Source of the DNA: Zasmidium citrigriseum
Lineage: Eukaryota; Ascomycota; Dothideomycetes; Mycosphaerellales; Mycosphaerellaceae
Reading direction: 5' to 3'
Assembly (NCBI GenBank): GCA_002786025.1
Contig: NHNW01000016.1
Location: 124,001 to 188,000, forward strand
DNA length: 64,000 nt
Shown here: one piece after another, positions 1 through 64,000 of the stretch
Layout: the number at the start of each line of letters is the position of its first letter
Position numbering within the stretch: position 1 is the stretch's first letter
Notes under the pieces: model-generated
Seen by the model: the letters and a program-made list of their open reading frames with translations, nothing else
Told to the model about the DNA's origin: nothing
The model's database searches: none
Program-made: the position numbers and the translations under genes

Positions 1-79
1 TCGAAGCCGAAGTGTGAACGATATGCCAAGCGCACGTGACTAAGCCTTATGTGCTGCCTTAGGCTAGTTGCTCTTGCTA
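1..79. repeat. Left copy of 79-bp direct repeat flanking the repeat nest
   Basis: The first 79 bases recur at 14582-14660. I see two differences, both C-to-T in the left copy within CpA (CTCAGG to CTTAGG, GGCCAG to GGCTAG), as RIP would make. The copies diverge after TTGCT. The left copy continues to ATAACA at 87-92, and sequence just before the right copy contains TGTTAT at 14559. The pair could therefore be the ends of a TG...CA long terminal repeat whose left part lies before the window. A duplicated host fragment is the alternative. Confidence 0.75.
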
Positions 80-899
80 CTCCCCTCATAACAGGTGGCA
101 TTCCACAGCCACCATCTATGCTCTTATGCCTATCGATATCTATCGCTCTTATCTCAAATCGACCGAACAGGGGGGGTATTAATATTATCTTAATTATATC
201 TTATAACCTACGCTAGCTAGCGGCTATTAGCGCTTTATAATAACTCCCCTTATAATAAGCTCTTATCTATACTCCTTTCTTAAATACCCGTAGCCGTAAT
301 ATACTCGCTCTTTACTTCGGTAATAACTATATAACGCGGTAGTATTAGGCGCGTCGTCGTTACGATTAGTTCGTTAGTACGGCTAGCGTTCGTTATATAC
401 GCTCTATATAAGGGTCCCGTACCTTTAATAGATAAAGGGTTATCGGTCGTAGTTAGTTTAAGATCGTATCTAGGGTTATAAGGTAACCTCTACGCGATAT
501 AAACTTATAGAGGTCGTTACTATAATAGACTCTAGGTAGCTTCTTACTACGCCTTTCGTTAATAGTATAAAGGATAAAGGAAGAAGCTAAGTCTAGCGCT
601 ATACCCGCGATCTTAAAGAGGCCTATCTATAGGAGTTCTTATAACTTCGGACGGTATATTACAGTACTACGTAGTAGTACTAGATCCCTAGTCTTAAAGT
701 ATTTACTCTAGGTATTAATCTTATTATTAAAGTATTCGATCCTTCGGTCTACGCTCTACCTTACGTTATATCGAACTATATACTAGATCTACTTACGCTT
801 TATAAAGTAGTCTAGTACCCTTATCGTATATCTATAGCTAGAACCGCCTACTAGGTAGTCTACTTTTAATACGTCTAATAGCTTCTACTTACGCGGTAA
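80..899. other. Repeat-derived sequence without recognisable coding
   Basis: Bases 80-165 still carry CpA and TpG and look unmutated. From about 170 the sequence becomes RIP-saturated. After ATAACA (87-92) comes GG and then TGGCATTCCAC, which could be a primer-binding site of an outer plus-strand LTR element, but this rests on one motif. A G-run lies near 170. No open frame or conserved motif was recognised. Confidence 0.4.
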
Positions 900-3800
900 T
901 AGGTATTCCGGAAGCTCTTCTACGTAAACTACTATTTTAATCTACGCTAGAGTATAACTTACCCTAAGCCTAAGGATAGGCTTATAATTTATAGCGAATA
1001 CCGCCGCCTAAGCCTCCTTAACCTAGTTAGTAAGGGTATTAATAGGGTGCCTAGTCTTATCTATAGTTAGTATCGAGGTAGCCTTTTTAATAGTACGCCG
1101 GAGGGTACGATTAAAGTTTTCTACGCTACCCGTTAAGCTCTTAGTAGCCGTTAGTAACGGCCGCGTATAGATATCTCGGTCTTAAAGGAAGTTAGCTACT
1201 ATAGTATACTCTAATCTAGGGTTAAAGAAAACTATAATAGGATACGTATTACGTTAGAAACTACGCTATAGAGCGCTAATAACCGTCTCTAATTCCTTAT
1301 CTAGTAGTAGTTCGACCTCGCCGAACCTTATAAAGGCGTCTACTATAACGAATAGGTACTCTATACTATCTATAGTCTTCGGAAATAGGCCTATTAGATC
1401 GATCTAAAGGACCTCGTACGGGTTAAGGACGGACAACGGCTATATTAGTATATATAATTCTTCTAGGCGCTATAGGTTATAATTAATATAACTAGTAATA
1501 TAGTCGTAAATATCTTTTATTATTCCGGGCTACTATACTCGTTAAATAAGCTTAGTATATACGATCCTTAGGTTAAAATACCTAGCTTAATTATATATTA
1601 CTCTTAGAAGGCTAGAAACCTTATCTAGTATAATATACTACTACTAAACTTTACTACTCTTACCCTTCTATTAATTATAATAACGCTTCTATAGAGTCTA
1701 AGTACCCTTATTATACTTAAACGGTACTACCTTACGCTTAAATACCTAGTACTATATCTTACTCTAATCTTAAGGGACCTACTAATAGCGAAGGTATCTT
1801 ATAATATCCCTATACTACTACTCTTAGATCTTAAGCTACCTCGTAGGTTTAGCTATATCTAGCGTATTTAGTAGCGTAATAGGCTTATAGTACTCGTAAC
1901 GGTAGCGTTACTTCTAGTACGCTAGTTTAGCGTCGTCTAGTCTATACTAGTAAAGAATCTTAGTTTCGAGCGATAGGTAGTTAATTACTAAGGGCGTAGT
2001 CTCGTCGTCTAGTAGGTCGTCTAGTAGGTTATCTAGTAACCTAAAGGTCGTCTACTCGATTAGTTCGTAAATATCTAGGCTATAACCTCTATAGAAGCCG
2101 TCTAGTATATATTTATTATAGGCTTAATAGGTAATAGCGATTCGTCTTACTCGCGTCGTATTAATTAAAGAAACTTCTACTCTAGAAACTTCTACTCTAG
2201 CTCTAGCGGCCTACTCTTTATATAGCCTCCTCTCCCTCGGGGTTAACGATTTAAGTACGTCCTCGTACTCGCCTTTTCCGTCCTTCTAGATTTACTATTT
2301 AGTATCGCCCTTAGCCTTATACTCGTCTAGCTCTTTAGCTAGTACTTTAATAAGCTTAGGTAGTTCCCTAAGGTAGTCGTTTAGAAAGATCGTATATAAG
2401 AGCCTATCTATAGCTACGTTACGTTTACCCTCTATAAACCTAATAGCTACGTTTAATTACTAGAGCTCGTACTACTAGCGCGTATATATACCTTAAGAGG
2501 TATCGGAGTTAATAAATCTAGTTAGTAGCTTATAATCGGTCTAAATCGTAGAGGTCTTAGGCCTAGAGAGTATATACTTATACTTCTTTATAAAGGTAAT
2601 AATAGCTAAGAGCTCGCGCTTATACGTACTATAGTTCTACTAGGTCTTATTAAAGGTAAAGGCGTTATAGAGGATAGGGACCTATTTAGGTTACCTATTC
2701 GTCTACTTCTATTACTATTAGATAAAGTAGCCTACCCTATATCTAGAGGCGTCGCTATAGACGTAGACTAGTTCGTTAGGGTTATACCTATACTTAATAA
2801 CTACTACTACTATAAGTTCTTATACTAGATTATAGGATAACTATTAGTTAGCTATCTATATCTAAATTTTACTTACCTTATCGCTTATAAGTACCCGTAA
2901 TAGTCTTATAATCTCGCCGTAGTTCTTAATATACTCTCTAGCCGTAGTAGTTACCCCTAGGAACTATCGGATTTCTAATAGGTTAGTAGGTACTAGAAAC
3001 TCTAGAACCTTCCTTACTCTCTTAGGTTTTATCGTCTACTTACCGCTAGCTTCGTACTAATCTCTAAGAACGAGGATCTTATCTATACCTAGTTCTATCT
3101 TCTTAAAAGAGAGTCGTATTATAGCCTACTTAAATCGCGGGAATAGGTAGTCCTTAAGAAATACTAGTTACTTATCCTAGTATATCTATCCTCTAGTAAC
3201 GTCGTCTATATAGAAAGTTATCTATAGTAGTATTTCTAGGTCTAGGCCTTATAGTAACGATAGCTCTAGCTAAGGGGGTAGTATCGGACTAAATACGAAG
3301 GTACTATATTTATATATAGTATAAGGGCTAGACTTCGCTCCTTACGCTATACGAGTTAGTTATAGCTATCTAATACCGGGTACGTAGAAAGCTAGGTAGT
3401 ATATCTATAGGGTAGATTCCTATAGTCTAGTAAGTATTCTTAAGATTAAATTTATAATAGACCTTCTACTTAGGGTTACCTATATAGTCCTTATAGGCCT
3501 AGATTATCTATATTACTACCCTAGGTAGCTCCTTGTAGACGAAGTAATAGTCGAAGGTTAGCCTTAGTTTACTACCGCCTAAGCGTTTAACGATTATAGA
3601 GGTAGCGTTCTACTATAATAGCTCTCCGTTAGCGGTAACGTAACGTTTAAATATTCTAGCGACTAGTCTATTAGATATATACTTTCGTAACTAGTATTCC
3701 TTTTAAGGCGCTATCTTATAAGTCTTAGCCTAGTAGATTAGTATATTATCCTTTACCCTCGTATAGTACTATATTAAGTCCGTTAGTAGACTAATATTAT

Positions 3801-6800
3801 CTAATCCGTAATAATCGAGGTGCTAGTACGTCTAAAGGAGTTATAATAGCTCTAGTCTATCGCCCTAAGGAACTATAGGCCTAATTATAAACTTCCCTTC
3901 GCTCTTAGCCTAGTCGTTAAGCTCTTAAAGTATTTTACTCGTATTAATAGGTCGCCTTTATACTCGTCGCTTTATAGGGAATAGCTACTTAGTACTAGTC
4001 GTAATATTATTAACTTCGATAAATCTTATATAGCCGCTCGTTCGTAAGATATCTATAATAGTATCTAGGGCGGGTATATACTAAATATAGAAGTACTCGG
4101 TACTATAGCGGTATAGGGTAGTAGTCTTATTAAGTAGGCGGAAGGGGTTAAGCTATAGCGAATCGATATCGAGGTAGAGCGTCGTCTTAACGTAGTTTAT
4201 TTCTATAGCCTATCGTAGGTTAATTCTTATACTATACCTTTTAGTCGTATCTTACCTAGGACTCTTTAAAAATCCGAGCTATTATTACTACCTTCGCTAC
4301 CTCCGCTCTCGTAGCTATCCTCGCTATCGTTATAGTCTAGTTCTAGATATTCCTCGAGCTAGCTTATCGTAATCTTAGGCGCTTCTAAAGGTATCGTTAG
4401 TGTCCTTAACGTAATTATTTGCCCGTTCTTACCGCTTATCTCGATTATACTATCCTTAATCCTAAATACTACGTTAACCTTATATAAGAATAGTAGGCCT
4501 AATAGTAATAATAGCTATCTATAGGGTATTAGGTAAGTAAATACCTACCCTAGGTATACTAGTCCCTTAATATTAATAGTAAAGGTAACGAACTAGCTTA
4601 AGGTTACCTTCCGTCTATCTAGTATACCTATTTAGACTAGTATAAGGCCTATATCGCTTATAGGTTTTAGTTCTATACCTATAGCCTTCCGTAGGTATAG
4701 ATATATAATATTAATATCCGCTCCTTAGTTAGTAGCGACTTAATTCTATAGTAATACTACCTACTTACCGTTAGCGTAGATTGTTATAGGGATTCCGAAG
4801 GCCTTTTAGCTTATATTACGAGACTTCTATCTCTTAATACTAGCGACTACTACTTACTCGAGGTTCCTATAGTTAACTAAGATATAGCCTACTTCTAGTC
4901 CTTCTTTAAGAGCTTCTACGTATAGGTCGACGTCTACGTATAGGTTATCGTCCTCTCTAGTCTTAGTAGCTAGTAGAGTCGTTCGTAATACGTCTATAGG
5001 CTATAGCTTTATAGGCTTAAATATAGCCGCGGCGGCGTTCTACGTTAGTTATTATAGTTAGGCTAGCGCTAGCGGTAGAGCGTCTAGTATAACCTAATTA
5101 GTAATAACTACGGACGGCTCTACCTAAGGTACTAGCGCTACTATAGACTCTCGGGCCTTTACTTCTACTTACTTAAAGATTTCTAAGTAATCCCTTATAA
5201 TAGCCTCCTAGTTAAAAGCGAGCTTCTTAGCCTTCTTCTTACCGCTACTCTTACGAGATTATAAGAATAGGTACTTAGTTTCGTCTCGTACCTAGGGTAC
5301 TATATTTATAAGCTAGGGTATAGGGATAGTAATTATAGTCCTATACTAAAGATCCTTTAGAGTTATAGCTCCTACCTAAATATAGCGTTAATAGGGTTAC
5401 TTAGTTCGTAGCGACGCTTTCTACCCTTCTTCTTAGTCTAACGCTTATTAGATCTACGCTCTACTCTTAATCTCTAACGCTTAGTATCGCTATCGTCTTC
5501 CTTAGTACGTACTCGCTTAAGGTAACTTACTAGAGCGTCGACTAGTATTAATATAACTTCTACGGGCGGTAATTACTCTAAGATCTTAATATTCGCTAAT
5601 AGCTCCTCTTCTAAACGGTTTTCCTTAGTAAATACTAGCTAAACTTCTTCTACTCGCGGCTTTAGTAGTACCTAGGCGGGCTACGCTAGCTAAGCTAGTA
5701 CTAGTAGTATTAGATCTCTCGTACGTAGTAGGTTTAGCGCTCTAGGCGTAGGTAGCTATCTATATAGCTTACTAGCTCCTACGGCCTACTACTACTCCTT
5801 ACGGGCTCTTATTCTCTTAGAGAAGTTGTCCCTCTAGGCGTTTACTAGTAGGTATAGCGCCTACTACTCCTATAGCTATAACGAGTCTACTCGATAATCT
5901 AGCTTAATATAGCCCCTATACCTATAATATTAGTAAAGAGGGTTATTACGCTAGTACTAGTAAACTTCCTATCTATTAATAAAGCTATATAGGGAGTAAG
6001 ATAGGTCTACGGTAAGGTACTACTTCTTAAGGCGCTATATAGCTAACTAGTAATAGGGAGGCTAATCCTAGTTAGTATCGTCTACGTTACGACGCCTACG
6101 TCCGTACCCTAATCGCTAAGGGCGCTAATAGCCTAACTAGGTATAAGCTAGGTTATTATCTAGCTAGTATAGCTACTACTAAGGGACGAACTATTATTAC
6201 TATAGCTAAGCGAACTACTACTACGCTATTAATTACTAGAGCTATAGTAGCGGTATCGTAAACTAGGCGGGGGGTTATTAGGTTAGCGCTACTTCTACGA
6301 AGTAGACTAATAGCGGACGCGGTAGGCGACTTATAGTAGAACGCTTAGGTAATAGCCTATTAAGGGCCTTATATTTAGCTTTAAGATCTTCGCTAATAGG
6401 CTTACCTACGAGTAACGACCTAAGTATAGTATCTAAGACCTCCTTTTACTCCTTAAGTAACTCGTCCTTACGATCTACCTCTACCTCTATAAGCTCTCGC
6501 TTAGCCTCTTTAGCCTTAACTAATACCGCTAAGATAGTAGTAGGTTAGGTACCTTCCTTCGCCTTTACCCTTAGCTCTCGATCTTTAATTCTAGAAAACT
6601 ACGCTTTAACGACGAGCCTTATAACCGCTACTTTACTAGATTCCCTAATACCCGCTTTATATAGTAAGGTCTTAGTATAGGTAGTATAGGCTATAAGGTC
6701 CTTATCCCCTTACTTAATAACTAATAGCTTATCTAGCGCTATCTAATCTTCCTCGGTAGATTAGACTCTAAAGCGTTTCTTAAATTACTCCTTAATCTTA

Positions 6801-7250
6801 GTAATAGTTTCCGCTATAGGATTCTTATTCTAGAAGTACGATCTTATATCTTAGTTAGACTATCGTATAGTATCGCTAATAAGTAGTATATTAAAGGATA
6901 TAAGCTAGTCCTTAGGCTCTACCTTAACGGCTTCTAGCTCCTAATTAAACCTTATTATCTAGCGGTAGCTATCTTCTTTAAGCTTACCCCTAAAAGTAGG
7001 TATATTAGCTAAGTTAGGCCGCCTCCTTAGTACTTATACTATAATTAGTTATAATAACTCTAGCGGTAGTCTAGACTACTACTCTCTAAACTACTACTCT
7101 TTAGGCTACTCTTACTATATCTACGCTTCGTATTCCTCGAGATCTTTAGTACCTACTTACTACTATCGTAACTCTAACTACTATAGTAGCTCTTCGAGCG
7201 AGCTAATACTATACTCTAGGCTCTACTCTTAACCTAAGGGCTATAAATAC
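900..7250 (-). mobile_element. RIP-degraded Ty3/Gypsy retrotransposon (minus strand)
   Basis: Read on the minus strand, the block encodes retrotransposon domains in Gypsy order, interrupted by TAG/TAA codons as expected when CAG, CAA or TGG are RIP-mutated. A Gag-like basic/acidic stretch lies near 6350-6530. A reverse transcriptase has FYIDDVTRG at about 3199-3217. An RNase H motif reading YSTYKRELLAI lies at about 2580-2640. An integrase core reading DLIGLFPKT lies at about 1320-1410. RT, then RNase H, then integrase running toward lower coordinates is the Ty3/Gypsy order. I could not place its LTRs, so the limits are approximate. CpA/TpG dinucleotides are almost absent. Confidence 0.8.
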
Positions 7251-7646
7251 CCGGACGCTATAGCTAATTACTATATACGATACTAAATATTATCGCTCGT
7301 ATACGTAGGCTATAGCTACGTTAGTAAGAGTAGTCTAGTCGACGGGGATTATAGATTATTAACTAATAACCTACGAGGCGCTAGCGGCGTAATAGTATCG
7401 TTCGATAGTATATCCTATAGCGTAGCCTAGTAAGCTAGAGATAAAACTAGCGTTCTTTTATCTAGTCTTAATAGATACTATACGTTAGCTTTAGCTACGA
7501 CTTATTATTAACGATAGAGTACCCCTAGGGAGCGACGTTTATAGTTCTAGCTATCTTCGTTAAGAATCTTATAACTAGGTCGCTCTTCTAAAGGTATACG
7601 AGAGAGGATACGCGAGTAAGGACGATTAGGGCTAGGACTACGGATC
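7251..7646. other. RIP-saturated flank left of the chromovirus
   Basis: No recognisable coding. This stretch and 14253-14581 are the two sides of the site into which the chromovirus inserted, so they were contiguous before insertion and probably belong to an older repeat, perhaps the terminal part of the minus-strand Gypsy element. Confidence 0.4.
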
Positions 7647-7651
7647 TAGTA

Positions 7652-7843
7652 TATTACGATTTCGTCTAGCCGACTATAAAGGCTAAGAGCCTAAGGTATT
7701 AATTACGTAACTAGGGTTACGTAACCTAAATTATATAACGTAGCCGCGTTTACTTATATTAATTTCCTTCCGTCTCGTCTTTTAGAGACTTTCTTCCTTA
7801 CGCTTCGTTAACGTTAGATAGCCTATTAATCGATATCTTAATA
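7652..7843 (+). repeat. 5' LTR of chromovirus
   Basis: 192 bp, starting TATTACGAT and ending CTTAATA; with RIP reversed these ends would be TGTTACG...AACA, the usual TG...CA. It is collinear with 14056-14247, no indels. The 14 differing bases fall into seven dinucleotides, each CG in one LTR and TA in the other. Confidence 0.93.
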
Positions 7844-7845
7844 GT

Positions 7846-7854
7846 ACGAAGCGT
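7846..7854 (+). other. Candidate self-priming primer-binding site
   Basis: ACGAAGCGT starts two bases after the 5' LTR and is the exact reverse complement of ACGCTTCGT at 7800-7808 inside the LTR. In Tf1/sushi chromoviruses the 5' end of the transcript folds onto the primer site instead of using a tRNA. A 9-nt match at this position fits that mechanism. No tRNA-3'-end-like TGG start is seen here. Confidence 0.6.
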
Positions 7855-7999
7855 TAACCTATTACTACGACTATATCGTAGAAATACTCTATCGCTAACG
7901 GACTCTCTACCGTACTAATTACGAACTAGCGCTTACTACCCTACGTCGATCGCTTAACGCTATATTATCCTTCGATAACGGCTATTAGGCCTCTCTCGT

Positions 8000-9394
8000 A
8001 CCTAACGAACTATAACCTACCTCTCCTTATACTACTACCTCTAGTATTATAGGTACCGTATCTACTACCTATCTCGAATCTAATAGCCGCCGTTTTCTAC
8101 GAGTAGGCGCTAGTAAGGCGTCCGTAAATATATACTACGATAAACTCTAAAAGAAGTATAATAACGATAATAAGGCCGTTATAGTAGATATCTACGAGCT
8201 TATCTATAACTACGAAGAAGCTATTAATAGCCTTATATCCTCTAGTAACTAGATTAGTCGCTCCCTTAGAGACGTCGACGCTTAACGCTAGTATACTAAG
8301 TAGTAGGCTAGTACCCTTTAGGGCTAGCTAGATACGCTATAAGGCTAGTATAACGACCTCTAATCTAAGTTCTAAGGTAGTATACGCTCGTATACCGACC
8401 TCTAGAACCGTCTTAATACGACTAACTTATAGCTAAACTAAGTAAACGAAGATAACGCCGAGCTCTATATAGTAATCTAGACGAAAGAGGACTAACTAGT
8501 ATAGGTATAGGCTTACGCCGCTTCTACTACTACTACTATACTAACGAATACTAAACCTCTACCGAAGGTCCCTAAGAAAGTTAAGAAGAAGGTTAAGATT
8601 ACTAAACCCGACTTCGACGACTCTAACCCCTTATCTAGCGATAACGATAGTAGTAATAACGAGCGCCGCCTATCCTTCCGTAATCTATTTAAATACTTAT
8701 CCTTACCGAGCGATAATAACGACTCTAATAGTAGCGGTTTAGATACTAACGCTAGTACGCGCTACTAAAAGAGTAAGGATAAGTCTAAGAAGCTATCTAA
8801 CCTAGAGTTATTCGATAGTACCCGCGTAAAGGCTAAGCCCTTCCTTACTAAGCTATACTTTAAGATATATATTAACGGTAACTACTACTCGACGGATAAG
8901 AGTAAGATTATCTATATATATAGTAGAACTACTAGTAAGGCCTATAACCTAATAACGGACTATATAACGCGGAAGAGCGGTAGTAGTAAGATTAAGATTA
9001 AGCTAAAGAAGTTCGACGACTTTATAACTATTATCTAAGACGCCTTTAGCGACCTAGACGAAGAAACTACTATACTTAACGACCTCCGTAAGCTTAAATA
9101 GGGTAATAGCGATTTCGCCTTATACTACGCTAAGTTTATATATATTATAGCTATCTTAGGGTATCGTAGTAATATACGCCGCTATACCCTACGAGAAGGC
9201 CTATCTACGGAACTTAAGGACGCTATAGTAATATAGGAAGATACCTCTATATTATTTAATAAACTAACTCGTAAACTTAATAAAGCGGATAACCGGATCT
9301 ATACCCGTCGATAGGAAGCTAACTATATTACTAATAGGTTCGCGCCTAAGAGTATCTTTAATAATAGTAATACTAATAATAACCCCCTATATAC

Positions 9395-9438
<44 letters not shown>

Positions 9439-9870
9439 TAGAAAGTAATATAACTTCGGTACCTACTTAGTCGTTAACGCTAGCTACTATTAACGCTCTA
9501 CGCTAACTATCGCTTACCCTAGCGATACTAGCTTCTCGCTACGATTCTAATACTATAGATCTATCGGCTACGAAGACTAGCCTACGTAGACTACTATCTA
9601 ACGCTAAGAAGTAACGACGCTACTAGGCTAGCCTATATACCTACTACGGCGAGTCTAGCTATTACGTAAGCGCTACTACCTACCTAGCCCTTATACGCTA
9701 TAATTAACTTCGCGCCGCTAGTACTACTCGCGTTAATAAGGTAACGACTACCTCTAACGCCTCTAGCGACTCTAGTAAGTCGGAAAACTAGCTAGCCCTA
9801 ATCGAAGTTATAACTAGGCGCCCTTATTACCGAAGTTAATACCTACCGAGTTATCTACCGATAGTAAGAA
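8000..9870 (+). pseudogene. Chromovirus gag remnant
   Basis: One frame (codons starting at positions divisible by 3) reads through a long Gag-like protein interrupted by RIP stops. It has an acidic/serine-rich N-terminal part and a Retrotrans_gag-type domain around 8800-9330 (ELFDSTR, DFALYYAKF, REGLSTELKDAI). A serine run is encoded by an AGT microsatellite at about 9394-9438. A CCHC zinc knuckle at about 9633-9680 has its Cys and His codons turned to Tyr codons. The start is approximate; coding is clear from 8178. Confidence 0.82.
9394..9438 (+). repeat. (AGT)n microsatellite in gag
   Basis: About fifteen tandem AGT triplets encode a poly-serine run between the Gag domain and the zinc knuckle. 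The tract contains no CpA/TpG, so RIP could not change it. Confidence 0.85.
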
Positions 9871-12800
9871 GAAGAAGAAGAGAAAGAAGAGTAAGCTAAT
9901 ATAGAAGCTAGCGTTAAAGATTAGCGATATTACTTATATAGATAATAGCCTAGTACTAGACTTCGACGAAGAGTATCTTATAATACCCTATAACCTTATA
10001 TTTAATAACTTAGAATTACGTACTACTTAATACATAATTAATAGCGGCTCTATAGGCTCTACCTTTATAGACTTAGACTTCGTACGTACCCTTACTAATA
10101 CTTAACCTATCGCCCTTAAGTATCCGCGCTAACTAGAGGCCTTTAATAGTTACCTCGCTAGCGATATTACCTATATCCTTCGCGCTAACCTTAATATTAG
10201 CGGTTACTACGAATATATCGTTTTCTACGTTACGAAGCTTAGCTACTACCCTATTATCCTAGGTAAGCCGTAGCTAACTAGATATAACCCTTCTATCGCC
10301 TAGCTTAGCGACGTAATAACCCTCGAGTTAGCCTACTACTACTAATACTATAACCCTTATTAGACTATCGTCCGCGCCTACGGCCTCTATAGAGGTATAA
10401 CCGCCCTATATACCGAACTATCGCTACCGAAGTTTAATATTATTAGCGCTAATCTAGGCGTTAATAACCCCCTTATATAGGAAATAATTTATTACGCTAT
10501 ACGCCGAAATAACGATACTTCGCTACTACCGAAACCTAGCGTCTTATACGAGCCTACTAGGCCTACTAAACTATAGCGTATACTACTACCTCTTACGCCG
10601 TAACCTAACGTTAGTCGCCCTCTACCGCTCTAACTTAGCGAGGATCGCTAAGTATCTATTATTAGCGCCGCTAGCTTCTATAACCTAGTATAGAAGAAAA
10701 ACTACCTTATCTTTACCGCCTTACTTAAGGAAATCGAGTAAGAGATAGCCTAACGAAAGAGCGTCGACCTAGCTACTAAGGTACTAGCCTACCTATACTA
10801 CTATCTACTAGTATTTAGTAAATAAGATACTAATAAACTACTACTATATCGTAGACTAAAGGATTACTATATCGACCTACTACCTAATAAATAACCGACC
10901 TATAGGCCGCTATACTCGATATTATAGGAGGAACTAGAGGTACTACGCGACTACCTAAAAGATAACCTATCGAAAGGATTTATCTATATCTCCTACTTAC
11001 CTACCTTATCCCCTATATTATTTATTAAGAAACTAGAGGGTAGATTAAGGTTTTATATTAACTATCGTAAACTAAACGAGATTATAGTTAAGAACCGTTA
11101 TCCGATACCGCTAATCTAGGAAATATTAGACCGTTTATTAAAGGCTACTATCTATACGAAGTTAGATATTATCGCTACTTTTAATTAGATTTATATAGCT
11201 ATAGGTAACGAGTAGAAGACTATCTTCTAGACTTACTATAGACTATTCGAATATACTATTACGCTATTCGGCCTCTATAATACGCCCTTAACCTTCTAGA
11301 ACTATATTAACGACGCGCTCTATAAGTATCTTAATATCTTCTATATAGTATACCTCGACGACGTCCTTATCTACTTAGAGTCTATTAAGGAGTACTAGTA
11401 GTACGTTAATAAGGTACTAATAGCCCTTAGCCGCGCTAGCTTATAGGTTAACATAAGTAAGTTAGAGTTTAAAGTTACCTCTATTAAGTATCTTAGCCTT
11501 ATCGTATCTACTAAAGGGATTTATATAGATCTAGAAAAAGTAGAAGCCGTTCGATAATAGCCTATCCCTAGTAACGTTAAGGACGTCTAAGCGTTACTTA
11601 GATTCGCTAACTTCTACCGCTAGTTTATTCGTAACTTCTTATATATCGTCCGTCTACTTACTAAGCTTACGAAGAGAGATACTACCTTCGCTTAGACGCT
11701 AGCCTATTAGTCGGCGCTCGACTATCTCTAGACTACCTTTATAATAGCGCTAGTACTAGCTTATTATAACCTAGAGCTACCGATTCTCGTAGAGACTAAC
11801 GCTTTCGACTTCGTTACCGCTAGAATCCTATTATAACTCTACCCTAGTAAAGACCCTACTAGCGCTAGTAAATAGAAGCTAGTCGCTTTCTTCTTAAAGA
11901 AGATATAAGGCGTAGAGTTAAACTACGAGATCTATAATAAGGAACTACTTACTATCGTAAAAGCCTTTAAACTCTAGCGATCCGAGCTAGAAGGCTACTA
12001 GTCTAACGAGCCTATATATATACTTACTAACTATCGTAACTTATAATATTATATAACTACTAAGTAACTTAACTATCGTTAGGCCTACTAGAGCGAGTTC
12101 CTTAGCCGCTTTAACTTCGAAATCGCCTACTATCTAGGCTATTAAGGCGCTAAACCTAACTCGATAATACGCCGTTCTATCGACCTACTATCTATAGGCG
12201 ATATCCGACTCGTCTAGTAGTAGTAAACCGTCCTTAAGCTATATAACGTTTACTACGATATCCGCCGTACCGTCTAACTCGCCGCTACCTACTTAGCCGC
12301 TTCTCGCCTAAGTAAAGGCGCTAATAACTCTTAGGGTTAGGGTTAGGGTTAGGGTTAGAGTTAGGGTTAGGGTTAGGGTTATAAAGATAAAGTAAATAAT
12401 ATATAGTTCCGAAGCTCTTTAAGCGTAGAATCCGCCTACTAGTATATCTAAGCTACCTTCTCGATAGACGAGCTCGTATAGTAAGTCGCTAAATACTTCG
12501 TAGACGGCTTAGCGGTACCTAGTAATCTCCTACTATCGCCGTCTAATAGCTATATTTACTATACCGCTAAGAGTAATATACTCTACTTCTAGGACCGCCT
12601 CTATATACCCGATACTAATACTACGCTACGTATAGAAATTATCTAGAGTTATTACGACCCCCTATTTATAGGGTATACTAGCCGTAATAAGATATTCTCG
12701 CTACTATACTAAAGTTACTACTAGCCTAAGATACGAGAAGATATAGACTAATATATTAGTAACTACTATACGTACCTATATACTAAATCGTCGCGGTAGT

Positions 12801-14040
12801 CGAAACGTAGACTTCTTAAGCCTCTACCTATACCTACCCGCCGCTAGTAATACCTTACTATCGATTTTATTACTAGACTACTAGATAGTCGGGGATTTAA
12901 CGCGATCCTCGTAGTTATTAATAGGCTTACTAAGATATAATACTTCGTACCTATAGTATACTTAGATAGGTAATTAACCGCCGCCTTCGTCGCTTATACC
13001 TTTATTAATAATATCTAGAAGCTCTATAGCCTACTCGAGTCTATTATATCCGATCGTAGTAGCTAGTTCGTATCCTCTTTCTAGCGTTACGTCTATCGCT
13101 AACTAGGAATCTAGTATAACCTATCGATAGCCTATTATCTATAGAGCGATAGTTAAACCGAGCGCTTTAACTCTATTATAGAAGCCTACCTACGCGTATA
13201 TATTTACTATTAGTAGGACGATTAGGCTAACTATCTCGTAATAGCTAAGTTTACTACTAATAATACTACCTCCGAAACTATATAGATATCGCCCTTCCTC
13301 GCTATATATAGCTCTTACCTATACTTTAGCCTTAAGCCCGCTATTACTACTACTACCGCCGCCTTCTCGGTTATTAATAATAACGCTAAGCGCTTAGTAA
13401 AGCGATTATAAGAGATAGAGGAGTACCTATTAGAATAGATAAGGTATACCTAAGCCCGTATAGAAGAGATAGCGAATACTTACTAATAACCTACCCTAGC
13501 CTATACTAATAGTAATATAGTCTTTCTATTATTTAATAGGCTCGCGACTTAACGGCTAAGCCTTAAACTCGAAAACCGCTACGCTAGACTATTTAAAGTT
13601 ATATAGAAGGTATTACCTTATACTTACCGCCTTAAGTTACCGCCGTTAATAGATATCTACGATATCTTCTATATTAGCCTCTTTATACCTATACCTACGA
13701 ACCCCCTACCTAGATAAAATAATATACGGCTACCGCTAGTTACTATCGACGGTAAAGAAGAGTAAGAATAGTACGTTTACGCTATCGTTAACTCGCGCCT
13801 TAATAAACGAAGGAAGCGATTTAAGTATAAGGTTTACTAGCTTAGTTACGACGCTAAAGAAGTAACGTAGGAACTAGTAGATAATATTACGTATACGAGT
13901 AGCGCTATCGCCGCCTTCTACCGCTAATATCTAGCTAAACCCGTACTAGAGGGGTACTAGTTAACGCCGCTAGCTCTCGTCGACGCTACTAAGATCTTAT
14001 AGTTAGCTAGTATTACTACTATACTAAGGACGACGCTTAC
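9850..14040 (+). pseudogene. Chromovirus pol remnant (PR-RT-RNaseH-IN-chromodomain)
   Basis: Reads in the frame shifted by -1 relative to gag, beginning in the A-rich tract near 9860-9890. Protease has NSGSIGSTFIDL near 10037. Reverse transcriptase has the catalytic motif YLDDVLIY at 11351-11374. RNase H has NKELLTIVKAF near 11940 and TNYRNL near 12020. The integrase HHCC finger lies near 12620-12780 with Cys replaced by Tyr, and the DDE core near 12850-13190 with DFITRLLDSRGFNA and TERFNSIIEAYLR. A chromodomain at about 13775-13940 contains RRKRFKYKVY and SYDAKEVT. Nearly all interruptions are TAG/TAA at former Gln or Trp codons. No frameshift is needed across RT to the chromodomain apart from the telomeric-repeat insertion. 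Confidence 0.9.
12331..12380 (+). repeat. Interstitial telomeric (TTAGGG)n array
   Basis: Eight consecutive hexamers, seven TTAGGG and one TTAGAG (the fifth), plus a trailing TT. This is the canonical filamentous-fungal telomere repeat. It sits in the linker between the RNase H and integrase regions of the chromovirus, with retroelement coding recognisable on both sides, so it was inserted into or captured by the element and is not a chromosome end. Confidence 0.95.
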
Positions 14041-14052
14041 GAAGGGGGGGGG
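14041..14052 (+). other. Polypurine tract of chromovirus
   Basis: GAA followed by nine G residues, ending three bases before the 3' LTR at 14056. This is the expected position of the plus-strand primer. The tract holds no CpA/TpG and so escaped RIP. Confidence 0.85.
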
Positions 14053-14055
14053 TAC

Positions 14056-14247
14056 TATTACGATTTTATCTAGCCGACTATAAAGGCTAAGAGCCTAAGG
14101 TATTAATTATATAACTAGGGTTATATAACCTAAATTACGTAATATAGCCGCGTTTACTTATATCGATTTCCTTCTATCTCGTCTTTTAGAGACTTTCTTC
14201 CTTACGCTTCGTTAACGTTAGATAGCCTATTAATCGATATCTTAATA
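14056..14247 (+). repeat. 3' LTR of chromovirus
   Basis: 192 bp, same ends as the 5' LTR and followed by the TAGTA target duplication. All observed differences from the 5' LTR are CG/TA doublets. Confidence 0.93.
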
Positions 14248-14252
14248 TAGTA

Positions 14253-14581
14253 GTAGCTTATAGACTACTAGTAGTAACGATAACCTAAGGACTTCTAAAC
14301 CTATAGAACTATAATAGACTATATATAGACCTAGTTTACTAATAATTTCGTACTATTTCTTAATAGATCTAACGCTCTAAAGGGCTCGATTCGATAACGC
14401 TCGCTCTAGACGCTAAAAACTCTAATAAGATACTATAATACCTCTCCTTTCTCCTAAACGTACTATATAATTATAAAACGGCTATTAAAACGAATAATAA
14501 TAATAAGGGAAATCCCGCCCCTAGCGCGGTTACTAGTAAGAGCGATAGGTGGTGTGTTATACGATAGAGCTAGCTAACTGT
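14253..14581. other. RIP-degraded repeat flank right of the chromovirus
   Basis: No coding recognised. RIP saturation continues to about 14545. From there (GGTGGTGTGTTATACG) CpA/TpG reappear, marking a sharp mutation boundary just before the 79-bp right repeat copy. Confidence 0.5.
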
Positions 14582-14660
14582 CTCGAAGCCGAAGTGTGAA
14601 CGATATGCCAAGCGCACGTGACTAAGCCTTATGTGCTGCCTCAGGCCAGTTGCTCTTGCT
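14582..14660. repeat. Right copy of 79-bp direct repeat
   Basis: Unmutated counterpart of bases 1-79. Its right edge coincides with the start of sequence that codes for the C-terminus of a regulator, so this is the boundary between repeat nest and host gene. Confidence 0.75.
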
Positions 14661-14873
14661 GATGACATTGACCTGACGATTGAGGCTCCGACAAATCTTT
14701 GGATGAATGAGACCGGCTCCAACAACCCATCTCCATCATCGTTCAGCGATTGGTTTGCTCTCCCATTCGATCCCACCATGGCTCCCCTCTTCCCAGTGGG
14801 AGACGCTGGCCAGACCCCTTTGAGCTTCGAAGGGGACAACTTGGACTTCTTATGGAACTTCCAGGCTCTTTGA
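14661..14873 (+). pseudogene. C-terminal stub of a fungal transcription factor
   Basis: An open frame entering from the repeat boundary encodes about 70 residues rich in Asn, Ser, Pro and acidic residues. It ends with DNLDFLWNFQAL and a stop at 14871-14873. Endings with an LDFLWN-type acidic/aromatic motif are common in fungal Zn2Cys6 regulators. No DNA-binding or middle domain is present. The upstream frame closes with a TGA shortly before the ATG at 14631, which lies inside the repeat. The simplest reading is a host gene cut by the repeat nest. Whether the missing part survives left of the window is unknown. The family call rests on this short tail only. Confidence 0.5.
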
Positions 14874-15391
14874 TCGCAGTACAACATCGAAATCTATCCG
14901 GCGGTACAATCTCGTCCCGAGATCTTATTAAGACCCAAGATAGTTGCCCTTGGCTTCTCCTCATCGTCGAGGCCGAAAAGAGACTCCTTGCAGCCAATCA
15001 CATCACACCTCGCCGTAGGATTCCTCGTTTCGTCCAGGGCTTGGCAACGGAGTTTGTCAGCGCGGGTTTGCGCGAGCCCGAGGACGGGGCCGCGAAAGTG
15101 CGATCCTTTGAGCTTTGCTTGCAGGAAGTGTTGCGAGACTGATTCATCTGCCAAGAAGAAAGATTACAGACCATCGTGGGGCAATCTGTTATCATAACCG
15201 AACAACTCTTGTTCCGGGCTGTGGTTGTATAAAGGACAGTGGACTGTTCTCAGGATATAACTCCAAGCCCACTGGCATTGACTCCCGAGCAATCATCCCG
15301 AGAACACAAAAGAACCAGCACGTCGACAGACCTTCGTCGATCCTCGATCTCAACCACTTCTCAAACCACGCCAAAGTCATTGAAAGCCACC
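14874..15391. other. Intergenic region upstream of the NmrA-like gene
   Basis: About 520 bp. Several short overlapping frames run through it but none has a recognisable motif or joins to a neighbour by plausible introns. It probably holds the 5' region of the NmrA-like gene. Confidence 0.5.
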
Positions 15392-16214
15392 ATGGAGACC
15401 GTCCTCGTTGTGGGATCGACCGGCAACATTGGAGTCTCAGCAGTGATCGCTGCTCTGCGCTCCAAGCGCAACGTCTTGGCCATCGTCAGGAATCAAGACT
15501 CTGCAAAGAAGTTGATCAAGCATGCTGGAACATCGGAAGGCATCACCTTCACAGAAGCCGATGTCACTTCCCCGACCGGAGTCAAAGGCGTCGTCGATCA
15601 AGTCCGCGCGGGCAAGCTCCCTGCCTTTCAGCATGTCTGGGCGAGCAGTGAGATATAACCTTCAAGCGAGACATTGGATGAGTATCGCTAATGAACGCTC
15701 CCAGTCGGATGCGAGTATGTCTCCATCGGCCTTGAGGAGATTGAGACCGAGCGTCTTCGCAAGAACATGAATGCTGCGTTTGAGGGCAACTTTTGTACGC
15801 ACTTCGATCCTCAACCCATGGACTTAGGCTAATGACTTCATTTCAGTTGCCTACCGAGATACAATCGGCTACCTCAAGGAACAGAACCACCCCAACTCGA
15901 CGTGGACCATATGTACCGGCGCCCAGGGCGAATGGGCCTTCTACCCTCTCCCGGCCATGACGCAAGGTGCGCTCTTCTCGATGTGCGTCGCGGCCATGCG
16001 GGAGAATGAGAAGACGAACGTTCGCTTCAACGAGCTTTTCCTGGCTCTGCGAGTCGAGTATGATGAGGATGCGGTTGCTCATGGCGTAACCAAGGCGAGC
16101 GATTTTGCAAATGTGTACGCGAAGATCCTTGACGATGAGAAAGCGAGGAGCTCGAGGGTCGATGTGAGGACGAAGGAGGATATGGAGGCGTTGAAGATTG
16201 TGAAGAAGTACTAG
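15392..16214 (+). CDS. NmrA-like NAD(P)-binding family protein
   Basis: Three exons (15392-15647, 15705-15794, 15847-16214) joined by introns of 57 and 52 nt, both GT-AG with GCTAATG branch-like sites, give 237 residues. Phases match at both joins. Residues near 4-12 read VVGSTGNIG, the GxxGxxG dinucleotide-binding loop of Rossmann folds. Further family-like blocks are FTEADVTSP and TICTGAQGEWAFYP. NmrA/HSCARG-type proteins resemble short-chain dehydrogenases but often act as redox-sensing regulators; some are isoflavone reductase-like enzymes. At 237 residues it is shorter than the usual 300 or so. I see no clear active-site YxxxK. Substrate and role cannot be told from sequence. Confidence 0.85.
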
Positions 16215-16962
16215 AGGGAGGTGAGTGACGTTGCATCTGATTGTGCGCACGGACTCTGCTAACATCCTCCAGGGCACACATTCATCCTATCTACCGTGCT
16301 CTCCCGAAAGAGACATTGTTTGGAGAAGAATCGCAGCAGCTGCAAGTTTCGCCAACGTGCTAAGAAGTAGCTTGAACGATTGGCTGCCACTAATTCCAAG
16401 CTGCATTCACTTCGACGTCAATCCCAACTCAAAAAGGCAAGTCCTACGCCCAAGAAGCGAAAGGAGGAAGTTTCTTGTATAAGGGCGTCGCTATTCTTTA
16501 CCCTCAGTCCTTCGTCAGTGGCTTACTTCGGCAACTACGCGACTAATTTCCTTCTGCAATGCAATGTCTGCAGGATCTTGAGAAAAGCTGATTTGGTGGC
16601 AGCCAATTTACCTTCTGGCACGAGAGGACTGTACGGGATGCATACTCTTTGAAGAAATCTCTTGCACAGTGTTCGCTCGCCAAAAGACCTGATCTGTACA
16701 CGATCTTCTTGACCGCAGTGCATACGCCTATGAACATGGACGCCACTCGGCTCTTGCTCACCATAATCGCTTGAACTCGACGCAAACGTATTGCGCTCCC
16801 GAGCGTCTTCGCATGCGATGTTGCCGTTACATCACATTACCGCAGGCTCGGGAATGGCTTCACAGGTATTCCAGGGGATAAAAGACCTGAGAAACCGTCA
16901 ACTCCAGGGTTTCACTGAACGAGCATTCAGCATTACGCCCTTCTCTTCCAAGACACAGTAAT
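16215..16962. other. Intergenic region
   Basis: About 750 bp between two plus-strand genes. No convincing coding, tRNA or repeat seen. It contains the 3' region of the NmrA-like gene and the promoter of the CBM1 gene. Confidence 0.5.
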
Positions 16963-18461
16963 ATGGCTTTACTCACTTGCTCACTGCTTGCATTGGCATG
17001 CCTTGCTTCAGCACAGACTCCAACGGCAACGGCACCGCTCATCATCAATCAAGGCCCAACATCTCGCTGCTACAGCTGGTATGCTGAGCTATCAGATGCC
17101 GGAGGCTATCCCAGCGAGGCCGAGTGGCAATGTCCCTACCCAGATCATGTTGGTCGCTTTACCCTTGGGACCAATGGATGGTATACATGCTCAACAGAAA
17201 CCAGCTTGAGAGATGCCTCTGACATATTCACAGGAACTATACATACTACGAGCAAACACCCGGCTTCAACGGCTCAGTCAACGGTGCACAAGGCTCCCCT
17301 CTTGCGGTCGCTCTGCACAACGATGCCAGAGGCGTCAGCTGCAGCAATCGCGAGCTCGCCTTCACCTACGACTTTCCAGGCTCGGCTTTGTACTCCAATG
17401 TCAGCACTCTTGATCTCGCCAAGTGGGATTCCGTGATTATTGAGTTCGATGTCAATGTCATCACGGCCACGTCAGATAAGTCAGGGTGTACTTGTCTTGA
17501 CAGTGGGAAGCCTGCCTGTCCTGACTGGTAAGACACAGGCATATGACATATGAAGTTCAACTGACCCTGGTCTAGGTGGAAGACCCAATTCACAACCGAC
17601 ATCCTCTACTGGTGGGGCCAAGAACAGCACGACAGCGGCGACTACAACGTCATATCAGTCCGCCACCTCGACCCTCAAAACTACGGCTTCTGGACCTGGA
17701 CCAATGCCCAGCCTGGCCAAGACCACTACGGTCACCGTATCCAGTACACTGACCACCAGGCGTCTCCAGGTCAGAAGTCTCACGTGAAGCTGGACATCAA
17801 GAACCTCATCCACAAGTACAGCAGCCAACTCTGCCAAGGCGGCGGGATTCAAGGGCCCATCCATCTTAACTCCGTTCAATTTGTCTTGATTAACACTGGG
17901 AGTGAGACGAAGCTGGAGTTTAGCAATGTGAAAGCGAATTCTTTCAACTATGCACCGGGACAGTTCACGTCCGCAGAGATTACTCCAGGCTGTACGCCAA
18001 CGAACTGCCCAATGCAACCTTCGAACACGGCTTATGTCTGCGGCACGGATCCCGCCCAGCCACCTCCTGGATCCGTCACATCGCCCAACCCGACACCTTG
18101 TGTCACGCCGCAGACTATGTTCGGCCAGTGCGGAGGCAGTGGATGGACAGGCCCTACATGTTGCCCCGGCGGTGCTTCTTGTCAGACGCAGAACGAGTAC
18201 TATGCTCAGTGTCTTACAACGAGTGGCGGTGGTGGAAAACCCCCTCCCACTACGATGACGACGACTACGACCGCTTCGCCGAGCGGTCCTTGTGGGGCCA
18301 CGCAGACTATGTATGGACAGTGCGGAGGTAGTGGATGGCATGGTGCTAGTTGCTGCCCAGCGGGATCGACTTGTCAGGTGCAGAATGAGTGTAAGTGAGC
18401 TCGATCCTATGTTTTGAGAATCTGCTGACAGGTTGTAGATTACTCGCAATGCTTGCCGTGA
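16963..18461 (+). CDS. Secreted protein with two CBM1 cellulose-binding modules
   Basis: Exons 16963-17180, 17234-17527, 17576-18390 and 18439-18461 join in consistent phase to 449 residues. The N-terminus is a signal peptide ([16 protein letters not shown]). An N-terminal domain of about 280 residues, rich in Trp/Tyr and with paired Cys, looks beta-rich, but I do not recognise its family. Two CBM1 modules follow, at about 18115-18212 and 18307-18452, each with QCGGSGW and NEYY(A/S)QC, separated by a Thr/Pro/Gly-rich linker. The second module is completed only by the 23-nt last exon, which supplies YYSQCLP and the stop. CBM1 binds crystalline cellulose or chitin. The N-terminal domain is presumably a carbohydrate-active or binding domain, which is inference. 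Confidence 0.85.
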
Positions 18462-18620
18462 TTGAGACGAAAATTATTGCCGCAGTCCGTTGGAGCTGAT
18501 CGAAGATTGAAACTGAATCTTTAAGTTATAGGTGGGTAGAGATAGGCTGATAGACTATTTTCAGAAACGCTACTTCGTCAACGTCAAGGTCCAGATCTCT
18601 CTCTCTGATACCATCTTCGT

Positions 18621-20459
18621 TTACGTCAGGTAGCGAAAGTTCGGGTTTCGATCGCCATCCTCGGTGACATCAAGCCTGATGGTCGTGTCTGCCGCACCAT
18701 AGAGCCTCTCCCGTTTCTTGTTCTGCCATTCCAGACCAAAGTGATGGCAGAGACTCAAGATCGTAATCAAGAATGTCAGACCACAGCCAACAGCGCAGCC
18801 TCGAACGAAGAACGGCCTTGAAGATTGTCAGCCTCAGACCACGAACAGGACTGGAAATACTGCAACTTACGCATCAGCCTTGGGAAACAGCGTACTACTC
18901 GCAAAAGAGCTACACTGCCCGAACATAGCCAGAAGCGCCAATCCAGCACCCCTCTTCGAATGCCCCTGCTGATTATTCAACAGCCAAGTAATATTGATCG
19001 CAAGAGCCGGGAATATTCCACAAGTCGCCAACCAGATACCCGCATAGCGGACACCATTCTTGCTTTCGTCCTCGACGATCGCAAGCATGAGATAGCCGAC
19101 TCCGCCGACGGCTGAGCAGAATGCTACGATCCAGCCTCGCTTGCCGAAGCGGTCGGAGATGATTGCGGCTGCGATGCAGCAGAGGAAACTGGCGAGGTAG
19201 GGTGGTGCGGTTAGGCCTTGGGCGTTGATGGAGGAGTAGCCCATGTTTTCGACGATGGTGGGGAGGAAGTTTGAGAGGCCCTGGTACATGTAAGTCAGTA
19301 TCGTCTAGTGCTTTGCGTTCCAAGGTGCTTACTGCGAAGGAATAGTTGCAGCAGAAATGGATGGTGGTATGCACGTAGTTCTGGTAATCTCCAAGACCAG
19401 CGACGATCTGCTTCCACGAGACTTTAGACTTCTTCGTAGTGTCGAATGTCTCTAGTCTCTCGAGCGCAAGTGTTTGATCGTCTTGGTTCAAGAACTTTGC
19501 TTTGTCGGGTGCATCGGCGAGGAAGAAGTAGACGACGATTGAGAACAGCACTGTTGGGGCACCCTCTGCGATGAGGTCAGCTCATGATGATGATTGACCC
19601 TAGTAAGTTGACAAACCGATAATGAAGAGCCATCTCCAAGATTCAATGGAATGCCGAATATGCGTGATCCCGTACGCAAGGGCAGAAGCAAAGCAGTTGG
19701 CCAACGGCGACATGCCCAAGAGGATCGAGACTCGGAAGCCGAGTTCTCGACGACTGTAGAACAGCGAGAGGTAGTATGGGGCGCCCGCACCGAAGCCTGC
19801 CTCGAAAATACCGAGGAATGCTCGACAGACGATGAGCTCAGCCATGTTGCGGACCTGGGGACACATTAGTATCTTGTCGTCAACGACCGAGAATGTGACG
19901 ATTTACAGCGCCTGAGCACATTGCCGCCGCTCCCCAACTATCGAACGTCAGTCAAGTACATCGTCCTTGCCGCTAATGCAGAGGCTTACCAGATACATAG
20001 AACAGCAACATAGATATGCGCCGGAAAGAGCTTCCAGAACAACGTCGTCCACTCGAAGAGCACATAGCAGATATAAAAGGCATTGAGGACCCAAGACCAC
20101 TGAGCGCTGCTCAAACCCAAGTCCGCTTGTGCTCCAGCGGTTTTTGCATTGCCGATGTTTCCTGAAGCTGTGTCAGGAGTGATTCCATGTTGGATCGATT
20201 ACCTCTTACCTCTGTCGAGATAGGACAGGACATAGAGGCAACACACGAGAGGAAGGACTCGTCGATCGAACTACAACATCTGGTCAGTACGAATCGCTCA
20301 AAGGCTCAGAAGGTTGAAGGCACTTTCCTGTCGACGAATATGCACCGTTCTCTCATTGCTGACTTGAACCTGATCCAATGTGTTGGACTCCCACTCGGCC
20401 TTCTCAACCATGTCCACGGTCTCCTTGGGCTTGCTATCGTCACCGGGGTATGCTGACAT
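18621..20459 (-). CDS. MFS permease, allantoate/nicotinate (ACS) type
   Basis: Eight exons on the minus strand: 20459-20328, 20270-20210, 20161-19990, 19937-19907, 19854-19617, 19565-19333, 19280-18871, 18816-18621. All joins after the first are GT-AG with matching phase. The second exon starts FDRRVLPL and runs into LSYLDRGNIGNAKTAG, the signature of the Dal5/TNA1-type anion:cation symporter family, followed by FLGIFEAGFGAGAPYY and about twelve hydrophobic segments. The cytoplasmic N-terminus is short and acidic. Such permeases import small organic anions such as allantoate, nicotinate or vitamins. Oddity: the first intron lacks a usable donor. The site expected by frame reads CAG/GAAAGT; the only nearby GT is out of phase. 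It may be a decaying allele. It is divergently paired with the gene at 20808. Confidence 0.85.
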
Positions 20460-20807
20460 AGTGGTGAACTGATGGAATTGACAATGGGCTGATTGCAGAT
20501 CCACATGGCATCGCATGGCCATATATAGATACGCTTCCTTCAAATGTCTAGTGAGCCTTTCCCCTCCATGGGGCCCCGCATTGCGGAGAACGCAGGGTGG
20601 CTGGAGTCTGGAAAGCGATGGATGGATGTTCGGTCCGTCGTTCTCCTGAGTTCTCCGACGCTCTCCTTAGGCGGGTCGGAGAGGGTCGTCTGTTGAAGGA
20701 TTGACGAACCTCAAACCACCGGTATTATTGGGATACTTATACTCCAATGGCCATGGCTAGAGTTCGAAAGAGATTCACCTCAGCACAATACTGCCGTTCC
20801 AAACACC
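20460..20807. promoter_or_regulatory. Divergent promoter region, MFS permease / lyase-mutase gene
   Basis: About 350 bp separates the starts of two head-to-head genes, so it probably serves both. A CGGGTCGGAGAGGGTCGTC stretch near 20673-20691 is G-rich; CGG triplets are typical half-sites of Zn2Cys6 regulators, but I cannot assign an operator. No clear TATA box. Confidence 0.35.
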
Positions 20808-21943
20808 ATGACTCCCTACCCCTTCCAATTCGAATCCCAACCATGCGAGATTACAAGCAAGCCAGGCCAAACCAAAGACATCAACCTCACTCTCCAAAAT
20901 GTCCGCGGCAAGATCCCCTCGCTGCAAGCGTCCCGCCTCCGAACGATGATGCTCGAAGCGCACCATAGTCCCGAAAAGATCCTCGCACACTGCTGCAGTT
21001 ACGATGGCCTCTCATCCCGTCTTGTCGAAGAAGCCGGATTCCCTATGGTCTTCCTCGCTGGCTACCCCGTTGCAAGTTCGTACGGATTGCCGGATACTGG
21101 ATATATCGCCATGCAAGAGGTCTGTGATAAGATTCAGGAAGCCATTCGACAAGTAAGTGTCCCGGTCATGGCGGATGGCGATACGGGATATGGCAGCCCG
21201 ATGAACGTCAAACGAACCGTCGAGAATTTCGCGCATGCGGGTGCTGCGGGCGTTATGATTGAGGATCAAACGTGGCCGAAACGTGCGTTCTCCAAGCTCC
21301 TACGCCGAACTTTGATACTGATTGACGATCAGGCTGCGGCCACACGAAAGGCAAAGCCGTCGTCTCCCGCGGCGAGGCCTACGCCCGCATCCAAGCCGCC
21401 TGCGACGCCCGCAACGCCGGCAAAGACATCTTCATCCTCGCCCGCACCGACGCTCTAATCCACGGCTGGGACGAAGCCATGACGCGAGCCAAAGAGTTCA
21501 AACGCATCGGTGTCGATGCTGTCTTCATCGAAGCCCTCCCTGACCGCGAGTCGATGAAGAAGTGTGTCCAAGAGCTCGATATCCCGACGTTTGCGAATAT
21601 CATTGAGGGCGGTCTGACGGAGAATCTCTCGGCGAAGGATCTTGCGGAGCTGGGCTTTTGTGCGGTGGCGTATCCGTGGACGTTGGTGGCGGCGAAGTTG
21701 AAGTCGATCAGGGAGACTCTGGAGGCGTTGAAGAATAGTATGACTGTGGGGCCGCCGCCGATGGTGTTGAGTTATAAGGAGGTTTGTGAGGGAGTTGGCT
21801 TTAATAAGTATTGGGTGAGTATCGCTTCGCTTGACCTGATTGGTCTCTGTTAACGGTGTTGCTAGGAACTTGAGGAGAGATACAAGTACAATGAGTCCGG
21901 TCTGGTGAATAGTCAATCCACGAATGGAGTCAATGGCCACTAG
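20808..21943 (+). CDS. Isocitrate lyase / PEP mutase superfamily enzyme
   Basis: Exons 20808-21282, 21333-21814, 21866-21943 join in phase to 344 residues. Motifs are DGDTGYG (metal/phosphate-binding As(p)-containing loop) and KRCGH, the catalytic-loop signature of isocitrate lyase-type enzymes, whose Cys is restored exactly by the first splice. FILARTDAL and NIIEGG follow in the barrel. The length matches oxaloacetate acetylhydrolase and carboxyvinyl-carboxyphosphonate phosphorylmutase-type proteins rather than long isocitrate lyases. Members cleave or form C-C or C-P bonds next to a carboxylate. Which substrate applies here I cannot tell; oxaloacetate (oxalate formation) and methylisocitrate are candidates. 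The neighbouring permease could supply or export an organic acid, which is inference. Confidence 0.85.
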
Positions 21944-22127
21944 TATTTGGCAAATCCATGTTGTTGGCTTGGGTCGGTATACGATGTTTCGATCTAAAAA
22001 CTGTTACTCGTCAGCTATAGGTGTCCATCAAATTTCACCACATGTTAAACGTACCTTCAATTGACTCTTTCCTTGCGAGGCATATGTTTCGTCTCATCTG
22101 ACTCAGCCGCCCACAATGGTCGAAATC
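21944..22127. other. Convergent 3' intergenic region
   Basis: Short spacer between the ends of the lyase/mutase gene and the second MFS gene. No feature recognised. Confidence 0.5.
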
Positions 22128-23614
22128 TCATTCAGAACGCTTATCCTTCGGCACCTTCGGCAGGGTCAACCACATCGCCGTCATAATCGCCAGAATTCCC
22201 AGAATGATGGGCTGCAGAGCCTTGACACCAGCGGCACTGGCAATACCCCCTACCGCGAAAGGAATCACGGCTGCACCGCCCATACCCACTGCTGCTGTAA
22301 AACTGATAGCGCCGACATGGAGATGTTTCGGCAGCGTCTTCGAAAGAACAACCACAGCAGCCGGAAACATCGGGCCCAAGAAGAATCCGAGCAGGGCAAC
22401 CGCCACAGCCGAGACCACGAACTGTGGGACCAGCCAGAAGACCAGCTCCAGGCCCATGCCGATGGCGAGGTATCCGACGATGGACCATCGTTCGCCGAGT
22501 CGGGGTGTGATGAATCCAAGAACCAGTCGACCAACGGTCACTCCCAACCAGAAGCCAGTTGCCGTGAGCGAAGAGTCAAAAGCGGGAGCTCCTCGAACCC
22601 TCTGCATGAAAGTGACGACCCAGCCGCTGAGAGCAACTTCCGCGCCAACGTAAAAAAGCAAAAAGATCGACAGCGTCCAAGTAACCCTCAACTTCAACGC
22701 AGCACGAGTCCTTCCCCCTTCACCTCGAGAACTAGCATTCTTCCTCCTGAACTCGGGTCCGTCTTCTTTCCAAAACGCCGCAATACCAGTACCAAGCTCC
22801 ACACAAGCCAGCGCCAGCGGAATATAATAATACTCATACCACGCCAACCCACTCCGATCAACCATCGCACTCGCAATAAGCGGCGCAACAGCAGCCCCAA
22901 GTCCATAAAGACTATGAATAAACCCCAGCAACTCATTGGGGCGATCCAGGCCCCCGACCCAGGCATTCCACCCCGCATCCAGCAAGCCATTACCCATCCC
23001 GCAGAAGACCAGCAGGACGACGATGACGGCCCACGGTGGGTGGCAGACCATGGCGATGTATGTCGCGATTCGCATTGTGGAGGCGATGGCTGCGATCCCG
23101 CGAGGCCCGAATTTTAGGTGGATTCTGTCGCTAGTGAAGGCGGCGAGGAGGTAGCCGGGGAAGGTTGCGAGGAAGACGAGGGAGACGGTTGTGTAGTTTA
23201 GGGAGTAGTAGGTTTCGAGGGAGGGGATAGGGGGCCGTAGGAGGCGTCGTGGAGGCCAAGGTTGAACATTGTCTGGAGGGACTTGTCAGTCGTGATGATG
23301 TGTTGATGTGTTGCGAATGAACTTACTAGAAAGATGTATGCGAGACGATAAGTGTTGATCTTTGGATTCTTCCAGGTTTCTTTTGCTTCCACGGCCTGGC
23401 CTTCTAGTGGTACGTCTTCGTCTAGCTCCATCTGCTGTATTGAGCGGCCAGGAGAAGCTTGGTTGACGCCTGCTGGGAACACATCTTCTTTCGAAGGTTG
23501 CCGGATTGATTGGAGAGTAGCTGGCGGTGACTTGAGCTCTTTCTGTTCGTGGTCGGTGACCTCACTGTGCTCGATTCGTTCGCTTGTCACTGTCAGTGTG
23601 CTCGTTGACGACAT
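22128..23614 (-). pseudogene. MFS transporter with a one-base frameshift
   Basis: The first exon starts at 23614 with a hydrophilic N-terminus of about 85 residues and enters the first membrane segment. A 54-nt GT-AG intron near 23271-23325 follows. The second exon reads HDASYGPL and then should continue into the MFS motif IPSLETYYSLNYT, but that text lies one frame over. A single base is missing near 23228-23236, inside a G-run context on the plus strand. Downstream of the slip the frame is open to the stop at 22128, with about eleven hydrophobic segments and GLYGLGAAVAPLIAS-like and GVTVGRLVLGF motifs of BSC6/fucose-permease-type MFS proteins. Either a real inactivating deletion or a sequencing error in a homopolymer; all else looks intact. 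Confidence 0.8.
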
Positions 23615-24156
23615 CGTGGAGGCTGCTCAAATTTAGTCGCTCGCGCAGAGCTAGAACGACCGGACAGATATCTTGGAAACAGCGAAGAGCAAAGCAAAGA
23701 AATGTTCAAGAAGGGACGAACATTCCCCTTAAACTTCCCCTCAATCACCACATGCAGTCAACCGTCGCCGACATTCAGCCGCTCCAAAGGCAATATGCCG
23801 CAGCGGAATGCCGTACCCAGACATAGTAGACGACAATGGTGTGTCATCGCCAAGTAAGGAATTGGCGGGAGATACGGAGTTGGACAAGGCCGCCTGAGCG
23901 TTCGAAGAGCTGTGCTTGGCTCAGAACAGGTGTTCGCAAGAAAAGAGAATCGGGACGGCATTCCGATGGATTTTCGGACCGATTTGCCGCCCCGCTGGAA
24001 GTTGGTACGGATTGGGAAGTTGATGCCGCCGCAGGTGATAAATGCAGAGAAAAGTGTCGACTTTTGAGTTTTGAGAAGTTCTTTTATTTCAGGATGGCTG
24101 AATGACTCCGCAGCTCAAATGCTGAACGAAAAATGTTCGAAGGATGATTGAATAGA
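23615..24156. other. Intergenic region
   Basis: About 540 bp upstream of the MFS gene and downstream of the small secreted-protein gene. No coding, RNA or repeat recognised. Confidence 0.45.
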
Positions 24157-24780
24157 TCAGAAGAAAATCAAGACCATATCGATCGGCTTCAAAAGACCTA
24201 GACACACCAACATCAGCCCCAACACACCCGCAAAAGTTCGACAGCAGAACTCACTGATTGGCAACAACGGGTCCAGAATCGGGCTAGTCAAAGTCGAACC
24301 AACCTCAAAAGTCCCGTTCACAGATCCCGATCCAGAGGACACAGGCAGAAGCCCTTGATACCGAATCGCATACCTGGACGTCGAATCGCAAGTAACATTA
24401 TTCGCCACCACTTTAATCTTGTTGCCCACGCCCTCCGGGCTGGTGAAAAGCTCCATGGGCTGGAGAAGAGGGTTGCCCTTCGTCGTGATATATCGGTAAG
24501 GCTGGTCGAGAGTTCGCACATTTCCGTTTACGAGCTCGAAACGTGGGAATCCAAAGAGCGACTGGCTGGCGTCTCCGAGAGTGATGGGAGCGTAGTCGCC
24601 TGTCATTGTGCTGTTGACGCCGAGCATTTTGCCGGTGGAGTTGCGCCCGAAGAGGATGAATTGGTAGTCGGGAGGAAAGGTCGAGACGGAGTCGCCGATG
24701 CCGACGATGCCGCCTGTTCGACACATTGCGGCGGAGGTGGTTGTGATGGCCAGAGCCAATGTTGCCAAAATAGACCTCAT
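24157..24780 (-). CDS. Small secreted protein, unknown
   Basis: The frame from ATG at 24780 encodes 207 residues. Residues 1-18 (RSILATLALAITTTSAA) are a good signal peptide. The mature part is Gly/Thr/Asn-rich with several N-glycosylation sites (NST, NVT, NGT) and few Cys. A likely 57-nt intron (24198-24254, GTGAGT...CTAG with GCTGATG) can be removed without changing frame, which would delete a Cys- and Leu-rich stretch near the C-terminus and leave 188 residues. No family recognised. The start is chosen because it gives the signal peptide. Confidence 0.65.
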   Translation of the reverse strand: MRSILATLALAITTTSAAMCRTGGIVGIGDSVSTFPPDYQFILFGRNSTGKMLGVNSTMTGDYAPITLGDASQSLFGFPRFELVNGNVRTLDQPYRYITTKGNPLLQPMELFTSPEGVGNKIKVVANNVTCDSTSRYAIRYQGLLPVSSGSGSVNGTFEVGSTLTSPILDPLLPISEFCCRTFAGVLGLMLVCLGLLKPIDMVLIFF

Positions 24781-25795
24781 GTTGATCGTGTCGGGTTGGG
24801 CCTGGGTAACGAGTTGGTCGTTCTGTCGGTGGAGGAAGTCTTTAGTGGAGACGTCAGTCCGGGGTAGACATGCGTCTTATAGACATGATGAAGATGCACT
24901 AGCCATCCTGATCCATTGCCAATGTCAAGAAGACCCCGCAGGCTAAGTCGAACCGAACATCCAAAAGTTAGGCCGTCCAGGAAAGGCATTGATCGACTGT
25001 GACGCTTCGTGGCCGTGCAATCTCTTAGTACTCAGGTACATTCGTCTTTTGTGCCTGGCTATGAGTCTCATCAGCGAGGCAAGACCTTGTAATCGCGTGC
25101 CACCCGTGCGAGCACAGGTGATGTCTGTCAGGCGCAAGTCTCCCCCCATCAAAGACTTGTGGAGTTAGCAATGACTGAATGACGGATTGACCTACCTCCC
25201 AAGACAAAAATCGCACTGTCCGACTCTGGAAAGACGGATGCCAGACCATCCGGTAATGCAATGGAGCAATGGAACATCGTACTCGCCTCAGGAACGCCTC
25301 AAAATGCAATCCTGTTCCTGCATATGCCACACTTTCCAATGTACCTTTGCCGTTTCGAGACTTTACCGAGGCTCGTAAAGCACACGAAGAAGACCAAAAA
25401 GCATTTTGGCCTTGGCGATCCGGGGATTTTGATCCGAATCACCACGTGTGAGTCCAGAAAGATATCTTGCCGGTCGTGGCTCTCGCTCGCGTGGAAGTTA
25501 TCAGATCCGGCCGGAGAGAGTAGCTGAGTGAAGTCGAACATGTCCATCTTCTGTTGCCGCTGGACACGCTGATCACGCCGCCGAGTCGGTATTGTATCGA
25601 GTCTAGGGGTTGGTATGGCATGAATACAGTCCTGTGGCGTCCAAACCACGCATAAGGACCTCGCCTCTGAAGTGACCAGAAACGAAGAAAGCAGGAAAGG
25701 AGACGGATGCTCTTGCGAAGTCGAACAAGCTGCTTATGTAATGCACGCCATGCCATTCTTGGTCTATCGTTGTGGACATCTCATGTCCCTGCTCA
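24781..25795. other. Intergenic region, about 1 kb
   Basis: Overlapping short frames on both strands but no motif, no plausible intron chain and no repeat. Likely promoter of the secreted-protein gene and 3' region of the FAD oxidase gene. Confidence 0.45.
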
Positions 25796-27747
25796 TCACC
25801 TTCGTCTTCCTCTACACAACCTCACTTTATTCTGACCAACGCCATTCTCAATGCCAAACTCCCCGCATGCCTCCCACAGCTCACTGCCAACACACTGCTT
25901 GCACCAAAAGACACCCTTTGGATCCCACCTCTTCTTGATCTCCAGAAGCCGCGAGTAGTGGACGCCGAACTTCGTCTTCTGCCAGTGCGGCTCTGTCGGA
26001 TCGGACTCACTCATGTACGCTCCGCCCTCTGGCGCAAGGTCTCGCAGAGCCTGGACACGGACATCGCGAAGCTGGGTCGTTTCATGCCTCTTCTGGGTCT
26101 CATTACGAGGCGTCCAGGTCGCAGGGAGTACGACATGCGTGTACGCTGTTCTCCAAGCTGGCAAGACCGCGTCGTCGCCGCCAGCGATGCCTCCAGTCGG
26201 TCGTTGAGTATTTGGTGCTGGAGCGACTAGATGTCCTATAATGCCCACCGGTGGCGACCCGGCAGCGACTCGCAACGCATTCTTCAGCTTGTCGAAATCA
26301 CCCAGCAGAGAACTGTTGCCGAGCATTCTGCTGCCCAGACGACCACTCTTGCCTGCCGCCTCCTGGGCTGTGACACTCGGCCAGAACGCCATGAAATCGT
26401 CGGTAGACCCACCGGAAACAGAGCTGACGAAAGCCTTCGTACCATTCCCCCAGTCGGTCGATCGAATATGGTCCTCCATCGGGGCAAGTTTTGCTTTAGC
26501 CTCTTTCTCGGAGAGTCCAGGCGCCACCCATGACCCCATGATCTTGCCCTTGATGGAGCTGTTCGTCTCTTGTGGGTAGATGGCTGTCGGGAAGTAGTAG
26601 CCATAGATGCCCGACTCAATCAGATGAGGGATCTGGCTGTAGAAATACGCCGTGAGATTCCAGAATGCCTCGGAGTTCGCGGTCGTGTTGTATGAGTACA
26701 GGATGACTGATGCTGACACGGGTGGATAGGCTTTGACTGTCATGGAGATGACAGCGGCGAAGGTACCTGCGCCGCCCTTGAAGTTGTCAGTACTGGCCGA
26801 AGAAAGGCTACACTCGGAGTACGTACACCTCGCAACGCCCAGAAGAGATCTGGGTCTGAGTCGGCATTGACTGTGCGAAGGCAGCCATCTGCGGTGACGA
26901 CTTCCATCTCGATTACCTAGAAGGACCAGACGTCAGCAAAATCATCAGAGAAAATAGATGGCTCCCTACCTGGTCAGGACCAAGACCGTACTTTGCTGTG
27001 AGTGGACCATGCCCACCGCCCGACATCCATCCCGCGATACCCACAGTCGGATCCGAGCCTCCCATAACTGTTACATTTCCCTTCGACGCCGCATGGTAAA
27101 TGTTCACAATCTGCTCTCCGGCGTATATCTTGACGGAAGCAACAGCACCAAGTGCCGTGGCTCGTGGGTCGCCGTGGTTGACGTCGACCCCTCGGAGATG
27201 GTGGGTCCATATTGAGAGGGAGTCTGGACCGGATGACCTGTCCAATAATCAGATGCCTCCGGAACGATGCATAGACGTGGTCGTCTACTCACCTTCCAGG
27301 ATAATCATGCCCCGTACTCTTAACAACGAGCCTCACGCCCGTCCTCTCCGCAAACTTGACACCCTCCTGCACATCCTTCGCATTCCTTACTTCGATGGTA
27401 TATACCGGATACCCAGCATCCGAGCAAGACACATTCGCACTAGGCAAACATGCCTCATCGTTGTAGTCCACGACATTAGGATAGTCTGAAATAAAGCTCG
27501 TATTGGACCACTGCGAAGCGATCATCGCACAAGTCTTGTTATCGAATTGAGGCCATCCTGGATGACAGACTGCTCCTAGTGGAACGCTTCTAATCAGATG
27601 TCCGTTGACTGAGCTGTTCAGTGCATTCCAGGCATCGATGTCGGGCCAGTCTTGAGATCCTGGGATCGGTTTGCAGAACTCTTTGGAAAAGCAGGTCGCA
27701 GCAAAGAGCGGCAGGAGAGATGCCATATCTTGAAATTTAACCATCAT
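25796..27747 (-). CDS. Secreted FAD-linked oxidoreductase (berberine bridge enzyme-like)
   Basis: Exons 27747-27293, 27237-26970, 26916-26827, 26776-25796 join in phase (introns 50-55 nt) to 597 residues. A short hydrophobic leader (MASLLPLFAATCFS) begins near residue 8 and indicates secretion. The PCMH-type FAD-binding domain contains TGHDYPGR followed by SSGPDSLSIWTHHLR, and GGSDPTVGIAGWMSGGGHG, where His and Gly-rich loops hold FAD. The C-terminus has the BBE domain ending RWDPKGVFWC with QCVGSELW. Such enzymes oxidise alcohols, sugars or natural-product intermediates using O2 and often sit in secondary-metabolite clusters, but no synthase gene is seen nearby. Substrate unknown. Confidence 0.9.
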
Positions 27748-28344
27748 TGCAGGTGTGAGAGGGTATAGTCCAGCGGGTCCTCTTCATCTGGGACATCGCT
27801 CAAATATATACCATCCACCACAATCCTCCACTCCAAAGAAGGCAAAGTCGCGAGTTCGTCTCGTTGGCTGTGCCGTGCAGATCAGAGTCGGAGACTTTTC
27901 ATCGTGAATTCCACGCTCCAGTGTGACGTCAAATCTGAAGCCAGCTGAAAAGATGCTCGCAAGTTGACGACCGTTTTGGGTGAAGCGCCAGGCTGCGGGA
28001 ACAGGCTTTGCGCGATGCCGGGATCTGAGACAGATTCTTGGGCGGGTTCGTCGATGAGATGTGGCACAGTCCCTCCTGATTGCGTGATCGTATGGCAGTG
28101 CCATGACAAAGACTTATTGGGTCGATTTGAAGAGCGTGGTAAAGCGCTCCGCAAGTTCGTGCTTCTGGAAGACTGGGGAATACTCGGAGCAAGCGAGTAT
28201 AGCGGACGATCGAAGATAGCTCTGTAGTCAATGTTAAACTCTATGTGAGTGTACCCCTGCGTTGTATTACTGCTCAAATTGCTCTTGACGACAGTAAGGA
28301 CAGACTTTCTCGAGACAGGGCACTCTCGACCGTGTTGTCGGGAT
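27748..28344. other. Intergenic region
   Basis: About 600 bp upstream of the FAD oxidase start and downstream of the GH55 fusion stop. No recognised feature. Confidence 0.45.
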
Positions 28345-31300
28345 TCAAAACGTGCGGTTCGGATCAATCCGCCATCTGTAACAGTTGTTCGACACAATCC
28401 CACCGTTTTTATGGTCCTTGCGACCGCAGTTGCAACTATCGGTCGGGACAGAAAGATACTTTCTGCACTCGTTGTAATTCCACGTCCACATACAATTGGA
28501 CTCAATCTCAAAGGATACGGTGATGCGTACTATGCCGATGCCTCCGTTCCAAGGGAAGGTATACTCGCCAGAGTTGAAGTAGCCTTCGGTGAAATTGCCA
28601 TTCTCGATGTCGTTGCAGAAGCTGTTGGCGGCACTACGCATGCGTTCATTTTCGGTCCTCTCGCCTTTGTTGTAGCAATCCACTTCATTCTTCATGGGAT
28701 CGCCCCGCTCCAAGGGTGAGGGCTCCGGTGTGGCGGACGTAATGGATGAAGTGCTGCTGGTGCTTGTGCTGCTGATGATTGGGCACGAGATTTCGTCTTC
28801 GCCGTAATACTCTTCCGGATCGTCACCCGGGTCGGATCCAAGCGAGGTACCATTGTCTCCGAATGACCAGGGCTTATCTACGCAAGCTAAATCCCAGAAG
28901 CCGCAGTCGGGAACCGTGGGTTGATTGACCAGACCGGCGTAAGGCTGAACATCGCGTTTTACCAAGGCCTCGGGTGGCGGGGTGGGGAACGATTCTGATG
29001 GTGCCGATGTGGTAAACTGGCCATCTATGCCCGTGTATACGATAGCAGGCCAGGAAGGAGTTGTTGCGAGTGCGGGAGTGAAGGCATCAAACCCTAACCC
29101 CTGACGCTTGACCTTGTCGCCTGCTTCGGTCAATGTGACAACTTGCAGAATCCATTCAGAGATCGTCAAGGGTGGCTGTGTGACTGTGCTTGTCCATGCC
29201 CCGTTGCTAACAGTCATCAGTGGATAGTCCACCGTGGTGGTGAACTCGGTCCATGGTGGTAGCTTGACATGGCAGGGTGGCACGCAGGTGAATGAAGGCT
29301 GCTCCATCGCCCAAATCGAGGGATCAATCCAGATCAGGTCTCCCAGTCTCGTGCCACTACCACTGACGTCCAGAATCGTGATTTGTGACCAGAATGGATG
29401 TCTGTCAACGTTCAGATTGTCCGCAGCTGAGATGCCTTCGCCGTTCATCACCAGCATGTTCTCAGCCCCGATTGTCACCAGGTTCTGTAGCCGCACACTG
29501 CCGTAGTTGTTGGTCAGGCGTACGAGGGTCTTTTGACATTGCTGAGTATCGACGCAGGCTTGGGAGTAGGTCGAGAACCAGCTGTAGATACCTGCGCTCG
29601 CGATGAAGACATGTTCGGATTCTGTAATGATGACAGCCCAAGACTCATCGCAGCCGTTGAAATCACTGCCGACGGTACATGTGTAATCAGGATCGCCGAT
29701 GAAGGCCCCGAGTGTGGCAGTGAACGGAGCGGGCGGTGGTGGAGTGGGCTGGTAGTATGGCGACTCGGTCTGGATCATGCCGGCGAATATGTTCGAGGCG
29801 CCATGAAAGTTATACTGATAAAACACGGAATGCTCAGACGCCGTAGCGTACAGCCTGAGACCCGTCAGCACCTCTCAAAACAATGAAGTTATCGAAGGCA
29901 TCTGTATTGGCGTTTGAAGACGACCATTTACTGCGTTTGAGACCGTCTGGGATGAGCCCCACGAACAACGACTGAAATTGTCTTACCATGTTGGGTGTGT
30001 ACTTTCGATCAGCAAGCCTCGCGCTACGTAGATCGAACACTGAGCCATATTGTTTGCAGGGTCGTCAAGATCCGGATCACTGGGGTGAAAAGATCAGCAT
30101 TGGTACGGTTCTCCATGAGCGTCACTTACTCAATCATGTGATCTGCAACCCAAAGCCACATGTTCTCGAAGTAGCCAGAAGCGCCAGATGTCACATGCAT
30201 CATCAGACTGGCGGCACTACAGCCCTCATTGATTCCACTCGTCGAGGCAGGACATTCGGCGGGCGTCAATTGTGTTCCTGTTGCACCACCGATACGAACA
30301 TGGCAATCCCAGATTCCCGCAGACCCGGGAGTGCTGGCTTGGATGTTCCACTCGACCAGAATTGCACCAGCTGTGGCGCCAACAGTGGTGAAAATGAGAT
30401 CTTGCATCTCCACGTCGCCAACTGCGCCATTCGTACCGACCTGTAACATCACCTTTGGATCACTGCAAACATCAGATACCCATTTTTGCAAGACTGAAGA
30501 GCGTTGCTCACCTGGCGTTCTCGAAATACGACCCAGAGGCCGCCAATTGTGACCAGGCTTCTCCTACAATCTTGGCGCCGGGAGGCACAACAACCGTCGA
30601 AGTGAGGATGTAGGTCCCAGCATCAACAAACAGAATGCTGCCCAAGCTGGCGTAAAGGGCGGCCTGAAAAGCTGCTGTGTCATCAGTAGATCCATCGCCT
30701 TTCACTCCCATGTCCTTGACATGGACAAATTCATCCACGGCACGATTCTCGTACTGAGGCTTTTCGCGCTCAAAGTACGCTCCATTGGAATCAATGAGCG
30801 TCGAAGACCTTTGGTAGTTGCCCACTGTGCCGCCGTTGGAGAAGCTGCGCTCTGCCGGGGAGCCGGCGTACACGGGGCCCAAGGCCCACTCAGTCACTGT
30901 GCCAGCAGAACCGTCCAAATAGACACTTCCGGTCGTATCTGTAACTGTAGCGGTCACACCGGAAAGTCTCACATTTTCAAGTACCAAACCGGTGCTGCCG
31001 CTGCCGATGTCGGACGAGGCTGGAGCCATGGTGATCGCGGTGTGTACGTTGTCGAAAGAGGAGTCAATGATTGACACAGATCCGATGCTGCCTGAGTCGT
31101 TTTCAGACACAAGCCTGAAGCCAATGTCGACGTTCGTCATGTTGATGCTTTTCCACACCCAACCCCAATCCCAGATCAGGTGAACGCCGATAGAGCAACC
31201 GTTGAAGGTCAGCCGCTGGGCTGTGAACTGTTGAGACCCGCCATAGAAGCCGATGCCTCCAACAAAGGTGACATCGGATAGCTGCCCACCACTGCCATTT

Positions 31301-32883
31301 TCTGCATACATGCCGATCTGCTCACCTTCTGCGATTAGTTCGACGTTCTGCAGACTGGTGGCTTGGGCGACCTGGTAATGCAGGCACGAGATGTTTGGTC
31401 CGGCTTGTGTGATGTCGATAACGATGTTCCGGATTTGACGGTAGAAGTTTGCAGTGTTAATGTACCACTCCTCGGTACCGCCCTGTCCTCCTGTGTATTC
31501 GTCATTGGATAAGACACCGAGACCTACGAAGCTCGCAGAAGCCAAGAGGGTTGGTCTGGTGTTTGCGTCCCCAATGACCTGAGTTCCGTACGGCATGGGA
31601 ATCGTGCTAGATACCAAATAGTCTCCTGGCGGGAAGTAGACTATGGCGTTCTTCGTGGTTGAACCGTTACACTTCTCGCCGCATCGGTTGCCATCGTTCA
31701 TGGCAGCTTTGATGGCGCTCGTGTCGTCCTATATGATCAGCAAGTTGTCCAGGTGAACTGCGCGAGTCCTTACCGTCATGCCATCTCCCACCGCTCCGTA
31801 GTCGAGAACATTACGGAATACAACATAGTTTGGATCGTTTCCCCATGGTACTGTGCCTTTGCGAGCGATGCTCTCCATCCAAAAGGTCCCTTGGCTAGCC
31901 GCCTGGCGTCTGGTGATTTTCCTGGTTGCATTCAGATCCACTACGTATGCTTCAGCAATGAGAGCTGCCGCATTGGCAATCCTGTGAGTGATCTGTAACA
32001 GCGCTGTGACATTCGTTCTGGTTGAGTTCCTGACCTTGCTCGGCCCGTAAGGGTTGCGGAGCGGGTTCGCCAGGCGAGCAGCATTACAGCTGGATGTCTC
32101 TGATCTGGCGGCTTTGACAATGCCCTCTGCCTCATGAACATCCCAGAGTGAAGCTCGTTTGAACAGTGGCGTGATCAATGCATCGGGAAGGCTACGAAGC
32201 TGAGGGTGCGCCTGTCGTTGTACGATGCTCTCCGACTCAACAAACTTTTTGGAGCCTGCAGGATTGTTCGAGCCCTTTTCACTGTCATCTTGGCCCCAGG
32301 GGAAGCGCTTGTCCATGCGTGTCATCTCAGGAGCTTCCAGTCCGGGGAGGTCAGACCAACTCATGGCTGAGTCATTGGCAGGGATTATGTGCTCGCTTCC
32401 ATGGCCCGCATCAATCCATGCACGTATCTCCTCGTAGGTGAAGTCTCGTACTCCACGACGACCTGCAGTTGAGTTACCAGCGGCTATAGCATCCCTCTTT
32501 GCCTGTGATATCTCGATGTCCGAATCAAGATTGGTCGACTGGTTGACTGGGTCGTCATTCAGCGTCCATACACGAGCAGCAATACCGTCGGCAGCGTAAG
32601 TTAGGTTGAGACGGAAAAGGACGACGGACTTCTGCTGGTCGAAGAACAGGAACTCTCTATTTGCGATCCGTCTTTGCGTAATGACCTTTTGGAGCTCTTG
32701 GCGCAGCCGGAGGTGGGCCGCTCCTTGCCCTACGCCTCATAAGTCAACATCTCTCCGCGGTCACCTGAATATACACAGGGGAAATCTCCGACTCACAGTT
32801 CTGCTCCGACTTGAAGCCACGTGTGCAGCTCATACCCGCGCAACGAGTCATGCTCGGAGAGTCCCTGTTCTCGCCACTGCCAC
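28345..32883 (-). pseudogene. 3' part of a split chitinase-type / GH55 exo-beta-1,3-glucanase fusion gene
   Basis: Exons 32883-32797, 32729-31774, 31728-30512, 30462-30130, 30079-29987 and 29854-28345 join in consistent phase with no stop. The first part (TRCAGMSCTRG, then EQNWQGAAHLRLRQEL) matches what follows the NucA/NucB domain in class V chitinase-like proteins. From exon 2 a GH55 catalytic region begins (FRNVLDYGAVGDG, then DDTSAI), and its second pectate-lyase-like half has KDMGVKGDGSTDDTAAF. GH55 enzymes cleave beta-1,3-glucan. The C-terminal 130 residues are Cys-rich (SVPTDSCNCG, NNCYRWRIDP), again as in class V chitinase tails. The upstream half of the gene lies at 44698 and above, across the 11.8-kb insertion. 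Translation from an internal ATG is conceivable but would lack a signal peptide. Confidence 0.85.
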
Positions 32884-32892
32884 CCTCAATCC
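32884..32892. repeat. Left 9-bp target-site duplication of the 11.8-kb element
   Basis: CCTCAATCC, repeated at 44698-44706. Removing one copy plus everything between restores the minus-strand reading ...TWIEGGSG... without a frameshift, which identifies both insertion edges to the base. Confidence 0.93.
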
Positions 32893-32993
32893 TATCTCCA
32901 ACTTCAGACCCGCGCACGGATCAACGCCAAGAAGCTAAACAGCCAGCCAATCACAACACACCACCCCCCTTGATCCGCGCAGCGGGTCTGAAG
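32893..32993. repeat. Left terminus: inverted repeat plus hairpin
   Basis: The terminal bases are followed by two arms, 32902-32924 and 32970-32993. They pair perfectly over 12 bp (CTTCAGACCCGC) and again over 8 bp (CGGATCAA) with a small internal bulge and a 45-nt loop. The right end has the same layout. Confidence 0.85.
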
Positions 32994-33149
32994 CCAAAAC
33001 GTCAGCTTCAGTCAAAACGCTCCTCGCAAAACACGATTTCTACAACCACCGGTCGCATCGACGCGCCAACATTTCGAGGCCGTAGAGTAGCCAATTGCGA
33101 ATTCAACGGTGTAAAAATCGTGTTGGTGCGACGACTATACGACCAACGC

Positions 33150-33581
33150 TAGCCTCCTTCGGAAGCCTACTTACGGCTAGCTATAGGCTAGCAAACACAC
33201 CTATTCACCAACCTTCTGGAATTACCCGCGCGACGCGTGGCGGGAGGTGACTAGACGCGTCCGAACACATTGCCGCAAAGCGTAGGTTCTTATTCCCTTT
33301 CCTTCGCCCTATATAAAGCTAGAGGGCAAACTAGCGGCGATAGCAAGGTACTCCAATTACCTTAAAAGGCATCTAGACACACTTTCTAACCTAATTTAGT
33401 ATCCCTTGTCAAGTTTAAGGCATAGTCGTTACCCAAATTTGTAGTCCAGAAGGTCGGACATCCGAAGGCTCGAGCTAGCTATACTAAAACTACTAAATCG
33501 ATACTAAACCAACCCTAAACTACTACTAATACACCCGAGTCTATCTAGTAGCTACTAGTAATTATAGTATAAGACGCGGAC
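33150..33581. other. Left subterminal region and putative promoter of the DUF6589 gene
   Basis: RIP begins here. An inverted repeat GCTAGCCT / AGGCTAGC lies at 33148-33155 and 33185-33192. A TATA-like CTATATAAAG near 33309-33318 lies about 270 bp before the inferred start of the DUF6589 coding region. Confidence 0.45.
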
Positions 33582-36500
33582 ATACCTAACTAGTCCGCGC
33601 TACTAGATAATCCCCTCGGAGCGGCGGCTACTAATCTAGAGCCTAGATCCGAGCTCGAGCTATTTAGTAACATATTAGATAGCTTCCTTGCGGTATTAGG
33701 AGAGGAGACCTAGTAGCAGCGGGGTTAGCAGTCTAAAGAAGAGGAGTCCGACGATAAGGATAAGGGTGCCGATAATTAGGGTGCCTAAGATTAAGGTGCC
33801 TAAGATTAAGGTGCCAAGGAGCTATTACTACGTTAACGTAACCGTCTCCGGCGTAAGGTAGCCGAGTCAGTGTCGTATTAAGAACAAGAAGAGACTGACG
33901 AGGACGATTTCGAGAGCGAGTCCAACAGTAGCCTAGATAGTAGTAACGACGATAGCGACTAAGACGAAGAAGAAGATACCGAGGACTATAAGACTAAAGA
34001 TAACGACGACGACGACGACGACGACGACGATACTATAACTGCTACTCCGACTCCTCGCAAGACTCCTCGTAAGCGGCTACGTAAGACTAATCGCAAGTCT
34101 CTAAAGTTAAGGCCTTAGAAGTATATCGATATTCGCTAGCTTATAAGAGATAAGGACATTACCCCGCTAGACTTTATCGAGATATAGGTTGGCGAGCTAG
34201 GTACACGTATATACTGCAACCGTGTAAAGAAGTTAGTAGATACTATACTACGAGAACAGCTCGTAAGTATACGAACACTCTGGTCTAAGTTAAAGGCCCT
34301 CGTACGCCTATAGAAGCCCTTCTTCTAGAAGTATAATCTAGAGCAGGCTATCGAGAAGAAGAGCTTATCTAAGATAGACGAGATTATCCAAGAGACCGCT
34401 CTAGAGTAGTACCGCCTTCTTTAATACTTGCTACCGTATTATAAGGTAACCGCCGAGGACGCTAAGATAGGTATCGCCGAAGACAAGCACAAGAGGATCC
34501 AGAAGCGCATCGCTACGATAACTTAGATTGTAGTGCGGTCTATCGCCTTGAAGAAGTCGTCTTAGTAGTCCAAGTCCCTCGGTCTCTAGCTATATACGTC
34601 TAGTGTAAAGCGGAGGGTTATCGATATCTTTAGTAGTATAGGTCTCTACAGCTTATACCGCACCCTATAGAGACTAGCTAGGAAGATAGCTTAGGCTAAC
34701 CGCTAGCGCATCGCAGATATTGCAAAGTCAAGCCACTAATAGACCTTAACTTATAACAACTTCTATATATCTAAGAATCGCAAGGGAGTTTAGGAGATTA
34801 GCGGCGGCACTAAGTAGTAGAACATAACAACCTCCTATATCGCTATCTACGATTCCATTCCTAAAGGTGGGCTTACTAAGGATATACTTAACCTAAGGAA
34901 GTATCTGTCGCCGAGGGACGTTATCAAATCTATCTTAGGTAACAGGTTCCGGAAGAAGACGACCTTGTACTATATAGAGTAGGCCGTTAACGTGCTATTC
35001 GGTAAGGAGCTTAAGCAAGTGTTTAAGCAGGCCAAGTTTAACTTCAAGAAGACTAATTATCTACACTTCGAGATATTCTAGGATAGCAATACGAAGGAGC
35101 GCTTTGTCTAGCTAGAAATTAAGATTAAACCCTTAAAGAAGACTAAGATTATCTCGCTGCTAGTCTTAATACACGACGAATCTTCGATTGCTAGTACGTA
35201 CGAGGTCTATAACGATATCCTCTAGAACTTCCTTAAGCTAGATCTAGACGACGACGCCTTCTAGGATAAACTACGTATCTTTATCGGTAACTAGATAATA
35301 GTTAACCGTAACCGAAGCGTTAAGGCGGAGAGTATTAAAAGCAAGAAGGCGTATAACCGCAAGGAGTTTATCGTTCCCTACCTAGCGCTCTTCTATATCG
35401 AAGTTAACCTTTGTAGGATAGTTATAAAGACGCACTATAGCACTAACAGTAACGGAGAGTTGCTTACCTATTCTTTAAAGGAAGACGCTCGCTACTTCGG
35501 TATCTAGGGGTTGTCGAAAGATAAGCTAAAGCACTACCTACTTCGCAACCTCCTAAACCGGACATATCGCTCTCGCATAGGTACCCTCTTTATATAAGAG
35601 CTCGTCGACATAAGTAAGCTCGACTTTACGGCTACCGCTCGCGATGCCCGGGCTAACGACGGTAACGGTAACGGCGGCTCTAGCAAGTTCGATATCGTTA
35701 AGGCCGCGATCGCAAAGCTAAAGCCATTCGACTACTTTACTATTATAGAGAACATCTACTAGAAGGTGTTTACTTAGGAAGCGTAGCGTAGTAAGTAGGC
35801 TACCGCTAGTCTATCGAGCTAGGCCAGTCCATCGAGTTAGGCCGGCTAAGAGATAGAGGATCTAGCCTTTACTACTATAGCCCGAATAATAAAGGAGATC
35901 GAGAATACTATAACTATCTACACGGCTACGCGGAAGATAGATACTAGCTAGGTTAGCCGTATAATCGATTACTTAATTCCAGCCTTCTTTAGTACTAACA
36001 TACTAAACTACAGCCGTGAGATACTGCATCTAAAGTACCTGCTTGCTACTTCGAAGAAGCTACTCCGAGAGGCGATCCTAAACAGCTCGATCGTTAATCT
36101 AACTAGTAAGAAGGGTAGGGGACTAGCGGCCGATAAGCTTAACGAGCTGTACAACCTAGATTATGCCCTCGATATTAAGGCTCGTAGTAACTTAACTTAT
36201 AATCTCGCAGCTACGATAGAGCTTATCTCTTAGAATCGTAAGTTAGCCCGTGTAATAAGGGACATGTTTAAGGCTATAGGACTAGTAGAGACTAACTATC
36301 ACACCGAGAAGAAGGTGGTGAGCAACGTCTTCGTATACGCTAAGAAGTTACAGAGCGAGGGACTCGTTAAGCGGCAGAACCGTGCTATCGGTTAGAGCTA
36401 GGACTAGGGCTAGAACGGCCTGTTAGACGACATCTAGTCTCTCGGAGCCGCAGAACTCGTCGACGCTATTAATAAGCTAAATGTCTCTAACTAGCGCCTA

Positions 36501-36782
36501 GTTAGCCGTGTTACTACTAGTAGCAACGACGCTATTATCGAGAATCCACTAGATAGCGACGCTATCGAGCGCATTTCTGGCACCGATCGTAGTAGCACTA
36601 CTACGGGTATTGTCGATAACGACTCTGCTAGCGTTTACCTACTATACATCGATGCAGATAGCTACGAGTATATCGAGTTAACAATAATAGATCTGATAGA
36701 AGACGGTAGCGGTAGTGGAATCGGAGCCGGCTTAGTAAGCGGACTGGGCGGAGCAGGGGATATACCGTCGAGTAAGTTTTAG
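33582..36782 (+). pseudogene. DUF6589-like protein, RIP-inactivated
   Basis: One frame of 1,067 codons runs from ATA (probably a mutated ATG) to TAG at 36780-36782 with no frameshift. Internal stops are TAG/TAA, as CAG/CAA/TGG would become under RIP. The N-terminal 200 residues are acidic (repeated GAxD units near 33768-33820 and a poly-Asp run near 34003-34035) and followed by a basic patch. The central part has LIHDES, FIGN followed by VNRNRSVKAE and HYSTNSNGE. The C-terminal part has NLTSKKGRGLAADKLNE. This succession (GDQLT-like, then NxxGkxG...DxxxExxN) is what I know as DUF6589, a domain of unknown function common in repeat-associated fungal genes. Whether it is a transposase is unproven. 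Confidence 0.75.
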
Positions 36783-36788
36783 GCTATG

Positions 36789-36905
36789 GTTTTTGGTCTG
36801 GATAATAGATTGAGCCGGGCACCTATAGATGAATAGTCTAGACTAGCATGGTTTTTAGTCTTGGTTACTTAATTAAGACTAAAAACTCAGATCGAGACCA
36901 AAAAC
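36789..36905. repeat. Nested palindrome downstream of the DUF6589 gene
   Basis: Inner arms GTTTTTAGTCTT (36851-36862) and AAGACTAAAAAC (36875-36886) are perfect with a 12-nt loop. Outer arms GTTTTTGGTCT (from about 36789) and AGACCAAAAAC (to about 36905) flank them. The motif recurs behind the helicase gene at 40364-40431, so it marks the 3' sides of both convergent genes. It could be a terminator/3'-processing hairpin or a protein-binding site. Confidence 0.75.
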
Positions 36906-36999
36906 TTAGAGTGAAGCTAGGCGGTAGTATAAGGTGAGGCGGACAATAAGAGCGTCGATAATAGTAGGCTAGTATTTAAATGAGTTGATTTCATGTTCT

Positions 37000-37956
37000 G
37001 TCTCTCTCTTCCTTTCTCTCTTTAGTAACGACATAACTATTATCCTCCTCATTATCCTCGTAGTCGTTGCCGTCGTCGCCCTTATTCGTAGATCGCTTAC
37101 TCGCGCTAGTCGCAGCAGTACTAATATCACTATTATATCCGCCGCCGAAGAAGTAGATACGTAGGCGGACGACATGCTCGCCGCGGCCGAGGAGGCTATT
37201 AACGAGTAAGTCTATAGGTTGTCGATAAACTCTAGAGTCGCTAACTGTCGTGCAGACTATCGCCGTAAGAAGAGTAGTAGTAGTAGTAGCTAGAGGGGCT
37301 ATTTGCTCGAGTTCGTACCGGTCTAAGTACCAGATATCTATCTAGGTACTGCTTAAAGGTCTCGCTATCTAGAGTCAATCAATTACTAACATTTAAGTAG
37401 AGAGCTATCGTAAGAACCCGCTGCCGCCGCCGCCTTAGCACTAATACGTCGACCTAGTGCTCTCGCCTAGCTACGCGCCCGTCGTGCTCGCCGCTAGTAA
37501 TCTACTACCTCTACTCCGACGTCTACTGCCGATATCTACGAGGTACCAGAGAGTAGCGAAGAAGACGAGGTATCTGTGCCTTAACTAGCACTACCTCTAG
37601 CCCCGGCTCCGGCTCTAGTACTAGTAGCACTACGTAACGTCGGTAGTCGGCCGCGTAGCACTCGTGCCTAGTACTACCGGCCGAGCGTCTAAGGCTAGTA
37701 CTATAAAGTGCTAAGCTAGGCCGAGTTCGATACTCTTGAGGAGCTATAGAAGCGCCTCTATTCGTACGTTAGAAGGATTAAGGAGGTGCCTAGGGTGTCT
37801 GTTATGCGGGCTAGGCTATACCGTCGCTACTATAGTAGGCTAGGAGTTTAGTACAAGGAGTATACTACGGCCGCTACGCTGTAGTATAATAGCAAGAAGG
37901 GGGTTAGCAAGTATGCTCGCTACTAGTACGCTCGTTCAAAGTGTAAGGTAAGATAG
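37000..37956 (+). pseudogene. Unrecognised coding region inside the element, RIP-inactivated
   Basis: Open stretches with RIP-type stops lie between the DUF6589 gene and the repeat-rich DNA. Near 37165-37370 one frame gives an acidic then basic sequence with a Ser run (AGT repeats at about 37274-37290). From about 37540 to the stop at 37954-37956 another stretch gives VLS-AEFDTLEEL-KRL followed by a Lys/Arg/Tyr-rich tail. A polypyrimidine run ending CTTTAG at 37022 could be a splice acceptor. Exon structure is unclear. No domain recognised; a small DNA-binding accessory protein is possible but speculative. Confidence 0.45.
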
Positions 37957-38399
37957 ACGAAGAATCGATTGCCCTACTTACTCTAGTCTTCTAGTCCAGT
38001 CTAGTCTTCCAGTCTTCTAGTCTTCTAGTCCAATCTAGTCTACTAGTTCCTATCGTTAACGCTACCTCCGGTATTACATCCTCTCCTTCTTCAAGCCCTT
38101 CCTAGCTCTTCTAGCGCCGCCTCTTGCCCGCCTTAAACGGCTAAGTCCAAACTCCGCAAACTCCGACTATTGTCGCTATTTACTCTAATATTGTACCTAT
38201 TGAATACCTTACCTTACCTCGCTGCCAGCGCTAACGTTATATCGTAATACTGCCTACGCGCGAGGTTAAAACTTCGTCGCTCGCGCTCTTCCTTCTTCTT
38301 CCTTTCATCCACCTCCGTACCTCCACGATCTACTATAAGCACGTAATAGCGCATCGCACGTAAGCCGGTATAGTAGTAACTAACAGGCTTGCGAAGAGA

Positions 38400-38690
38400 T
38401 CCGTCTAGCTCTTAACGACGTTAAACTAAGTGCCGTCCTACCTATCGACGTTAAACCGAGCGGTTAAGCTTACGACAAAACTAAGCGGCAGGCTAGCTAC
38501 TGTCTACTATATTAAACAACCGAGTACCCTCGTCCTGCTCTATAACTCTAAACTAGGCGGTACACTAGCCTATCTCGTCTAGCCATAACGGTAAACTAGC
38601 ACCTTAGCCTATCTCGTCGAGCTACGCGACGTAAAACTAGGCCGCCTACTAGAGCGACATCTAGACCGTCGGGCTACGCGACGTTAAACG
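38400..38690. repeat. Degenerate short repeats around CGACGTTAAAC
   Basis: The motif CGACGTTAAAC and variants (GACGTAAAAC, CGTTAAACGAGG) recurs several times within about 300 bp, together with repeated CTATCTCGTC(G/T)AG. Period is irregular. It lies in the non-coding middle of the element. Confidence 0.5.
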
Positions 38691-38692
38691 AG

Positions 38693-38912
38693 GCCGCCGG
38701 CTACGGCGTGATATATCCTCTTTACTGTCTATTCGGAATCGATAAGATTCTAGTAGGCTATAGGCGCGCTAACTGCGATAGTATTACTATCCTTCTTACT
38801 TAGTTAGCCGCCGGCTACGGCGTAATATGTCCTCTTGCCTAGTACTAGAATCGATAAGATTCTAGTAGATTGGCGAGCGCCGCCAACTACGATAGTGTTA
38901 CTATCCTTCTTA
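38693..38912. repeat. Tandem duplication, 114-bp period
   Basis: Two copies, each running from GCCGCCGGCTACGGCGT to ACTATCCTTCTTA, with GAATCGATAAGATTCTAGTAG in the middle (itself containing the palindrome GAATC-GAT-AAGATTC). The copies start at 38693 and 38807 and differ by RIP-type and other changes. Confidence 0.75.
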
Positions 38913-40363
38913 TTAGGTTTATATTAGGCCTATCAAGTTATTAATAGGGTGCTAGTAAGCGAGCCTGCGAGTCGCCTTCGGGTTACCTACCTTCGGCCGC
39001 ATTAGTACTACTTACGATCTTACTAGCCTTTATAGGTATTAGCTTTCGTAGGTGTTAGCTCGGCGGCCTCGACGGTAATACGTTCAAGCTGCCCTACCTC
39101 CACCTTGTCCTTAAAGCGTACTCTTAGTAGGCTCTTGGGCTTTATCTTTCTAACGGTCTCAATCTCGGCTACAAAAGAGGCGTTATATATTAGTCGTTAT
39201 CTAACACCGTCGGTTCTAGAGTTCTAACTCTTAGGCTTGTCCCTTAAGATATCTAAGGCTCGTAAGATTAGACTCTTAAGACTTCGGTCTTAAGCTACTT
39301 CTAGTTATTAATAACCGGCGCCGTATATCCCTTAGCCCTTTTATACCTCTATATTACTATATAGCTCGAAGGTCCCCTATAGGGTGTCGGTCTACTTACG
39401 GAATTAACAGTCTTGGTGGTAGCGGTTGGCACTTTACTTGCTTGCAAGAATATTATTAAACGTCTCCTTCTATAGCGTACTAATAATCTATACTGCCCGT
39501 CTCGGTCTCTAGCTTCGGTTACTAACTCGTCGGGCGAAGGGCGGTTTCGACTAGCTTCAGCTAGTTTTAACGACCTACCTAGTAGAGAAGAGGGTCTTGT
39601 ACTAAACTTGGGATCCCTATATCCCTCGTCTATATATAAAGCCTCCGTTCCGCCTATCTACTCACTTTAGTAGCACTTCGGTGTTACCTAGTAATAATAG
39701 GTGGTAGTGCTATACATGTTTCTCTAGGCTAGCCTAGGGCGATAAGTGCACTATTTGGCGATAGATAGATAAGATAGAGGTGTAGTCGACGGCTTCGTAC
39801 AGTCGACGGCTTCGTATAGGCAGGCGGGCAGGTTCGGAGGATTCGGCGGTGCTAGACGCGAACGAGGGTAGCAATAGACGCGTAGAGGTATTTGACGATG
39901 GATTGAAGGGCGTTAACGATAGATATAGGCGTTGGCGATAGATTCGGTGGTGTGTTAATAGGTTGAAGTTAGGACTTAGCGGGATCGTAGCTGAAGCTAC
40001 CTACGAAATTTACGGGTAGCTAGGCCTCGGCTCCTATCGCTTCCCAACTTTAACCTATCTTGCCTATTAACATTATCGCCCATGCCATTAATATCATCGA
40101 GAGCGAAGGAACAACGAGATATACGAACGAATCGAATACTATACTCTATATATAGAACTCTACTGTCCTCTTACCCGCCTACTACTATATCTATAACACG
40201 GAATACGACCCAAGATCCCGTACAATAGCACCGAATCCACGAAGTACATACGCTCGTCGCAGTATGCTTGCGCATAGAAACAGGAGGGATTATAAGAGTA
40301 TTAGAGGTATAGAGGTGTATAAGTCGAAGGATAGTAGCGTAGATATTTTAGTCGACTAGCTAG
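38913..40363. other. Non-coding interior of the element
   Basis: No convincing coding. A TATA-like CTATATATAAAG lies near 39631-39642 and could be a promoter. The stretch 39700-40030 has short direct repeats (GTCGACGGCTTCGTA twice near 39786-39817; GGCGATAGAT variants). Less RIP-mutated than the flanking coding regions. Confidence 0.4.
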
Positions 40364-40431
40364 GTTTTTAGTCTTGATGAGCGATAATTAAGACCAAAAA
40401 CCCCCAGCTAGGAATCACTAAGACCAAAAAC
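40364..40431. repeat. Palindromic motif downstream of the helicase gene
   Basis: GTTTTTAGTCTT (40364-40375) faces AAGACCAAAAAC (40390-40401) and a second AAGACCAAAAAC (40420-40431), directly before the helicase stop at 40436-40438. Same motif as at 36789-36905. Confidence 0.75.
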
Positions 40432-40435
40432 CTCC

Positions 40436-43400
40436 TTAGTGTCTCGGACTGCCTCTCGGACTGCCTCTCGGACTGCCTCTCGGACTGCCTCTCGGACTGC
40501 CTTCTACCCTACTAGCCTCCTACTTACGAAGCTTTATAGATAACTTCGACGGACGACGTGGACGACTAGTTAGACTGCCTTGGCCACTGTCAGGCGTAGC
40601 AGGGCTTGTACGGAGACTATTACCGGCCTGTAGATAGCGAGGGCTAGCTTAAGGATGGTCTGCCTTCTTGCCCTTATCTCTCTTCTTCTAGGCTAGCCGA
40701 GCTAAGGGACTACTAGCATCTAGACGCTCCTTAAGCAATAGATCATCGTCATCGTTATCGTCGAGATCGATATTAGACAATCTAGCTTCAATAGTAGCCC
40801 GGTTCTTACGCTCCTTACGAGACGGCGTACGACTGCGACCGCTCGGCGTACGCTAAGGAGACTCAATCTCTTGGTTCAGATTGCGGCGAGCGGCTCTTAG
40901 GTACGCTTAAGCCTCCTCGTTAGTAACTAGAGTCTAATCTAGATCGTCGGTAGCACTACTACGCCGGCTAGTTAGAGTCTAACCTAGCTTAGTAAGACGC
41001 AATCGACTACTAGCTCGACCTACTAATTCCACTTCGTCTATTCTGCTTGCTCCACGCTTGTCACTAGCTCTGCCTAGACGGTCGTCGGTTATGCTTACGC
41101 CTACTTAAGAAGACGATACGCCTACGCCTAGCTAAAGCTTTCGACGAAGACCGAGGGCAGCCTTCGTAGACTTCTCGTTACTAGTATTAGCTTTGGATCG
41201 GCGCTCTTCTAGTGTCTAGCTAGTAGGCCGCTCCTTACTCGACGTAGTAGTAGGCTCCTCCTCCGTTCTACCAGCCTCCTTAGCTGCACTCTTGTCCTTC
41301 TTACGCTTCCTCTATACTACTAATAGCTCCTAGCGTACCCTAAATACCTCTAGTACAATACGGTTCATCTTAGCTATTAACCCGTCGAGTGGAATCTCCT
41401 GTCTTCGGTTGCCCCCGTTAAGCCAACGCATAAACTTAGCGGCCTTCTCGTTTATACGCTCGCGGTCGACGGTGCTAAACTTCTTAATAGTGTTTACGTA
41501 GTAGGGATTGAAGATATCGCGGAGGAGCTGCTATAGGATACGATTAGGTACTAGAACGTTAGATGGCAAGTTAAACAGCCGGTTACTATACGGATCCGTA
41601 AACACTTAGTTGGCCCGACGAGTAACCTATACCTAGATATCTAGTAAGGCGAGTACTAGTATTGTTCTAGCGATTGGCTTTGTCGGCTTCTTCTTACGAG
41701 CGGGTAGCTTTTGCTAAAACAGTAGCTTAAGCAGCTCTAGATTGCATATGCTGTAGCACTTAGGTCCGCCTAGTACGATATTATCTAGCTCGTATATACG
41801 CTCCTGCTCGCAGAGGTATTTATTAATAATATCACGCTAGTAGCGACGCTTCTTTAGATTAGCGCTGTACCGGGTATTCTAAGTAGCTCGCTAAATGTCT
41901 AGAATACTATCGCGGGCCTTTATTTCCTTCGCATTCTAGTCCCTCTTGGAAGTATTGTTTGTAATAGCGTCCTTAATAGCCTGGGCAGTATTACTATCGG
42001 CTAGAGCTAGGGCCGTATCTATAAGATCCGGAACGAAGTCGAGGGGATTATCCTCAATAGTATCGAAGATAGAATTATCGATACTACTAAAAAGAACATT
42101 ATCCTTATCGATATCCTCGTCGTTGACACTAGTAATCTAGCGTAGGTTGCTACGACGGGCGGGGACGTACTCTTAACGGCTGTACGTTAGCTCTCCGGCT
42201 TCGACCACCTCTATATCCCTCGGGATAAGTAACTTGTAAGGAGAGCCTACTAGTAGGCGCCTCTAGCTGTCGTCGATATAGTACGGGATATAGAAGACTA
42301 CTAACGCCTAGATACCCTTTAAACGAGTAGTACGGCTAGCCTTCTAAAGACTATCGTCGATATCCTTAGTAATAGGCTAGTTCTAATAGATAAGTCGTTT
42401 AATATCGGGGAAGTTAGCGCCGGTTACGGTCGCTAGTAATGCCTATAGGATACGTATCTTCGAATCGAGCCTCTTGAACTTATAGTATCGCAGATCCTTA
42501 TCATGATTAGTAATATAGCTAGTATAGAAGGATACGATTTCGTCGACATTATAGCCGCTACCACCTGGACTACGAGTGTACTTCTTAGTTACATCCTTAA
42601 CACCCTCTATAAGCTAGACGAGCTAGTCGCGAAACTGCTTTATACCGACATTAATACCTAAGCGGGTGTTATTGAAGATTACCGTCTTGTTAATACGATC
42701 GGGCGTTACGAAGCTAGTGTCTAGATTAATAGCTTGTTCCAGCAGCTAGTACAACATGTCGAAGTTACTAAGGTAGCTATTAGGGATAGTCTGTAGGATA
42801 TATGTAGTATTAGGCCTATCGATACTAGCACGGATTACCTGCGTCTTGAATAGCTTATCGCCCTACTTACGGAAGCTAGTATTCTTTAATAGGAACTCCT
42901 CGGTTTCCTTCGAGATAGTAGCCGAGCAACTAAGGAAGACAGTGTTAATCGATATTATCGAACGGGCTAGGTGGATCTGCGAGAACTCTTTCCGGAACTC
43001 GCGCTACTTAAGGACGAGATACACCTTATCTATCGCGAAGAGGCCGATCCGAGGAGCGACGGTACGGAGCACCGCCTGGAACTCTAGCAACACAAGCTAC
43101 TCTAGACTACAGATAATATAATAGTATTTGCTAGCCTTAATGTCGTCGTACATCTTTAGATCCTTCTTCTTAGTCTCGGCGGTAATAAGACATACTCGAA
43201 TTAGGTCCTATTTATTATCCTCGAGCTAGCGGACTACTTCTTCGATATCGCCCCTCTACTCGTTACTAATACGAGTAAGTAGTATAACCTGGACAGTTAT
43301 CTTGCCCGTTAGAAGAGTTAGGGTATAGAATAGTAGGCTCTTACTAGCACCTGTCGCTACCGCTACTAGAACGTCTCGCTAGCCGAAGATAAGGGCGTAG

Positions 43401-43861
43401 ACGACGTCGATTTATAGCTAAGATAGCTCGAGGTCCTTCTATAGATAGAATAGCTTTAGGACCTTGCGAAGTCTAGCACGTATAATATCGCCTATAACTA
43501 GAAACGCCTCTTTAGATTCGCTAGCATCGGATACAAGGAGCTGAACCTCCTCGAGCTAGTATCCTATAATATATAAACACCGCTGCTCGAAATACTAGCG
43601 CTAGACCTCTACACTGTTATTAACGTCTAGTAATAGTAGCTGCCGCTTAATATCCTACTACGGATTGTTACGATTAATAGCGGCGCGGCCTAGCAGTCGA
43701 GGCGGGTTGGGGTTATCGGCCTAGCGCTAAGTAGCTTACGCTCTCTAGTCTCTATCTACCGCCCTCTTACCCCCGGCCTAACTAGCGATAAATATAGAGC
43801 TCTATAGTACCGAGCTCTTCTTCTTCGCACCCCTCTTGCCCTTCTTCTTTCTCGGCGGCAT
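40436..43861 (-). pseudogene. RecQ-like DEAD/DEAH helicase, RIP-inactivated
   Basis: One minus-strand frame of 1,142 codons from ATG (43861) to TAA (40436) stays in register throughout; interruptions are RIP-type TAG/TAA. The N-terminus is basic (PPRKKKGKRGAKKKS). Helicase motif I reads ATGASKSLLF (a Gly codon changed to Ser), near 43330-43375. Motif II reads IDKVYLV where DEVH is expected. Motif III is LSCSAT. The second RecA lobe has KTVIFNNTRLG. The C-terminal third is Ser/Arg/Lys-rich and ends in five GSPR repeats (40442-40501). The layout resembles RecQ-family helicases, including telomere-linked helicases of fungi, and the helicase found in some mobile DNA. It probably serves element replication or mobilisation, which is inference. 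Confidence 0.82.
40442..40501 (-). repeat. 12-bp tandem repeat encoding (GSPR)5
   Basis: CTCGGACTGCCT repeated five times on the plus strand; on the minus strand it encodes GSPR units at the very C-terminus of the helicase. The repeats are nearly perfect despite RIP elsewhere, which suggests recent expansion. Confidence 0.88.
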
Positions 43862-44395
43862 GATGTCGTCGGTCGCTAGGTGTTAGAAAGGAGTCGGTGT
43901 TAGTATCGGAAGAGGAAGGGGTTTAGTAATAGAATAGTCTCGGATCTAGATAACCTCGCACGCCTAACGCTTATTCTAGATAACAAGATAGCTTTTAGCG
44001 ATATAACAAGATAGAGGAAAGATTCTAAGCTGTATGGGCGTTTGGTCGCCGTCGCCGGCGGGCGGGTAGCGGAGCGGAAGGCGACTAATTTACTAGGGCC
44101 AACCTACACCTCCGTACGTTACAAAACCGACTGGACAGCGTTAGCAAGTGAATTAGAGAAGATTAGCTTCTTTGGTTTTATGCGGATTAGTCTGGAAACG
44201 AGTGGAAATAGTTAGATACTCGAAAAAGGTGGACAGTTTTTGATAGCTACTTAAGGACGGAGACTTTAACGTATAGTTTCTACGATACTTAGAGGTGTTT
44301 AGGCATGTTACTGCGACTACCCGTATATGCTTTGTTTGACAGGCGGGTGTTGTTGTCGTCGTCTGCAGGTACCTATTCGATCAAAAACCACGAAG
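43862..44395. other. Upstream region of the helicase gene
   Basis: Moderately RIP-mutated, no coding recognised. Likely the helicase promoter. CpA/TpG return progressively toward 44395. Confidence 0.4.
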
Positions 44396-44697
44396 CCCAA
44401 AATGACTTTAAGGGTTTTTTGAATTTAGCTCATTTCACGTTGAATTGACATCCTTGAAAATCTGTGCAATGGATTCATCGTCCAAAAATCTACAACAGTG
44501 TTTTGCACTTTTTCGTATATCAGGTTTGGCGGTGGCAGAATCGCAGTTTTGGTGGACGCGTTTGATGGACGCGAAGCGGAAAGCGACTGGATCGGGCGTT
44601 TTGTCCTCAGGCGCTTCGCAAGAGCTCGCTTTCCACCCATACTAAACCTAATCCGGAAACAGCCTCACCTCACCCCGAAGCGCCTGAATGGAGGTAG
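44396..44697. repeat. Right terminus: unmutated end with hairpin and inverted repeat
   Basis: Normal base composition. TCAGGCGCTTCG (44608-44619) pairs perfectly with CGAAGCGCCTGA (44676-44687), a 12-bp stem with a 56-nt loop, ending 10 bp from the element border. The terminal bases, read inward, are CTACCTCCATTCAGGCGC. Confidence 0.85.
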
Positions 44698-44706
44698 CCT
44701 CAATCC
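44698..44706. repeat. Right 9-bp target-site duplication
   Basis: CCTCAATCC, identical to 32884-32892. On the minus strand it encodes the WIEG junction of the interrupted chitinase-type gene. Confidence 0.93.
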
Positions 44707-45455
44707 ATGTGGCAGGGGGAAATTCATCACAAGTGTATCGTACTCCTGAGTTCTGGATCGGGAGACCAGACCGGCGGAGATTGACGACCTGGTTGATGTC
44801 CGTTCCCGGCTCAAGAGCGTTGGAAAACCATTGGCCGTCCTGACGCATGATAGGTCCTTGATCGGGCTCCGGGCATGGATGTGAATTCTTCCAGTTGCTG
44901 GGACAAGATTGTCCACGTCGGGCGTCTCGGCGGCTTTGAGTCGAACCAGCGAGGGCTCTATTGTTGAAGTCGAACCCAAAGCGATCGTTGTCAATACCCC
45001 CTAGAGGATGGAGGTTTTGTCCCCTTGGTGACTGTGCAAAATTCAAAGCGTTTTTGCAAATATCTCTCATGTAGAAGCAGTTGTAGATTAGGATTACCTC
45101 TTGGTCGCGGCCAAGGTCGACCACCTGGATGGGTACATCCGCTATCGTTGGCTGGCTAGGACATAGTTAGCAGAGTCGCAAATTTTTGTCTATCGTTTGC
45201 AGAATTTCGTGAGATCAATCAAGTCCACACTCTATCCAGCATGACGGTGGTGCCCTTGAATACTGTACGACTTACTAGAAGTACTCAGTTACGCCCCCAA
45301 TGGTTTGCGAAATGTAATCCTGTTGATACTGAGCGGCGACATGTGGTGATTTGGCCAAGAGGGCCATCAAAGGTGGATGAAGTCTCATATCCGTAGACGT
45401 AGACGAGATGGAAAGCTCGTCAGAGGGCACAAGACCAAAGGTGGTGGTGGGAAAA
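44698..45455 (-). pseudogene. 5' part of the split gene: NucA/NucB domain of a class V chitinase-like protein
   Basis: Minus-strand exon 45155-44698 follows a 120-nt intron (45156-45275; CTGCTAACTATGTCCTAG acceptor) and an upstream exon ending at 45276 with AAQYQQDYISQTIGGVTEYF. The exon encodes VVDLGRDQEV, DICKNALNF, PLGGIDNDRFGFDFN, SRRDARR and RYTCDEFPPATWIEG. These form a deoxyribonuclease NucA/NucB-type domain as found C-terminal in subgroup-C class V chitinases. The text breaks off at the target duplication and resumes at 32883. The expected GH18 catalytic domain is not found upstream, so the gene was also truncated at its 5' end. It borders a LysM gene head-to-head, as intact members of this family often do. 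Confidence 0.82.
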
Positions 45456-46228
45456 AAGACTTGTCAGTGATCCCACGGTCATCCATCTCTATAGCCCCTA
45501 TGTGAGGACGTGGGTTCGGACATGTCTGGTCCAATCTCCTCTTGTGTACGGTCCTTGCCTCATTTTCATCCCCATTAGTCTATTCTACATCGATCTTCAG
45601 CCACTCCTGCATCTGCTTCTGCATAGTCTCTTGCAATGAGGATCAATGCATGAAGGCTTGCATGCCTGGATGCATGTTGGTTCGAGATTGCCTTACATGT
45701 CGAAACTTCGATAGAGGAGTGAGGCTGATCGAGAGTCACACGTTGGAGAGATTGAACAGTCATACAACGCCATGAGGCTTCGATCTTCTTGTCGAAGCCT
45801 GTGCGGTAGCTCAGCTGCACGTTGTACTGCAGCCCCGGACAATTTAAATAAGTCACAGAACTCATGTGCAGATTTGATGTTACATCGGCCTTAAAATAGT
45901 TTGTTTCATCTGCATTTCATTCGAACAGTGCGTCCAGTGCATCTTGGTGTCACGACGCACGAGTAGTATGGCTGCCTTCTCAACCAAACCGGTGCGACAG
46001 AGGCTGAATGTAGTCGGCTTTCTTGATGCACCGACTTCTATTTGTTGCCAAGATAGGGGTTGCTCACCCAATGGAAGCTTGAGTGCATGGAAAGGACCTG
46101 TGGGCTCTTGAACAGTATAAGCTTCTCCAATCTACGATCTGGGAGAGGCATTAGGATCAACCGAGCGACCATACCGAATATTGAATCCCTTCATCAGCAT
46201 GCTGGAGAAGTTTTCTACGTCTTCCGTT
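45456..46228. other. Intergenic region, chitinase remnant / LysM gene
   Basis: Holds no trace of the missing GH18 domain that I can recognise. Ends in the promoter of the LysM gene. The direct repeats near 45641-45675 (ATGCATG, GCATGCCTGGATGCATG) are short and probably chance. Confidence 0.45.
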
Positions 46229-47450
46229 ATGATTCGAATCCTGCTACTCTTTGTTTCTGCCGTTGCGGCAGCAGACGAATGTGCTGCTTCGACTTGGGCC
46301 GCAGGCAGCATATCTCGCAGGCAATCGATTACCAACGATTCTCTTTCTCAACCCGCTACTCCGCAAAGTCTTTTGAACACGACCAACTCGACCAACTCGA
46401 CCAACTTGACCAGTCTTTATCCAGGTCAAATCAACTGCCGCTACTACTCAAAGACTCCCAGCAGCGTGAATTATTACACGTGCTCCAGCCTCGCAATCAG
46501 ATACAACATACCAGTTGAGCTGTTCCTGCAGTTGAATCCAACAATCGATGCCAACTGTGGGAATATCAAATCAAACATGCGTTACTGTGTAGCTGGATGT
46601 AAGTGAAGTTGCTCCAACTATACTCCCGTCTGACAAGCGACAGTCATTGAGCCCAAACGTGCCGTCAACGGTTCTTGTGGCTACAAGCATGACAACGCCA
46701 CCTGTCTCGGCACTCAATTTCAATGTTGCAATGCCAAAACCTGGACTTGTGGAGATACGGAGTGAGTCGACACGCCCGAACAGCCGCCGCGTTACTGACA
46801 CATCTCAGGGCTGACTGCGCACCTGGTACCTGCTATGACGGAGCCTGCGCTGGTGATAGAATTTATAGCACTGACGGTACTTGCGGAGCTGGTCATGGCG
46901 ATAGACTCTGTGCTGGAACATGGGGCGATTGCTGTAGCGTCAACGGACGATGTGGAACAGGGGAATCGTTCTGCGGCACTGATGTCTGTCAGTCCGGGAA
47001 TTGCACGAGACCAGTAACTATTCCAAGCAATCCTCCATGGATGAATGGCAATACCACCGACGGAACATGCGGAGATGAGAACCGGTACTCCTGCAGCGTA
47101 GTCTTTGGATCCTGCTGCAACAAGTACAACGTTTGTGGTTCCCTTGCATCGGACTGTGGAGACGGATGGTGAGTCCATAGTCTTTTTGAACGCTAGCAAG
47201 TTCATACTGATCCTTCGTCAGTCAACCACTATGGGGAAACTGTAACTCAATCAGCACGAGCTCTGCTTCAAGCAACGCGCCCACGAAGACATCTACCCTC
47301 CCTGCGTACAGCAATACCAGCGCTCCAACAGCTACTGGCTACAAAGGCAGTGCAACTTCCATCAGCACTGCTGCCATGTATACCGACTCTGGCAGCAAGA
47401 TTTGGCCTTACGCCGTGGAGATCACACTCCCCGGCTATGGAGAAGATTGA
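46229..47450 (+). CDS. Secreted LysM + CBM18 chitin-binding protein
   Basis: Exons 46229-46598, 46644-46761, 46809-47168 and 47222-47450 (introns 45-53 nt, phases consistent) encode 358 residues. The start at 46229 is chosen over upstream in-frame ATGs because it begins a clean signal peptide (IRILLLFVSAVAAA). A Ser/Thr/Asn-rich spacer with NSTN repeats leads to a LysM-like domain (CRYYSKTPSS, YYTCSSLAIRYNIP, FLQLNP). Two CBM18 modules follow (CGAGHGDRLC, GDCCSVNGRCG; SCSVVFGSCCNKYNVCG) with paired Cys, then a Ser/Thr-rich tail. LysM and CBM18 bind chitin. Such proteins shield fungal walls or sequester chitin fragments from host immunity, or assist chitinases. Its position next to the chitinase remnant fits the LysM/subgroup-C chitinase gene pairs of other fungi. 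Confidence 0.9.
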
Positions 47451-47554
47451 GGACAATTCGGATGAGTCGTTCGTACTGCTACTATTGTACACCTAAGTCG
47501 AGGAGGTCCTTCGATTTGTTTGTCACCCATGAAAGAAGCTGAACAACACACCGT

Positions 47555-48286
47555 CTATGAAGCGGCAATGTTGATAACTCGAGCGCGATTGTTCCGCCTG
47601 GAAGTCATCCAGTCATCCTTTGTCTGCAGCATCAGGCTTTCAAAAGCGTTCGAATTGACCATGAATTCCACTTCATCGCTCAAGTGCTCATCACTCCAGT
47701 CAAGGGTTGCCTTAGCTGCCAAAATCTCTCTCTTAAGACCCATGAGCCAAGGATGCACTACCTCCAAAAAGTCATGCACCGTAATGAATCCCTCTTCTCC
47801 GGATCTCTTGGGCTTTACCAACATACTGATGTCCTTATTGCCCGGCCGCATCATCCCACAGCATCTGATCAGGTGGCGCTTCGTGGTCCCGTCGCCTGAG
47901 TCCTCTCTGTTCCATTCCACATCATCATGCAAATTGTCCTCCTCGTCCGGGTTTGTGTGATCCCGATGCTGATCGTACCATGCGGTGTCCCACTCATCCA
48001 GCTGATATACGCGGACAGTGATAGAGGACACTTTGGGCTCGGTGATGGGCAGTTTCGAAATCGGATGCCAAGAGTTGCTGTTGGGGCAGTAGTATGGCTC
48101 GAGTGGCCCATCTGGACTCCAAGGGGAGGGCATGACGGAGACTGCGGTTTCAAGGGGTTCTCGTAGTGTCCAGAATAGGAGTTGGCCGCTGTTGGGAGCT
48201 GGACGAACCCACTGCTGCGTAGCGAGTAGCGTATCATATGCAGGGTAAAGCGGATGGGTCTTCGTTGGTTCTCGCGAGGAAGTCAT
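47555..48286 (-). CDS. Hypothetical protein, 243 residues
   Basis: Single exon, ATG at 48286. Rich in Trp, Asp, Glu and Pro in the first two thirds (EPYYCPNSNSWHPISKLP, DEWDTAWYDQHRD), then an Arg/Gly patch and a C-terminal helical stretch ending in basic residues. No signal peptide or membrane segment. Composition and length look like a conserved fungal protein, but I recognise no domain and propose no function. Confidence 0.65.
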   Translation of the reverse strand: MTSSREPTKTHPLYPAYDTLLATQQWVRPAPNSGQLLFWTLREPLETAVSVMPSPWSPDGPLEPYYCPNSNSWHPISKLPITEPKVSSITVRVYQLDEWDTAWYDQHRDHTNPDEEDNLHDDVEWNREDSGDGTTKRHLIRCCGMMRPGNKDISMLVKPKRSGEEGFITVHDFLEVVHPWLMGLKREILAAKATLDWSDEHLSDEVEFMVNSNAFESLMLQTKDDWMTSRRNNRARVINIAAS

Positions 48287-49179
48287 TGAAGAAGTCGTAC
48301 GATGGTGGCTTGGCCGAGGAAGGAAAGCTTTCTGAGGGCGAGGGACTCGCAGCTTCGCTTGGTATGGCGGACTCGTGGCGTTCTTTACGATGCGGCGTTT
48401 GGCTTATAATATGAAACTCGCGATCTGCAGGACGAAGAATACCTACAGACTTGGTGCAACACAGCCGACCAATAGCGTGAAACTTTGTCTTATCACATGT
48501 GGCGACGGACCAGGGTCAAGATTGTCCTCCGCAGCCTCGTCTGGCAGTTGCACCGAATCGAGAATCGTCCGCATGGCACAGAATACTGCTCACAGTGCAC
48601 GGCGCACTGCACGTGCTATGAGCCACATAGTCCCACCGCATGTATGCGCGTTGCGTGCGTTTCGTCTCCGAGGCCTTGGGACTCTGGAAGCGGGCTTTCA
48701 TGTCGTGCCCAGGGCAGAGTATGCGAATGTTTACAAAGGTGTACAGATCATCGCTCGAGCTGAAATCTGTACGACTGCCATCTCGCGATCTGTGGCGTCA
48801 AGAGGGAGAAGTCTCTCGGAGCAAATTCGGTCGCTGGGGCTTTTCCCATGTGCACCGCCAAGTCTTGCGAAAGGTTGTCACTTGAGTCCTTTTGGCACTG
48901 ATTTGTTACTTTCTGGCGGCGCTCAGGATGCCTCGAATTAGTATCAAATTGTCTCATCGCCCCTGCAATCTTAGTATCTGCCAGCTGGTCTAAGAAGCTT
49001 TTCGACACACAGCATTTAATCGATAACAAAAACATATGAGCGAGTCAGACTAATCTTGGGGGTGTTCAAAAAGAAGGGCCCTTGATATACAAATATGAAG
49101 TGGCAAGGCATCCTCATCGACGAGTCTTTACCTGAAGGCTCTTCTTATCTATACATACACACAAAGAAAGGTACTGGTA
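48287..49179. other. Intergenic region, about 890 bp
   Basis: No motif-bearing frame. Lies between the start of the 243-residue protein and the 3' end of the sulfatase gene. Nothing recognised. Confidence 0.45.
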
Positions 49180-51180
49180 TCATCTCCTCCAAAACCCCGG
49201 CATCAACTTCCTAATCTCTCCCTCGTCCAAACCTCTCCTACCTCTGGGCTTCTTCTCAACAAACACATTCGGCTTCGATGGTCCGCTCCCCTCCCTAATA
49301 TCACCCGGCACACACTCAAAATCCACCTTCGGCTGCCTGGCAAAGAAGTCATCGTACTTAGGATCCATAGCATCGTAAAGGTAGTTGACGCTCTTATCCG
49401 GAAAAGCGACATGCCATGGCTGACGACAACTGTCGGCTTTGCAGGTCTTGGTGATCAAGAGGAGGGTGTCGAGGCGGGTGATCAGTTGGGCGAAGGGCCG
49501 GTTGAAGTATTTCTTTGTGTGGGCGGCTTTGGTCGAGGCGTTGCGGAGGGGGTTGTTCATTTGGGCGAAGTCGTCCTGTGCGTCGTCAGTATGTTCCCTT
49601 CCCGTGTGGCATGTTTGGTGGTGGGGCGCTGACTTACATCCATATCATAAAACTCCTTCGTCCCATCACACCAAATCGAATAGTAAAAATCCCCATAACT
49701 CGTCTGCAACCGCACACTCTTCCACACATTCTTATACACCTGCGCCGGCGTCTGCATCTGCTGCTTGATCGTCTGATGCACAACGTCCGGATCCCAGAAC
49801 GCGACATTGACAGCTTCTTTCCGCTGGGAGTTCTTTATAGCGTCCTCGGTGTACTCGATCACGCTGCCGTCGAAGTCGCTTCGTGGTTTGAGGCCGAAGA
49901 GACTGAGTATTGTGGGCGCCATGTCGGTGTGGCTGCTGACGATTTGGGAGGTTTGCTTGTGGGGGATTCCGGGGCCGCGGATCAGGAGGGGGATGTTGAT
50001 GTCTTCTTCGTAGCCGCAGCGTTTGCCGGGGAGGAGGCGGTGGTTGGAGATGTGGTAGCCGTTGTCTGGGAATGTTAGCTAGTCATTCGTGTCCATGCAT
50101 TTGGGGTCCTACCAGAGGTATAGATGATGTATGTGTTGTCCAGAAGCTTCTTGTCTTCGAGCTTGTCTACGATCATCTTCACCATGTCGTCGATACCCGC
50201 GATGCTTCGAAGACGAGCTCGGTGGTGGGCATCACCAGCTTTGACTTCCTTGTCGGTGAGCTTTCTCTTCGTGTATACCCATGATCCTCCACTACAGTAA
50301 CGTTAGCCAACTCGCACATCGGGGCTCCTCGAATGCTTGCTTACCTTGGCTCGTCAGGATTGAAGTTCTCTCGTCTCGGAGCGATGCGATCCTCAAACAT
50401 GCCCTTCTGTGCCGGCATTGCAGGAGGATTGTTGACGACACCGTTCTGCGTGATCTCGACATGAGGAGCCACTATAACTAATCAGCTTATACACCATCGT
50501 CCCAAGATGACATTTCTTACCAGGTGCAACCATCAAGAAGAACGGCTTCTTCGCCTCCGCAGCCTCATCAAGATACTCCAAAGCCTTCTCATTCGTAATC
50601 TTCTGCGTATGCGTATTCGGCTTCTTGACAACTTTGTCCCCTTCATTCCAAATCGAATTCATGAAATCGTAGCATCCCGGCTCGAGAAGCATGCTGAAAT
50701 CCGTCCAACCCTTGGGCTTCGGGGTATAGAAGTTCTCCGTAGAGTATGCGTTCATGAACTTCCCGACGTAGTAGGTGTTGATCCCTTCTGACTGAAGCCA
50801 CACGGGTAGATAGTCCTTGTTCAATCCCTGACTGACGAACTTCGGCCAGCCGCCGTAGGGGTTTGCAAGCGCGGTGACGTTGGTGTTGTGCGCGGCTTTG
50901 CCGGTGAGGAAGTTGACGCGGGAGGGACAGCACCAGGAGACGGTGCAGTAGTGACGGGTGTAAGTGACGCCTTTGTTGACGAGGAGGTTTTGGACGTTGG
51001 GCATCACGGACATGGAGTCGAGGAGGGTGTCTGTCTTGATTTAGTATCTGATATTTCAGGCTTCGGTCGCACTTCCAAGTCACCTTGATCGTCGGCCATG
51101 ATGACAATGACGTTTGGAGTCGCTGCTGCGACCGGAGCCAAGGCCGCGGCCAGGCTGGCTAACAAGTGCGCCAGCCTCAT
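49180..51180 (-). CDS. Secreted arylsulfatase-type sulfatase
   Basis: Six exons (51180-51084, 51030-50521, 50471-50345, 50291-50113, 50065-49638, 49575-49180), all GT-AG with matching phase, give 578 residues. A signal peptide (RLAHLLASLAAALAPVAA) is followed by TPNVIVIMADDQD, where the paired Asp bind the metal. SWCCPSRVNFLTG contains the C-x-P-S-R motif whose first Cys becomes formylglycine. SDNGYHIS (split by an intron) gives another metal ligand. Type I sulfatases hydrolyse sulfate esters of phenols, choline or polysaccharides, usually under sulfur limitation. Length and motifs are complete, so it should be functional if the maturation enzyme is present. Confidence 0.92.
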
Positions 51181-52011
51181 GGTGGCGGTATTGTTGGTGT
51201 GGGACTGATGCAAGACCACATGCAATAGTCAAGCCGTACGACTTGACCGAAAATTCTGTCTTAATGCTTGATGGAGTTGCTCGACGACTGCGTTCGTATG
51301 AATGTTCTTTGTTCTTCGTCGCGGTGGAAGCCAAGGTTGACTTGGCGGTCAATGGAATGTGCGGAACAATGTCGTTGTGATGAGGAATGCTTGGTAAATA
51401 GATGTAGAACTGAGTGCGCAAAGCGTTTGAGCGCACTTGGACATTCATCTGCTATCACAAGATCTAGCAAGAGGCTCAGAAGGAAACGACTTAGCGCATG
51501 TGAATCTTGGCACATGCTTTAGAAACCTATCATGGGCGTTAGACTACATGGTCCTGAACATATGCACACACGCCTCTGTCTACTCAGTAGTCACAACACC
51601 AGCTAGCTTGGATACTCGCCGAGACTGCAGTTATCTCAGCATGTGTGAGTCGCAGCAAGTTCCTCCGATCTTATGTCCCTTGCGGAGTCAGCTCCTGTAA
51701 CATCCTGAGGCAAGTCTGGCGCGATTCCATTCTGTGGCGTCAAATAGTGCTCAAGCGTCCCATCATGAAAGCTTAAGCGCCAAGCGTCGCTCTTTCATAG
51801 GCTGTAACTCATTCAACGCGGCACGTTTTGGCCCCCATCCTGCTGCGGCTGCCGGTGGTATGAACTCTGTTAAAATAGACAAGCCTAGGCGTTTCAGCTG
51901 CAAGAATCTCAACCTCACTACAAACACCACATCGCAGCTCTTCAGCTGCAACTTTCTACTAAGATGTCTCACTTCGACTGACCAGCAATTAGTCAAGCCC
52001 CGCCCGTCGAC
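51181..52011. promoter_or_regulatory. Divergent intergenic region, sulfatase / DUF6536 gene
   Basis: About 830 bp between two divergent starts. No coding recognised. Presumably holds both promoters. No binding site could be assigned. Confidence 0.35.
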
Positions 52012-54348
52012 ATGAACACGATCTTGGACTACCGGACGGAGTACACGCCGAGAGTGGAAGCCCAGAAAGCTTTGATTGACAAGTCCACCGAGATCGCTGA
52101 GGATGTTATCGTCCCTCGCCGTCGAGATCCGCATACGAAATGGAAGACCACTTTAATCATTGGCATCACCTTGGCTACGCTTGTTCTCGCTACGAACATC
52201 GGGGTACTCGTATGGGCAAAGACGTTTTCCTTGACAGAAGATGGCATAGCTACAGTATTCACCGGTGTGTTTGCACAGACTACCACTCTGTTGATGTAGC
52301 TAATGGTATGTACAAGGGTCATGCCTCGTTATGGAGCGAATGGTCATCTCTGCGGAACTTGTGATCAACATTTTGAGTACACTGCTGCTCGCAGCAAGCA
52401 ACTTCACCGCACAACTGCTCTCTGCCCCATCTCGGAAAGACGTTGACCGGCAACACGCCCGAGGAAAATGGCTTGATATTGGCGTGTCGAGTGTGCGGAA
52501 TCTGTGGCACCTGCCCCGTTGGCGCTTGGCAATTTGGGTGTTGATCGTGGCAAGTACAGTCCCGTTGCACCTGCTGTTTGTCATCTTCCAAGGCACATGG
52601 CTCTTGCCGTAAGCTCACCATCAACAGATACAACTCCGTCGTCTTCTCTTCGCACGCAGTAAATGATTACCAAGCCGCTCTAGTCACCGAAGACTTTGTT
52701 CATGGCAGCTGGTGGAATCGCACTGCCGCCGAAACGGTCTTTGATGCGAACGTGGACCAGCTTTCGCAGTTGGCAACTCGCAACGATACCCTGACTAAGA
52801 TGGACACTGCATTATGCATAGACCAATTCGGGACTAAGATGTACGGAGACAGCTACCGAAATGTTCTGGTGGTGACGTCTCTGGCAACGACCAACAGCAG
52901 CTTGCTCAATGTTTACTTCCACACTGGCGCCGGAAAAGTTCCCGACCTTAACTGGATGTGCCACGGCGATGTTCACAACCTCTATGCCCCGGAGTATCCG
53001 CCCTGTGATACAGACTCTATGATGGCAAAGGGATGGTCCATTCCAAAGGTGCCGGCTTGTCCTCAATCTCAGGAAACCCGCCTTGGCTATTCACGGAATC
53101 TCATTGACGGCTCGGATGACTGCGATAAATCCTACGACGCACCGATCGAGTACTGTCTGGCCGAGCAATTCTTCGCTCCATGTACCACTAGCATCAGCAC
53201 GAGGCTACTTGCTGTGGTCATTGTCTGTAATGTGGTCAAGATTCTTTGCATGCTCGCGGTACTGTTCGCTCGAGATTTCAGGCCGCTATCGACCATTGGA
53301 GACGCCATTGCTTCGTTCATGGACAATCCAGACCCGACTACCACGAACAAGGGAGCACTTGAAGTGGGGACTGTCACCAGCGGGGTATTGCAACGCCTTG
53401 ATCGATATCCACCAACGCCCTGGACGAAACAGAAGAGACCCTGGTGGTATGCGATTCCCAGGGCACAGCTCTGGCTGACCCTGCTAGTGTAAGACAAGAG
53501 ACTGCAGATATAATTGAAGCAGATCAAAGCTAACACCAGGCAGATGTTTCATACCATGGCTTACTACCGTGATCATAGTGGCCAGACTCGCCATGTCTCC
53601 TGACAAGAACAACTTCTTGTCATTGGGCACACAGGAAACCAATAACTATGTAAATTTTCCGACGGACGGCGGGCTGATAGCAAACGTTGTCCTCGCCAAC
53701 ACGCCACAGATCATCATCACATTCGTCTACATCTTCTACAACGACGCCGTCACACGAATGGCTTTGAACCTGGAATACCTTCAATTCGCCACCAAACGCA
53801 AGTCCCTTCGAGTCAGTCGTCCACATGGCCATCAACGCTCGACATACTGGCTCCAACTCCCGTTTCGATACAGCATCCCTATTGGCCTATGCATGGTACT
53901 ACTCCACTGGCTCGTATCTCAGAGTCTCTTCCTCGTGCGTATTGACGTATACGATAGCGCCGGAGTGCACGATCCCGATCGGAATGTCAACACCTGCGGG
54001 ATCTCGCCGCTGGCAATCGTGTTCGCTCTCTGCCTGAGTACGATCATGATTGGAGCTCTGGTCATTCTGGGGCGTTTTCGACACTTTCAGGCCTCGATGC
54101 CAGTGGCGAGCTCCTGTTCTCTGGCGATTAGTGCGGCTGTGCATCCTCCGGAGTCTGAGCCCGCTCATGCGGCCTTCTTACCTGTCCAGTATGGCGTGGT
54201 GCCTGGCAGTGGGTCAAACGATGCTTGGTGGAGTGCGTCGCAGTACGATGGTGCGTTTGAGATGACTTCGACACGAAATCGGCCTGAGCATGTCACTTTC
54301 TCGAGTAAGATGGTGGATCCGCTTGAGAGTGGCACGATCTATAGATGA
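52012..54348 (+). CDS. DUF6536-type membrane protein
   Basis: Exon 1 (52012-52264) carries the first membrane segment (WKTTLIIGITLATLVLATNI). A 52-nt intron with GCTAATG branch leads to exon 2 from 52317, which gives TGSCLVMERMVI and INILSTLLLAASNFTAQ, then SAPSRKDVD and WLDIGVSSVRNL, the signature blocks of fungal DUF6536 proteins. Exon 3 (about 52614-53488) begins near YNSVVFSS and ends in a membrane segment. Exon 4 (53544-54348) has further hydrophobic segments. The exon 2-3 join is unresolved: the family expects PLHLLYNSVVF, but no GT-AG intron longer than about 34 nt joins the frames in phase there. Function of the family is unknown. Either a short intron or a small lesion is present. 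Confidence 0.75.
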
Positions 54349-55049
54349 AGAGAGCCTGGACCGCGGAGTTTCTTGTAGCAACGTATAAGTTTGATGGTTT
54401 ACTAGTATTCCAGACGGAAGCGGGCGTCCCGTTCACAGTCCTGTCCTCACGGAAGACTTTCTTGTCTCACATTTGCCATAGAAGGCTTAATAGTCGACGA
54501 TATAACGAGCGTTCAATCTGAACGAGTACCAATAGAGGTCCAGGTACATGAGAGATTCTCAAAACGCCGAAGACAGCTTGTTTCCACGAAGAGAATGCTC
54601 GCAGCTCACATTAGACCGGTGAAGAACTCCTGTGTTTCGTGGCTAGCTTCGCTCGAGTGGGACAACGACCGGTGTGTTGAATGTGTTCAACAAGGCTGTA
54701 GCACGCTTGGTCGTCAGCAGATTTGTATCGAGGCAAAGAAGTCACCAGTAGGAGACACATCGTCTGTGACGAAGTATTCATAAGCTTGTTCCAATCCGAA
54801 TGCAGACTGCGTAGATCCAATCCAAAAACGAGCCCATCAGCCATCGTGAGCCAAAGCAATGGTTCCGATGTAGATACTTGTCGCACATTGATTCCAATTA
54901 CTCACACTCCTACGCCTGGATGCTACGTCTCACAAGACTGATCGTCTCAGTTGACCAGCCAGCAAATACTTCAGACGCTTCCTGATGCTGAGATTTGATC
55001 CATCACTCACTTCTCTCACTTCTCTCTACACACTTCTGAAGGCTCAAAG
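54349..55049. other. Intergenic region, 700 bp
   Basis: No coding or RNA gene recognised. Just before the next gene, CTCACTTCTCTCACTTCTCTCTACACACTTC (near 55009-55038, pyrimidine-rich) is a typical fungal CT-rich promoter tract near transcription starts. Confidence 0.4.
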
Positions 55050-55667
55050 ATGACTCTCACCAGATTCTTACTCATCGCTCTCCTCAATCTCAGCCTAACC
55101 AGGGCTGTCGACGTTCGACACTACATCGACATGTTCGAATCAGCTTGCCAGGGCGAGTACGTAGCCTGCACAGACATCATCGCAGGCAAGTGCTGCGCCC
55201 TTGGATCGGAGCACGGCACCTCTTCTTTCTCAGTCCAATGTGTCGGATTGGACACTACAGGAGTACCTGACACTGTAAGTCCTCATTGCCGCACTAACAA
55301 AGAGGAAATCTAAAGTCACATCTAGTGCATCGCTTTCTCGGGGACCGCGGACAAATCCTGCGACAAAGCCTGCTTGACTTGGGCTGGCCAGTCTGCTCCA
55401 TGCATGGATGCAACAGAATGCGGCGACATCAAGGGCGGCATGTGGGTGTATGATAACACCCGTATGGAAGATACTGCCGGGGAAGACTGCGATTCGCAGG
55501 CCCCGAACGTGGCTGGATTCTGGGATGCGGCGCTTCGAGTCCATCGAGAACTCGACATTGGACCAGATGTCCCGAGCAACATCTCTGCTGCGATTCTTCA
55601 TGCTGTTGGCACGGGAGTTGGCTTTCAGGGATTGGACGGCGCCGTTAGAGAATATGAGTTGACGTGA
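55050..55667 (+). CDS. Small Cys-rich secreted protein (effector-like)
   Basis: Exons 55050-55274 and 55326-55667, joined by a 51-nt intron in phase 0, encode 188 residues. Residues 1-19 (TLTRFLLIALLNLSLTRA) are a signal peptide. About eleven Cys are spread over the mature protein, many in CC or CxxxC spacing (GKCCALG, DKSCDKACLTW), suggesting several disulfides. No catalytic motif or known domain. Size, secretion and Cys content match fungal effector candidates or wall-associated proteins, but this is by general properties only. Confidence 0.75.
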
Positions 55668-55932
55668 TGGGAATTTGAGAGGAGAAGGCTCAGTGATGGA
55701 GGAATTTTCAGCTTCTTAGACGAGTAGCTTTTGCAGTACAACTGAGTTCGGTCCTTATCTTTCGATGCGAGATGCTGCCATCAATCAGCCGTCAAATAAT
55801 CTTCACTCGTCAAGTAAGTCAACGACGTTGATAGAGTTACACTGCCTGGGCAAGATCATACCTTTGCCCAAGCTCCCAAGGCTGCCGACCAACTTGCTTC
55901 GCATTCAGAACGTTCGAGTTGTTCAGCTCATA

Positions 55933-56472
55933 TCATTCCTCATTCAGCCGTTCGTTAAGCTTGTCCCTCAAATTCCGATCCAGAATCTCCTTTTCCTCCG
56001 GCGTCGCCTTCCGGTAATACTTTCCATCGACTTCCAGATACTTCCTACCGGTCCTTGGATCTTCGACCTCCCAGACTTGGGGCACAGGTCTCTCCAATGT
56101 GACCTTCACGGCTTCTTAAGTTGCGTCCGGGCTCTCATCGCTTGACTTGGGTTGCTCGGGTGGTGCATGGCTTTGATCGACGGTGTCTGGCTTCGCTCCT
56201 GGCTGAGTCTGCGTGACTACCGGTTCAATTTCTTGCCAAGCTGTTCGAGTGATGTGTAGTTCATCCGTCGTCGACGACCTGGCCTCAGTGTATGAACTTG
56301 CCGGGTGGGCATTTGCGAATGGCTGGCGCGATTCATTATTTTGCCTCTCATCATCTCCTGAACCATTTGTCCTCATTCTCGGCTTGGCCAGGACGAGGAT
56401 GTCTTTCTTATCAAGGTTCTTGCTGCTCATTGTGTCCTGGCTTTTATGGAGGCTTTTCGTCTTATTGCGCAA
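55933..56472 (-). pseudogene. Hypothetical charged protein with in-frame TAA
   Basis: One frame runs from 56472 to TGA at 55933 and would encode about 179 residues but for a TAA at 56116-56118. The first part is Lys/Gln/Ser-rich. The part after the TAA is well-formed (EDPRTGRKYLEVDGKYYRK, EEKEILDRNLRDKLNERL) with a helical C-terminus, typical of short nuclear or chromatin-associated fungal proteins. A CAA-to-TAA change would explain the stop. Alternatively the gene simply ends at the TAA after 118 residues. No domain recognised. Confidence 0.45.
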
Positions 56473-56921
56473 GGCTGCGAGGCTCTGAGATCCCGCTCAG
56501 AAAGCAGCTATGGCTTCTTCATATTTAAGAATTGGCATTGTTTGCTCTCATTGTCTGACTTCTTGCAACCTCTTGCATTTGTGTGATTCTGTTGGCTTCG
56601 CGAACGTTGTGGTAGACACGGACAGCGAAGCTTGCTCTCTCAGGTTCACAGCGCAACTTCGCACACCTTCTTGTGATCAATGGAATCACTGTAGTCTTGG
56701 CCGAACCTGGGCTTCGACCACATCTCTAAGTGTTCTTTCTGGAAATTCGTCGGAATCTTCACATTCAACTCCGTCTTCTGAGACCTCGAAGGCGGTAGGA
56801 TTCGTTCGATGGTGCTTCTCAACGATGATTTTTTCTGAAAGCCTTCCCATCGATGTGCCCGTGCGCTCGAGAATCGGAAAGCTGCACAAACGCTAAATCG
56901 ACAGGACACAAGCAAAGTCTC
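56473..56921. other. Intergenic region
   Basis: About 450 bp between the hypothetical gene and the 3' end of the Zn2Cys6 gene. No motif seen in either strand. Confidence 0.45.
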
Positions 56922-59030
56922 TCAATCATAGGAGCCCAACAGCTGCGGGTCAATCTCCATCAGACCATTCGATCTCACGATCGCAAACTCTTGCAAGCCA
57001 ACGGCAATCTCTCCATGCTCTCCCATCTTCGCATAGACCATGCCGCAGTTGTCGGACTTATAGAACTCAGACTTCGCCCAATCAGTCATGTTGACATCAA
57101 TCAGTCGAGCTTCTCGAGGGACCTGATGGCTCTGAAACTCGTCGATGCTTTCGTCGCCGATCATTTGTCGAGCACAGTTTTCTTCGAAGTTGATGATGGT
57201 CTGGCAGAAAGAGGCAACACAGTGGCTGTCGAAGACTCCTTTTAGGTTTATTGACCGAACGAGCTCGACAGCTCGTCGGCGGATTGAGGATTTGCGGCAT
57301 TTGAAGGCGATAATGAAGATGCAGGGAACGAGACCGGTTCCTAGGGAGAAAGCCGGGCGAGTTGATTCTAGGTAATGTGTTAGCGCATGTGAAGCCTCAC
57401 GACATTGATGGAAAACTTACCTGACGAGCTGGAGTCTGTGCTATCGGGAGACCGCGGACTGCTAGGCGGGCTCCCGTTACGATGAAGGCTCACATATCGC
57501 TCTGCCAGTCCAAGGATGTATTCATACTGCTCCTCGAACCGATCTTGGAGCATTTCGTTAGATTCTCGCCAGAACGAGACTTCATGCCACAGGCAAAAGG
57601 CCTGAATCTGTGCAAGCAGGTGCGCTGATTGTCGATCAGATGTAAATGGGATGAATGCGAATGCAGACATCCATCTGCTCACGTCTCGCTTGGTCTGATC
57701 TACTCGAGCTGCGAGTTCCGGATTCGAAGAAAGGTCAACGGTTTTTGAGTGTACCGATGCCAGCATCCAAAGACGGTCATCGTCCAGATCGCCAACGCCG
57801 TCGTCTCGAAGGCCTCCGAGTGCACGTTCCAACAATTGGCGAAAAACGTCTTGGATGCCAGCCGCTAGTGTGTCCAAGTAGACCATGGCGTCCTGTAATG
57901 AGGAGAAGACTGCTGGGATGTCGTCTCGCACTACAGGGTAAAGATAGGGGTCTGTTCGGCCTCTGCTGGTTGCACGATCAGGAATTGTTGCAACATACCC
58001 TCCCGTTCCATCAACTTACTGAATCGTCATGTCCATGTCGAGGCGAACGAACTGGGTGAAGTCAGCTTCTGAGTGTTCTGCCCAACTTTCTTGAGATCCA
58101 TAGACAAGGAGCGTACAGTCTGCAAAAGAATATCAAGATCGCTTTGCGGGTTGACTTTGACTTCAACAAGTCGTTTCTCAACAGAGGACTTCCGTGATTT
58201 TGGGCTCCCAGGAAGTTTCACACGATCGTATAATATCCGCAGGCCAGTTCGAAGATGGAGGCTAGCCCGAAGATCTTGGCCACACCAGACTTCGAAACAG
58301 AACATCAGAAGTGACATGAGCATCACGACTTGTACCTCGGCGTCTGAACTGCTTGTTGACAGGTTGCCGATGTGACTACTTGCGAGGACCACTAGAGATT
58401 GAATCAGCAAGTGTCACTGAGTGTTGCAAGTATGTGATTCGATAGATGTCAATACTCACTCGCTTTGTTGCACTGATTGATGGCAAATTCGTGCAGATTG
58501 TGGTCCACCGACGAACCCTTGATATAATGTGATGGCGAGAAAATCCCATACGCTTGGTGTAATGATCCCAGTGCGATTATTGCATGCAGGATCGCCGGCT
58601 CAGTCAAGCTCGCATTGATGGATAGCCTCTCCCACGACAACAGCCAAGCGTTGCCTGGTAATTGATGAACAGTCTGCATGCGAAAGTAATCGAAAGCATT
58701 GCGTTCAGTGGTGGTCATTTGATGCAAAGACCCTCCTGGCGACTGCAGAACAGGCCACAGCGAAGCCACAGGAGTCAAGTGTTTCGGCTGCACGAAAGGC
58801 AGCTTCCTAACTTCGTTAGGATCCTTGGGAGCATCGTAGCCGGCACATTGCCGTCCGGAACGACTGCACCGCTGGCAGACGGGCTTCGTTTCATCGCACT
58901 TGATGTGTCGTTGTCGACATGTTCTGCAGCCTGTCCTGGTTTTCTAGAACACATTAGCAAGTGAGTTTGAGAATGGTCCAGGCCGACTGACGGGTGCCTT
59001 CGCTCTCTGCCTTACGATGGGAACAGTCAT
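56922..59030 (-). CDS. Zn2Cys6 transcription factor
   Basis: Six exons (59030-59016, 58943-58460, 58391-58117, 58051-58020, 57962-57421, 57367-56922) join in consistent phase to 597 residues. Exon 1 is only 15 nt (MTVPI). The binuclear zinc cluster begins at residue 6: [18 protein letters not shown] then [18 protein letters not shown], with all six Cys in CX2CX6C...CX2CX6C spacing. The rest is a helical fungal-type middle/C-terminal region without membrane segments. Such regulators bind CGG half-sites. Its targets are unknown; it lies between a secreted-protein gene and the esterase/P450 pair. The fifth exon acceptor is a NAG-NAG site (CAGCAG), allowing one residue of variation. Confidence 0.9.
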
Positions 59031-60050
59031 ATTTTGCTGGATCCTGCAGGACACTCTGTAAGGCTGCTACTGTACGAGCTCGATCGAGGCGCGGGAGGGC
59101 ATTCTTGTGCGCCATGATGGGTCGCTTTTGTGTGGGAAGGGCGTCTCCCACAGCCACGAAGCACAGGGTGAGGTTAAAGCTGTTAGAGTTTGCGCGACCG
59201 GTCTCGACAAGTCTAATGATCCTACGGCGTCTGTTTCGGGCAAGCTCGTCCGTGCTCCTATTCGCCCCACTGTACGAAGGGTCCTGTGTTGCGTGGATGT
59301 ACGAGAGCTACCAGAGAGCTTGTCGCAATTGCATAATTTGACAGCATGCCCGGAGTGGTGACGCGACAGCGACCGCAGCAGGACGTCGTCAACGCTGCCG
59401 CAGCTTATCTTTCGTAAGAGCAGGCTGCTGACTTAGCTTTGCGCCAAGATTCACGAGACCGCGACGACTGGCCTAATGTGGTAAGTCGGCATCACGCTAC
59501 AGTGACACAGGGATGTGTTGATCTTCTTATTCGATATGCCAAGATGAACGGTCTTTGCGATACTGATATACTTCAATTGAGCTGCGATGGCAACCCTCTG
59601 AGTAGGTAGCCAAGGCCGGCTTGATAATGCTTGCACACGCACCAGCCGAGCACACTCAGCAGCATCATACGGCCCCTGGATTGCAGTGCCATGCAGGGGA
59701 GGGTATTACACGAGCCAGCCTTCACAATGGCAAGTAGGATCGCAAGTCGTTCTCGGAGATCAAAGCATTCAGAAGTGACATCACACTTGAACGCTGAACC
59801 AGTGTACGCTCGTTTCGAGTGATGGACACATGGGAACAGAATGCCTCTCAATCCAACTTCATTACAGAGGTGACAGAGGCTCTAAGTTGGTCTCTACCAG
59901 CCAGCTCAAGAACACAACATCAAATGAATAATTGGCAAGTTTATGGCCCCTATTCCGTAAGCATGCAACAAGAATAGCCTGATGACTACCAGACATTACT
60001 GTCAAACGCGTATACATCTCTCACTTTGATTGAAATTTTTCAGCGTGGCC
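59031..60050. other. Intergenic region, about 1 kb
   Basis: Upstream of the Zn2Cys6 gene and 3' of the carboxylesterase gene. Several short frames, none with motif or intron support. No tRNA or repeat recognised. Confidence 0.45.
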
Positions 60051-61720
60051 CTAGTTCCTCGCCTCCGCTCTGCGACTGTCCCAAAAGCCACATCGAGTCG
60101 ACACGTCTGGATCTCTCATTGTCTCGATCGTGTTGTAGGTGAAATTCAAAGTTCCATATCCCATGGCTTCTCCATCTTCGACTGTTCCGTTGCCCATTGA
60201 AGCATACGAAGGCCAGTAAGGGGCATTGTACGATCTTTCGGGATTGGGATCCTGGTTCTTGATGAATGAAACATAGTAAGACGTCATAATCTGGGCTATC
60301 GTGTGGTTGTTCGCCGTCGGCATGCTGATATCCCGAGACGCTAGGAAATCCGAGACAGCACCGTGGAGCTGAGTGCCGGCCGCAAAGATCAATTTGAACA
60401 TAGCTGTGACGTTACTTTTGCGGTCAATCAAATTTCTTGCCACAAGTGCTGTTGGACAGTTCTCGAGATAGTCGCCATACCAAGTCTGTCGTTGGAAGAA
60501 TGTTGAGTTGAACAGGCTGCGAGGGTACAGTTCGTACAGGCGTGAGTAGAAAGATGGTGCTGCGTGTGGGAACCACTTCCTTGCGTCGGTTGTCTCTTCT
60601 TCTTGCGTAGTCATCGATTCATTGCTGAATGTGACTCCCACGTATTCGTCATGGTCGATGAGTAGAGGCACGTCGTGAAAGTACCCTAGATTGAATTCGT
60701 CCTGAGGCAGTCCACGTATGAACTTTCCGTCAACAATTGGAGAAAAGACTCCGGCGTCTCCCATCGGATGAGGTCCCCACAGAGTGATATTGAGCATTTG
60801 GGCGTTCAAACGGATTAGATCCTCGGCAGAAAGCGCTCGGAGCTCTTCTAGGGAAGTGCACTTTGCGAGCTCGAGAATGATACGAAACTGCATCTCTTGT
60901 TGCGTCTCGTTGATGCATGGCAAGAAGCCTGGATACGACGCAATGGCCGCTTGGAAAGGTGAGTTGTCGTAGGCCCTGCCTGCAATCATGTGGTACAGAA
61001 CGCTACTGCCGCCTGCTGACCCACCCCATAGAGTGACCTTTGCTGGGTCACCGCCTGCTGTCAACATCAGTTCAATGATCTTGCTCGTTCCCATATTCAC
61101 CCACCGAACTTTGAAATATGCCTCTGCACCCACTCAATTGCAAGTCTTTGATCCAGCAGTCCGGTATTCAACGCCCCATTCGCCTTCACGGCACTTCCGG
61201 AGAGGAAGCCCTGCATGCCCAGCCTGTAGTTCATGTTCACGGAAATGATGCTACCATTGCTGGCATAAATCATCGAATCTGGATACGTACCAGCGTCGCT
61301 GCCTCCAATGAAGCCGCCGCCGTGGATTTGGACAACGACGGGCAATCGATCAGAAATTGGATCGGACGGTGTCACAACGTCGAGAAACAAGCAGTCTTCG
61401 GAGACTTGTGCCGGAGCATCCAAAAGTGTGCCGTCTTGGAGACAGACGTTGCCAGAGTCTGTTGCATTGTATGTAATCGAAGAGCTGAAGTTGTTGTGAT
61501 TTTCAATTGGCAGTGGTTTCCGCCATCTGCGGTCACCAGTGGGTGGAACAGCATATCTGATGCCTCTGAAGTAGTTTATCCGAGAGGTGTTGTTCGTCAA
61601 GCCTCGATACTCGACATATTCGAGATCAACTGTGGGTGTTTCTGGATTCGATCGAACGACTAGGGCCGATGCAGTCTGCAATGCGGCAAAGGCACTCGTC
61701 AGAAAGAGGATTGTTCGCAT
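60051..61720 (-). CDS. Secreted type-B carboxylesterase/lipase
   Basis: Exons 61720-61105 and 61054-60051 (50-nt intron; join restores KFGGDPAKVTLWGGSAGG) give 539 residues, the usual size. Signal peptide RTILFLTSAFAALQTASA. Family blocks: YFRGIRYAVPP, EDCLFLDVVTP, QIHGGGFIGGS (oxyanion hole), NYRLGMQGFL. The nucleophile Ser is in GGSAGG, where the common Glu before Ser is Gly. The acidic residue is probably in DHDEYVG and the His in QLHGAVSDF. Several N-glycosylation sites. It would hydrolyse esters outside the cell; substrate unknown. Confidence 0.92.
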
Positions 61721-62351
61721 TATTGCTGTTGGTAGACTCGGAATGCAAGGATAGTGATGTCTATGAGCAAGGAGGAGAAAATGTTGCTTGTTTCCACCAG
61801 TTCAAGTGGAATATAAAATGATCGATCTCGAAACCTCGCTCGTGTCGTCCACACGGACTGCGCCGCCCCGTCAAACCTGACCAACATGGTTTCGAAGTAT
61901 GGTTCGTACAAGTCCGAACAACATCAATCAAAAGAACGCCGAAACTTTCATCGTCGCCGTTGAGATCGCAAACGACAGGATAGAGAGCACATGGCCATTG
62001 GGGCAGTCATATCGACTTGTCACTTCAACGATGTCGGATGAAAATCTCACGTACCACCACCCAATCACTCAAATGCATTTGCAAGGCTGTGAGCAAGCAT
62101 GAATCTCAATAAGCTTTCCAATGTCTGAACCTTGAGGTTGAGCCGATATCAACGGCGGCAACTCTCGCAAAGATACGAAAGTCAAACGGGCCCGCGGCCG
62201 CCGCAGCCTTTCCTCAGCCCCCAACGACGTCACCGCTTCGTGAGGTCCACATTGCAAAGCAGAGCATCTCAATTTCATTCCGTCTTTACTGTACTCTATC
62301 ATCTTGGAAACTTGGAAACACTTCATTGTCTTCGGTGTCAAATTCTGCCCG
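61721..62351. other. Intergenic region
   Basis: About 630 bp between two minus-strand genes; carries the esterase promoter. No other feature recognised. Confidence 0.45.
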
Positions 62352-63913
62352 TCACTCTCTGCGAGCTTGAGTCAACACGCACATCAATGGAACCTTCTCC
62401 CACAACGTATAGATCTTCTGGTTACTCCAGGCGGCGGACTCTGGACATAGCTTCAGGTCGAAATGCAAGAAAACAGCGGCTAGAATGAGCCTCATCTCAT
62501 GCCATGCAAGATTCTGCTGATCCGTCAGCCATCACATCACCACAAATGACGAGGAAGACTTACCTTTCCAATACAATTCCTCGGTCCAAAGCTGAAAGGC
62601 TCCAGCGCATCCAGCTTATCACCCTCAAAATGCTCAATCCACCTCTCCGGACGGAACTCCTTGGGATCCGAGAAATTTGTAGAAGAGCTGAAAGTCGCGA
62701 GATTGTGGATACCGACAGCGACTCCTCCAGGAACCCACTCGCCATTGATCTTGCAGCCGGCGTCAGGAGTCCTTCGAGTCATGGCGATGGGCACTGGAGG
62801 ATACATGCGAAGACCTTCCTGCAGAACTGCGTGAAGATACTTCATCTGAGCAAGCCTCTCGAGAGTGAAGTCGTCGAACGATGAGAAGGTCCCACGGACC
62901 TCCGCGGTCAATTTCTGGAGAACTCGAGGATTTCTGAGGAGGTGATATGTTGTCCCACTGAGTGCCGTTGCTGTTGTCTCAGTACCGGCGATCATGAAGA
63001 TCTCCGCATTCGCCTGGTGCTCGTGCAGTGTCAGTCCTTCCTTTCCCTCCTCTTTCGCCAGGATCTTGGACCAGAAATCCGGGCGATGGGTCTCGCCTCT
63101 CTCCAGCCTTCGGTTCAACCGATCGACAGAATAAGCTCGATGTTGTTCTCCCTGGCGTTTGATCGATTTTGTATTCATCAGGACATTTGCAACGAACCAC
63201 TTGAAACCCGGATGGATTTTCGTAACGCCACCCACAATCGTTCCGATTTTGATGCTTCCATATATCGTTTGGACCCAAGAAGATAGCTCTCCGTGGTCAA
63301 GCATGTTCAAGTTCTCGCCGAACGTCAAATCCCCCATGATGTCGAACGTGGTGCAGTTGTAGAATTTGAGGATGTCGACTTCCTCACCCATCCGCTCGGA
63401 TAGTTTACTGATGAGCTTGATAACCCATTGCTTAAGAATAGGCTCCTGTTCTCGCAATGCACGATCGCTGAAGGCGTGTGTCAAGATCTTGCGCATACGA
63501 GAATGGTCTGCGTCGTTGGCGGCCGTGACAACGTTGCAGACGCCATTGTGGTCTGGAGTATACACCAGTGGATCTTTGAACGGCTTCGATTGCCCGGCTT
63601 TCTTGTGTCCGTAAACATCGTTCCATGTTTGGAAGTCGCCGATGAAGGAGAGCTGCTTGGGACCAACTCGCACAACTGGGCCGTGTCTTTCGTGCAAGGC
63701 AGGCACTACCACTCCGCTCCTGCCGAGAATCTCATCGAGAATACCTGGTAGCCTAGACGCTGCGTATAGCTTCGGGCCTGGAAACTTGCTGAGTGGTCCG
63801 AGAAAGACATCGTACAGGACTGATCCCGCCAAGTAGGCAACGACGATTGTACCAATGGTGAGGTAAATGACGGAGTTGTTCTGGAGGAAGCCGCTGAGGG
63901 CAGGGTCTGGCAT
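62352..63913 (-). CDS. Cytochrome P450 monooxygenase
   Basis: Exons 63913-62564 and 62513-62352 (50-nt intron after CIGK) encode 503 residues, the usual length. The start at 63913 is chosen because it is the first in-frame ATG giving a normal N-terminus: one membrane anchor (VIYLTIGTIVVAYLAG) then LSKFPGPKLYAASRLP. Motifs: I-helix AGTETT, K-helix EGLR, PERW, and heme loop FSFGPRNCIGK with the Cys ligand, completed by NLAWHEMRLIL from exon 2. Class II P450 of the endoplasmic reticulum, oxidising a small hydrophobic molecule with electrons from P450 reductase. The spacing looks like CYP monooxygenases of secondary metabolism or detoxification; no substrate can be given. Confidence 0.93.
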
Positions 63914-64000
63914 GATGCTGGTGAAGTGCGAGTAACTTGAGGGCAAGACCAAGGGGACTTTCTCGTCCAAGGATGGTGTGCAGCTGAAGACAACAAGTAA
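63914..64000. other. Upstream region of the P450 gene at the window edge
   Basis: The P450 frame stays open to about 63970 but without ATG, so a start further upstream via an extra exon cannot be excluded. Nothing else recognised. Confidence 0.4.

Follow-up and report, generated by a model that had tools for sequence, protein, structure and literature searches.

Organization and borders of the element

The DNA analyzed here, referred to below as the window, is a 64,000-nt stretch of the Zasmidium citrigriseum genome (assembly GCA_002786025.1, contig NHNW01000016.1, positions 124,001 to 188,000, forward strand). It contains an element of 11,806 bp (32892..44697), delimited by ends that are common to other copies and by a flanking 8-bp direct duplication, CCTCAATC, found at 32884..32891 on the left and at 44698..44705 on the right. 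Two convergent genes, a DUF6589 gene on the plus strand and a RecQ-like helicase gene on the minus strand, make up its cargo, as a preliminary description of this locus had stated. That description also gave the borders as exact; they are indeed precise and marked by a direct duplication, but the left start is 32892 and not 32893. The duplication itself, claimed to be 9 bp, had to be shortened by one position: among the eight copies of which both ends could be read, a 9-bp duplication fits just four and was rejected, whereas an 8-bp duplication is exact in seven and differs by one transition in the eighth. At this locus, the duplication looked 9 bp long because the first C of the inverted repeat provides a ninth matching base by chance.

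The ends form an imperfect inverted repeat, as already proposed, which reads CTAYCTCC and starts with the C adjoining the duplication. Both the left terminal motif (CTATCTCCAACTTCAGACCCGCGC; 32892..32915, plus strand) and the right terminal motif (CTACCTCCATTCAGGCGCTTCGG, reading inward; 44675..44697, minus strand) have matches across the genome. When generalized and allowed up to 2 mismatches, the left motif matched 34 sites, versus 2 for a reversed control, and the right motif, with up to 3 mismatches, matched 11 sites, versus none for its control. The element thereby displays the hallmark of DDE cut-and-paste transposons, i.e., terminal inverted repeats combined with a duplication of fixed length. 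Since further copies with the same termini, whose absence had been named as one finding that would refute the preliminary description, are present elsewhere in the genome, that description survives on this point.

Internally deleted elements of 168 bp (C62) and 103 bp (C94) have ends of the same kind and are likewise flanked by 8-bp duplications; short, nonautonomous derivatives of this type, in which the ends are kept, are another feature of DDE cut-and-paste transposons. At three of the four terminus loci examined (L071, L072, and L074), no second duplication was present within approximately 200 bases. One additional locus (C111:154640) resembles part of the left end and lacks the terminal motif, and two others (C65 and C134) have their right flank in common with C60. 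On account of these flaws, all six loci were left out of the copy count.

Two damaged genes under codon constraint

The DUF6589 domain is encoded at 35121..36284 (plus strand), within a frame of which the stretch 34041..36797 was used in the searches, the limits of the gene being approximate. Its assignment, put forward earlier, was confirmed by a match to the PF20231 profile (E = 3.2e-32; 112.2 bits versus a curated cut-off of 27), with an E value of 1.9e-33 for the cut-out domain, and all 13 aligned copies matched the same profile. The hAT, P, and Zisupton transposons also generate 8-bp duplications, but while the length is equal, the only significant Pfam match among the plus-strand frames scanned here was DUF6589. 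With regard to the D-D-D/E triad of an RNase H-like fold, alignment columns 19, 57, and 342 are either acidic or changed from D to N or from E to K, as predicted for repeat-induced point mutation (RIP); column 274 is equally conserved. The DUF6589 profile matched no solved structure at E values up to 1, and a single-sequence structure model was unusable (mean pLDDT, 36). Relatives were found neither in a protein collection, of which the 7,998 and 7,995 candidates ranking best by word matches were scored, nor in phages, and none of 54 pattern matches in viral contigs was confirmed. In the collection of papers searched, none of relevance was found for DUF6589, PF20231, or IPR046496.

The helicase gene (40390..43870, minus strand; limits approximate) was recognized by phmmer, by a profile, and by sister copies, which have frames related to it. 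RecQ-type helicases were matched at about 43474 to 42791 (best E = 9.7e-4), and the helicase profile matched structure 1oyw (E = 5e-5).

Both genes are ruined by RIP-type mutation, and neither is open, a point that the preliminary description did not make. The window's DUF6589 match contains 14 stops (12 TAG and 2 TAA), and the helicase frame contains 47 TAG, 8 TAA, and 1 TGA; the TpA/ApT ratio is 1.98 within the element versus 1.15 across the remaining window. No intact copy was seen. Constraint was tested with transversions, which RIP does not produce, and these were in excess at third codon positions in all five comparisons for DUF6589 and in all five for the helicase, the comparisons sharing sequences and so not being independent. 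Both genes, then, show codon constraint.

A central module exchanged between element families

Between the two genes lies a 3.65-kb non-coding module (36787..40439), absent from the preliminary description, with clusters of GTTTTTRGTCT near both of its borders (at about 36789 to 36905 and 40364 to 40431). Its conserved core (39150..39750), defined from an alignment of 19 rows, shows a purine/pyrimidine agreement of 0.83 to 0.99 per 50-base bin, and none of its frames is open or coding-like. We considered whether 38135 to 39747 is a discrete repeat of 1.6 kb and discarded the idea, as the similarity fades in the alignment without a clean stop. Searches of the window with Rfam and for tRNAs returned nothing. 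Neither could we retain the module as a nested transposon: because sister copies carry a diverged version of it and no clean empty site was found, recombinational exchange fits better than nesting, and the module appears to be swapped between element families.

The strong conservation of this unassigned center raises the question of whether DUF6589 might itself be a passenger, with the ends being moved by an unseen enzyme encoded, for example, elsewhere in the genome or by a third, central gene. A Pfam scan of the center gave nothing in five of six frames and a match below the cut-off in the sixth (E = 0.43), no open frame was present, and transversion phases were flat, indicating constraint in none of four comparisons; a third gene is thus unsupported. 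In addition, a terminal motif lies 2.05 to 2.91 kb upstream of 14 of the 47 DUF6589 matches in the genome, a near-constant distance that likewise argues against a passenger, and we consider this explanation very unlikely.

Genome-wide pairing of DUF6589 and the helicase

A helicase relative was found downstream of 21 of the 47 DUF6589 matches, against a chance expectation of 0.25 within 15 kb, in a search that scored 40 of 71 helicase candidates, and in all 21 cases the two are convergent. Nineteen of these pairs are no more than 10 kb apart. Conversely, 11 of 32 helicase loci have no DUF6589 partner. At one DUF6589 match (C72:936010), the helicase match is located on the opposite side and on the same strand.

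These numbers bear on the role of the helicase, which could be a captured passenger or a defense against host repair or silencing, with no part in transposition. As many as 26 of the 47 DUF6589 matches, including C1:808900, have no helicase match in range, and fungal RecQ helicases also occur outside transposons, as subtelomeric repeated genes (PMC4522978). However, chance capture would give varied orientations, yet all 21 pairs agree, and the helicase showed codon constraint in each comparison. While a role against host defense is possible, we regard a helicase without any part in transposition as unlikely. The subtelomeric genes just mentioned resemble this helicase in being RecQ-like and repeated, but here the gene sits within an inverted-repeat unit flanked by target-site duplications.

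Probable mode of transposition and relationship to known transposons

Taken as a whole, the element is probably an autonomous DNA transposon, now present as a dead copy, in which DUF6589 acted as the transposase and the convergent RecQ-like helicase served transposition. DUF6589, as a putative DDE-type transposase, would recognize the CTAYCTCC ends, excise the element, and integrate it where the target is cut with an 8-bp stagger; the helicase may aid the same process, for example, by opening up the termini or by contributing to repair. The short, internally deleted copies would be mobilized in trans through their ends, and the long copies would afterwards have been destroyed by RIP. What we infer from these data is that DUF6589 performs the catalysis, that the helicase has such a task, and that the element moved by a cut-and-paste and not a replicative route. 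The earlier suggestion of DUF6589 as the mobilizing protein, with the helicase as its partner, gains support from the shared ends, the one-orientation pairing, and the codon constraint.

AcademH reportedly comprises those Academ DNA transposons that encode a helicase (Kojima, 2020). The preliminary description knew of no named class with this pair of genes; lineages that combine a transposase with such a helicase do have names, AcademH and KolobokH (PMC10799480, PMC10045372, PMC9587614), and a named class may pair DUF6589 itself with a helicase. The DUF6589 transposons are best read as helicase-carrying cut-and-paste elements that are related to or identical with AcademH. Whether the element is simply an ordinary AcademH transposon, with DUF6589 being just another name for the Academ DDD/E transposase, is, in our estimate, an evenly balanced matter; this would be a narrower form of the explanation given above and not its opposite. 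Academ transposons with a helicase have been described from fungi and animals (PMC10799480, PMC10045372), and they likewise combine genes for a transposase and a helicase, the helicase gene being on the opposite strand here. Compared by description only, they differ in their duplications, which are reported to be 9 or 10 bp (PMC10045372), versus 8 bp in all eight copies here, a difference that might represent lineage variation or ends that were read differently.

KolobokH, a fungal DNA transposon lineage, also encodes a RecQ helicase (PMC9587614), but there it is placed downstream of the transposase domain, whereas here it is a convergent gene. A Kolobok from a red alga has RecQ on the complementary strand, setting a precedent for the opposite-strand arrangement; the Kolobok duplication is TTAA (PMC9587614), however, whereas the 8-bp duplications here vary in sequence, and TTAA is not among the nine that were seen or deduced. 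Helitrons have neither terminal inverted repeats nor target-site duplications (PMC4522978), in contrast to this element, which has both.

That DUF6589 founds a superfamily apart from Academ, characterized by 8-bp duplications, CTAYCTCC ends, a standing convergent RecQ helicase, and a cis-acting, swapped non-coding cassette bordered by repeat clusters, strikes us as unlikely. No function has been assigned to the curated family DUF6589, and given the exact ends, the constant duplication length, and the recurring helicase, the statement that it is a transposase becomes directly testable. The element is also relevant to the question of why helicases are carried by certain transposon lineages and to whether accessory enzyme and duplication length go together, as has been suggested for Academ (PMC10045372).

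Interrupted host gene

Finally, removal of the insert restores a host reading frame, as described previously: a 202-amino-acid minus-strand frame spans the junction of the joined flanks, its two halves lying at approximately 32745..32891 and 44706..45124. The region from 44651 to 45124 resembles NucA/NucB DNases, with a match below the cut-off (E = 0.061).

Copies of the element and target-site duplication

Searches of the 44.4-Mb Zasmidium citrigriseum genome with the two ends of the element recovered further copies and confirmed that the insertion is real. Both ends of the window family were found at seven loci: the window copy itself (32892-44697), C57:550527-562360 (plus strand), C57:562836-592402 (minus strand; 29.6 kb), C78:67634-79912 (plus strand), C60:49147-77122 (minus strand; 28.0 kb), C75:302349-320942 (minus strand; 18.6 kb) and C62:274799-274966, an internally deleted copy of 168 bp (prefixes denote contigs). 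Given their lengths, the C57 minus-strand, C60 and C75 copies must contain extra sequence. A related short element of 103 bp is located at C94:152254. Matches on three other contigs were left out of the copy count: C65 and C134 were rejected as separate copies because their right flank is identical to that of C60, and C111 was rejected because it carries no terminal motif. One right end and one flank are thus present on three contigs (C60:49147, C65:16215 and C134:112746), the helicase stretches of which score identically; this suggests duplicated or redundantly assembled stretches. The two C57 copies are arranged tail to tail, with 475 bases between their right ends.

The target-site duplication is 8 bp long. 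Among the seven family loci and C94, the 8 bases flanking the element on the left are identical to those flanking it on the right in seven of eight copies; in the remaining one (C78:67634), 7 of 8 bases agree, the lone difference being a G/A transition. The 9-bp duplication of the preliminary description was not borne out, as it required a C after the right duplication. Since this C is present in only four of the eight copies (window, C57 minus strand, C62 and C94) and absent from the others (C57:550527, C78, C60 and C75), we assign it to the element, the left end of which is CTATCTCCAACTTCAG and the right end, read inward, CTACCTCCATTCAG. A forward test was made on another family, whose left flank (C1:812877) predicts the 16-mer GGAGGTAG followed by GGGAGGGG at its right end. 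One exact genome match was found, at C1:793846-793861, on the expected strand of the same contig and 19 kb away, the intervening sequence having been read in part; 10 further matches had one mismatch. Since reversal of this G-rich pattern, as a control, still gave 21 matches with ≤1 mismatch, rarity is insufficient by itself, and the support lies in the exact match on the expected contig and strand.

Two genes broken by RIP-like mutation

A Pfam search of the three plus-strand frames over 32893-40000 yielded PF20231 (DUF6589; E = 3.2e-32, approximately 35121-36284) in one frame and no other family at E ≤ 0.001, in line with the DUF6589-like gene proposed earlier. Genome-wide, 47 of 48 candidates scored were DUF6589 matches, including three pairs with identical scores and sizes that may be assembly duplicates, and stops were present inside every one (14 in 387 codons in the window's match). 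All of these in-match stops are TAG or TAA, never TGA, as expected if RIP converted CpA and TpG nearly completely. In the element, TpA/ApT is 1.98 and (CpA+TpG)/(ApC+GpT) is 0.44, compared with 1.15 and 0.92, respectively, elsewhere in the window; both the DUF6589 and the helicase genes are broken by RIP-like mutation.

When 13 of the 47 matches are aligned (two of them near-identical), an acid or the RIP product of an acid occupies column 19 in all 12 rows with a letter, and columns 57 (in GD-stop-LT) and 342 in 13 of 13. Since other columns are conserved equally, such as column 274 (D in all 13 rows), the reading of columns 19, 57 and 342 as a putative acidic triad is only a proposal. The structure predicted from the window's own DUF6589 sequence was uninformative (mean pLDDT of 36), and a literature search returned no relevant paper on DUF6589 by name.

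On the minus strand, none of the three frames over 37000-44697 matched Pfam, and two had no match among solved structures. The third had 10 such matches (best E = 9.7e-4), nine labelled helicase Q5 and the tenth, 1oyw (Escherichia coli RecQ), labelled ATP-dependent DNA helicase. With a profile of seven related helicase frames, 1oyw was the only solved structure matched at E ≤ 0.01 (E = 5e-5), so that the RecQ-like gene initially described is upheld. Helicase_C was matched by three of the seven profile rows (best E = 0.0034), the window's row falling below the cut-off, and the alignment contains the SF2-type motifs ATG-SKS, DEVY and SAT. With 40 of 71 candidates scored, the helicase frame matches at least 43 stretches of the genome, which were merged into 32 loci.

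Pairing of the genes and coding constraint

A helicase locus was found within 25 kb downstream of 21 of the 47 DUF6589 matches, the helicase set being a lower bound. All 21 pairs (of which those on C13 and C28 may be one and the same) are convergent, versus 0.25 convergent pairs expected by chance within 15 kb. The gap is ≤10 kb in 19 pairs; the two longer gaps are those of the enlarged C57 and C60 copies. Counted against the pairing are the 26 DUF6589 matches, C1:808900 included, with no match in range among the 40 of 71 helicase candidates scored, the 11 of 32 helicase loci that are unpaired, and C72:936010, a DUF6589 match whose helicase match lies on the other side and on the same strand. 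Of the unpaired helicase loci, those on C65 and C134 are repeats of the C60 copy, and C75:303194 is a further portion of the helicase belonging to the C75 copy. The terminal pattern had 34 genome matches with ≤2 mismatches versus 2 for its reversed control, and it is located 2.05 to 2.91 kb upstream, on the same strand, of 14 of the 47 DUF6589 matches. These include C1 and C78:13457 (C78b, separate from the C78:67634 copy), whose genes show a purine/pyrimidine agreement with the window's of only 0.64 to 0.79.

Because RIP makes transitions, transversions were counted by codon position, in protein-guided alignments for the genes and DNA-guided ones for the central region, with the window copy common to most comparisons. 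Third-position transversions were in excess in five of five comparisons for DUF6589 (P = 1.5e-8 to 2.3e-5) and likewise for the helicase (P = 4.7e-16 to 0.031, window versus C78b being the weakest), whereas they were flat over codon positions in all four comparisons of the central region (P = 0.15 to 0.74). The excess in both genes argues that each was maintained in a coding state for as long as the elements were alive, and it speaks against accidental capture of the helicase.

A central module between the genes

Across element families, the stretch between the two genes (36787-40439) shows greater similarity than the genes themselves. Purine/pyrimidine agreement with the window copy, in 300-base bins, was 0.87 to 1.00 in the genes and ends of C57:550527 and C78:67634 and 0.65 to 0.88 between approximately 36.8 and 40.6 kb, except at the core, where C57 reached 0.92 to 0.95. 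For C1 and C78b, the pattern was reversed, with 0.64 to 0.79 in the genes and 0.74 to 1.00, mostly ≥0.88, in the module; the right half of C75, misaligned owing to its extra sequence, was excluded. The 11-mer GTTTTTRGTCT occurs seven times in the window copy, confined to the vicinity of the module borders, and five, six, two and six times in the C75, C1, C78b and C60 copies, respectively; no match was found in the two C57 copies, the C78:67634 copy or the rest of the window. In the core (39150-39750), agreement was 0.83 to 0.99 per 50-base bin over 19 rows (the window plus 18 of 28 compared loci; the remaining loci were shorter, showed greater divergence or had no match). Mean stop frequencies there were 8.5 to 13.1 per 100 codons across all six frames (the window's DUF6589 match, by comparison, has 14 in 387 codons), and many gaps are not multiples of three. 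Our reading is that the module is a non-coding cassette swapped among families through recombination; that it acts in cis would be a guess.

Relation to known helicase-carrying transposons

In the simplest model, the element would have moved by cut-and-paste transposition, with DUF6589 as the predicted transposase and an 8-bp stagger. The preliminary description knew no named class with this gene pair, but helicase-carrying DNA transposons are already known: AcademH, which is reported to make 9- or 10-bp duplications (PMC10045372) and to occur at low copy number in three fungal phyla (PMC10799480), and KolobokH, which belongs to a TTAA-specific superfamily and carries RecQ (PMC9587614). As far as those descriptions go, AcademH and the window element are alike in operation; because the 8-bp duplication misses the 9 or 10 bp reported for AcademH, the window element, compared by description only, is not filed as a proven member.

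Host gene and neighbours

With the flanks joined, the longest of the frames that cross the insertion point is open on the minus strand for 202 amino acids, in agreement with the earlier statement that removing the insert restores the host reading frame. A frame over the larger half of this host frame had a NucA/NucB DNase match below the cut-off (E = 0.061). The domains matched by neighbouring host frames (30508-32364 and 46181-47172) are, at 30508-31701, pectate-lyase-like/rhamnogalacturonase (E = 1.1e-67), a chitin recognition domain slightly under its cut-off (E = 2.8e-5) and LysM (E = 1.9e-4).
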